Source: Chromatiales bacterium
GTDB lineage: Bacteria > Pseudomonadota > Gammaproteobacteria > RBG-16-57-12
Direction of reading: 5' to 3'
NCBI GenBank assembly: GCA_026989455.1
Contig: JALSJH010000040.1
Coordinates: forward strand, 1-42,907
Length of the DNA: 42,907 nucleotides
In this document: one piece after another, positions 1 to 42,907 of the stretch
Layout of the letters: every line of letters starts with the position of its first letter
Position numbering within the stretch: position 1 is the stretch's first letter
Translations under genes and position numbers: made by a program
The notes under the pieces: generated by a model
Told to the model about the DNA's origin: nothing
Databases searched by the model: none
Seen by the model: the letters and a program-made list of their open reading frames with translations, nothing else

Positions 1-644
1 CCACGGCTGATTACACCGTGGCATTAACTGCCTATCGGAGTGCATCACTTGAAGCGTGTGCCGATGTGCTACTGCCGATTACACCGTTGACAGAAACCTC
101 AGGCTCCCTAGTTAATGTGGAAGGGTGTATGCAGTCTTTTTCTGCTGCGGTGATGCCAAAGGGTGAATCACGCCCGGCATGGAAGGTGCTACGTGTATTG
201 GGTAATATTTTTGATATTGAAGGGTTTGAGTACCTCTCCAGTAGTGACGTGAACCAAGAGTTGCAAGCAATGATATCGAATGTGAAGCCAGCTAGCCAAA
301 CGGTGTCGGCACTCTCTGGTGATGTTGCGGTGGCTGAAGGTTTGCAGAGAATATCAGAGTGCGCGATCTACTCGGGTGATGCGCAAATCCGTCGCTCCGC
401 TAGCTTGCAGCTGACCCGTGATGGCTTGGAAAGCTCCGCAGTGCAACTCAATAGTGCTACGGCTGAGAAGAGTGGCGTGCTTGATTGTACGCACCTACGA
501 CTCAAGCAGGGTGATGTGGAAATTGACATGCCAATGGTTATAAATGATCGTGTTGCCGATGGCGCACTCTTGGTATACAGTGGCCTGCCGCAGACATCGG
601 GTCTTGCCGCAGATTTTTCACCAATAACAATTAAAAAAGCTTAA
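1..644 (+). CDS. nuoG: NADH-quinone oxidoreductase subunit G, C-terminal part (5' truncated by window edge)
   Basis: This is the last ~214 codons of the large iron-sulfur/molybdopterin-fold subunit of the complex I peripheral arm. The frame is open from base 3, so the GTG at 18 is not the true start. The visible part includes the stretch ADVLLPITPLTETSGSLVNV, typical of the molybdopterin-oxidoreductase fold (cofactor-less in NuoG), where a loop often reads 'ETSGSxxNxEG'. The N-terminal [2Fe-2S] and [4Fe-4S] domains lie outside the window. It ends 31 bases before nuoH and is followed by nuoH-N in standard order, which supports the call more strongly than the fragment alone. NuoG passes electrons along its Fe-S chain towards NuoI and quinone. 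Confidence 0.9.
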   Translation, partial: TADYTVALTAYRSASLEACADVLLPITPLTETSGSLVNVEGCMQSFSAAVMPKGESRPAWKVLRVLGNIFDIEGFEYLSSSDVNQELQAMISNVKPASQTVSALSGDVAVAEGLQRISECAIYSGDAQIRRSASLQLTRDGLESSAVQLNSATAEKSGVLDCTHLRLKQGDVEIDMPMVINDRVADGALLVYSGLPQTSGLAADFSPITIKKA

Positions 645-675
645 TTAAGCTGTGTTTCAGGGGTGAGAGGGTTTA

Positions 676-1734
676 ATGATTGAGACATTGCAAAATTTGT
701 TGAGTTTCCTGCCTGAGGTAGTGCTGAGTTTAGTCATCATTACGGTGAAGATTCTTGCGATTGTGTTGCCTATAATGGGTGCCGTGGCCTATTTGACTCT
801 AGCTGAGCGTAAAGTTATCAGTTATATACAGGTTCGAATTGGCCCGAATAGAGTCGGCCCTCGTGGTTTGTTGCAACCGATCGCTGATGCGCTTAAGTTG
901 ATCATGAAAGAGGTGATTGTACCTGCTCAGGCAAATAAAAAGCTGTTCATGATTGCACCGGTTTTGGCTTTTGCACCTGCAATAGCTGCATGGGCTGTCG
1001 TGCCATTTGATGAAGGCATGGTTCTGTCAAATATTGATGCATCGCTACTCTATATATTGGCCATTACCTCAATGGCTGTTTATGGTGTCATTCTCGCCGG
1101 TTGGGCATCCAATTCAAAGTACGCTTTTTTGGGTGCAATGCGATCTGCTGCACAGATAGTGTCGTATGAAATCGCAATGGGCTTTGCGCTGGTGACGGTG
1201 CTTATGGCTGCAGGCAGCCTGAATCTAACTGAGATTGTTAACGCCCAGCAGGGCGGTGTGTGGATGTGGTTCTTCATCCCGCTATGGCCAATGTTCCTTG
1301 TCTATTATATTTCAGGATTAGCAGAAACCAACCGCGCTCCGTTTGACGTTGCTGAGGGTGAATCTGAGATTGTTGCTGGCTTCCATGTTGAGTACTCCGG
1401 CATGACATTCTCAATATTCTTCCTTGCTGAATATGCGAACATGATATTGATCGCGCTGTTAACTGCGCTGATGTTTTGCGGCGGCTGGTTATCACCTTTC
1501 CAAGGCATTCCAGTATTAGAGTCAATGTTTAGTTGGGTGCCAGGAATTGTCTGGTTGTTGCTTAAGACAAGTTTCTTCCTGTTCTTATTCCTTTGGTTCC
1601 GTGCAACCTTTCCACGTTACCGCTATGACCAAATCATGCGACTCGGTTGGAAAGTGCTAATTCCAATCACTATTTTTTGGGTACTACTGCTTGGTTTGGC
1701 TATTGTTGAAGGCTGGGGCCCCTGGTTTGGCTAG
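676..1734 (+). CDS. nuoH: NADH-quinone oxidoreductase subunit H (complex I membrane subunit, ND1)
   Basis: NuoH forms the heel of complex I where the quinone cavity meets the membrane arm, and couples quinone reduction to proton movement. The 352-residue product is strongly hydrophobic with about eight membrane segments. Diagnostic stretches are AERK (43-46), [11 protein letters not shown] (54-64), the acidic quinone-site loop [15 protein letters not shown] (217-231) and [12 protein letters not shown] (308-319). GAGAGG precedes the ATG at 676. The TAG stop (1732-1734) lies inside the CTAG that borders the inverted-repeat element at 1731-1897. That element separates nuoH from nuoI, which are normally adjacent. 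Length is in the usual range, so the insertion does not seem to have damaged the protein. Confidence 0.97.
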
Positions 1735-1897
1735 GAGGCCGTCCGAGAATAGAAGCCGTAGCGAGGAGAAGCAATTTTGAGTACATTTTTTCGGTTATTT
1801 GAGGCGAATAGTTGTTCATGTTTAACGAAAATGAGCGCAAAAATGGGCTGGAATGGCTTTTCCGCAGTAGGCTCTCTATTTTCGGACGGACTCCTAG
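1731..1897. mobile_element. MITE-like element E1, 167 bp, between nuoH and nuoI
   Basis: Imperfect terminal inverted repeats lie at 1731-1752 and 1876-1897 (20 of 22 positions match), and each outer end reads CTAG. The left arm begins CTAGGAGGCCGTCCGAGAAT. Nothing inside codes for a protein. Length, CTAG borders and central motifs (AATAGT about 77-82 bases in, and an AATGAGnGC motif) are shared with the 166-bp element at 12042, so I treat them as diverged members of one family. CTAG borders fit a 4-bp YTAR target duplication as made by IS5-group transposases; that family assignment is inference. It sits inside the nuo operon and must be read through. Confidence 0.7.
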
Positions 1898-1915
1898 GGG
1901 TTGGAGAAGAGATTT

Positions 1916-2404
1916 ATGACTGCTATTAAACACTTTTTTAAGACTTTTTTCCTTTGGGAGCTTGTGCTTGGTCTTAAGCTGACGGGTAAGTACCTGTTTG
2001 CACGCAAGATCACGGTTCAGTACCCAGAAGAGAAAACACCTCAGTCTAATCGATTTCGCGGTCTGCACGCGCAGCGTCGTTATGCGAATGGTGAGGAGCG
2101 TTGTATCGCATGCAAGCTTTGCGAGGCAGTCTGCCCAGCGCTGGCGATCACCATTGATATGGAAGAGCGTGAAGATGGTTCGCGCCGTACCACTCGCTAC
2201 GACATAGACCTTTCTAAATGTATTTTTTGCGGTTTTTGTGAAGAGTCGTGCCCAGTTGATGCGATTGTTGAAACGCGTCATTTCGAGTACTGTGGCGATG
2301 TCCGCGAAGATTTGCTCATGACAAAAGAGAAGCTGTTGGCTGTTGGTGACCGCTTTGAAACAGAAATTGCAAATGATCGCGCTGCTGATGCGCAGTATCG
2401 CTAA
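1916..2404 (+). CDS. nuoI: NADH-quinone oxidoreductase subunit I (2x[4Fe-4S] ferredoxin-like)
   Basis: NuoI carries clusters N6a and N6b, which relay electrons to the terminal cluster N2 and quinone. Two CxxCxxCxxxC motifs are visible in the 162-residue product: C63, C66, C69, C73 and C102, C105, C108, C112. The amphipathic N-terminus ([20 protein letters not shown]) fits membrane docking. I chose ATG 1916 over the in-frame TTG at 1901 because GGAGAAG (1903-1909) is well placed as its ribosome site and the length then matches the family. The ribosome site lies just outside the right end of element E1, so the insertion left translation signals intact. Confidence 0.96.
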
Positions 2405-2425
2405 TTAACCTAATGGCGCAATATC

Positions 2426-3043
2426 ATGGCTTTTGAACTGATCATATTTTATATTTTTTCCACCATACTTGTGGGCTCAGCGCTGGCGGTTATTACCGTG
2501 CGAAACCCAATCTATGCTGCACTCTTTTTGGTGCTCGCCTTCTTTACCTGTGCGGGCGTTTGGCTGCTGCTTGAAGCGGAGTTTCTTGCCATTACACTGG
2601 TGCTTGTCTATGTCGGTGCGGTTATGGTGCTGTTCCTTTTCGTGGTGATGATGCTCGATATAAATTTGGCACCACTGAAAGAGGGTTTTATAAGATTCCT
2701 TCCGGTTGGTGTTGCGGTGGGTGTCATTATCCTTATCCAGATGGCGATGATTCTCGGTCCAGAGAATTTTGGCCTAGAGAAGTTTGCAATGCCAGTAGGG
2801 CAGGGTGAAGACTACAGCAATACAAAGGCTCTCGGACGTATCTTATATACTACCTATGTCTACCCCTTCGAGATTGCGGCCGTTATTCTGCTGGTCGCGA
2901 TTATTGCAGCGATTTCATTAACGCTGCGAAAGCGCCCGGATTCTAAAAAACAAAATGTTGCTGATCAGGTGAAGGTGCGCCGTGAAGACCGTGTTCGCTT
3001 GGTTAAGATGCCCGCCACAAAAAAAGATGAGGTACAGTCATGA
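2426..3043 (+). CDS. nuoJ: NADH-quinone oxidoreductase subunit J (ND6)
   Basis: This small antiporter-arm membrane subunit has 205 residues and about five hydrophobic segments. The conserved stretch with [20 protein letters not shown] (around residues 58-77) is the signature of ND6/NuoJ, whose helix 3 carries a pi-bulge near the quinone-to-membrane coupling path. The C-terminal ~35 residues are charged ([10 protein letters not shown]... KKDEVQS) and probably cytoplasmic. No strong ribosome site precedes the ATG. The stop overlaps the nuoK start by 4 bases (ATGA), which implies coupled translation. Confidence 0.95.
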
Positions 3044-3345
3044 TTACGTTGTCCCATTTCCTCATTTTGAGTGCGATACTATTTTGCATCAGCATGGCGG
3101 GTATCTTCATAAACCGTAAAAATATTATTATTTTGCTGATGGCCATTGAACTGATGCTGCTTGCGGTTAATATTAATTTTGTTGCCTTTTCATACTATCT
3201 CAATGATTTGGCGGGTCAGGTTTTCGTGTTCTTCATATTGACCGTTGCCGCTGCTGAGGCCGCAATCGGACTCGCCATTCTCGTAGTGCTATTCCGCAAT
3301 AAGCGCACTATCAATGTTGACAGCCTTGATTCTCTGAAGGGATAA
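3040..3345 (+). CDS. nuoK: NADH-quinone oxidoreductase subunit K (ND4L)
   Basis: NuoK is a three-helix membrane subunit that links the NuoA/J/H coupling region to the antiporter-like subunits. It has 101 residues, the usual length. Two buried glutamates expected for proton transfer are visible at E37 (in LLMAIELML) and E73 (in AAAEAAIG), matching E36 and E72 of the E. coli protein. The start overlaps the end of nuoJ and the stop is two bases before nuoL, so this is a tightly coupled operon segment. Confidence 0.97.
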
Positions 3346-3347
3346 CG

Positions 3348-5312
3348 ATGACAGATTCTATGCATAACGTTTATCTCGCCATTGTGTTGGCACCACTGGT
3401 TGGTGCGATCATTGCGGGTCTATTTGGTAAACAGGTCGGCCGATCAGGTGCGCACTGGGTCACCAATATTGGTGTTGCGGTCTCTTTTGTTCTCTCTGTC
3501 GTTGTTTTTAAACACATGATAATCGATGGTGCAGAGAGCTATAACGCATCTGTTTACACTTGGCTGATCAGTGATGGCATAAAGTTTGAGATTGGTTTTT
3601 TGGTTGATGAGCTGACGGCGATGATGATGGTCGTTGTAACCTTTATATCTCTGATGGTACATATTTATACCATTGGCTATATGAAAGATGACCCTGGTTA
3701 TCAACGCTTTTTTAGTTATATATCGCTATTCACGTTCTCCATGTTGACGCTGGTGATGGCTAATAACTTCATGCAGCTTTTCTTTGGCTGGGAAGCGGTG
3801 GGGCTGGTTTCGTATCTACTGATTGGTTTTTGGTATAAAAAAGAGACCGCAATCTATGCAAACTTAAAAGCATTTTTGGTTAATCGGGTGGGTGATTTTG
3901 GCTTTCTGCTGGGTATTGCTGCGGTGGTTATGTACTTCAATACGCTCGACTATGCCGAGGTATTTGCGGTGGCTCCCATGATGGCCGATATCACCATACA
4001 GGTGATACCGGGTCTGGACTGGTCACTGATGACCGTCATTTGCATCCTATTATTTATTGGCGCGATGGGTAAGTCTGCGCAGGTGCCACTCCATGTTTGG
4101 CTCCCTGACTCCATGGAAGGTCCAACGCCGATTTCTGCACTGATACATGCCGCTACCATGGTAACCGCAGGCATCTATATGGTCGCTCGGATGTCGCCAC
4201 TCTATGAGCAATCGACCACCGCACTAAGTTTTATTCTGATAATTGGTGCCATAACAGCACTTTCGATGGGCTTTCTCGGTATTATCCAAAACGATATTAA
4301 ACGCGTCATTGCCTATTCGACACTTTCACAGCTGGGCTATATGACGGTTGCGTTGGGTGCATCAGCTTATGCAGCCGGTGTGTTCCATCTAATGACACAT
4401 GCATTTTTCAAGGCGCTGTTGTTTCTCGCGGCAGGGTCGGTGATTATCGCGATGCACCATGAGCAGGATATTCGCAAGATGGGGGGGTTGAAAAAATACC
4501 TACCCGTTACCTACGGGGCGATGTTGATCGGCTCCCTTGCACTGATCGGTTTTCCATTCTTCTCAGGGTTTTTCTCTAAAGATGCCATTATTGAGGCAGT
4601 GCGACACTCAGAAATAACCGGAGCGGGTTTTGCTTATGTTTGTATCTTGTTGGGCGTATTTGTTACCGCGTTCTACAGTTTCCGTATGTTCTTTCTGGTG
4701 TTTCATGGCAAAGAACGTATGGATGAACATACTAAACAACACCTGCATGAGTCGCCAAAGGTTGTTACTTGGCCACTGATAGCCCTTGCGATACCCTCCG
4801 TTCTTGCGGGTGGTTATTTCATCGGCCCAATGCTGTTCGGTGATTTTTTCGGCAACGCGATCTATGTTTCTCCAGAGCGTGATACGCTGGCGATTGTCGG
4901 CGGCTACTACACAGGTGTAGTCGGCTTTGTAGCGCACGCGTTTGCTGGTCCTGCTATCTATCTCGCTGCGGGAGGTGTCGGCTTGGCCTGGTTCTTCTAT
5001 ATGAAGCGTCGTGACTTGCCGGGTAAAATACAGAAAACATTTAAGCCCATTAATACGATTCTCGAAAATAATTACGGCTTTGATCGCTTTAATGAAGTTG
5101 TTTTTGCCAATGGTTCACGGATGCTGGGTCGCTTCTTCTGGAAGGTGGGTGACGTGATGATTATTGACGGCATAATGGTCAATGGAACTGCAAATGCGGT
5201 AGGTTGGATTGCTGCGAAGGCTCGCCGCATTCAGACCGGCTACCTCTATCACTATGCATTCTCAATGATTATTGGTCTGTTGTTGTTGCTGAGCTGGATT
5301 CTGCTCAAATAA
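3348..5312 (+). CDS. nuoL: NADH-quinone oxidoreductase subunit L (ND5, antiporter-like proton pump)
   Basis: NuoL is the distal proton-pumping subunit of complex I. The 654-residue protein has the Mrp-antiporter core with E149 (FFGWEAVGLVSYLLIG) and K242 (GKSAQVPLHVWLPDSMEGPT), equivalents of the key E144 and K229 of E. coli NuoL. After the core comes a long amphipathic region and a final helix (AFSMIIGLLLLLSWILLK), as expected for the lateral helix that braces the membrane arm. AAGGGA lies just before the ATG at 3348; a second in-frame Met follows four codons later. It is followed 20 bases later by nuoM. Confidence 0.97.
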   Translation: MTDSMHNVYLAIVLAPLVGAIIAGLFGKQVGRSGAHWVTNIGVAVSFVLSVVVFKHMIIDGAESYNASVYTWLISDGIKFEIGFLVDELTAMMMVVVTFISLMVHIYTIGYMKDDPGYQRFFSYISLFTFSMLTLVMANNFMQLFFGWEAVGLVSYLLIGFWYKKETAIYANLKAFLVNRVGDFGFLLGIAAVVMYFNTLDYAEVFAVAPMMADITIQVIPGLDWSLMTVICILLFIGAMGKSAQVPLHVWLPDSMEGPTPISALIHAATMVTAGIYMVARMSPLYEQSTTALSFILIIGAITALSMGFLGIIQNDIKRVIAYSTLSQLGYMTVALGASAYAAGVFHLMTHAFFKALLFLAAGSVIIAMHHEQDIRKMGGLKKYLPVTYGAMLIGSLALIGFPFFSGFFSKDAIIEAVRHSEITGAGFAYVCILLGVFVTAFYSFRMFFLVFHGKERMDEHTKQHLHESPKVVTWPLIALAIPSVLAGGYFIGPMLFGDFFGNAIYVSPERDTLAIVGGYYTGVVGFVAHAFAGPAIYLAAGGVGLAWFFYMKRRDLPGKIQKTFKPINTILENNYGFDRFNEVVFANGSRMLGRFFWKVGDVMIIDGIMVNGTANAVGWIAAKARRIQTGYLYHYAFSMIIGLLLLLSWILLK

Positions 5313-5332
5313 TAAAAAAGGTTATGATTTAA

Positions 5333-6847
5333 ATGTCAGATTTGCCACTACTCAGTCTGGTTATTTGGGTGCCGATTATCGGAGCCCTGTTTGTGCTTGC
5401 CTGTCATTCAGAGGAGAGAGCACCGCTTGCGCGAATTCTAGCGCTGACAGTTGCTGTTGTGACCTTTCTCTTGTCTATATTGCTCTATACAGGTTTTGAC
5501 CTGACCACCCATGAAATGCAGTTTGTTGAGCATGTTTCGTGGATTCCCGCATTCAATGTTTTTTACCATCTTGGTGTCGATGGCATTTCAATGCCGCTGA
5601 TTATTTTGACAACCTTTTCCACTGTTTTGGTGGTCTTGGCGGGATGGGAAGTTATTAAGCACAAGCCTGCACTCTACATGGCCTCATTCTTGATTATGAT
5701 GGGTTTCATGAACGGTGTTTTTGCGGCACTTGATGCTGTTTTGTTCTATGTGTTTTGGGAAGCGCTGTTGATTCCAATGTTTCTCGTTATTGGTATCTGG
5801 GGCGGTCCGCGCCGGGTTTATGCAACGATCAAGTTTTTCTTGTATACCTTCTTTGGTTCGGTATTCATGCTGATCGCATTGATCTACATGTATATGGAGT
5901 CAGGCAGCTTCTCAATTCTTGGGATGCAGGATATGTCGCTGGGCTTGACGGCGCAGATATGGATATTCTTGGCGTTCCTGATTGCATTTGCAGTCAAGGT
6001 TCCCATGTGGCCGGTACATACTTGGTTGCCTGATGCTCACGTGGAGGCACCGACAGGTGGCTCGGTTATTCTGGCGGCTATTATGCTGAAGCTAGGTGCC
6101 TATGGTTTCTTGAGGTTCAGCTTGCCGATAACCCCGGATGCGAGTGCTGAGCTGGCATGGCTGGTGATTACCCTCTCATTGATCGGTATCGTCTATATCG
6201 GCTTTGTTGCGCTGGCGCAATCCGATATGAAAAAGCTAGTGGCCTACTCATCCATTGCCCATATGGGGTTCGTAACGCTTGGCCTCTTTGTTCCTTTCTT
6301 GATTTTTTCCAATACCGGGTCAATGTCGGGTGCGGCACTGGGCTTAGAGGGTGCGATGGTGCAAATGGTCTCCCATGGTTTTGTTTCAGGTGCCATGTTC
6401 CTCTGTATCGGGGTTCTTTATGATCGCATGCATAGCCGTGAAATCAGCTCTTATGGTGGGGTGGCCGAGAAGATGCCGTGGTTTGCTGCCTTTGCGGTTC
6501 TGTTTGCCATGGCAAATGCTGGGCTACCTGGAACATCCGGTTTTGTCGGAGAGTTTATGGTTATCCTCAGTGCATTCAAAGCTAATTTCTGGATCGCCTT
6601 TTTGGCGGGAACAACATTAATTATCGGTGCAGCATATACACTGTGGATGATCAAACGGGTCTTCTTTGGTGCGGTCAGCAATGAAAATGTAGAAAAACTC
6701 GAAGACTTGAATAAACGAGAGTTTTTCATATTAACAACCCTGGCTATCGCTGTGCTTGTGCTGGGTATATGGCCTGCACCGTTACTTGAAGTGATGCACC
6801 CAACTGTAGATAATCTGATTTACCAAATCAGCAGCTCTAAACTATAA
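5333..6847 (+). CDS. nuoM: NADH-quinone oxidoreductase subunit M (ND4, antiporter-like proton pump)
   Basis: This is the second antiporter-like pump, 504 residues with about 14 membrane segments. The conserved glutamate is E143 (FYVFWEALLIPMF) and the central lysine is K222 in AFAVKVPMWPVHTWLPDAHV, followed by EAPTGGSVILA, a signature that separates NuoM from NuoL and NuoN. AAGG precedes the ATG. It lies 20 bases after nuoL and 19 before nuoN, so these three are surely co-transcribed. Confidence 0.97.
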   Translation: MSDLPLLSLVIWVPIIGALFVLACHSEERAPLARILALTVAVVTFLLSILLYTGFDLTTHEMQFVEHVSWIPAFNVFYHLGVDGISMPLIILTTFSTVLVVLAGWEVIKHKPALYMASFLIMMGFMNGVFAALDAVLFYVFWEALLIPMFLVIGIWGGPRRVYATIKFFLYTFFGSVFMLIALIYMYMESGSFSILGMQDMSLGLTAQIWIFLAFLIAFAVKVPMWPVHTWLPDAHVEAPTGGSVILAAIMLKLGAYGFLRFSLPITPDASAELAWLVITLSLIGIVYIGFVALAQSDMKKLVAYSSIAHMGFVTLGLFVPFLIFSNTGSMSGAALGLEGAMVQMVSHGFVSGAMFLCIGVLYDRMHSREISSYGGVAEKMPWFAAFAVLFAMANAGLPGTSGFVGEFMVILSAFKANFWIAFLAGTTLIIGAAYTLWMIKRVFFGAVSNENVEKLEDLNKREFFILTTLAIAVLVLGIWPAPLLEVMHPTVDNLIYQISSSKL

Positions 6848-6866
6848 CAAGGTCGAGTAATAGAGT

Positions 6867-8300
6867 ATGAACTTTGAAGTGCCGAATTTTACGCCTGCGA
6901 TACCAGAGATGTTTGTGCTCGGTATGGCGTGTGTCATCCTGTTATTAGACCTCTTCGTTACAGATAAAGGTCGTGTGCTGACCTATATCCTGTCATTGGC
7001 AACGCTTGCCATCGCAGCGGTCTTAACCATCACGCTACATACCCCCGAGCCAGTTTATACCTTCAGTGGCAGCTATGTGGCGGATCCTATGTCAGCACTG
7101 TTAAAGGTGTTTATCTATCTGACAACGGCGTGTGTATTGATCTACTCACGAGACTACCTGCTCCAACGTGACTTACTAAAAGGCGAGTTTTACGTCCTCA
7201 CACTGTTCGCCGTTTTGGGTATGATGATTATGGTCTCAGCCCACAGTTTCATTACGATCTACCTTGGTCTGGAGCTACTCTCTCTCTGTTTATACGCTAT
7301 GGTTGCGCTTAATCGCGACTCGGAAGTTTCGACGGAAGCCGCCATGAAGTACTTTATTTTGGGTGCTTTGGCATCCGGTCTTCTGCTCTATGGCATGTCG
7401 ATACTCTATGGAATGACCGGCTCCTTGGATATCGCGGTTGTCGGCGAGAGAGTTATGGAAGCTGATCACGATAATATCGTGCTGATCTTCGGTCTGGTGT
7501 TTGTGATTATTGGCCTTGCATTTAAGTTAGGCGCAGTTCCTTTCCATATGTGGATTCCAGATGTTTATCACGGTGCGCCCACGCCAGTCACACTGTTTAT
7601 TGGCACAGCGCCAAAATTAGCAGCCTTTGCAATGGTGATGCGTATGTTGGTTGAGGGTATGCAAGGGTTGCATGTGCATTGGCAAGAGATGTTAATTATA
7701 TTGGCTATTTTGTCGATCGGTATCGGCAATATAATCGCAATCGCCCAAGGCAATATTAAACGGATGCTGGCCTACTCAACCATCGCACATGTTGGCTTTA
7801 TTCTGCTGGGTGTGATGACGGGTACCGCGTTCGGCTACTCTGCCGCGATGTTTTATGTTATCTCCTATGTAATTATGGGGCTGGGCGGTTTTGGTATGAT
7901 TATTCTACTGAGTCGCCAAGGTTTTGAAGCTGACAAGATTGACGACTTCAAAGGCTTGAACGACAGAAGCCCATGGTTTGCCTTAATGATGATGATTCTT
8001 ATGCTCTCTATGGCAGGTGTTCCCCCCGCTTTGGGCTTCTACGCAAAGTTGGCGGTGCTTGAGTCAGTGGTTAATGCAGGCTTTATCTGGCTGGCCGTGC
8101 TGGCAGTTATCTTCTCTGTTGTTGGTGCCTTTTATTACCTGCGAGTCATCAAGGTTATGTATTTCGACAAGGCGGAGGATACTAACCCTATTATTGCTGG
8201 TAGTGATATGAAAATTGTGCTGAGTCTCAACTCATTGGCTGTATTGGCGCTTGGGATATTCCCGGCAGGGTTGATGGCGCTCTGCATGACGGCACTGTAG
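6867..8300 (+). CDS. nuoN: NADH-quinone oxidoreductase subunit N (ND2, antiporter-like proton pump)
   Basis: NuoN is the antiporter-like subunit closest to NuoK. The 477-residue product carries [17 protein letters not shown] with the conserved Glu and [20 protein letters not shown] with the conserved Lys, the family signature. About 14 hydrophobic segments are visible. It is the last gene of the nuo operon. No clear rho-independent terminator follows; 206 bases separate it from tRNA-Leu. Confidence 0.97.
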
Positions 8301-8402
8301 ACATGAAATAGTGTGAGTGGTTCTGATTTCCCTCGAATGCTCCTTGCTTAGTGGATGTGGATGTGGTCTACTGCACCACCAGTTTTAGAGGCCATGCTCA
8401 GT

Positions 8403-8430
8403 TTGGTCGACGTGTTACGAAAATTATAAC
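8403..8430 (+). promoter_or_regulatory. candidate promoter for tRNA-Leu
   Basis: TTGGTC at 8403-8408 is separated by 16 bases from TATAAC at 8425-8430. It would give a leader of about 70 bases before the tRNA. The match is moderate. The rest of the spacer 8301-8506 shows no gene, only short hairpins (for example CTGC/GCAG near 8452) and a small tandem of GTGGAT near 8352. Confidence 0.3.
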
Positions 8431-8506
8431 TACCTCAACGCCTGCTAAATGGCAGACCTCTTAATGATAAAGAGAGGATGTACGCAGTGTGGAATAAGTT
8501 TAAAAA

Positions 8507-8591
<85 letters not shown>

Positions 8592-8600
8592 TATTTATCG

Positions 8601-8628
8601 AAAGAGCTCTTTATGAGCTCTTTTTTTT
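8601..8628 (+). terminator. rho-independent terminator after tRNA-Leu
   Basis: AAAGAGCTC (8601-8609) and GAGCTCTTT (8615-8623) form a perfect 9-bp stem with a 5-base loop, running directly into eight T residues (8621-8628). It should end the tRNA transcript, so tig probably has its own promoter or relies on read-through. Confidence 0.88.
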
Positions 8629-8664
8629 ACGTTAGTGTAATGAGTTTTTCTTAAGGAGTATCTT

Positions 8665-9945
8665 ATGCAGGTTTCAGTCGAAACAACATCCGTTCTAGAG
8701 CGCCGCATGAAGGTCGAGGTCCCTGAAGAGCGTATCAAATCCGAAGTCGACAGCCGTTTGAAATCAATTGCACGGACAGCGCGTATTGATGGTTTTCGTG
8801 CGGGTAAAGTACCCATGAGTGTCATTAGAAAACGTCACCACGGCCAAGTGCTGCAAGAGGTCATTGGTGAGGTTATCCAGAGTACATTCTATGAGGCGAT
8901 TAGCAACGAAAAGCTGCAGCCTGTCGGTTCACCTTCAATCGATCCTCAGCCGTTGGCTGAAGATGGTGGGCTTTTATATATTGCAACCTTTGAGGTATAC
9001 CCTGATGTGACTCTCGCGGCGATGGAGTCGCTGACGATTGAGAAACCAGTGGTTGAAATTGCACCTTCTGATATTGATGCCATGATCGACAAAGTTCGTA
9101 AGCAACGCTCTGCTTGGCAGGTTGTTGAGCGTGCAGCTACCGATAAAGATCGCGTTAATATAGACTTTAAAGGCTCGATCGATGGCGAGGAGTTTGCGGG
9201 TGGTGCAGCAGAAAAGATGCCAGTAGAGCTAGGTGCAGGACGTATGATTGCCGGGTTTGAAGATCAGTTGGTTGGTGTTGTGGCAGGTGAAGAGCGTACT
9301 TTGGATCTCAGCTTCCCAGAAACGTATCACGCCAAAGAGCTGGCTGGAAAACCTGTTCAGTTTGCAGTCACTGTCAATTCAGTCGAAGAGCCTGCGGTTG
9401 CGGCACTGGATGAAGAGTTTGTTAAATCACTGGGTATCGAAAGCGGCAGCGTCGATGAGCTGCGCGAGCAAATAGCAAAAAGTATGCAGCTTGAACTTGA
9501 TAGTGCGCTACGTGCTGCACTTAAGAGGCAAGTGACTGAAAAGCTGTTTGAAATTAATGAGGTAGCCGTTCCAAAGGCGCTGATTGATCAAGATGTGGCA
9601 GCCTCTGCTGAGCGTTCAAATACGTCACTAGATAGCTTGAGTGATGAGCAACGTGCCGAGATGGCTGAAGCATCGAAAAAGCGCGTTACGATAGGCCTGA
9701 TATTTTCCCAAATAATAAAAGAAAATGATTTGAGTGTAAGCCCTGAGCGGTTGCGAGCTGAAGTGGAGAAAATGGCATCCACCTATGATGACCCGCAGCA
9801 GGTCATTGATTGGTACTTCAATGATGCGGGTAGACGTTCAGATGTAGAGGCGGTAGTGCTGGAAGATTTGATTGTTGACTTCGTTCTCGATGCGGTTAAA
9901 GTGACTGAAGTACCATCAACTTTTGATGAGATGGTTAAATCTTAA
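8665..9945 (+). CDS. tig: Trigger factor (ribosome-associated chaperone)
   Basis: Trigger factor binds ribosomal protein L23 at the tunnel exit and shields nascent chains. The 426-residue product has the ribosome-binding signature GFRAGKVP at 43-50, a FKBP-type PPIase insertion around 150-245 (it begins KDRVNIDFKGSIDGEEFAGG), and an acidic helical C-terminal chaperone domain. AAGGAG precedes the ATG. Standard tig-clpP-clpX-lon order follows. The stop codon (9943-9945) lies at the left edge of a short repeat shared with the lon upstream region. Confidence 0.97.
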   Translation: MQVSVETTSVLERRMKVEVPEERIKSEVDSRLKSIARTARIDGFRAGKVPMSVIRKRHHGQVLQEVIGEVIQSTFYEAISNEKLQPVGSPSIDPQPLAEDGGLLYIATFEVYPDVTLAAMESLTIEKPVVEIAPSDIDAMIDKVRKQRSAWQVVERAATDKDRVNIDFKGSIDGEEFAGGAAEKMPVELGAGRMIAGFEDQLVGVVAGEERTLDLSFPETYHAKELAGKPVQFAVTVNSVEEPAVAALDEEFVKSLGIESGSVDELREQIAKSMQLELDSALRAALKRQVTEKLFEINEVAVPKALIDQDVAASAERSNTSLDSLSDEQRAEMAEASKKRVTIGLIFSQIIKENDLSVSPERLRAEVEKMASTYDDPQQVIDWYFNDAGRRSDVEAVVLEDLIVDFVLDAVKVTEVPSTFDEMVKS

Positions 9946-10001
9946 GAGATCTCTGATTCAGCCAGCATAAAATATTCATGACTTGTTCAGAGCTTTCCTA
10001 A
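9943..10001. repeat. E3, internally deleted copy of the element family found before lon
   Basis: Bases 9962-10000 match the right 39 bases of the element at 12042-12207 at most positions; both contain ATTCATGACTTG followed by TCAGAGCTT. The left edge (GAGATCTCTGATTCAG) resembles the inverted left end of the same family. The ~100-base middle is missing. It fills most of the tig-clpP spacer. Confidence 0.6.
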
Positions 10002-10025
10002 TAAACCTGAAAAAGAAAAGGTGTT

Positions 10026-10637
10026 ATGACGGATATTCAAAGTGGCTTAGTGCCGATGGTTGTAGAACAGACTGCTCGAGGTGAGCGGTCGTACGATATT
10101 TATTCTCGCCTGCTAAAAGAGCGGGTTATATTTTTGGTTGGCCCTGTGGAAGATTACATGGCTAATCTAATTGTTGCACAGCTGCTTTTTCTGGAATCCG
10201 AAAATCCAGAGAAGGATATCCACCTCTATATTAACTCTCCGGGTGGCTCGGTCACAGCGGGTATGTCGATCTACGATACGATGCAATTTATCAAGTGTGA
10301 TGTGAGCAGTATGTGTATCGGTCAGGCGGCTAGTATGGGTGCGCTGCTACTGGCGGGTGGCGCTGAGGGCAAGCGCTTTGCTCTGCCGCACTCGCGTGTC
10401 ATGATTCACCAGCCATTGGGCGGTTTTCAGGGTCAAGCCTCGGATATTGAAATTCATGCTAGGGAGATCCTGCAAATCCGCGATCGCCTCAATAATGTTC
10501 TTGCCAGCCATACAGGACAACCCTTGGATGTTATCGCAAAAGATACCGACCGGGATAATTTTATGAGTGCGGCAGAAGCTAAAGAGTATGGCTTAATCGA
10601 CGAAGTACTTGATAAGCGAACGGTGTCGGCTGAGTAG
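10026..10637 (+). CDS. clpP: ATP-dependent Clp protease proteolytic subunit
   Basis: ClpP forms the 14-subunit serine protease chamber fed by ClpX and ClpA, both encoded in this window. The catalytic triad is visible: S103 ([10 protein letters not shown]), H128 (VMIHQPLGG) and D177 (TDRDNFMS), each 8 residues earlier than in E. coli ClpP. The glycine-rich [20 protein letters not shown] stretch (70-89) lines the oxyanion region. The 203-residue length is usual, with a short N-terminal propeptide likely. AAAAGG precedes the ATG, and clpX follows after 72 bases. Confidence 0.98.
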
Positions 10638-10709
10638 CACGGCGTGAGTGAGTCATTTGCGCTTGTTGAGAGTGATACGATTAACCTGTATACCAGTAAG
10701 GCCTAAGAG

Positions 10710-11993
10710 ATGAGTGATGATAAACAGAATTCGGGCGATGACGAGAAACTGCTCTACTGTTCATTTTGTGGGAAAAGCCAGCATGAAGTTCGTAAGCTGA
10801 TCGCAGGCCCCTCTGTCTATGTCTGTGATGAGTGTGTTGAACTCTGTAACGAAATTATTCGTGAAGAGATTGACGAGCAGGCACCGGGTGATGATGAAGA
10901 GAGCCTACCCACTCCCCATGAAATAAATAAACGTCTCGATGAGTACGTTATCGGCCAGGCGCGCGCTAAAAAAGTTCTCTCAGTAGCGGTTTATAATCAC
11001 TACAAGCGACTAACAAGCTCGATCAAGGGCAATGAAGTTGAGCTATCTAAGAGCAATATTCTGCTGATCGGACCGACTGGCAGCGGTAAAACCCTCTTGG
11101 CCGAGACGCTTGCGCGCCTGCTCAATGTTCCTTTTACCATTGCCGATGCCACCTCGCTAACGGAAGCGGGTTATGTCGGTGAAGATGTAGAGAACATCAT
11201 TCAAAAGCTTCTCCAGAAGTGTGATTATGATGTTGAGCGTGCCCAGACAGGTATAGTCTACCTAGATGAAATTGATAAAATTTCCCGCAAATCAGATAAC
11301 CCCTCAATTACCCGCGATGTCTCCGGTGAAGGCGTTCAACAAGCGCTGCTAAAGTTGATCGAAGGCACGGTGGCATCGGTTCCTCCTCAAGGTGGGCGTA
11401 AACATCCACAGCAAGAGTTTTTGCAGGTGGACACCTCAAATATTCTCTTTATCTGTGGCGGCGCATTTGATGGACTAGAGAAGGTGATTCGCGATCGAAC
11501 CGAAAAATCGGGTATCGGTTTTTCTGCGCTAGTGAAGGGCGATAGTGAACGTGAGGCACCAGGTGTAGCACTTGTCGATGTCGAGCCTGATGATCTGGTG
11601 CGGTTTGGCCTGATTCCGGAGTTTGTTGGACGACTACCGGTTATTGCTAGCCTAGAGCAGCTAGACGAAGAGGCCTTTATTCAGATCCTCACGGAGCCTA
11701 AAAACGCATTGATAAAGCAATATGCACGCCTGTTTGAGATGGAAGGGTGTGAGTTGGAGTTTCGTGAGGATGCGCTGCATGCAGTCGCGAAAAAGGGAAT
11801 GGAGCGAAAAACCGGTGCGCGTGGTCTTCGTTCAATTATGGAGAATATACTGCTTGATACCATGTACGATATTCCATCAATGCAAGATGTTTCCAAGGTG
11901 GTTATTGATGCCGATGTTGTCTCTGGTGATTCAAAGCCATTGCTGGTTCATGATGGCGGCGAGCAGGCACCTCTGGTGGCCGCGAAGAACTAA
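10710..11993 (+). CDS. clpX: ATP-dependent Clp protease ATP-binding subunit ClpX
   Basis: ClpX is the hexameric AAA+ unfoldase that delivers substrates to ClpP. The 427-residue protein has the N-terminal zinc-binding domain with C17, C20, C39 and C42; Walker A GPTGSGKT at 121-128; pore loop GYVG at 154-157; Walker B IVYLDEID at 182-189; the RKH pore motif at 230-232; and the ClpP-docking IGF tripeptide at 269-271. A promoter-like TTGAGA-17-TATACC (10666-10694) precedes it, but would leave a leader of only ~9 bases, so transcription with clpP is more likely. Confidence 0.98.
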
Positions 11994-12041
11994 ATTTTCA
12001 GTTAAGGGTTGATTTGCAAAGAATCTATCGCCATTCTAGGG

Positions 12042-12207
12042 CTAGGGAAGCTCTGATTAAGTCTGGATGAATTTAGGCTGAGAGGAAATTGTTCTCATTT
12101 GTTTCGAAATGCGCAGTAATAGTCGCTCTATTGGTGCAATTTTCGGGATAAATGAGGGCGATTTCAACCAGCGTAAAGCATTCATGACTTGATCAGAGCT
12201 TCCCTAG
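12042..12207. mobile_element. MITE-like element E2, 166 bp, upstream of lon
   Basis: Near-perfect terminal inverted repeats at 12042-12063 and 12186-12207 (21 of 22 match) start with CTAGGGAAGCTCTGATTAAG. Both ends are CTAG, consistent with a 4-bp target duplication. No protein is coded. The arms resemble IS5-group transposon ends, and the length is within one base of the element in the nuo operon. It occupies most of the 267-base clpX-lon spacer, where the lon promoter would be expected, so it may carry or displace regulatory signals. Confidence 0.75.
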
Positions 12208-12260
12208 GTAGTTTTAAGTAGTCTCCATCCAATCGGAGAGACCAGAGAGGATTCTTTGCA

Positions 12261-14681
12261 ATGTCCCAAAAAGATAAATCATCAGAAATAATTGAAGACC
12301 AGTTGCTGGCAGTGCCGGTTCTTCCACTGCGTGATGTTGTTGTCTACCCCTATATGGTGATTCCTCTCTTTGTCGGCAGAGAAAAGTCGATCAAATCATT
12401 AGAAGCCGCAATGAAAGATGACAAGCAGGTGCTGCTTGTTGCTCAGCAAAATGCATCAGACGATGACCCCACGCCTGACGATGTTTACCGGGTCGGTACA
12501 CTCGCAAATATTCTTCAGCTCTTGAAACTGCCTGATGGCACCATCAAAGTATTGGTTGAGGGTGGTGAGCGTGCCAAGATCATCCATTTTCTGGCTTCAG
12601 ATGATTATTTCAAAGCGCAGGTGACCACCTTTTCTGCTCACGATCTGGATGAGCGCGAAGTGGAGGTTTTGACACGCTCTGTGCTGGCTCAATTTGATCA
12701 ATATGTGAAGCTCAACAAAAAAATCCCCCCCGAAATACTCTCATCTCTATCAGGTATTGATGATCCTGCGCGTTTGGCAGATACCATTGCCGCACATATG
12801 TCACTGAAGATTGCTGAAAAGCAAAAACTACTTGAAACGGAAGATGTGCGTGAACGGTTGGAGCTGACGATTGGCTTTATGGAAAATGAGATCGACCTTC
12901 TCGAAGTCGAGAGGCGTATTCGCGGTCGAGTTAAACGTCAAATGGAGAAGAATCAACGGGAATACTATTTGAATGAGCAGATGAAGGCCATTCAGAAAGA
13001 GCTGGGCGAGATGGATGAGGCACAGAGCGAAATTGATGAGCTAGCGTCAAAAATTGAAGCGGCGGGTATGAGCAAAGCGGCCACTGAGAAGGCCAATGCG
13101 GAGCTGAACAAGCTGAAGATGATGTCACCCATGTCGGCAGAGGCGACCGTTGTTCGTAACTATATTGAGTGGTTGACGGGTGTTCCTTGGAAAAAACGGA
13201 CAAAAGTCAGAAACGACTTGGTTCGCGCACAAAAAGTGCTCGATGAAGACCACTACGGCCTTAGTGAAGTAAAAGAGCGCATTCTGGAATACCTTGCAGT
13301 CCAACAGCGTGTTGGCAAGGTTAAAGGTGCCATATTGTGCTTAGTGGGGCCGCCAGGTGTGGGTAAGACCTCATTGGGTCAATCAATCGCACGGGCAACT
13401 AACAGGAAATTTGTACGCATGGCTCTCGGTGGTGTTCGTGATGAAGCTGAGATTCGTGGGCACAGACGTACCTATATCGGCTCAATGCCCGGTAAGATTG
13501 TGCAAAGCTTATCCAAAATAAAGGTCAAAAACCCGCTTTTTTTGCTGGATGAGATTGACAAGATGTCAGCAGATTCCCGTGGTGATCCGTCATCTGCCAT
13601 GCTCGAAGTGCTCGACCCTGAACAGAACAGCAGTTTTGCCGATCACTATTTAGAGGTCGATTATGACCTTTCCGATGTGATGTTTATTGCGACCTCCAAT
13701 TCAATGAATATTCCCGGCCCCCTTCTTGATCGTATGGAAGTTATTCGAATTCCTGGTTACACAGAAGATGAAAAATTTAACATTGCATCGCGCTATTTAT
13801 TGCCAAAGCAGATGAAAAGTAATGGGCTGAAAGATTCGGAAATAACCATTACTGAGGATGCTATTCGTGATGTTATCCGCTACTACACGCGGGAGGCTGG
13901 GGTACGAAACCTTGAGCGTGAGCTTGCAAAAGTCTGCCGTCGCGTGGTTAAAAAGGCATTGCTTTCAAAGGATAAGACGACAACGGTTGAGGTGAGTATT
14001 GCCAACCTTGAGGATTATCTGGGTGTGCAACGCTTCCGTTACGGTGAGGCGGAAGAGGATGATCGTATCGGTCAGGTGAATGGGTTGGCGTGGACTGAAG
14101 CGGGCGGAGATCTATTGACGATTGAAACGGCTGTTGTTGCCGGTAAAGGTAAGCAATTCCTCACGGGTAAACTGGGTGATGTGATGAAAGAGTCGATCCA
14201 GGCGGCGTTAACCGTGGTGCGCAGTCGAACCACTGCATTGGGTATTCCTGCAGATTTTGCCGATCAAAATGATATACACATCCACGTGCCTGAGGGCGCG
14301 ATTCCTAAAGATGGGCCTAGTGCGGGTGTTGGTATGTGCACTGCACTGGTCTCGGCTCTGACAAATATTCCTGTAAAGGCTGATGTGGCAATGACGGGTG
14401 AAATCACCCTGAGAGGCGAGGTTTTACCAATTGGTGGGCTTAAAGAGAAACTGCTAGCGGCTCATCGTGGTGGCATAAAAACAGTCATCATCCCAGAAGA
14501 GAACCGGCGAGACCTAAAAGAGATACCCGATAATATTCTCAAGTATGTGGAAGTGCATCCTGTTAAATGGATCGATGAGGTGTTTGCGTTGGCACTCAAG
14601 GTTATGCCCGTGCCAAGCGATGAGATGAAAAAAAACGAGAGTAGCGCAAAAACAGGTGTGCAAAACAGGCAGGCCCACTGA
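12261..14681 (+). CDS. lon: ATP-dependent protease La (Lon)
   Basis: Lon is a homo-hexameric cytoplasmic AAA+ serine protease for damaged and short-lived regulatory proteins. The 806-residue product has the N-terminal LAN substrate domain (from about 17 to 205), a helical linker, Walker A GPPGVGKT at 363-370, Walker B FLLDEID at 427-433, and the protease domain with catalytic dyad S687 ([11 protein letters not shown]) and K730 ([11 protein letters not shown]). These are S679 and K722 of E. coli Lon shifted by 8. AGAGGATT precedes the ATG. No sigma-32 promoter was recognised upstream; the spacer is occupied by element E2. Confidence 0.98.
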
Positions 14682-14713
14682 GCGCTGTGTAGTGCGGCTT
14701 TATGAATAGTTGT

Positions 14714-14745
14714 GTGATATTTGAGCAAATAGCATGAAATATCAC
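14714..14745. promoter_or_regulatory. inverted repeat in the lon-hupB spacer
   Basis: GTGATATTT (14714-14722) and AAATATCAC (14737-14745) form a perfect 9-bp inverted repeat with a 14-base centre. No T-run follows, so it is not a typical terminator. It lies about 20 bases upstream of the hupB -35 box and could be an operator or an mRNA 3' end structure for lon. Confidence 0.4.
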
Positions 14746-14764
14746 CCACTATTGGGTATACCTG

Positions 14765-14794
14765 TTGACGCAAGCGGCTTGCAGTTGATATAAA
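14765..14794 (+). promoter_or_regulatory. sigma-70 promoter for hupB
   Basis: TTGACG (14765-14770), 18 bases, then TATAAA (14789-14794). Five of six bases match the -35 consensus and five of six the -10. The expected transcript start near 14801 gives an ~80-base leader before hupB. Confidence 0.6.
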
Positions 14795-14882
14795 CGCAAC
14801 ATCCAAGCTGTATATAAATTGTTAATACCATAAAAACGGGTGTAGAAATTGCGCCTATCAAGCAATAAAAAGGGGATTGAAA

Positions 14883-15158
14883 ATGAATAAAACTGAATTA
14901 GTCGATGCCGTAGCCGAAAGTGCGGACTTATCAAAAGCTTCAGCGGCTCGTGCTGTAGATGCCGCCCTAGCCGCGATCAGTGGAACTCTTGCACAAGGCG
15001 ATCAAGTTGCACTGATTGGCTTTGGCACATTCTTGGTTCGTGATCGTGCAGCCCGCACAGGTCGTAATCCCCGCACCGGTGACAGCATCGAAATAGCGGC
15101 CGCTAAAATTCCGGCATTTAAGCCCGGTAAAGCGTTAAAAGATGCGGTTAATAAATAG
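14883..15158 (+). CDS. hupB: DNA-binding protein HU (beta-type)
   Basis: HU is a small histone-like dimer that bends and compacts DNA. The 91-residue product has the family signature [20 protein letters not shown] in the DNA-binding arms, preceded by the dimerising helices ([20 protein letters not shown]). I chose ATG 14883 over TTG 14877 because AGGGG (14871-14875) is correctly spaced for it and the length is standard. The lon-hupB-ppiD order is typical for gammaproteobacteria and marks it as the HupB paralogue. It has a good promoter of its own. Confidence 0.96.
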
Positions 15159-15253
15159 ATTGTAAGTTTTGGGTGTCTTGTCTGGCCATTTGAGTGTTAG
15201 CCTTTCAGTTTAGGGCTGCCGCCCCGGTTCAGTTTGCACCCACTTGAACATGA

Positions 15254-15330
15254 GGAGTGGTAGTTCAGTTGGTTAGAATACCGGCCTGTCACGCCGGGGG
15301 TCGCGGGTTCGAGTCCCGTCCACTCCGCCA
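15254..15330 (+). tRNA. tRNA-Asp (anticodon GUC)
   Basis: A 77-base tRNA including encoded GCCA. Acceptor stem GGAGTGG (15254-15260) pairs with CCACTCC (15320-15326). The anticodon arm CCGGC-CTGTCAC-GCCGG gives anticodon GTC at 15288-15290, and the T-arm GCGGGTTCGAGTCCCGT is canonical. It decodes aspartate GAU/GAC codons and sits between hupB and ppiD. Confidence 0.97.
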
Positions 15331-15340
15331 ATATAAAGAG

Positions 15341-15373
15341 AAAGGGTGCTTCGTTCCACGGGTGCCCTTTTTT
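15341..15373 (+). terminator. rho-independent terminator after tRNA-Asp
   Basis: AAAGGG (15341-15346) pairs with CCCTTT, extended inward by wobble pairs between TGC and GGTG, and the stem runs into a T-run ending at 15373. It starts ten bases after the tRNA 3' end. Confidence 0.78.
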
Positions 15374-15409
15374 CATATCTAAATTCAGACAACATGAGTT
15401 GTACTAACA

Positions 15410-17311
15410 ATGCTTGATTTTATTCGTAGTCGCGCCCAAACATGGGTTGCATGGGTGATCGTTGGACTGATCATTGTTCCTTTTGCACTCTGGGGAATTG
15501 GTGATTATGCCACGGGTGGTGCGGAAGATAATGTGGCAACCATTAATGATGTAAACATCTCACAACGAGAGTTTCAGCGCGCCTACTATCAGCAGGAGCA
15601 GCGTTTAAAGCAGATGTTGGGTGAGAATTACGATGCCACCCTGTTTGAGGATCAGATGCGAAAAAGTGTTCTTGAGGGGATGATCTCTCAAGAGTTAATG
15701 GTTCAGGCTGCGCGGGATGAAGGCCTGCAAGTGGGTGCAACCCAGTTGGCGGCGGTTATCCAGAGTGTTTCCTCATTTCAGGAGAATGGGGCATTCAATC
15801 GCGCAACCTATGAGTCGACGTTGAAGGTGCAGGGTCAGTCAGCGGCTTATTTTGAGTCACGTGTCGCTAGAGACCTATTGTCGCAGCAGCTCTATGCGGC
15901 GGTACACGACTCTGCCATTGTTACTGACTATGACGTTGACATGCTGCTTAAGTTAGAGCGTCAGCAGCGCGAAGTCAGTTATGTCCAGATACCTGCGGCA
16001 CGTTTTCTTGCTGATGCTGTTATCAGTAATGATGATATTGAATCACAGTATAGTGCGAGTATTGATCGTTATAAAATGCCCGAAATGCTGGATGTCGAAT
16101 ATCTTGAGCTTTCGATTGAATCGCTTAAGAACAGTGTCGATATAAGTGATAGTGCCCTTGAAGAGGCCTATCAGAATCAAAAAGAGGCGCTGGCCACTCC
16201 TGAGCAGCGCCGTGCGAGCCACATACTGATTGAAATACCTTTTGAAGCGAGTGATGAAGAGAAGCAGCTAGCAGAAGAGAAGGCGAACGATATTTTGGCC
16301 AGATTGAAAGGGGGTGACTCCTTTGATGCTTTGGCTAGAGAGTTTTCTGATGACCTTGGCTCATCTGAGCTGGGTGGTGATCTCGGTTTTTTCCGTCGCG
16401 GTGACATGGTGCCTGAATTTGATGCAAAAGTTTTTGCTATGAATGTGGGGGAGGTAAGTGAGCTGGTTGCAACTGAGTTTGGTTATCACATTATTCGCCT
16501 CGATGAAGTCGACGAAGGTGAGGTGCCGAGCTTTGCAGAAGTTAAAGATGTGCTGCTCGCTCAACTGCAGCAGAGTGAGGCAGAGCGCCTATACTATGAT
16601 ATGGCCGATCAGCTGACCAATCTGGTGTTCGAGTATCCAGACAACCTAGAGATTGCCGCAGATGAGTTAGGTCTCAAGATTGGCAAAGCGGAAGACGTTA
16701 CACGTAACGATGCCCCCGGGATACTGGCAAACCCTTTAATTATGAGGGCGTTATTTTCAGATGAGGTTCTGAAAGAGAGATTAAACAGTGAGCCGGTTGA
16801 TATTGGCAATGATCACCTGGTTGTAGTTCGTGTCAGTGATTACACCCCAGCACAAGCAAAACCGTTAGATGCTGTACGTAGTGAAATTGTTGAGTGGTTG
16901 ACTCGCCAGTATGCAGAATCCGAGGCACAAGCTTTAGGTGAAAAGCTGCTTGAAAAAGTTGAATCTAATGCTGATTTCTCGACGCTTGCCGAAGAGTTTG
17001 CTGTGGAGTGGGTTGAGCTGGGTTTGATCGAACGAAATACCGCCTCAGTAAATCGGTTGATCTCAAAGCGTGCCTTTGAATTGCCCCGCGTCTCTGCGGG
17101 TGAGATAAGCGCGGGAACAGTCTCACTGGGTGGTGACTATGCTGTGGTGGTGGTTAAGTCGATTAAACCCTATGAGACGGATCAAATCAGCGAGGCTGAT
17201 CGTATCTCCATGCGCCAACAGCTTATGACTATTCGCGGTAATGCCGATTATGAGGCGCTCTCCCAAGGACTCAGAGGGGCCTCTTCAGTCGTGATTCGTC
17301 TTGAGGAGTAG
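15410..17311 (+). CDS. ppiD: Periplasmic folding chaperone / peptidyl-prolyl isomerase D
   Basis: PpiD is anchored in the inner membrane beside the SecYEG exit and holds newly translocated proteins. The 633-residue product has one N-terminal transmembrane anchor (WVAWVIVGLIIVPFALWGIG, residues 12-31), a SurA-like N-terminal domain, a parvulin domain at about 267-366 (RRASHILIEIPFEA ... LGGDLGFFRRGDMVPEF ... EFGYHIIRLDEV), and a C-terminal chaperone domain. The family usually lacks strong isomerase activity despite the parvulin fold. The ribosome site before the ATG at 15410 is weak. Confidence 0.96.
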   Translation: MLDFIRSRAQTWVAWVIVGLIIVPFALWGIGDYATGGAEDNVATINDVNISQREFQRAYYQQEQRLKQMLGENYDATLFEDQMRKSVLEGMISQELMVQAARDEGLQVGATQLAAVIQSVSSFQENGAFNRATYESTLKVQGQSAAYFESRVARDLLSQQLYAAVHDSAIVTDYDVDMLLKLERQQREVSYVQIPAARFLADAVISNDDIESQYSASIDRYKMPEMLDVEYLELSIESLKNSVDISDSALEEAYQNQKEALATPEQRRASHILIEIPFEASDEEKQLAEEKANDILARLKGGDSFDALAREFSDDLGSSELGGDLGFFRRGDMVPEFDAKVFAMNVGEVSELVATEFGYHIIRLDEVDEGEVPSFAEVKDVLLAQLQQSEAERLYYDMADQLTNLVFEYPDNLEIAADELGLKIGKAEDVTRNDAPGILANPLIMRALFSDEVLKERLNSEPVDIGNDHLVVVRVSDYTPAQAKPLDAVRSEIVEWLTRQYAESEAQALGEKLLEKVESNADFSTLAEEFAVEWVELGLIERNTASVNRLISKRAFELPRVSAGEISAGTVSLGGDYAVVVVKSIKPYETDQISEADRISMRQQLMTIRGNADYEALSQGLRGASSVVIRLEE

Positions 17312-17328
17312 TCGCGCAATCCGGCTAG

Positions 17329-17346
17329 TCCGGGATTTTCATGAGC
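17329..17346. repeat. lone end of the second repeat family (R3)
   Basis: TCCGGGATTTTCATGAG, just after ppiD, resembles ACCCGGATATTTCATGAG at 38582 with one gap and about three substitutions. It may be a remnant of the same inverted-repeat element. The similarity is short. Confidence 0.4.
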
Positions 17347-17399
17347 TTATGCCTCACCACGAAGCTGAAGGCGGCGGGATACGGGTTGTTATGATCAGA

Positions 17400-17429
17400 C
17401 AATAAGCACTATTTTAATAGCGCTTATTG
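17400..17429. terminator. 30-base palindrome after ppiD
   Basis: CAATAAGC (17400-17407) and GCTTATTG (17422-17429) form the outer arms of an almost perfect 30-base inverted repeat, with CTATT/AATAG pairing inside one mismatch. There is no T-run after it, so it could be a processed 3' end structure of ppiD or an operator for the next gene. A 10-base direct repeat TATGCCTCAC flanks it (17348-17357 and 17431-17440). Confidence 0.4.
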
Positions 17430-17460
17430 TATATGCCTCACTGTTTACGCCTAAGCACGC

Positions 17461-17466
17461 TATAAT
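17461..17466 (+). promoter_or_regulatory. -10 box candidate for the ybaN-like gene
   Basis: A perfect TATAAT lies 50 bases before the chosen start codon. No convincing -35 hexamer is seen at 16-18 bases, so the promoter is only partly supported. Confidence 0.35.
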
Positions 17467-17470
17467 TTAA

Positions 17471-17493
17471 GGAGTCTTTGATTAAGTCTTGAT
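17471..17493. repeat. lone left end of the E1/E2 element family (E4)
   Basis: GGAGTCTTTGATTAAGTCTT here matches 12046-12065 (GGAAGCTCTGATTAAGTCTG) at most positions and is preceded by TTAA, another YTAR-type border. No right end was found nearby, so it is probably a remnant inside the leader of the ybaN-like gene. Confidence 0.45.
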
Positions 17494-17515
17494 GCGTGCG
17501 CTGGAGGTTAGGGGT

Positions 17516-17893
17516 ATGTTGGTGAAGTGGTTATACTTGTCGCTGGGGCTGCTGTTTTTGGCACTTGCTCTGTTGGGTGTGTTGCTGCCTGGTTTGCCCA
17601 CAACGCCATTTATTTTATTGGCTGCGGGCTGTTTTTCAAAATCATCTTCGCGGCTCTATAACTGGTTGTTGGGTAATCGCCTGTTTGGGCCTATGATTCG
17701 TGACTGGGAAACTCATCGCACCATCAGTCGTCGAGTGAGAAATATTGCGGTTGCCTCCATGTTACTTATGGGGTCTCTCTCCATATTTTTTATACTGGAC
17801 CAGCTCTTTATCCAGCTGCTGGTAGGCTCAATGGTTCTGATCGGCAGCTATGTGCTAATGCGTATTCGATTGACAGAGTTGAGAGCGGATTAG
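17516..17893 (+). CDS. ybaN: YbaN-like inner-membrane protein (DUF454)
   Basis: A 125-residue membrane protein of the DUF454 family, whose function is not known. The signature LGVLLPGLPTTPFILLAAGCF is visible near residues 20-40, followed by SRLYNWLLGNRLFGPMIRDWE and two more hydrophobic segments. I chose ATG 17516 because GGAGG (17503-17507) is correctly spaced; upstream TTG 17489 and ATG 17492 lack a ribosome site and lie in a repeat remnant. A promoter -10 box lies at 17461. It stands alone between ppiD and the yqhA-like gene. Confidence 0.85.
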   Translation: MLVKWLYLSLGLLFLALALLGVLLPGLPTTPFILLAAGCFSKSSSRLYNWLLGNRLFGPMIRDWETHRTISRRVRNIAVASMLLMGSLSIFFILDQLFIQLLVGSMVLIGSYVLMRIRLTELRAD

Positions 17894-17953
17894 GTATAAG
17901 GCTTGTTGGCTTCCCGTTATGCAAGATAGATCCCATTATTATTGGAGTTAAAC

Positions 17954-18466
17954 TTGAAAAGTTTTGAACATTTTATAGAGATGATCATCTTCAACAGCCG
18001 TTGGTTGTTGGTGCCTTACTATCTTGGTTTGGTTTTTGCGATTGCACTACTCTTGGTGAAGTTTGTTAAAGAGTTTATCGGTTTTGCAATGGTGGTTTTT
18101 ACTGGTACCGGGACAGATGTCATCATTGGTGTGCTTACGCTGATCGATGTGGTGCTGCTTTCAAATCTGCTACTAATCATTGTATTTGCCGGTTACGAGA
18201 ATTTTGTATCTAAAATTGATACGGGTGAGAGTGAAGATCGTCCATCTTGGATGGGTTCTGTTAGTTTCTCCGATCTAAAAATGAAGCTGATCGGCTCGAT
18301 CGTTGCGATCTCAGGTATTGAGCTACTGAAGGCATTTGTTGCGGTTGGCGATGGTAGCCTTACCAATGAAGATCTCGCTTGGAAGGTTGGAATTCACTTG
18401 GTCTTTGTGGTGACTGGGTTGCTGTTTGCAATGTCAGAGTGGCTTACCTACAACAGGAAGAGCTAA
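17954..18466 (+). CDS. yqhA: YqhA-like membrane protein (UPF0114)
   Basis: A 170-residue inner-membrane protein of the UPF0114/YqhA family with about four hydrophobic segments; the role is unknown. Family stretches are NSRWLLVPYYLGLVFAIALL near the N-terminus, LIDVVLLSNLLLIIVFAGYENFVSKID in the middle, and KLIGSIVAISGIELLKAF followed by IHLVFVVTGLLFA at the end. TTG 17954 is the best start: GGAG (17944-17947) lies six bases upstream, whereas the earlier in-frame TTG at 17942 overlaps that site. A TTG start suggests modest expression. Confidence 0.85.
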   Translation: MKSFEHFIEMIIFNSRWLLVPYYLGLVFAIALLLVKFVKEFIGFAMVVFTGTGTDVIIGVLTLIDVVLLSNLLLIIVFAGYENFVSKIDTGESEDRPSWMGSVSFSDLKMKLIGSIVAISGIELLKAFVAVGDGSLTNEDLAWKVGIHLVFVVTGLLFAMSEWLTYNRKS

Positions 18467-18518
18467 GGTGCCTCTGCGCGCCTCAGTTAGCACTACGTGA
18501 AAGGGTAAAGGTGATCTG

Positions 18519-18908
18519 ATGAAATTACTATTGCTTGCGCTCTCTTTCGTTCTAATTCAGGGGTGCACCAGTACACCCGACAGACTGCATAGCTTGGATA
18601 TGTCGCTTATCGGCTATGAGAAGGCGCTACGCTGGGGGCATGAAGATACGCTTGCAGGTTTCATGGTCTCTGAGCAGTCGATTGATACCGATTTGATTAA
18701 GCGTTTCAACCAGATCGATATTGCGGGTTATAACACCCTGGGGCGCACTCTTTCTGAGGATCTTAATCGGGCAGAGCTAACCGTAGCCATTGATTATATT
18801 GATAATGAGTCGATGAGCGTGCGTGATTTAATCGATAAGCAGGTTTGGGTTTATGACGAAGAGGTGGGGCGCTGGTTATTGATGAGCGCGCTACCACACT
18901 TTAAATGA
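18519..18908 (+). CDS. small putative lipoprotein, function unknown
   Basis: A 129-residue product with a lipoprotein signal: a hydrophobic N-terminus ending in the lipobox LIQGC, with the lipidated cysteine at residue 16 followed by TSTP. The mature part is a mixed alpha/beta domain ending in DKQVWVYDEEVGRWLLMSAL. It resembles short uncharacterised lipoproteins of gammaproteobacteria with a C-terminal 'W-Y-D/E...W' pattern, but I assign no function. It follows the yqhA-like gene by 52 bases and converges on dusA with only 29 bases between them. Confidence 0.75.
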   Translation: MKLLLLALSFVLIQGCTSTPDRLHSLDMSLIGYEKALRWGHEDTLAGFMVSEQSIDTDLIKRFNQIDIAGYNTLGRTLSEDLNRAELTVAIDYIDNESMSVRDLIDKQVWVYDEEVGRWLLMSALPHFK

Positions 18909-18937
18909 AGCAGGGTTTATCGGCCTCCTTGTTAACT

Positions 18938-19912
18938 TTACTCTGAAATAAATGATGCCGCCTTCCGTATGACATTGCAATCGACACCTGGTCGGTGAGC
19001 GCTCTCACTCAAGTGGCGACGCCAAGCGCGTGCCCCCGGCACTCCTTGAAATAGCCCCAGTATATGGCGTGTGATCTGATTTAACCGAACTCCGTTCTTT
19101 AGCTTTTGCTCTACATAGGGGTAAAAGAGTTCTAATATTTCCACTCTATTGGCTGATGTGGTGCTGTTTTGGTAAAAGCGCTGATCTACCTGCGAAAGGA
19201 GATAGGGGTTGTGGTAGGCTTCTCGGCCAATCATTACACCATCAACCCGCTCAAGGTGAACGGATGCTTCGTCAAGTGTTTTGATGCCACCATTGATACT
19301 GATTTGTAGCTGTGGAAAGTCGCTCTTTAATTGATAGACTCGTGGGTAATTCAGTGGTGGGACTTCTCTGTTTTCCTTTGGGCTGAGGCCACTCAACCAG
19401 GCTTTGCGGGCATGGATAATGAAATGCTGGCATTGGGTCTGCGCGACCGTATCAATGAAATTGTGCAAAAAAGGGTAGTCATCCTGCCGATCTATGCCGA
19501 TGCGGGTTTTTACTGTGATCGGTATCTGCACGGCGTGGCTCATGGCAGCAACACACTCAGCGACCAATGTGGCATCAGCCATCAAACAAGCACCAAATCG
19601 CCCCTCTTGTACCCGATCACTTGGGCAGCCTATGTTAAGATTGATCTCATCATATCCATACTGCTCTACGATGCGTGCACACTCCGCTAGATGAAGGGGG
19701 TTGCTGCCGCCCAGTTGAATGGCCAGTGGGTGCTCACACTCATCAAACGCTAACTGATAGTCACGGTCACCCTTTAGAATGGCTCCGCAGGTGATCATCT
19801 CCGTATAGAGTTGACTCTGTTTGGTGATCAGGCGCATGAAGTAGCGATAGTGTCGATCACTCCAGTCAAGCATAGGTGCGACCGAGATGCGATGATGGGG
19901 TATTTGAACCAT
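18938..19912 (-). CDS. dusA: tRNA-dihydrouridine(20/20a) synthase
   Basis: DusA is an FMN-dependent enzyme that reduces uridines 20/20a in the tRNA D-loop. The 324-residue TIM-barrel product begins ISVAPMLDWSDRHYRYFMRL, the DusA-subfamily opening (the 'WTDRH'-like motif separates it from DusB and DusC). It has NLNIGCPSDRVQEGRFGACL with catalytic C96, KTRIGID for substrate binding, and ISINGGI and GVMIGREAY for FMN phosphate contact. It is divergent from the TatD-family gene with 71 bases between starts. Confidence 0.95.
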   Translation of the reverse strand: MVQIPHHRISVAPMLDWSDRHYRYFMRLITKQSQLYTEMITCGAILKGDRDYQLAFDECEHPLAIQLGGSNPLHLAECARIVEQYGYDEINLNIGCPSDRVQEGRFGACLMADATLVAECVAAMSHAVQIPITVKTRIGIDRQDDYPFLHNFIDTVAQTQCQHFIIHARKAWLSGLSPKENREVPPLNYPRVYQLKSDFPQLQISINGGIKTLDEASVHLERVDGVMIGREAYHNPYLLSQVDQRFYQNSTTSANRVEILELFYPYVEQKLKNGVRLNQITRHILGLFQGVPGARAWRRHLSESAHRPGVDCNVIRKAASFISE

Positions 19913-19983
19913 GTGAGTGCTTTGCAGTCTGTTGAAGGTGCTCAGTATACGGTGAGTTGAATTGTTTGAGCTAATATTTCGCC

Positions 19984-20769
19984 ATGAAACTAATTGACAG
20001 CCACTGCCACTTGGATTTTACAGTTTTTGACGATGACCGTGAAGCGTTGTTGGCCAGATGTCGCCAGCAAAAAATAAGCGGCTTTGTGGTTCCCGGTGTC
20101 AATGCTGAGCGCTGGCCTGCGTTGATTGACTTGGTTGACAAAACTGAGGGTATGTATGGTGCGTTGGGGTTGCATCCGCTGTTTATGTCACAGCATCGTG
20201 CAGAGGATCTAGCACAACTGAGATCATCGCTTGATTGTTGGAATGCGGTGGCCGTCGGTGAAATTGGGCTTGATTTTTATCATGGTAAGGGTGGTGCGAC
20301 AGAGCAGATCAGGCTGTTTGAATCGCAGTTATCGATTGCCAAGGCGTTCTGTTTGCCGGTGATACTTCATGTGCGAAAGGCTCATGACCAAGTGCTGGCG
20401 CTGTTGCGAAGAGTTCGCCCTGAGGGTGGTATCGTGCACGCCTTTTCGGGTAGTGAACAACAGGCTCTGCAATACATTGCGTTGGGTTTTTCTCTGGGTG
20501 TGGGCGGGGCGGTTACTTATGAGCGGGCGACGCGCTTACGGCGTACACTGTCTCGATTGCCACTAACCGCTTTAGTGTTGGAGAGTGATTCGCCCGATAT
20601 GTTGCCCGCAGGCGCGGTGCGAGGGGGGCGTAATACCCCGCTCTGTTTGCCCTCTGTTGCGACGGTATTATCTGAATTGCACCAGTGCTCGCTGGCTCAT
20701 ATTGCCCTTCAAACAACAAATAATGTGGCCTTGTTCCTTAAATTGCCACTTGAGGGCCTGAGTCCATAG
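19984..20769 (+). CDS. yjjV: YjjV-like TatD-family metal-dependent hydrolase
   Basis: A 261-residue TIM-barrel metallohydrolase. Metal ligands are visible in IDSHCHLDF (residues 4-12), AVGEIGLDFYHG (the conserved Glu), VILHVRKAHD, and the later VHAFSGS and LESDSPDM motifs. The pattern FVVPGVNAERWPAL...YGALGLHPLF is closer to E. coli YjjV than to TatD or YcfH. Family members have 3'-5' DNase activity; the physiological role of YjjV is unsettled. It lies directly upstream of the secretion operon, which probably has its own promoter. Confidence 0.88.
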   Translation: MKLIDSHCHLDFTVFDDDREALLARCRQQKISGFVVPGVNAERWPALIDLVDKTEGMYGALGLHPLFMSQHRAEDLAQLRSSLDCWNAVAVGEIGLDFYHGKGGATEQIRLFESQLSIAKAFCLPVILHVRKAHDQVLALLRRVRPEGGIVHAFSGSEQQALQYIALGFSLGVGGAVTYERATRLRRTLSRLPLTALVLESDSPDMLPAGAVRGGRNTPLCLPSVATVLSELHQCSLAHIALQTTNNVALFLKLPLEGLSP

Positions 20770-20787
20770 CTCTATCGGCAGGAAATA

Positions 20788-20796
20788 TGCGATAAT
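20788..20796 (+). promoter_or_regulatory. extended -10 promoter candidate for gspC-N
   Basis: TGCGATAAT, an extended -10 element, lies 37 bases before gspC. No good -35 hexamer is seen, as is common for extended -10 promoters. Confidence 0.35.
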
Positions 20797-20832
20797 TCGG
20801 TTAGATTAAATGACAACAAAACTAGGGGTTCA

Positions 20833-21705
20833 ATGTCGGGGGATTTTATAAAGCTATGGCAACGTGCGTCGCAGTCGTCCTTGCCTGCGCTGATCTTTGT
20901 TGCTCTTGCCATGTTGCTAGCTTACCAACTCGCTTCTTTGACTTGGTATTGGCTCGCCCCTCCTTGGCAAAATAGAGCCTATGTGGCTATTGAGACAGAT
21001 CTCAGCGGGCATGCCGACTCGGCAGCTTTAGACGTTAATGCTATCTCCCGTTATCAACTTTTTGGCAAGCAGATTCAGCGGGTGGCTGAGCCGACTGAGC
21101 CGGTTATTGCGCCTGAGACAAAACTCAAACTTGAACTGCGCGGTGTGATTGCCACGGGTGACTCTTTTGGTGCGGCTATTATTGCGGATGATGCGCGGCG
21201 TGAAGGGTATTATCGTATTGGTGATGAGTTGCCTGGCGGAGTGGGGCTACATGAGGTTTTTGCCGATAGAGTCATTCTGGATCGCAATGGCGTATATGAA
21301 ACATTAACACTACCCAGTAAGCGCATGTCGTTTACGGGTGCAAAAGAGCGTGGTCGTTCTGCAGGGGGCGGTACGGCTATTAGTGAGGAGGCCACGGAGC
21401 TTCTACACAGTTATCGAGAGTTGCTGTTAAATGATCCTCAGCAGTTAATGGGGGCTGTGCGTACTTTTCCGGTTAGACGAAATGGCCAGTTGATGGGGTA
21501 TCGTATTGCACCGGGACGAGACAGAAGCTTGTTGAGTAAGTTTGGCTTGCGTCCGGGGGATATTGTGACCGCAGTCAATGGCATTTCACTCAATAGTCCC
21601 GCCAACGGTTTGGCGGTGATGCAAAAGCTTAATAGCGCTCAATCTCTCTCACTGGAAGTGGAGAGAAATGGTAGAAATCAATCCTTCCAGTTCTCGCTGG
21701 AGTAA
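20833..21705 (+). CDS. gspC: Type II secretion system protein C (inner-membrane / secretin connector)
   Basis: GspC links the inner-membrane platform (L, M) to the GspD secretin and helps select substrates. The 290-residue product has a short cytoplasmic start, one transmembrane segment (about 18-40), a Pro-rich linker (VAEPTEPVIAPET), a homology-region domain (LRGVIATGDSFGAAIIAD...YRIGDELPGGVGLHEVFADRVILDRNG) and a C-terminal PDZ domain (LLSKFGLRPGDIVTAVNGIS). It is the first gene of an unbroken gsp operon, three bases from gspD. Confidence 0.94.
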   Translation: MSGDFIKLWQRASQSSLPALIFVALAMLLAYQLASLTWYWLAPPWQNRAYVAIETDLSGHADSAALDVNAISRYQLFGKQIQRVAEPTEPVIAPETKLKLELRGVIATGDSFGAAIIADDARREGYYRIGDELPGGVGLHEVFADRVILDRNGVYETLTLPSKRMSFTGAKERGRSAGGGTAISEEATELLHSYRELLLNDPQQLMGAVRTFPVRRNGQLMGYRIAPGRDRSLLSKFGLRPGDIVTAVNGISLNSPANGLAVMQKLNSAQSLSLEVERNGRNQSFQFSLE

Positions 21706-21708
21706 CGA

Positions 21709-23748
21709 ATGAGCATGTCAGGAAATTCTATGGGACAGACCGGTAAAAACGGAGCGCTAGCCTCTCGGTTTTGGAAAAAAACAGGCATCATTGTCGTGCT
21801 CTGCCTGCTCTCGGGTTGGGTGCAAGCCGCCATTACCTTGAACCTCAAGGATGCCGAAATTGGTGCGGTAGTTGAGATGGTTTCAAAAGAGACCGGCAAA
21901 AACTTTGTGGTTGACCCTCGGGTTAAGGGCAAGGTGACGGTGATCTCATCCCACCCCATGGAGAAAGAGCAGCTGTATGAAGTTTTTCTTTCACTGCTGG
22001 ATGTGCACGGTTTTGCGGCAATTGAGAGTGGTGATGTGATTAAAATAGTCCCGGCAGCCAATGCAAAACATATCGGCGGCAATGTGAGTTCAGAGGTTGT
22101 AACAGGTGATGCCCATGTTACCCGCGTGGTGCAAATTAAAAATGTCTCAGGTGCACAGTTGGTACCGATTCTGCGCCCTCTTGTCCCCCCTCAGGGGCAC
22201 TTGGCTGCCCATGCACAGAGTAATAGTCTGATTATCTCCAGTCGAGCCTCTACGGTTGAGCGCTTGCTGTCGATTATCAAACGCATTGACCTTCCCTCCA
22301 GCGGTGCCATTGAAATTGTTCCACTGCAACATGCTTCCGCTACGGAAGTGGTGCGGGTGTTAACCAGCTTGCAACAGCAAGGGCGCAAGGCAGATCCCCA
22401 GGCCACCGCATCCACCCTGGTGGCTGATGAGCGAACCAACAGTATATTGCTGGGCGGTGACCCTGCCGAGCGACTGCGCCTGCGTGCACTGATTACTCAC
22501 CTAGATTCACCCACTGAAAACATTGGTAACACCCATGTCATCTATCTGAAGTTTGCAAAAGCGAAGGAGATGTTGACGGTACTGACCGGAGTTGCCGAGG
22601 GGCAGGTCAAGGGGAAAAGTGGCGGAAAAACACCTGCGGCTGCGGCGAAAAATAATTTTCAAATTCAGGCGGATGAGAGCACCAATGCGCTGGTTATTAC
22701 CGCTTCACCCGAAATGTTTCGCTCGTTGCGCTCTGTGATTCAAAAGTTGGATATACGGCGTGCCCAGGTCTTGATTGAAGCGGTTATCGCTGAGGTACAG
22801 ATGGACAAAACCGCAGAGTTGGGTGTGCAGTGGATTGTTGGCAGTAAGGGAAGTGGTGTTGCGCCGGTCGGGGTAGTAAATTTTGGCGGTTCGGGCTCCA
22901 GCATTGTCGGCCTGGCAGCGGCGGCGGCTTCAGGTGGGACGGTGGTGCCCAGCATACAAGGGGCACTGTTTGGCGCAGGCCGTGTGAGTGACAATGGTGT
23001 GAGCTTTGCAGCACTGATTCGCGCACTGGACGGTAGTGGTGCTTCAAATGTACTCTCTACACCCAATATAGTTACTTTGGATAATCAGGAGGCCGAAATT
23101 GTTGTCGGTCAAACCGTTCCCTTTCTAACCGGTTCATACACCAGTACCGGAGCCAGCTCTTCAGCAACCAACCCTTTTCAAACCATCAAGCGTGAAAATG
23201 TCGGTTTGACGTTAAAGGTGTTGCCGCAGATTAATGCGGGCAACTCCGTCAAGCTTGATATAGAGCAGAAGGTGGATAGTCTTGCCGCCAGCGCGGTGAA
23301 TGCCGCTGATATCATTACCAATACTCGCTCCTTTAAAACCAGCGTGATTGTCGATGACGGTAAAATGATTGTTTTGGGTGGCTTGATCAAGGATGAGCTG
23401 ATTGAGAGTGAGCAGAAGGTGCCGCTATTGGGTGACATTCCACTGTTGGGGGCGCTGTTTCGACACAAACAGACCACCAAACTTAAGACCAATCTGATGG
23501 TTTTTCTCAAGCCGACGGTGTTGCGCACCAGTAATGACAGTGTGCAAGCTACCAATGAAAAATATAACACCATCCGCCAGTACCAGATGCAGCACGGTAG
23601 CCGTGGTGTGGGGCTAATGCCCGAAGAGACCGCGCCTCTGCTGAAAGAAGATGAGCCTGGATTACGTTATCAAAACAACCCCGCCCCCACGGGTAAGGTG
23701 GAGAAAGTCGATAATTTCCTAGAGAGTGATATTTTTGTCGATGGATGA
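21709..23748 (+). CDS. gspD: Type II secretion system secretin GspD
   Basis: GspD forms the 15-fold outer-membrane channel. The 679-residue product has a signal peptide (likely cut after WVQA, residue 40), then the N0 domain (ITLNLKDAEIGAVVEMVSKE), N1-N3 ring-building domains, and the secretin domain with VPFLTGSY, GLTLKVLPQI, VIVDDGKMIVLGGLIKD and VPLLGDIPLLGALFR. A short C-terminal tail follows where a pilotin-binding S-domain may sit, though no pilotin gene is nearby. GGAG six bases before ATG 21709 supports this start over the later in-frame Mets. The end overlaps gspE by 8 bases. Confidence 0.96.
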   Translation: MSMSGNSMGQTGKNGALASRFWKKTGIIVVLCLLSGWVQAAITLNLKDAEIGAVVEMVSKETGKNFVVDPRVKGKVTVISSHPMEKEQLYEVFLSLLDVHGFAAIESGDVIKIVPAANAKHIGGNVSSEVVTGDAHVTRVVQIKNVSGAQLVPILRPLVPPQGHLAAHAQSNSLIISSRASTVERLLSIIKRIDLPSSGAIEIVPLQHASATEVVRVLTSLQQQGRKADPQATASTLVADERTNSILLGGDPAERLRLRALITHLDSPTENIGNTHVIYLKFAKAKEMLTVLTGVAEGQVKGKSGGKTPAAAAKNNFQIQADESTNALVITASPEMFRSLRSVIQKLDIRRAQVLIEAVIAEVQMDKTAELGVQWIVGSKGSGVAPVGVVNFGGSGSSIVGLAAAAASGGTVVPSIQGALFGAGRVSDNGVSFAALIRALDGSGASNVLSTPNIVTLDNQEAEIVVGQTVPFLTGSYTSTGASSSATNPFQTIKRENVGLTLKVLPQINAGNSVKLDIEQKVDSLAASAVNAADIITNTRSFKTSVIVDDGKMIVLGGLIKDELIESEQKVPLLGDIPLLGALFRHKQTTKLKTNLMVFLKPTVLRTSNDSVQATNEKYNTIRQYQMQHGSRGVGLMPEETAPLLKEDEPGLRYQNNPAPTGKVEKVDNFLESDIFVDG

Positions 23749-25252
23749 GCAGCCACCTAACGCAGTAGACCACAGTGTCAGCTCACTGCCGAGAGTGCCC
23801 TTTGCATTTGCCAAGCGCCACGGCGTGTTGCTGAATGGATATGATGGTGTGGCCGCATCGGTGGTCTGTCGCGAGGGTGTGGTGAGTCAGGCCATTACCG
23901 AGCTGCAACGCTTTCTGGATTGCCCCATGGCGCTGGAAGAGGTGCCGCTGGCCGAGTTTGACCGGCGGCTTCAAAAACAGTACGAACTCGGCTCCGAACA
24001 GGCGATTACCGCCGCTGATGATATTGATGAAGACCTTGATCTATTTCAGGTGGCAGACCAGATGCCTGAGCCGGAAGATCTGCTCGAAAGTGAAGATGAT
24101 GCGCCCATTATCCGCCTGATCAATGCGCTGCTGGCACAGGCGATCAAAGAGGGCTCTTCGGATATTCATATTGAGCCTTACGAAAAACATATGGTGGTGC
24201 GCTTTCGTATTGATGGTGTGCTGCGTGAAGTGCTGCGCCCCAAGCGAGTATTGGCTCCACTGCTGGTCTCCCGTATCAAGGTGATGGCACGACTCGATAT
24301 TGCTGAAAAACGTCTGCCACAAGATGGCCGCATCTCATTGAAAATAGCCGGTAGAGCGGTCGATGTGCGGGTATCTACGCTGCCGACCGGGCAAGGTGAG
24401 CGAGTGGTGATGCGCCTGTTGGATAAACAGGCGGGGTGCTTGACACTTGAGCAGCTGGGCATGGAGGCGGGCGCAATGGCGGGCATGGATCGCATTATCC
24501 ATAAACCCCATGGCGTTCTGTTGGTTACCGGGCCAACCGGATCGGGTAAATCGACCACGCTCTACGCTTCTCTAATGCGTATTAATAATAATCAGCGAAA
24601 TATCATGACCGTCGAAGACCCCATTGAGTATTCGTTGGAAGGGGTGAGTCAAACCAATGTTAACGCCAAGGTGAATATGAGCTTTGCCCGGGGCTTGCGC
24701 GCTATTTTACGCCAAGATCCGGATGTGGTGATGGTGGGCGAGGTGCGTGACCTGGAGACCGCAGAGATTGCAGTTCAGGCCAGTTTGACAGGGCACCTAG
24801 TAATGTCCACCCTGCACACCAACAGCGCGGTGGGCGCAGTGACCCGTTTGCGTGATATGGGGGTTGAACCCTTTCTACTCTCTTCCAGTCTGCTAGGGGT
24901 GCTGGCGCAACGTCTGGTGCGGGTACTCTGCACCCGTTGTAAGGAGGTGCGCACCGCTTCAGAGGTGGATTGCCGCACCCTGAATGTCGAGTGTGAAACG
25001 CCGCCGACACTCAGCTATCCCACCGGCTGCGAGCACTGCGGTCAAACGGGCTACATTGGCCGAACCGGTATCTATGAACTGATTGAGGTGGATGAGACGC
25101 TGCGGGTGATGATTCACGATGGCGCGGGTGAACACCAAATGGAAGCCTACGCACATCAGCATTCAAAAACCATTTTTCAGGATGGTGTTCGCCGGGTGCT
25201 TGCGGGTGAAACCTCGCTGGAAGAGGTGTTGCGGGTAACACGCGAGGATTAA
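23741..25252 (+). CDS. gspE: Type II secretion system ATPase GspE
   Basis: GspE is the cytoplasmic hexameric ATPase that drives pseudopilus assembly. With ATG 23741 the product has 503 residues: an N-terminal GspL-binding domain, then Walker A GPTGSGKS (264-271), the Asp box TVEDPIE (290-296), Walker B DPDVVMVGEVRD (326-337), the His box, and a zinc-binding tetracysteine (C397, C400, C430, C433) typical of GspE rather than of twitching ATPases. The ATG overlaps the end of gspD; an in-frame GTG at 23726 is possible but deeper inside gspD. Confidence 0.96.
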   Translation: MDEQPPNAVDHSVSSLPRVPFAFAKRHGVLLNGYDGVAASVVCREGVVSQAITELQRFLDCPMALEEVPLAEFDRRLQKQYELGSEQAITAADDIDEDLDLFQVADQMPEPEDLLESEDDAPIIRLINALLAQAIKEGSSDIHIEPYEKHMVVRFRIDGVLREVLRPKRVLAPLLVSRIKVMARLDIAEKRLPQDGRISLKIAGRAVDVRVSTLPTGQGERVVMRLLDKQAGCLTLEQLGMEAGAMAGMDRIIHKPHGVLLVTGPTGSGKSTTLYASLMRINNNQRNIMTVEDPIEYSLEGVSQTNVNAKVNMSFARGLRAILRQDPDVVMVGEVRDLETAEIAVQASLTGHLVMSTLHTNSAVGAVTRLRDMGVEPFLLSSSLLGVLAQRLVRVLCTRCKEVRTASEVDCRTLNVECETPPTLSYPTGCEHCGQTGYIGRTGIYELIEVDETLRVMIHDGAGEHQMEAYAHQHSKTIFQDGVRRVLAGETSLEEVLRVTRED

Positions 25253-25255
25253 CCC

Positions 25256-26470
25256 ATGGCTGCATTTGAATATTTAGCAGTGGATGAAGCAGGCCGTGAG
25301 CAGAAAGGGGTGCTGGAGGGTGATGCGCCCCGCCAAATCCGCCAGCAGCTGCGAGAAAAGGGCTGGATGCCGCTCGAGGTGAACGCGGTTAAGCAAAAGG
25401 TGCATCGCCGTGGCTTTAGTTTGAGTCGCCCCTCACGTATCTCGAATAATGATCTGGCGATGATTACCCGTCAATTGGCGACACTGATTCGTTCCGGGGT
25501 GCCGGTTGAAGAGTCCTTGCGTATCGCTTCGCAACAGGCCAGCAAGGGGCGCTCTCAATCGGTATTGGTGGCGATCCGCTCCCGAGTGCTCGAGGGACAT
25601 GGATTGGCCGCTGGCATGAGCGAGTTTCCACAAATCTTCTCAGAAATGTACCGGGCAACGGTTGCCGCAGGCGAACAGTCTGGACACCTAGAGCTGGTGT
25701 TAGAACGCTTGGCTGACTATGCCGAAGGTGCCTTGCAGGTAGGGCAGAAGATGATGTTGGCGCTGATCTATCCCCTAGCGCTCACACTGGTGGCTCTGGG
25801 AGCCATTATGTTTCTGACCGCTTATGTGGTGCCGCAGGTGGTAGAGGTGTTTGAGGGGCTTGATAAAGCGCTCCCCCCCCTGACCATTGCGGTGATCTGG
25901 GCGAGTGATGTGATTCGCGGCTACTGGCTGATGATGCTAGTCACCCTTCTGTTGGGTGTCGCAGGTTTCAAATACCTGCTGCGTATGCTCTCCTTTCGCC
26001 GTCAGTTTCACCATATCTTGCTGCGTATTCCAGTGATTTCGAAAGTTTTAAAAGGGGTCGATGCTTCACGCTTTGCGCGTACCTTCGGTACACTACTGGG
26101 CGCGGGCGTGCCTGCGCTAGAGGCAATGAATATTTCGGCCCAAGTAATGTCTAATATCCCAATGCGTGATGCGATACAAAAAGGTGCGAGAAAACTGCGT
26201 GAAGGAGCGAGCCTACAAGTGGCACTGGGTACCGGCGGTTATTTTCCGCCCATCATGCTGCACCTAGTCGCCAGTGGTGAGGCGAGTGGCAATGTGGAAG
26301 AGATGCTGTTTCGTTCGGCTGAAACCCTGGAGCGTGAGTTGGATACACTGCGCGGCACCCTATTAGGCCTTATGGAACCGCTGATTATTTTGTTAATGGG
26401 TGGCTTGGTGATGGTGATTGTAATGGCGATATTGATGCCGATTCTTGATCTTAATCAGCTTATTCAATAA
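25256..26470 (+). CDS. gspF: Type II secretion system inner-membrane protein GspF
   Basis: GspF is the polytopic platform protein that contacts GspE and GspL. The 404-residue product has the two repeated cytoplasmic T2SSF domains: the first around ITRQLATLIRSGVPVEESL, the second around FARTFGTLLGAGVPALEAM. Three membrane segments are visible, near 165-195, 215-240 and 375-400. It begins four bases after gspE. A 168-base structured spacer follows before gspG. Confidence 0.96.
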   Translation: MAAFEYLAVDEAGREQKGVLEGDAPRQIRQQLREKGWMPLEVNAVKQKVHRRGFSLSRPSRISNNDLAMITRQLATLIRSGVPVEESLRIASQQASKGRSQSVLVAIRSRVLEGHGLAAGMSEFPQIFSEMYRATVAAGEQSGHLELVLERLADYAEGALQVGQKMMLALIYPLALTLVALGAIMFLTAYVVPQVVEVFEGLDKALPPLTIAVIWASDVIRGYWLMMLVTLLLGVAGFKYLLRMLSFRRQFHHILLRIPVISKVLKGVDASRFARTFGTLLGAGVPALEAMNISAQVMSNIPMRDAIQKGARKLREGASLQVALGTGGYFPPIMLHLVASGEASGNVEEMLFRSAETLERELDTLRGTLLGLMEPLIILLMGGLVMVIVMAILMPILDLNQLIQ

Positions 26471-26501
26471 TCATAGTCACTATTCAGCGTGTTTAAATTT
26501 G

Positions 26502-26590
26502 GCCTCAAACTGAGGCACTTTTGCACGCAAAGAGGGAACACATAGGGAATATGTGGCCGATTGAGTGCGAAAATAACGAAGAGTTGAGGC
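26502..26590 (+). promoter_or_regulatory. nested RNA fold in the gspF-gspG spacer
   Basis: Three nested pairings are visible: GCCTCAAACT (26502-26511) with AGTTGAGGC (26582-26590), TTTTGCAC (26519-26526) with GTGCGAAAA (26565-26573), and a perfect hairpin CACATA (26539-26544) with TATGTG (26550-26555). In competition with the outer stem, GCCTCA (26502-26507) can pair locally with TGAGGC (26511-26516). It could adjust the higher expression needed for the major pseudopilin GspG, or be a relic mobile repeat. The function is not known. Confidence 0.5.
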
Positions 26591-26638
26591 AAAAGATGAA
26601 TACACTGAGTAGATTACTAATCAACTTAGGAGTGATAT

Positions 26639-27079
26639 ATGTACGTTGAAAAGAAGCAGCAGCGTGGCTTCACGTTGATAGAACTGATTGTGGTTATCGT
26701 TATTCTTGGGGTACTGGCCACTATTGTAGTCCCCAAGGTGATGGATCGCCCCGATGATGCGCGTATTGCAAAAGCAAAGCAGGATATTCGAGCACTACAG
26801 ACCGCGCTGGATCTGTATAAACTGGATAACTACACCCACCCCAGTACGGACCAGGGGCTAGAAGCGCTGGTGAATAAACCGGCCGGTTCTCCTGCACCTA
26901 AAAATTGGAAAAGTGGCGGCTATCTGGATCGCCTGCCAAAAGATCCGTGGGGCAATGAATATTTCTATCTGAAGCCCGGTAGCCGTGGGGGTGCAGTGGA
27001 TATCTATTCATTGGGTGCTGATGGTCGTCAGGGGGGCGAAGGTGCGGATGCGGATGTGGGTAATTGGGAGTCAAAATAA
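26639..27079 (+). CDS. gspG: Major pseudopilin GspG
   Basis: GspG builds the shaft of the periplasmic pseudopilus. The 146-residue precursor has a 9-residue leader (MYVEKKQQR then G) cut before [20 protein letters not shown], with the +5 Glu, followed by the globular domain with the family's calcium-site region near [16 protein letters not shown] and [21 protein letters not shown] lies before the ATG. Cleavage and N-methylation need a prepilin peptidase, which is not encoded in this window. Confidence 0.97.
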
Positions 27080-27096
27080 GCAACGGGAACCGACCG

Positions 27097-27633
27097 ATGG
27101 CTGACACAGCATCGAGAAGAGCGCAAGCGGGTTTTACTTTGCTTGAACTGCTGGTGGTGATTGTCATTATTGGTATCATGGCGAGCTTTGTGGTGCTCTC
27201 CGTTGGCCTAGGGCACAGTGATGAGGTCAAGCAAGAGTCGCGTCGCGTACAGGCCTTGATTGAGCTGGCCGCTCAGGAGAGTTTAATGAGTGGCCGCGAG
27301 TTTGGTATTCGCTTTAACCCGCACGGTTACAGCTTCTATACGCTTAATGTGGGAGAGGAGAAGTCAGAGTGGCTGCCTGTGGTTGATGATGAGCATTTGA
27401 GCCAACCTCGCAAGTTGCCAGAGCAGATTGAGTTGGAACTCTATGTGGAGGGTTCGATTGTTGCCATTGAAAAGCCACTGGAGAAGGGCGTGCATCTCTT
27501 TTTACTTTCAAGTGGCGAAATGACCCCGTTTGAGTTGTTGATCAAGCAGTACGAAAGCGGGCAGGTCTACTATTTGACCGGCTCAATTACCGGCAAGCTG
27601 GCGCTACAGCTTGATGATGCCGATGATGCGTAA
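27097..27633 (+). CDS. gspH: Minor pseudopilin GspH
   Basis: GspH sits near the pseudopilus tip. The 178-residue precursor has the cleavage motif QAG^FTLLELLVVIVIIGIMASF with +5 Glu, and a beta-rich periplasmic domain (EFGIRFNPHGYSFYTL, VHLFLLSSGEMTPFELLI). I chose ATG 27097 rather than TTG 27064 because CGGGA lies just upstream and the leader is then a sensible length. Its 3' end overlaps gspI. Confidence 0.93.
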   Translation: MADTASRRAQAGFTLLELLVVIVIIGIMASFVVLSVGLGHSDEVKQESRRVQALIELAAQESLMSGREFGIRFNPHGYSFYTLNVGEEKSEWLPVVDDEHLSQPRKLPEQIELELYVEGSIVAIEKPLEKGVHLFLLSSGEMTPFELLIKQYESGQVYYLTGSITGKLALQLDDADDA

Positions 27634-27994
27634 CCAGCGTGGTTTTACCCTGATTGAGATTATGGTGGCGTTGTCGATTTTGGCGATCTCGATGGTGGCT
27701 ATCTATAAATCGGTGGCGGGCTATGTGAATAACGCCGGCTACCTCGAACAGCGCACCTTTGCTCAGTGGGCTGCGGTTAATGTTGCCGATGAGATGCGAT
27801 TGAGATCACCCTGGCCAGATCTGGGTAAAAGTGATGGTGAGTTAGTCGGTTTTGCCGGACATGACTGGTTCTGGCATGTGCAGGTGCTGAAGAATGAAGC
27901 GGCGTGGATGCGCACTGTTGAAGTGAAGGTTTTTGCAGATGAAGAGGCCGACAATGCACTGGGTCAGCTCACTTTTTATGTTGTGAAGCCCTGA
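27614..27994 (+). CDS. gspI: Minor pseudopilin GspI
   Basis: GspI is part of the I-J-K tip complex of the pseudopilus. The precursor carries NQRG^FTLIEIMVALSILAISMVAI with +5 Glu and a short beta-rich domain with VNVADEMRLRSPWP and WFWHVQVLKN. Four Met codons (27614, 27617, 27623, 27626) lie in the overlap with gspH and none has a clear ribosome site, so the start is uncertain by up to 12 bases; translation is probably coupled to gspH. The stop overlaps the gspJ start by one base. Confidence 0.93.
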   Translation: MMPMMRNQRGFTLIEIMVALSILAISMVAIYKSVAGYVNNAGYLEQRTFAQWAAVNVADEMRLRSPWPDLGKSDGELVGFAGHDWFWHVQVLKNEAAWMRTVEVKVFADEEADNALGQLTFYVVKP

Positions 27995-28614
27995 TGTTGC
28001 GGGTTGCTCGAAAACAGCGTGGCTTCACCCTGCTGGAGCTGATTATCGCCATCTCTATTTTTGGTGTGATTATGGTGATGGCGTATGGTGCGTTGCGCCA
28101 TATTGCCGATACCGCACACCATCTCGAGCAACGCAGTGAGCAACTGGCCGATCTACAGCGTGCCTTCTTTATCATCAGCAAAGACTTTCAACTACTGGCT
28201 GATCGTAAAATACGTGATCAGTTCGGTGACGAGCAGCCAGCGCTGATGGTCGATGACGAGGGGCGTGTAGAATTTACCCGCTCGGGCTGGCGTAATCCGT
28301 TGGGGCAATTACGCTCGAGTTTGCAGCGTGTCGCCTACCACCTAGAAGAGGGCGTGCTCTACCGTGACTACTGGCGTGTATTGGATCGCGCACAAGATAG
28401 TGAGCCGCTACGCACCGACTTGATAAAAAACGTGGAAAAATTCGAAGTTGAACTGTTGCCACCGAAGGGCGAAGAGTGGAAAACCAGCTGGCCACCCTAC
28501 AACAATAACCCCGAGCAGGTGCCCGCTTCACTGCCGAAAATGGTTAAGGTCACGTTGAGCTTGAAAGGGGTGGGCGATGTGTGGCGGTTTTACGCGGTGG
28601 TGCAGGATGAATAG
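27994..28614 (+). CDS. gspJ: Minor pseudopilin GspJ
   Basis: GspJ completes the tip with I and K. The 206-residue precursor has KQRG^FTLLELIIAISIFGVIMVMAY with +5 Glu, then LQRAFFIISKDFQLLADR and the family region RLAY-like LQRVAYHLEEGVLYRDYWRVLDRA. It starts on the last base of gspI and overlaps gspK by 8 bases, consistent with coupled, stoichiometric synthesis of the tip proteins. Confidence 0.95.
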   Translation: MLRVARKQRGFTLLELIIAISIFGVIMVMAYGALRHIADTAHHLEQRSEQLADLQRAFFIISKDFQLLADRKIRDQFGDEQPALMVDDEGRVEFTRSGWRNPLGQLRSSLQRVAYHLEEGVLYRDYWRVLDRAQDSEPLRTDLIKNVEKFEVELLPPKGEEWKTSWPPYNNNPEQVPASLPKMVKVTLSLKGVGDVWRFYAVVQDE

Positions 28615-29578
28615 GGTCACTGGACTGCCACACAATGAGCGTGGCGTTGCCCTGTTAACGGTGGTGCTGGTGGTCTCTATCGTCACGGTACTCGCCACGG
28701 CGATGGCGAGTCGCCAGCAGATGGATATCCGCCGGGCCGCCAACGTGCTCTCCATCGATCAGCTTGATCAGTATGCGCGGGGGGCTGAGCTTATCGCCGC
28801 GTGGGGCCTGCAAGAGGATATCACCGCAAACGAGGGTGCGCAGTACGATACGCCGGATGAAACCTGGGCGATGCCCGTAGGGTTTGAGGTTGAAAATGGT
28901 AGCGTAGGTGGTCAGATGGTAGACCTCAATCGCTACCTTAACATTAACAACCTGGTGAATGATGATGGCCAGCCGGTCACACCTGAAATAGAGCGAATGA
29001 AGCGGTTGTTTGATGCCTTAGGGCAGAACACTTCACTGGTTGATGCACTGGTTGATTGGATTGACCCAGACCAGCAAGTGTTTGGGCTGGGTGGAGCCGA
29101 AGATGGTGAGTATCTGTTGATGAAGCCACCTTATCGTGCCGCTAATCGGGCGATGCTCTCCATTAGCGAGTTGCAACTGGTCAAAGGATTTACCCCAGAG
29201 GTGCGGCGTGAGTTGGTGGATGACGATGGCAATCCGCTGTTGACGGTATTTCCGGGTGAAAATAACAGCAAGGTGAATGTGAACACGGCATCGTGGCAAA
29301 TTATTCAAGCATCACTCAAGGGCATGGGTGATGGTGATGCCGATACACTGGCCTCAGAAGAGTATGAAAAACTATCAGACTTTATGGCGGAGCCGGTGGT
29401 TAATCAGGCCTCCAATAGAGAAGATGCAGAGCAGATGCTGGATGTTAGTAGTCACTATTTCTTGCTGGATGGTTATATCACGTTTGGTAACCGCGATCTG
29501 GCTCTGTATAGTGTGCTAAAACGAGATAACAGCACCGGTAAAAGCATTGTGATCTATCGTAGCCAAGGGGTTAACTAA
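28607..29578 (+). CDS. gspK: Minor pseudopilin GspK (tip)
   Basis: GspK caps the pseudopilus. The 323-residue protein has ERG^VALLTVVLVVSIVTVLATA without a Glu at +5, which is the known exception in this family, and the large alpha-helical insertion that makes GspK longer than the other minor pseudopilins. MVDLNRYLNINNLV and VNVNTASWQII are family stretches. I chose ATG 28607 (in the gspJ overlap) over the earlier in-frame ATG 28577, which would add ten residues inside gspJ. The stop overlaps the gspL start. Confidence 0.95.
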   Translation: MNRVTGLPHNERGVALLTVVLVVSIVTVLATAMASRQQMDIRRAANVLSIDQLDQYARGAELIAAWGLQEDITANEGAQYDTPDETWAMPVGFEVENGSVGGQMVDLNRYLNINNLVNDDGQPVTPEIERMKRLFDALGQNTSLVDALVDWIDPDQQVFGLGGAEDGEYLLMKPPYRAANRAMLSISELQLVKGFTPEVRRELVDDDGNPLLTVFPGENNSKVNVNTASWQIIQASLKGMGDGDADTLASEEYEKLSDFMAEPVVNQASNREDAEQMLDVSSHYFLLDGYITFGNRDLALYSVLKRDNSTGKSIVIYRSQGVN

Positions 29579-30795
29579 TGTCGGATCATTTTTTCTTGCG
29601 ACTCGAGCCGCATGAGCCTGATAGTGAAGAGCCACAAGCTAGCTGGTATCAAGCGGGTCAAGCGGGTCAAGGGAAACTGGCCGAAGCCGCTGATGCTGCT
29701 CATGGTCTCCCTGTCACCGTGATTGTTCCGGGGCAGCTATGCACCGCCACTCAGGTCTCTCTGCCGGGTGTTAGTCGCAGCCGGCTAGCCAAAGCGACTC
29801 CGTTTGCTTTGGAAGAGCAGCTGGTTGATGATGTTGATGAGTTGCATTTTTCACTGGGTGAGTCCAGCGATGGCGCGGTCCCGGTTGTGGTGGTCAAACG
29901 CGAGGTGTTGGAGCAGTGGCTGGCATTGCTAGAGCGTTACCATATAACACCGCAAAAAATCATCCCCGACTACTCTGCAATACCCTCTCCACAGCAGGGG
30001 TGGCACCTCTGGTTTGATAAACAGGGTGTTATGTTGCGTTATGGACGTGAAGCCGGGTTGCGCATGATGTTGTCGAACCCCCTGTTTATATTGCAACACC
30101 TCTATGATGAAGTGGAGCAAAAACCAGAGCAACTCTTGGTGAGTGGCGATCCAGAAGCGCTGCAAGATGAGCTGGTTGCGTGGTGCCAACAGAACGAAAT
30201 TGAACGGGTTCAAGGGGAGGTGTCACCACAGCTGCTACCGGTAGCGGCGGCTACCGTACCGAATGGTGACGTAATTAATCTGCTGCAAGGTGTCTTTAGC
30301 CATCAAGAGAAAATGAGCCGACAGTGGCGTCCTTGGTGGCCATCGGTCGCTGTGTTGGCCTTGATGGTGTTGTTTCAGCTTACCTCAATGGCAGCCGACC
30401 ATCAGCGACTCACCACGCTGCAGGCGACGCTGGACCAAGAGATAAAACAGCTCTACCTAGATACTTTCCCCGACGCGAAAAGAGTGGTGGATCCGCGAGC
30501 GCAAATGGAAGCGCGGCTAAAAGAGCAGGATGTTGGTATGCAAGGCGATCAGTTCTACCAACTTCTAGGCGGTGTCACGCTGCTTTCAGACAACAAAGTT
30601 AAATTTGAGCTGCAACGCTTGCGTTATCATGATGGCGAGTTAAATGTGGATATGCATTTGCAAAATTTACAGGTACTGGACCAAATTAAACAGCTGTTTT
30701 CCGATAAGCCGGGTCTGCATGCTGAAGTGATTTCGGCCAGTGCCCGTGGCAACAAAGTAGAGGCGCGCCTGTTGATTAAAGGGAGCCGCTCATGA
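29578..30795 (+). CDS. gspL: Type II secretion system protein GspL
   Basis: GspL anchors the ATPase GspE to the membrane. The 405-residue product has an actin-like cytoplasmic domain (PGVSRSRLAKATPFALEEQLVDDVDELHF is the typical region), a transmembrane segment at about 254-272 and a periplasmic ferredoxin-like domain that pairs with GspM. Near residues 25-32 a short tandem (QAGQAGQG, from AGCGGGTCA repeats at 29653-29670) is unusual. The start overlaps the gspK stop, and the end overlaps gspM by 4 bases. Confidence 0.94.
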   Translation: MSDHFFLRLEPHEPDSEEPQASWYQAGQAGQGKLAEAADAAHGLPVTVIVPGQLCTATQVSLPGVSRSRLAKATPFALEEQLVDDVDELHFSLGESSDGAVPVVVVKREVLEQWLALLERYHITPQKIIPDYSAIPSPQQGWHLWFDKQGVMLRYGREAGLRMMLSNPLFILQHLYDEVEQKPEQLLVSGDPEALQDELVAWCQQNEIERVQGEVSPQLLPVAAATVPNGDVINLLQGVFSHQEKMSRQWRPWWPSVAVLALMVLFQLTSMAADHQRLTTLQATLDQEIKQLYLDTFPDAKRVVDPRAQMEARLKEQDVGMQGDQFYQLLGGVTLLSDNKVKFELQRLRYHDGELNVDMHLQNLQVLDQIKQLFSDKPGLHAEVISASARGNKVEARLLIKGSRS

Positions 30796-31280
30796 AGGCG
30801 TGGTATGAAGAACTCAATAGTCGTGAGCGCTCCATTCTATTGCTGGGTGGTGGTGCATTACTTCTGATGCTGCTTTATAGCTTGCTATGGTCACCTTTGA
30901 GTGCTGAAAGTGAGCGCCTACAGCGAGATATTGAAAGCCAGCGTGCGACACTCGCCTGGATGCAGCAGGCGGCTCAGCAGGTTAAAGCGAGCGGCATGGT
31001 GAACAATACTCGTCGAGGTGCAGAGGGGGAGTCGCTGTTGACGCTGGTCGATCGTACCGCTAAAAAAGCCGTGCTTGGCGGCAATATCAAGCGTGTTCAA
31101 CCCGACAAGGAGGGTGCAGTGCGTATCTGGCTGGAGGGGGTGGAGTTTAATTCAATGATGCGTTGGCTTGCCACACTCTCCCGTGAATACGGTGTGGTAC
31201 TCGGTAACAGCAATATTGAAAAGCAGTCAACAGCGGGGCTGGTCGATGCGCGTTTAACCCTTAAGCGGAGTCGCTCGTGA
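30792..31280 (+). CDS. gspM: Type II secretion system protein GspM
   Basis: GspM is a small bitopic platform protein that partners with GspL. The 162-residue product begins MKAWYEELNSRERSILLLGGG, the usual opening, has one transmembrane segment near 16-35, a coiled stretch (SAESERLQRDIESQRATLAWMQQAAQQV) and a periplasmic ferredoxin-like fold. It overlaps gspL and gspN by 4 bases each. Confidence 0.93.
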   Translation: MKAWYEELNSRERSILLLGGGALLLMLLYSLLWSPLSAESERLQRDIESQRATLAWMQQAAQQVKASGMVNNTRRGAEGESLLTLVDRTAKKAVLGGNIKRVQPDKEGAVRIWLEGVEFNSMMRWLATLSREYGVVLGNSNIEKQSTAGLVDARLTLKRSRS

Positions 31281-32050
31281 AGTCAAAAATCGGTTATGCG
31301 GTGCTGTTCTTTGGCGTTTTTTTGCTCAGTTTATTGGTGATGACCCCCGCCACTTATGTTGCCTCGATACTGGAGGAAGAGGTGGATGGCTTGACGTTGT
31401 ATGGTGTCGAGGGGACGTTATGGTCGGGTGAGATGCAGGCGCTTGAAATTGAAGGGGTGGTGCTGGAAAATATTGAATGGTCGCTCTCGCCCTTGGCGTT
31501 GTTATTTGGAAATGCACAGTTACACATGACATCCAGCAGTGATGGATTGCAGGGGGATGGCGTGGTTGAAATAGGCCTGCTCAGCCATGAGATAACTCTA
31601 TACGATACCGTGGTTCAACTACCGGTTGAAAAATATGCACCACAATTAGGCTTGGCGGATTTTGATCTGACCGGTGAGCTTGAGCTGAACTTAAAGCAGT
31701 TAAGGTATCAGCAGGGGGTGATTTATGACCTCTCAGGCTTGCTGGTTTGGCACCAGGCCGGTATTTCGGGTGCGCTGGCGCTGGGAGTGCTACAGGCTGA
31801 GTTTACACAGCAGGAGGGTGTGCTCGAGGCCGTTCTGAGTGATCGAGAGGGGCCGGTAAAGCTGGATGGTGAGCTGTCACTACAAAGCTCAGGTCACTAC
31901 CAGTTTAAAAGTAGACTCGGGGCGCGTGATGAGAGTGATTTGGGGCTGAAGCAGACCTTGCGATTGATAGGGCGCACCATTGACGAGAATCGAGTAGAGG
32001 TGAAGATGAGCGGAAGTGTGGTGTTGCCGAAGTGGTTGGTGTTGGGTTGA
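31277..32050 (+). CDS. gspN: Type II secretion system protein GspN
   Basis: GspN is an accessory component found in only some type II systems (Klebsiella pul type has it, Pseudomonas xcp does not). The 257-residue product has an N-terminal membrane anchor (IGYAVLFFGVFLLSLLVMTPATYV) and a repetitive beta-rich periplasmic region (GVEGTLWSGEMQALEIEGVVLENIEWSLSPLALLFG is the family hallmark). It ends the operon. No gspO follows. Confidence 0.9.
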   Translation: MKSKIGYAVLFFGVFLLSLLVMTPATYVASILEEEVDGLTLYGVEGTLWSGEMQALEIEGVVLENIEWSLSPLALLFGNAQLHMTSSSDGLQGDGVVEIGLLSHEITLYDTVVQLPVEKYAPQLGLADFDLTGELELNLKQLRYQQGVIYDLSGLLVWHQAGISGALALGVLQAEFTQQEGVLEAVLSDREGPVKLDGELSLQSSGHYQFKSRLGARDESDLGLKQTLRLIGRTIDENRVEVKMSGSVVLPKWLVLG

Positions 32051-32088
32051 GCTACACAGGCAGGGCGTGGTGTGATCTCCTAACTTGA

Positions 32089-32125
32089 GACCTTTGCATG
32101 AAAGAGCGGGTGTTGCAAAGGTCTC
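32089..32125. repeat. 12-bp perfect inverted repeat between gspN and cspD
   Basis: GAGACCTTTGCA (32089-32100) and TGCAAAGGTCTC (32114-32125) are perfect complements with a 13-base centre. It lies between converging genes and may stop transcription in both directions, but no T-run flanks it. The arm resembles ends of IS5-family elements that I recall, so it may be a minimal mobile-element relic. Confidence 0.55.
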
Positions 32126-32149
32126 GGTTTATGAGTGCGACTTATCTCA

Positions 32150-32386
32150 TTATGAGTCTAGCCGTGTCCCTTCTCCCTCATCTTCTGGCACCGTGATTTT
32201 AGTGGCCTGAAGCCCTTTGGGGCCTTCGGTATACTCAAATGCAACCTCCTGCCCCTGCTTGAGTGTGCGATAGCCGTCCATCTCAATAGTAGAGAAGTGT
32301 GCAAAAACGTCCCCCGAGGTTTCTGCGCCCTCAATAAAACCATAACCCTTTGAATTGCTGAACCATTTAACGATGCCCGTGTCCAT
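32150..32386 (-). CDS. cspD: cold-shock-like protein CspD
   Basis: A 78-residue cold-shock-domain protein with the nucleic-acid motifs KGYGFIE (RNP1) and DVFAHF (RNP2). The acidic tail (PEDEGEGTRLDS) and location beside clpS-clpA identify it as CspD, a stationary-phase inhibitor of DNA replication in E. coli rather than a cold-induced chaperone. I chose the ATG at 32386 over the one at 32404 because a perfect AGGAGGT site lies between them. It is divergent from clpS. Confidence 0.92.
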   Translation of the reverse strand: MDTGIVKWFSNSKGYGFIEGAETSGDVFAHFSTIEMDGYRTLKQGQEVAFEYTEGPKGLQATKITVPEDEGEGTRLDS

Positions 32387-32531
32387 ATACTTCGACCTCC
32401 TCATTACTTACATGTATAACAAAATACAGAGTGACGGCTTGTTGTTGTTTTTATAACCATCAACACTAAATTTGGTACGGATGGGGTGGTGAGTCAAGTT
32501 TTTTTTGTGGAAAAGCCGAGAGAGGCTGATT

Positions 32532-32561
32532 TTGGGGGCAATAGTGTGCTCATGGTATACG
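32532..32561 (+). promoter_or_regulatory. candidate promoter for clpS-clpA
   Basis: TTGGGG (32532-32537), 18 bases, then TATACG (32556-32561) preceded by TGG, an extended -10. The 218-base divergent spacer from cspD otherwise shows AT-rich tracts and no gene. Confidence 0.33.
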
Positions 32562-32622
32562 GCTTATTTTTTTGTAACATCATGAATTATGGTTGATTAT
32601 CGAGGTGAGAGGGCTTGATGTA

Positions 32623-32943
32623 ATGGCAGGAAATGATCAGTTCGATTTTGATGATGAGCTGGCGGTTAAAGAGGCTAAACCAGCGCTTAAGCCTCCGCCA
32701 ATGTATAAAGTTATTATTTTGAATGACGATTATACTCCTATGGACTTCGTGGTAGAGGTGCTTGAAAGTTTCTTCTATTTATCGCGTGAACAAGCCACCC
32801 AGGTGATGTTTCAGGTACATAATCAGGGTAAAGGTATTTGTGGTGTTTTTAGTCGCGATGTGGCCGAGACAAAAGTTGCTCAAGTGAATGATTTTTCGCA
32901 ACAAAATCAGCACCCGCTGCTCTGCTTGATGGAAGCGGAGTAG
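32623..32943 (+). CDS. clpS: ATP-dependent Clp protease adaptor ClpS
   Basis: ClpS binds N-degrons and hands them to ClpAP. The 106-residue product has a flexible N-terminal extension (needed to alter ClpA activity) and the core [20 protein letters not shown] with the N-degron pocket residues of the NDDYTPM loop, followed by [24 protein letters not shown] 32623 is preferred to TTG 32593 because GAGAGGG lies nine bases upstream and the length is then usual. clpA follows after 24 bases. Confidence 0.95.
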
Positions 32944-32967
32944 ATAAAACAAAGGTGGTATGTCGTT

Positions 32968-35235
32968 ATGATTAGTAAAGAATTAGAGCACACCTTAAAT
33001 CAGGCTTTCACCATGGCACGGGAAGATCGGCATGAATTCATGACCGTCGAACACCTGCTACTGGCACTGCTTGATAACGCCTCAGCAACCGCCGCTCTGA
33101 AGGCATGCAGTGCCAGCCTTGAGCAACTGCGAATGGAACTTAGCCTCTTTTTGAGTGAAACCAGTCCCTCCCTACCGGCTGATGTTGAGCGTGAAATACA
33201 ACCAACACTCGGCTTTCAGCGTGTCTTGCAACGTGCTGTCTTGCAGGTTCAAGCATCTGGAAGTAATGAAGTCTCAGGCGCGAATGTGCTGATTGCCATT
33301 TTTAGCGAGCAGGAGTCACAGGCGACCTATTTTCTGCATAAACAAAATGTCTCGCGCCTTGATGTGTTGAATTACATCTCCCACGGCATCTCCAAAGTAC
33401 CCGGCGAAGAGAGTGAAGAGATGGATCACCCCCATGACGATGCTGCGGAAGGTGAAAGTGAACAGAGCCCACTGGATAAATACGCCGTTAACCTTAATCG
33501 TAAGGCTATTCTGGGGAAAATTGACCCGGTAATTGGCCGTAAAGAGGAGCTGGATCGCACCATTCAGGTGCTGTGCCGCCGCCGTAAAAATAATCCACTG
33601 TTGGTGGGTGAAGCGGGTGTGGGAAAAACGGCTATCGCGGAAGGCTTGGCGAAGATGATTGTGGATGGCGACACCCCAGAGGTGTTGGCAGAAAGCACTA
33701 TTTACTCTCTCGACATGGGGGCGCTTCTGGCCGGCACCAAGTATCGGGGAGACTTTGAAAAACGCTTAAAAGCGGTGGTAAATCAAGTCTCCAACGAAGA
33801 GGGTGCTGTACTCTTTATTGATGAAATTCATACCATTATTGGTGCGGGTGCCGCCTCGGGGGGGGCCATGGATGCCTCGAATCTGATTAAACCTGCGTTG
33901 GCATCGGGTGAGCTGAAGTGTATCGGTTCGACCACCTATCAGGAGTATAAGGGGATCTTTGAAAAGGATCGTGCTTTGGCGCGTCGCTTCCAGAAGATTG
34001 ATGTTCCCGAGCCAACCGTTGATCAAACCATTAAAATTCTTGAAGGCTTGAAGTCCCGCTTTGAAGAGCACCATGCGGTGCGCTATACCCACCAATCCCT
34101 GCGGACTGCCGTTGAGCTTTCATCACGTTATATCAATGACCGTTTTTTGCCTGATAAAGCGATTGATGTGATTGATGAAGCGGGTGCCAGTCAGTGGCTT
34201 AAGGCACCTTCGAAGCGCAAAAAAACCATTGGTGTACATGAAGTGGAAGAGATTGTGGCGAAGATTGCGCGCATCCCCGCCAAGAGTGTTTCAAAGTCGG
34301 ATAAAGAGACGTTACGAAACCTGGGGCGGGACCTCAAACTGCTTATCTATGGCCAGAATGATGCGATCGGCACACTTGAAACGGCCATTAAAATGGCGCG
34401 CTCAGGGTTGGGGAGTAAAGATAAACCGATTGGTTCGTTTATGTTCGCAGGGCCAACCGGCGTGGGTAAAACCGAAGTCACTAAGCAGTTAGCCTATTTG
34501 ATGGGAATCGAATTGATTCGTTTCGATATGTCCGAGTATATGGAGCGGCATACGGTCTCCCGACTGATTGGTGCGCCACCGGGTTATGTGGGATACGACC
34601 AGGGTGGGTTGTTAACCGATGCGGTGAGTAAACACCCCCACGCGGTAGTGCTGCTGGATGAGGTTGAGAAGGCGCATCCGGATGTCTTTAGCCTGCTGCT
34701 GCAAGTGATGGATCATGGCACTTTGACCGACAGCAATGGCCGTAAGGTCGATTTTCGTAACATTATTTTAGTGATGACCACCAATGCCGGGGCAGAGCAG
34801 CTACAAAAAAGCTCCATGGGCTTTACCGAGCAGAGCCATGCCAGTGATGGGATGGCAGTGATCAAGCGAGCCTTTACACCGGAGTTTCGCAATCGCCTAG
34901 ATGCCATTGTGCAGTTCCAGGCGCTCGATATGCAGACCATTCAGAATGTGGTTAATAAGTTCCTGTTTGAACTCGAGGAGTTACTGCGGGCGAAAGGTGT
35001 CACACTGGAGGTGGATAATAGTGCACGTAGCTGGCTTGCCAAGCGTGGTTATGACCCGCTGATGGGCGCAAGGCCGATGGCCAGATTGATTCAGGAAAAC
35101 CTAAAAAAGCCATTGGCGGAAGAGCTGTTGTTTGGCAAACTCGCTTCAGGTGGCAGTGTTAAGGTTTCTGAAAAAAAGGGTGAAATTGTGCTTCGCTGTA
35201 TGGCGAAAAAGAAGGAGCCTGCAAAAACTGAGTAA
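32968..35235 (+). CDS. clpA: ATP-dependent Clp protease ATP-binding subunit ClpA
   Basis: ClpA is the two-ring AAA+ unfoldase working with ClpP and ClpS. The 755-residue protein has the double Clp N-domain, Walker A motifs GEAGVGKT (214-221) and GPTGVGKT (495-502), Walker B FIDEIH and LLDEVEK, and pore loops including YRGDF and GYVGYDQ. The ClpP-docking loop reads SSMGFTEQS, so the docking tripeptide is MGF (617-619) instead of the usual IGL/IGF. There is no middle coiled-coil domain, which rules out ClpB. Confidence 0.97.
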
Positions 35236-35275
35236 TCTGGATAGCGGAGACGTTATCTGCTCTTTTGAGAGGGAT

Positions 35276-35318
35276 AAAAACACCCCCGCAACTTTGTTCT
35301 GTGTGCGGGGTGGTTTTT
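35276..35318. terminator. bidirectional terminator between clpA and infA
   Basis: AAACACCCCCGCA-type arm (from 35276) pairs with TGCGGGGTGGTTT (from 35303), with a small internal mismatch, A-run on the left and T-run on the right. It can therefore end transcripts of the converging clpA and infA genes. Confidence 0.85.
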
Positions 35319-35324
35319 GGGTTG

Positions 35325-35543
35325 TTAGCGGTTGCGGAAGGTGATGCGACCTTTCGAAAGATCGTAAGGTGTTAGCTGTACCGTCACTTTGTCACCCGTC
35401 AGGATGCGGATGTAGTTTTTGCGCATCTTTCCAGAAATGTGTGCCGTCACAACGTGGCCATTTTCCAGTTCTACGCGAAACATCGTGTTTGGCAGGGTAT
35501 CAATTACCGTGCCTTCCATCTCAATATGATCTTCTCTTGGCAT
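35325..35543 (-). CDS. infA: translation initiation factor IF-1
   Basis: IF-1 is an essential 72-residue S1/OB-fold protein that blocks the ribosomal A site during initiation. The sequence is nearly identical to the gammaproteobacterial consensus ([51 protein letters not shown]). The N-terminus reads [11 protein letters not shown] rather than the common MAKEDNIEMQG, a conservative variation. Placement next to clpA, pointing the other way, is typical. Confidence 0.97.
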
Positions 35544-35607
35544 AGGGCCCTTTAACTCTGTGGTTCAGTTGTCTATCCGATTCGGCGCTCATAATGCCTA
35601 TCTTTCT

Positions 35608-35636
35608 ATTATAATTCAAAGAGTTTTTACTCATAA
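35608..35636 (-). promoter_or_regulatory. candidate infA promoter
   Basis: On the minus strand, TTATGA (35636-35631), 17 bases, then a perfect TATAAT (35613-35608), placed 65 bases upstream of the start codon. The rest of the 364-base spacer to queD (35544-35907) is AT-rich and shows no gene. Confidence 0.4.
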
Positions 35637-35860
35637 AGGCCAAATAGCTGAATCTTTCGGTTGCTTTCGAAGTCAGTATATTGCGATAACTTTTTGAAAT
35701 TAATGGCTATTAATCGCTATTTTTCACTATAAACTGTTCGGCATAACAATCACCACTCCCCATCACTATTTTGGCTTAACCGTCATCCACTCAAGCTTAT
35801 TTACTTGATGCCCTGTTGGTGGATGGTGGGTTTGTTGGTAGAATGGCCGGCTTCGTAAAT

Positions 35861-35887
35861 CTGAGTATTTCTGATAGAATTACTCAG
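35861..35887. promoter_or_regulatory. 27-base palindrome before queD
   Basis: CTGAGTA (35861-35867) and TACTCAG (35881-35887) are perfect arms; inside them TTCT and AGAA pair around GAT with one T-T mismatch. It lies 20 bases before the queD start, so it may be an operator or an mRNA hairpin. A possible promoter (TAGAAT at 35839, preceded by TGG) lies just upstream. It does not match preQ1 riboswitch or E. coli Zur box patterns that I know. Confidence 0.5.
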
Positions 35888-35907
35888 TTATAAATGGGTG
35901 ATGAAAT

Positions 35908-36291
35908 ATGGCTGCTGTATATACATTAAAAGTGCTGGCTGACTTCGGTTCAGCCCACTCTTTGCGCGACTATCCCGGGGATTGTGCGCGTCTTCATGGC
36001 CATAATTGGAAGGTTGAAGTTGAGGTGGTCTCCCGTTTACTTAATGAACTGGGGATTGCGATCGATTTCAAACGCATAAAACAGGTGACGCGTGATATCT
36101 GCGGCGAGCTGGATCATCGCTATCTGAATGAGATTCCACCGTTTGATAAGATCAACCCGACAGCAGAGAATATTGCAGGCTATCTCTATGGACGGATTGG
36201 TGAAAAGATCAATTCGGAGCATGTGCAGGTAGCGGCGATTACCCTGTGGGAAACCGATAACGCCTCAGTGCGTTACACCGAGGAAAAGTAG
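35908..36291 (+). CDS. queD: 6-carboxytetrahydropterin synthase QueD (PTPS family)
   Basis: QueD converts 7,8-dihydroneopterin triphosphate to 6-carboxytetrahydropterin, an early step to the tRNA base queuosine. The 127-residue product has the zinc histidines H17 (FGSAHSL), H30 and H32 (RLHGHNW), the catalytic C26 (GDCARLHGH), and LDHRYLNE and [11 protein letters not shown] motifs. It is followed two bases later by folE2, whose product makes its substrate, which strengthens the assignment. Confidence 0.93.
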
Positions 36292-36293
36292 GC

Positions 36294-37088
36294 ATGAGTG
36301 AAAACACCATTGCGGATGTTCAGAATTCGGCAGATACCCGCCAGATTACAATTAATAAGGTAGGTATTAAGGATATTCGCCACCCCGTGAAAGTGGCTGA
36401 TCGCAGCGAGGGTGAGCAGCACACCATCGCTGTTTTTAATATGTATGTGACGTTGCCGCATAACTTCAAAGGCACGCACATGTCGCGCTTTGTGGAGATC
36501 TTGAATAAAAATGATCGTGAGATCAGCGTGGAGTCTTTCGATGTCATGTTAAAAGATATGGCCGAAAAGCTGGAAGCTGAAACAGGTCATATCGAGATGA
36601 ACTTCCCCTATTTCATCAATAAAACAGCACCCGAATCCGGGGTGAAGAGCTTAATGGACTACCAGGTGACGCTGCTGGGTGAAATCAGCGGCGGAAAAAC
36701 CGACACCACCATCAAAGTGGTGGTGCCGGTGACCAGCCTCTGCCCCTGTTCGAAGAAAATTTCTGCCTATGGCGCGCACAACCAACGCTCACACGTAACG
36801 GTGACCATTCGTACCTGTCAGTTTGTCTGGATAGAAGAGGTGATCGACCTGGTGGAAAAGCAAGCCTCTTGCGAGCTATATAGCCTGCTTAAACGCCCGG
36901 ATGAGAAGCATGTCACCGAGCGGGCTTACGACAACCCTAAGTTTGTAGAAGATATGGTGCGTGATGTGGCCGCGCAGCTTAATGCAGATGAGCGGATTGT
37001 GGCGTACGTAGTTGAGTCTGAAAACTTCGAATCGATTCACAATCACTCGGCCTATGCGCTGATCGAAAGAGACAAAAGCAAGGGCTAA
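36294..37088 (+). CDS. folE2: GTP cyclohydrolase IB (FolE2)
   Basis: FolE2 converts GTP to 7,8-dihydroneopterin triphosphate for folate and queuosine, and unlike FolE does not depend on zinc. The 264-residue protein has the signature [20 protein letters not shown] with the conserved Cys (C150/C152 region) and His, plus MSRFVEILN and HNHSAYALI. Coupling with queD in one operon is clear from the 2-base gap. In several bacteria folE2 is induced under zinc starvation by Zur; no obvious Zur box was found here. Confidence 0.95.
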
Positions 37089-37094
37089 CCTGTT

Positions 37095-37137
37095 GAAGCC
37101 GTCACAATAATGACGAAGTGTATGACGGCCTCTTCTT
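37095..37137. terminator. possible terminator between folE2 and the DUF3422 gene
   Basis: GCCGTCA (37098-37104) and TGACGGC (37123-37129) are perfect arms in the 56-base spacer of converging genes. The following TCTTCTTTCT is pyrimidine-rich but not a clean T-run. Confidence 0.45.
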
Positions 37138-37144
37138 TCTGGAC

Positions 37145-38473
37145 TCAGTGTTTCAACACTTTTCGCATCCGGCGCATGCTGTAGAAGACCGCACCCACCA
37201 CGACGGGGATGGCGATGCCGATACTCAGCTCCACATTGAGCGGGATGCCTGCTGATTTTAGGCCTTTTAAACCATACCCCACAATACCGAGCAGATAGTA
37301 ACTCAGCACCACCACCGACAACCCCTCAACCGTCTCTTGCAGTCTAAGTTGCAACTTGACACGATTATCCATGGATTGCAGTAGGTCACGGCTCTGCTCC
37401 TCCATAGAGATCTCTACACGGGTACGCAGAAGTGATGAGGCGCGTGAGACATGATTGGAGAGTGTCTCCAGATGTTTTTGTACCGATGAACAGGTTTGGA
37501 TCGAACCCGTAAGACGTTGATCCATGAACTCATGGAACATCTGCAAACCCTGTATGCGATTCTCTCGCAGCCGGGTGACGCGTTGTTTAACGATATGGTG
37601 ATAGGCTAGGGAGGCATTAAACCGGCTGGTTGTTTGTGCTGAAATACGTTCGATTTCGGCGGCCAGATGGGTAATGTCATCCAGCAGTTTGCGCTCATCT
37701 TCTAGGCAATCCAAAGCGCTGTTATTGGAGGTGAGCTCGGCTAGGCGTTCATCAAAATCAGCCAATACGGGGATGTATTTTCGTGCCATTGAGACCGGGC
37801 GCATCGCCAGCATACGATAAGTTTCGATCTCGATAAGGCGCTGCACCATACGACCGGCCTGGCGTGCGCGTAAATCCACATCATGAATTAAAATGCGCCC
37901 AAAGCCATCGGCATGGATCTTGTTATCGGTCCAGACAATGGCCGCCCCCGCCGTCACTTCAGCGCCCATCAGTGTGTTGGCCGTGAACAGGTGAGCCAGT
38001 TCGTCCAGACTGCGGTGAGGGCGCTCATTGCTCTCAATAGCAATATGAGTCGCCGCAATCACTTCACCCGGTAGCCCCTCTAACCAGCTGCTAGGAACCT
38101 GATCAATGGCATTCGCCAAAAACGGTGTGTCGAAGGGTGCCTCTATAAAAAAAGTGTAGTTCGAAAACTCGGTATGGCGCTCCCACTTAAAACGAAAAGT
38201 GCCCAGTTTAACGGTAAAATGGGTGACATCTTCGGGGGGTGGCGTGACGCTATAGTGTTCGCACAGCTGTGTGATCATGCGGTGTTCGTGGCGCGTCTCA
38301 TCATCATCGATCAGTAGCGCAAAATGAGAGACATGGGTCGGTGCCTCCAATAGCTCGCAAGGCCCCATATGTAGCTCATTATGGAGTTTAAAGCGGGTGT
38401 TGTGCTCCAAAATGCCAACCACTTTTTTCTGAAGCGGGGTTGTTTTGGGTCTGTTGGCTGGGTCGACTTTCAT
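37145..38473 (-). CDS. DUF3422 family membrane-anchored protein
   Basis: A 442-residue protein of the DUF3422 family (COG4949), whose function is not known. It opens with NELHMGPCELLEAPTHVSHFALL, the family hallmark, and has LGTFRFKWERHTEFSNYTFF, a central region with DLRARQAGRMVQRLIEIETYRMLAM, helical stretches, and two C-terminal membrane segments (about 388-408 and 415-434). The topology suggests a large cytoplasmic domain anchored at the C-terminus. It stands alone, converges on folE2 and is divergent from fbpA. Confidence 0.9.
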   Translation of the reverse strand: MKVDPANRPKTTPLQKKVVGILEHNTRFKLHNELHMGPCELLEAPTHVSHFALLIDDDETRHEHRMITQLCEHYSVTPPPEDVTHFTVKLGTFRFKWERHTEFSNYTFFIEAPFDTPFLANAIDQVPSSWLEGLPGEVIAATHIAIESNERPHRSLDELAHLFTANTLMGAEVTAGAAIVWTDNKIHADGFGRILIHDVDLRARQAGRMVQRLIEIETYRMLAMRPVSMARKYIPVLADFDERLAELTSNNSALDCLEDERKLLDDITHLAAEIERISAQTTSRFNASLAYHHIVKQRVTRLRENRIQGLQMFHEFMDQRLTGSIQTCSSVQKHLETLSNHVSRASSLLRTRVEISMEEQSRDLLQSMDNRVKLQLRLQETVEGLSVVVLSYYLLGIVGYGLKGLKSAGIPLNVELSIGIAIPVVVGAVFYSMRRMRKVLKH

Positions 38474-38575
38474 TTTGATTCAGAAATCCTTGTAAATGGG
38501 CATCTGCCGCAGGGGTAAGGGTAATAGCGGCTGTCGTTGGTCATCGCATTATATCAATGGGGTATATCGATTGAA

Positions 38576-38749
38576 AATTCAACCCGGATATTTCATGAGT
38601 TTGCGCAAAAATCACGCAGGGTTTTGGTTTGACAGGTAAATTTCTGAAAGAGTTCCGTAGCAGTGATTACGGGCTGTGGAAGAAATATCTCCTGTAGAAT
38701 CAACTGGCAAGTGAGATTGTGCATAATTTATGTATTATCCGGGTCAATT
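38576..38749. repeat. inverted-repeat element R1 in the spacer upstream of fbpA
   Basis: ACCCGGATA (38582-38590) recurs as TATCCGGGT (38736-38744), a perfect inverted pair, inside longer imperfect arms from AATTCA to TCAATT. The 174 bases between the limits code for nothing. Bases 38588-38619 match 39850-39881 at 27 of 32 positions, and its right end also recurs at 39883-39899. It lies directly upstream of the Fur box and fbpA. Confidence 0.6.
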
Positions 38750-38781
38750 GATCAGCTGAAAATAATAATTCTATTGTAATT

Positions 38782-38800
38782 GGTAATGAGAATGATTACT
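38782..38800 (+). promoter_or_regulatory. Fur box upstream of fbpA
   Basis: GGTAATGAGAATGATTACT matches the 19-base consensus GATAATGATAATCATTATC at 14 positions. It lies 37 bases before the fbpA start. Together with the iron-transport function it implies repression by Fe-loaded Fur. Confidence 0.75.
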
Positions 38801-38836
38801 ATTAAAAAAATAACCGATTAATAGGAGTGATATTCA

Positions 38837-39844
38837 ATGAAGTGCAAGCAATGGCTGGTATTGATAGCCGCTGTGGTGGCGATGTGGGTCTCATATAGTG
38901 CGCTGGCTTCCGATGAGGTGGTGGTCTACTCAGCACGAAATGAGCAGCTGATCAAACCACTGTTTGATGCCTACACTAAAGAGACCGGCGTTGAGGTGAA
39001 ATTTGTTACCGGCAAGGCCGGCTCCTTAATGCAGCGGCTGAAGGCCGAAGGGGAGAATACCCCCGCCGATCTGCTGATTACCGTGGATGCCGGCAATCTT
39101 TGGCAGGCAGCCAATATGGGATTGTTGCAAACGGTTTTGTCGGAAAAACTCAACCAATCGATTCCAGAGTATCTACGCGACCCCGAAAATCGCTGGTTTG
39201 GGCTTTCGGTTCGGGCGCGTACCATTGTTTACAATACCGACAAGCTGAGTGATAGCGACCTATCTAGCTACGAAGATCTTGCAGAGCCTAAATGGAGAGG
39301 AAAACTCTGTTTACGCACCTCTAAGAAAGTTTATAATCAGTCGCTAGTGGCGATGATGATTGCCGAACATGGTAAACCGCAAACGGAATCTATCGTTAAA
39401 GGCTGGGTTGCCAACCTGGCGACCAAGCCCTTCTCAAGTGATACCAAAATGATGCAGGCGATTGCCGCCGGTCAATGTGATGTGGGCATTGGCAATACCT
39501 ACTACTTTGGTCGTCTTGAAGATAAAGACCCGACTATTCCTCTCAAGCTCTTCTGGCCAAATCAACAGGGCAGTGGTGTGCATGTGAATATCTCAGGGGG
39601 TGGCGTAACCCAGCACGCGGGCAATGTGAAAGGTGCCATCGCACTGCTGGAGTGGCTCGCTTCGGAACAGGCACAAAATCTGTTTTCAGATTCAAACCAT
39701 GAGTATCCAGCCAATGCCGCCGTCAAACCCTCTGCTCAAGTAGCGGCCTGGGGAGCGTTCAAAGCCAACCCACTGAATGTGGCCAAAGCGGGCGAGCTAC
39801 AGGTAGAAGCGGTTAAGCTGATGGATCGGGCAGGCTATAAATAG
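38837..39844 (+). CDS. fbpA: Fe(III) ABC transporter periplasmic binding protein
   Basis: This is the transferrin-like ferric-ion-binding protein of an FbpABC/FutA-type importer. The 335-residue precursor has a signal peptide cut after SALA (residue 24). The mature part opens EVVVYSARNEQLIKPLFDAY, typical of the family, and holds the paired iron-ligand tyrosines Y222-Y223 (GIGNTYYFGRL). AGGAG precedes the ATG. It is the first gene of a Fur-box-controlled operon. A 60-base repeat with a hairpin separates it from the permease gene. Confidence 0.94.
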   Translation: MKCKQWLVLIAAVVAMWVSYSALASDEVVVYSARNEQLIKPLFDAYTKETGVEVKFVTGKAGSLMQRLKAEGENTPADLLITVDAGNLWQAANMGLLQTVLSEKLNQSIPEYLRDPENRWFGLSVRARTIVYNTDKLSDSDLSSYEDLAEPKWRGKLCLRTSKKVYNQSLVAMMIAEHGKPQTESIVKGWVANLATKPFSSDTKMMQAIAAGQCDVGIGNTYYFGRLEDKDPTIPLKLFWPNQQGSGVHVNISGGGVTQHAGNVKGAIALLEWLASEQAQNLFSDSNHEYPANAAVKPSAQVAAWGAFKANPLNVAKAGELQVEAVKLMDRAGYK

Positions 39845-39849
39845 CTGAG

Positions 39850-39910
39850 GTATTTCACGAGTCTGCGAAAAAATCGCGCAGAATTAATGCGTTATCCGGG
39901 ATAAATTCAA
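39850..39910. repeat. repeat R2 with hairpin between fbpA and fbpB
   Basis: This is an internally deleted copy of R1 (left 32 bases match at 27 positions; right end TTATCCGGG shared). Within it, TCTGCG (39862-39867) and CGCAGA (39876-39881) form a hairpin with an A-rich loop. R1 keeps the same pairing with wobble changes. It can act as a 3' stabiliser or attenuator that favours the binding-protein mRNA. Confidence 0.6.
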
Positions 39911-39934
39911 GAGTGATGGGCGAGTGCAGCAATA

Positions 39935-41578
39935 ATGAGTAAGGGAGAGTCTGGGGTTAAATTATGGACGGCTCGTCTCTTTAGTCAGGGCTGGCGTTTG
40001 TCGGCACTCGCCATCTCACTGGTGGTATTAACCCCGGTAGTGGTGATTCTCTGGTCACTGTTTAGCCCCGATTTGGCGGTATGGCAACACCTGAAAACTC
40101 ACCTTTTATGGGAGCTTAGCAGTAACACCTTCTGGTTGGTGTTGGGCACCGCCAGTGGCACCTTAGTGCTGGGCGTGGCACTGGCATGGTTAACCGCCGT
40201 TTGTGAATTTCCCGGGCGAAAAATTTTCTCTTGGGCATTAATGTTGCCACTGGCAGTGCCCGCCTATGTCACCGCATTTGTCATGGTGGGCATTCTCGAT
40301 TTTACCGGCCCGTTACAGAGCTGGATGCGCGCCTCCGGCATCGAGTGGCAGCCACCAGAAATCCGCTCCCTGGGCGGGGTGATACTGGTCATGGTGCTGG
40401 CGTTCTACCCCTATGTTTACCTGATCGCCCGTAACGCCTTTGCTACCCAAGGAAAGCGCGCGCTGGAAGCGGCGCAGTCGCTGGGCTATAGCCCACAAGC
40501 GGGTTTCTTCCGGGTAGCCTTACCGATGGCAAGGCCGTGGATTATTGGCGGTGTGATGCTGGTCATCATGGAGACACTGGCGGACTTCGGCACCGTTTCG
40601 GTCTTCAACTACGACACCTTTACCACCGGCATCTACAAAGCGTGGTTTGATATGTACTCGCTACAGGCCGCATCTCAACTCGCCTCAATACTGGTTATTT
40701 TTGTCTTTATCATCGTGCTGCTAGAGCAGCAGGCGCGTGCCCGTATGCGCTACACCACGGTAGGGAAAACCGCAGGCAAGCAAGTGCGCATACAGCTGAA
40801 AGGGTGGAGCCGCCTGGCTGCCGTCGCCCTCGCGAGTGGTGTCATGCTACTGGCGTTTATTATTCCAATGACTCAACTGCTGATCTGGGTCAGCGATGTT
40901 GGAATGGACGACCTGGATAGCCGTTACTTTGAGTTTCTGTGGCACTCGCTCCTGCTCGCGGCCATGGCGGCACTGCTGGTGGTGAGCGCCAGTGTGATAC
41001 TGGCAGTGGCCAATCGCTACTACTCAGACCTAGGCACCCGCATCATGGTGCGGGTGGCGACACTGGGCTACGCACTGCCCGGGCCGGTGTTGGCCGTGGG
41101 CGCTTTCATACCCATTGCGTGGTTTGATAATCAATTGCGTGACGGCCTGCACACACTGTTTGGTTATGATGGCGGCTTGTTGCTGCAAGGCACCATGGTC
41201 ACCCTGTTAGCCGCACTCTGCATCCGTTTTATGGCGGTAGGGTTTAGCGCTGTCGATGGCAACCTGCAACGCATCACACGCTCAATTGACGAGTCCGCCC
41301 ACAGCCTGGGCAGTAGCGGCCTAGTACTGCTCAGGCGGGTGCACCTGCCGATACTGCGCGGGGGAATATTCACCGCCATGACACTGGTCTTTGTAGATGT
41401 TATGAAAGAGATGCCCATCACCCTGATGACCCGCCCCTTTGGTTGGGATACCCTCGCGGTGCGGGTTTTTGAAATGACCGCCGAAGGTGAGTGGGAACGC
41501 GCCGCACTCCCCTCCGTTGCCATCGTACTCGCAGGACTCATTCCGATAATTTTGATGAATCGCCATGCCCAACACTGA
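39935..41578 (+). CDS. fbpB: Fe(III) ABC transporter permease, fused double-domain type
   Basis: A 547-residue inner-membrane permease with two binding-protein-dependent transport domains in tandem, so one chain provides the whole channel. Each half has about six membrane segments and an 'EAA' ATPase-contact loop: EAAQSLGYSPQAGFFRVALP and ESAHSLGSSGLVLLRRVHLP. No strong ribosome site precedes ATG 39935. The 3' end overlaps fbpC by 14 bases. Confidence 0.94.
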   Translation: MSKGESGVKLWTARLFSQGWRLSALAISLVVLTPVVVILWSLFSPDLAVWQHLKTHLLWELSSNTFWLVLGTASGTLVLGVALAWLTAVCEFPGRKIFSWALMLPLAVPAYVTAFVMVGILDFTGPLQSWMRASGIEWQPPEIRSLGGVILVMVLAFYPYVYLIARNAFATQGKRALEAAQSLGYSPQAGFFRVALPMARPWIIGGVMLVIMETLADFGTVSVFNYDTFTTGIYKAWFDMYSLQAASQLASILVIFVFIIVLLEQQARARMRYTTVGKTAGKQVRIQLKGWSRLAAVALASGVMLLAFIIPMTQLLIWVSDVGMDDLDSRYFEFLWHSLLLAAMAALLVVSASVILAVANRYYSDLGTRIMVRVATLGYALPGPVLAVGAFIPIAWFDNQLRDGLHTLFGYDGGLLLQGTMVTLLAALCIRFMAVGFSAVDGNLQRITRSIDESAHSLGSSGLVLLRRVHLPILRGGIFTAMTLVFVDVMKEMPITLMTRPFGWDTLAVRVFEMTAEGEWERAALPSVAIVLAGLIPIILMNRHAQH

Positions 41579-42617
41579 TCAGCTGCTCGAACTTAACCAC
41601 ATCACACAGCGCTACGGAGAGACCACCGTTGTGCAAGAGATGAGCCTCTCACTGCAACGTGGAGAGATCGGCTGCTTGCTGGGGCCATCCGGCTGTGGCA
41701 AAACCTCGGTACTGCGCGGCATTGCCGGTTTCGAAACAGTACAAGAGGGCACCATCACCCTCTCAGGCCAACAGATTGCCGGGCGCGGCCAGCATCTGGC
41801 AGCAGAAAAAAGGCGCATCGGCATGGTCTTTCAAGACTATGCACTCTTCCCGCATCTGAGTGCGGCTGAAAATATCGCCTTTGGACTGCAAGGCAAATCT
41901 CGGCACGAAAAAAAGCAACGTGTCACCGAAATGCTAGCACTCATCGACATGCCGCAATGCGGTGAACTTTACCCCCATGAACTCTCTGGCGGGCAACAAC
42001 AGCGCATCGCCCTAGCACGCGCCCTGGCACCACGCCCCAGCCTACTGTTAATGGATGAACCCTTCTCAAACCTGGATGTCACGCTGCGTGAACGACTCTG
42101 CCTCGACGTGCGTGACATTCTCAAACAAGAGCAAGCCACCGCCATTCTGGTCACCCACGACCAACAAGAAGCGTTCATGGTAGCCGATGTGATCGGTGTT
42201 ATGAACGAAGGGCGTATCCAGCAGTGGGATAGCGCATACAACCTCTACCATCGCCCCAAAAATCGCTTTGTCGCAAACTTCGTTGGCGAAGGGGTTTTTC
42301 TTCCCGGAAAGGTGGTCGACAGCGAGCGGGTGGAAATAGAGCTAGGAATAATCGACGGCGAATTCGATGCCCCTTGCTGTGCCGACTGCGGTGTTGATGT
42401 ACTACTCCGACCCGATGATGTACTGCATGACGACAACAGCCCACTGCAAGCCGTGGTAAAAGCAAAAGCCTTTCGCGGCGCACAAATCCTCTACACCCTA
42501 GAGCTACCCACCGGCTCAGAGATCCTCTCACTGGTACCCAGTCACCACAACCACCCCATCGGCGAGCCCATTGGCATTCGCCTCGACACAGACCATGTGA
42601 TCACCTTTCGCATATAA
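41565..42617 (+). CDS. fbpC: Fe(III) ABC transporter ATP-binding protein
   Basis: The 350-residue ATPase of the importer has Walker A GPSGCGKT (40-47), Q-loop FQDYALFPHLSAAENIAFGL, signature LSGGQQQR (140-147), Walker B LLLMDEPFSNLD (160-171) and H-loop VTHDQQE. A C-terminal TOBE-like regulatory domain follows (LRPDDVLHDDNSPLQAVVKAKAFRGAQ). The start lies inside fbpB, so translation is coupled. The codon third positions look rich in C compared with the nuo genes, by eye. Confidence 0.95.
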   Translation: MPNTDQLLELNHITQRYGETTVVQEMSLSLQRGEIGCLLGPSGCGKTSVLRGIAGFETVQEGTITLSGQQIAGRGQHLAAEKRRIGMVFQDYALFPHLSAAENIAFGLQGKSRHEKKQRVTEMLALIDMPQCGELYPHELSGGQQQRIALARALAPRPSLLLMDEPFSNLDVTLRERLCLDVRDILKQEQATAILVTHDQQEAFMVADVIGVMNEGRIQQWDSAYNLYHRPKNRFVANFVGEGVFLPGKVVDSERVEIELGIIDGEFDAPCCADCGVDVLLRPDDVLHDDNSPLQAVVKAKAFRGAQILYTLELPTGSEILSLVPSHHNHPIGEPIGIRLDTDHVITFRI

Positions 42618-42652
42618 CCGAGCAGGGGGCGCGCCACCCTACCGCAACAAAA

Positions 42653-42666
42653 TGACAGCGCTGTCA
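42653..42666. promoter_or_regulatory. perfect 14-bp palindrome after fbpC
   Basis: TGACAGCGCTGTCA is a perfect palindrome. The half CTGTCAG appears again at 42678-42684, 17 bases from the first. It could be an operator for a gene beyond the window or part of the fbpC 3' end. The remaining 290-base tail has no gene. Confidence 0.4.
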
Positions 42667-42859
42667 GTCGCCCCTTCTGTCAGATAGTATTGGGTTTGGA
42701 AAGAGCGTATGCAGGCTTTGAATGCCCCCCATCACGGTTGAGTAATGTGGGCACTCTGTACACTGTTTTTCTGAATTGGCCATTGCAAACGGAATATCTC
42801 CCCACTTTGGGGTAGATTAAGCGTTGATATGATTCCCCCTATCAACAGGCAATAGCAAC

Positions 42860-42885
42860 CTAAACCAATCTTATTACTGGTTTAG
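42860..42885. terminator. 8-bp perfect stem near the window end
   Basis: CTAAACCA (42860-42867) and TGGTTTAG (42878-42885) form a stem with a 10-base loop followed by ATCTTTT. This is a weak terminator or an operator. Just upstream, TTGATA (42824-42829) and TATCAA (42840-42845) form another short inverted repeat. Confidence 0.35.
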
Positions 42886-42907
42886 ATCTTTTCATATGAT
42901 TGGATGT

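What the first reader, a model, noticed from the sequence alone, without database searches (positions are those of the whole stretch)
26502..26590. Nested and mutually exclusive RNA pairings ahead of the major pseudopilin gene
Three nested stems cover ~90 bases, and the outer left arm GCCTCA can instead pair locally with TGAGGC. Such alternatives are a hallmark of switches or of mobile hairpin elements. The rest of the gsp operon is packed with overlaps, so this 168-base gap is exceptional.
Basis: partly seen in the sequence, partly recalled or inferred. Interest (0 to 1): 0.6.

Follow-up and report, generated by a model that had tools for sequence, protein, structure and literature searches.

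The report
IS66-type MITE inserted before gspG
The odd gap between two secretion genes is one of about 60 copies of a short, hairpin-forming jumping DNA element that borrows an IS66-type transposase; it is not a gene switch, although the element's one-sided, co-evolving hairpin is unusual enough to merit study.

Summary
The three nested stems are the inner part of one 142-bp imperfect palindrome (window 26476-26617, MFE -50.6 kcal/mol, z -8.5). It is one of about 59 copies in this 2.37-Mb draft genome. Copies end in GTAACTAYTCAGCGTRTTYA and are flanked by 8-bp target-site duplications (80% identity against 32% shuffled; 7 and 9 bp near background). Both available congeners carry the empty site, so the normal gspF-gspG spacer is about 20 bp. 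The same ends bound a complete IS66-family element in Methyloprofundus and match published ISDge4 ends. It is therefore a MITE of the IS66/ISBst12 type, seen in many gammaproteobacterial MAGs. The nested stems covary strongly across lineages; the 'mutually exclusive' GCCTCA/TGAGGC pairing does not. The hairpin is far stronger on one strand: shared variants favour G-U over A-C, new mutations do not. That fits a fold kept while elements propagate, not one maintained at each insertion site. Any effect on gspG is untested. MITEs are a known kind; this family appears undescribed.

The parts
26468..26475 (+). left target-site duplication TAATCATA; its first three bases are the gspF stop codon
   Evidence: 6 of 8 match to 26618-26625; 8 bp is the duplication length in 41 copies; single copy TAATCAAC at the empty site of congener G002
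26476..26617 (+). the MITE, 142 bp, whole
   Evidence: covariance model 133 bits, E 1.1e-27 in the window; about 59 copies in the genome
26476..26508 (+). left terminal inverted repeat and outer left arm (GTCACTATTCAGCGTGTTTAAATTTGGCCTCAA)
   Evidence: consensus GTAACTATTCAGCGTGTTTAGATTTTGCCTCAA; pairs with 26584-26617
26584..26617 (+). right terminal inverted repeat and outer right arm
   Evidence: consensus TTGAGGCAAAAGATGAATACGCTGAGTAGTTAC
26519..26526 (+). middle stem, left arm TTTTGCAC
   Evidence: pairs with 26565-26573; covaries across lineages (helix 3)
26565..26573 (+). middle stem, right arm GTGCGAAAA
26539..26555 (+). apical hairpin CACATA-GGGAA-TATGTG
   Evidence: consensus CATATAGGGAATATG, with CCTATAGGGAATAGG as a compensated variant
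26502..26516 (+). local alternative hairpin GCCTCA-AAC-TGAGGC
   Evidence: present, but no covariation in 36 own or 40 cross-lineage copies
26618..26625 (+). right target-site duplication TAATCAAC; start of the ancestral gspG leader
   Evidence: identical to the empty site in G002
26626..26638 (+). remaining gspG leader with its Shine-Dalgarno-like TTAGGAG, preserved
25256..26470 (+). gspF
   Evidence: PF00482 T2SSF, E 2.1e-55
26639..27079 (+). gspG, major pseudopilin
   Evidence: PF08334 T2SSG, E 5.4e-42

Best explanation
The gspF-gspG gap is a single insertion of a 142-bp non-autonomous transposable element (MITE) whose ends belong to the ISBst12 (single-ORF) group of the IS66 family. Shown: multi-copy, shared ends, 8-bp target duplication, empty sites, and the same ends on IS66 elements carrying a DDE transposase. 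Inferred: an IS66-type TnpC acted on the ends in trans, and the insertion landed just after the gspF stop codon, adding 150 bp (142 + 8) to an 18-bp spacer and leaving the gspG leader intact. The long hairpin is the element's own conserved feature. It covaries between lineages and is far stronger on one strand, so it was probably maintained while elements propagated, as RNA or as single-stranded DNA. In the operon it is presumably transcribed between gspF and gspG, where the likeliest consequence (untested) is an inert or mildly processed or stabilising hairpin, not ligand-controlled switching.
For: Copies: 40 BLAST matches, 81-90% identity apart from the window itself; covariance model about 59 distinct places, 54 near full length and 5 of 66-90 bp. 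Target duplication: identity of left and right flank 0.80 for 8 bp against 0.32 shuffled, with 7 bp (0.44) and 9 bp (0.37) near background. Empty sites: G002 CAATAATCAACTTAGG and G001 CAATAATCGACTTAGG. IS66 link: Methyloprofundus MAG L212 933-2471, 1539 bp, both ends GTAACTACTCAGCGTA, one 477-aa ORF with PF03050 at E 8e-46; L143, a PF03050 fragment whose stop codon lies inside an exact terminal repeat; published ISDge4 (ISBst12 group) ends GTGACTACTCAGCA / GTAACTGCTCAGCA with an 8-bp repeat (PMC12898284). Structure: in 40 cross-lineage copies 95.6% of cells paired, 15 of 35 pairs with two-sided changes, 0 of 500 shuffles as high. Strand: mean MFE -53.2 against -37.2 (own) and -57.7 against -41.1 (others), plus strand more stable in 100 of 103.
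Against: No IS66 transposase is found in this genome, so the mobilising enzyme must be lost, missing from the draft assembly, or acted in an ancestor. The complete Methyloprofundus element has no matching 8-bp flanks. The window copy's own duplication is only 6 of 8. No expression data bear on what the hairpin does here.
Confidence: 0.93

Rival explanations
1. A cis-regulatory RNA switch for gspG in which GCCTCA pairs either with the distal TTGAGGC or with the adjacent TGAGGC.
For: Both pairings can form in the window copy; the gap sits directly ahead of the major pseudopilin gene.
Against: No covariation of the alternative in own or cross-lineage copies; its closing pair is absent in 29 of 36 own copies; congeners lack the sequence; no Rfam match; no promoter found on this strand and no U-tract terminator at the hairpin.
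Confidence: 0.03
2. A MITE that has been co-opted in place: transcribed between gspF and gspG, the hairpin is cleaved or protects the downstream mRNA and raises gspG relative to gspEF, as ERIC elements are reported to change the relative stability of flanking transcripts in Yersinia.
For: Inserted in the strand orientation that folds best; gspG leader intact; ERIC precedent (PMC2229807); GspG is the major pseudopilin (general knowledge).
Against: The copy carries 15 changes from consensus and its hairpin (-50.6) lies within 1 SD of randomly mutated consensus (-43.8, sd 7.8), so no sign of local preservation. Several outer pairs are lost. Copies are not significantly oriented with host genes (17 co-directional against 10, naive ORFs).
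Confidence: 0.15
3. A REP/BIME-type or tyrosine-transposase (IS200/IS605-like) hairpin element rather than an IS66-type MITE.
For: A strand-asymmetric hairpin is typical of elements moved as single-stranded DNA.
Against: Clean 8-bp duplications and long terminal inverted repeats shared with DDE IS66 elements; HUH enzymes make no such target duplications (general knowledge).
Confidence: 0.02

Closest known systems
IS66 family, ISBst12 group (e.g. ISDge4 of Deinococcus geothermalis, PMC12898284)
   Same: Terminal repeats nearly identical over 14 nt (GTGACTACTCAGCA / GTAACTGCTCAGCA against GTAACTACTCAGCG); 8-bp target duplication; relatives found here carry a single PF03050 ORF.
   Different: The window element is 142 bp, non-coding and cannot encode a transposase; no IS66 transposase is found in its genome.
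Bacterial MITEs: ERIC, Correia/NEMIS, RUP, CIR (review PMC2229807)
   Same: Under 200 bp, terminal inverted repeats, target duplications, mainly intergenic, transcripts fold into long stem-loops.
   Different: The review reports TA at the termini of most bacterial MITEs; this one has GTAAC ends and 8-bp duplications. Most of those families had no identified parent IS in that review; here the parent family is identified.
Structured RNA families (Rfam)
   Same: A long hairpin with cross-lineage covariation on one strand.
   Different: No Rfam family matches; it is dispersed by transposition and not tied to any gene.

Membership tests
MITE | short, multi-copy, no coding capacity | tested here: met
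   142 bp; about 59 places in the genome; no ORF of at least 90 aa within it
MITE | terminal inverted repeats | tested here: met
   GTAACTAYTCAGCGTRTTYA at both ends
MITE | target-site duplication of constant length | tested here: met
   8 bp, sharply; in the pooled set 62 of 133 copies have 8 of 8
MITE | empty sites in relatives | tested here: met
   G002 and G001 at gspF-gspG
MITE | ends shared with an autonomous transposon | tested here: met
   L212 complete element and L143 fragment; in other genomes, not this one
IS66 family, ISBst12 group (as mobiliser) | single-ORF DDE (PF03050) transposase bounded by these ends | tested here: met
   477 aa, E 8e-46, between matching ends in Methyloprofundus
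IS66 family, ISBst12 group (as mobiliser) | such a transposase present in the same genome | tested here: not met
   no PF03050 match in G000; draft assembly of 116 contigs
IS66 family, ISBst12 group (as mobiliser) | TnpC moves the MITE in trans | not testable with these tools
   needs a transposition assay
Riboswitch / RNA thermometer | two mutually exclusive pairings both conserved | tested here: not met
   alternative pairing: 64-78% of cells paired, no more than shuffles
Riboswitch / RNA thermometer | conserved association with the regulated gene | tested here: not met
   absent at gspF-gspG in both congeners; copies at many other loci
Riboswitch / RNA thermometer | known aptamer family | tested here: not met

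The most novel reading that the evidence does not exclude
The element's persistence depends on the fold of one specific strand, as transcribed RNA or single-stranded DNA. Across lineages the stems covary, the plus strand folds much better than the minus strand, and shared variants favour G-U over A-C pairs, while singleton changes do not. If so, this is a DDE-type MITE whose propagation, and not its resident copies, is under structural selection on one strand.
Probability: 0.35. Interest if true: 0.62.

Novelty: new member of a known kind. Interest (0 to 1): 0.4.

Why it matters
It explains a puzzling operon gap as a recent insertion and warns against calling riboswitches from single-genome hairpins. 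It also adds a widespread, apparently undescribed family of IS66-type MITEs in uncultured Gammaproteobacteria. The covarying, one-strand hairpin makes a question testable: does a DDE transposon derivative need a folded strand to propagate, or does template switching in the palindrome mimic such selection?

Tried and rejected
Rfam at gathering and relaxed thresholds: only chance hits (MicA 15 bits, queA 12.5 bits). Promoter/terminator scan: nothing on this strand at the hairpin. IS66 transposase in own genome: none. G001 C147 IS66 (L092): a different subgroup without these ends. L082 and L084 single end matches: no transposase beside them. L101 pair of ends 2100 bp apart: ordinary host genes inside, flanks do not match. 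Orientation of copies relative to host genes: 17 co-directional against 10, not significant, naive ORF calling. Test for local preservation of the window hairpin: none found. Plasmid and phage collections: no match. Literature: the end sequence occurs in no held paper; ISBst12 is named in three.

Full report
What was claimed and whether it is there. The predicted fold is far more stable than dinucleotide shuffles: 168-nt gap -53.3 kcal/mol, z -6.1; exact element -50.6, z -8.5. The stretch was drawn too narrowly: an outer 29-nt imperfect inverted repeat (26480-26508 / 26584-26612) belongs to the same palindrome. The gap is exceptional in an otherwise tightly packed gsp operon.

What it is. Searching the window's own genome with the gap returned 40 matches spread over the contigs, 81-90% identical apart from the window itself. 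A covariance model finds about 59 distinct places: 54 near full length and 5 internally deleted copies of 66-90 bp (my count of distinct places in its table). Aligned with flanks, similarity stops sharply at GTAAC...GTTAC. In 41 copies the 8 bases left of the element match the 8 bases right of it at 80% of positions, against 32% when flanks are shuffled; 7 and 9 bases are near background. The element in the window is 26476-26617, with TAATCATA at 26468-26475 and TAATCAAC at 26618-26625.

The insertion. Both available congeners lack it. G002 reads TTCAATAATCAACTTAGGAAAGGCATATG and G001 TCCAATAATCGACTTAGGAAGTGTGACTATG, with gspF ending in the TAA and gspG following. The ancestral spacer is 18 bp in G002; 18 + 142 + 8 = 168, exactly the window's gap. 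GspF is 98% identical to G002's at protein level, with 75% identity at third codon positions, so the insertion post-dates that split (or was lost precisely in both congeners, which is less likely).

Who moves it. In the pooled set of 138 elements most are 140-142 bp, and 62 of 133 with full flanks have a perfect 8-bp duplication. In a Methyloprofundus MAG the same ends bound a 1539-bp element with one 477-aa ORF matching the IS66 DDE transposase, E 8e-46. In a Lysobacterales MAG an IS66 transposase fragment ends with its stop codon inside an exact copy of the terminal repeat. The ISBst12 group member ISDge4 is published with ends GTGACTACTCAGCA / GTAACTGCTCAGCA and an 8-bp repeat (PMC12898284). 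That an IS66-type TnpC mobilised this element is therefore well supported by homology of ends, but not shown: the window's genome has no IS66 transposase in its draft assembly, and the complete Methyloprofundus copy lacks matching flanks.

Distribution. A sample of 369 genomes of the class gave 61 with a model match at E <= 0.001; nine of them, in six families, reach E <= 1e-20 (my count). The weaker matches may include other palindromic elements. The pattern is patchy and dense where present, as expected of a mobile element.

Structure. The nested stems covary across lineages: 40 copies, 35 pairs, 95.6% of cells paired, 15 pairs with changes on both sides, no shuffle as high and slid registers far lower. 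The same holds more weakly among own copies. The alternative local hairpin shows nothing beyond shuffles.

One-strand fold. The plus strand folds better than the minus strand in 100 of 103 copies (own -53.2 against -37.2, others -57.7 against -41.1 kcal/mol), with DNA parameters too, and RNAalifold on own copies gives -28.2 against -4.3. Because a structure derived on one strand favours that strand, I also counted on the union of structures from both strands: variants seen three or more times are 11 G-U to 3 A-C (own) and 9 to 2 (others), while singletons are 15 to 13 and 6 to 9. Own-copy singletons fall about equally on paired and unpaired columns (0.49 and 0.42 per column). My reading (inference): the fold is maintained in the lineages that keep transposing, and copies decay without structural constraint after insertion. 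An alternative without selection is correction by template switching inside the palindrome; it would produce two-sided changes, but it does not obviously produce the strand bias. The counts are not phylogenetically corrected.

Function at gspF-gspG. Nothing indicates that this copy has been recruited. It has 15 departures from consensus, and its stability is within one standard deviation of randomly mutated consensus. Since the gspG leader is intact, the insertion is probably tolerated. ERIC elements between co-transcribed genes are reported to destabilise the upstream transcript in an orientation-dependent way (PMC2229807), so a side effect on gspF/gspG mRNA is possible and testable.

Novelty. 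MITEs, including hairpin-forming ones, are a known kind, and IS66 is a known family. I found no description of this family: the end sequence is in no held paper and ISBst12 is named in only three, but the held library omits most subscription papers. It is ordinary as an explanation of the gap, and moderately interesting as a widespread element with a one-strand, covarying hairpin.

Noticed in passing
G000:C14:23557-23623, C80:9513-9579, C35:8116-8183, C93:21066-21131, C75:5871-5960: Short (66-90 bp) versions of the element span the whole model from end to end, so they look internally deleted with both ends kept.
   Followed up: no
L088:2875-3054 and L089:2984-3145 (G055); L113:6947-7111 (Methylomonas MAG); L098/L139 (SI039_bin4): Elements of 162-213 bp with the same terminal repeats but apparently unrelated interiors, most also folding better on one strand: several MITE subfamilies may share one mobiliser.
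   Followed up: partly
L185:5632-5833, L190:6252-6453, L155:3128-3321 and others (MAG BB4 and relatives): Longer copies (about 160-200 bp) carry recurring extra hairpin-like modules (e.g. CCCTTTATGGGCGCCACAGGCGTTGTG) inserted in the arms of the same core.
   Followed up: no
L192:7373-7538 (Candidatus Tharpella aukensis), L161 (Chitinispirillaceae): The ends also occur in MAGs not named as Gammaproteobacteria; L192 holds a 166-bp element with a perfect 8-bp duplication.
   Followed up: no
G001 contigs C15, C22, C40, C143, C27, C48, C149: Near-identical copies of the element sit at contig ends, so it probably breaks the assembly and moved recently in this congener.
   Followed up: partly
L083:2982-3296 (G001:C128): A 92-aa ORF resembling part of an IS66 transposase (weak tblastn match to L143) lies just inside a terminal repeat GTAACTATTCAGCG: a possible decayed mobiliser in the congener. 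It has no Pfam match of its own.
   Followed up: partly
L092 (G001:C147): An intact IS66 transposase with accessory ORFs of a different type, possibly from a contaminating contig.
   Followed up: no
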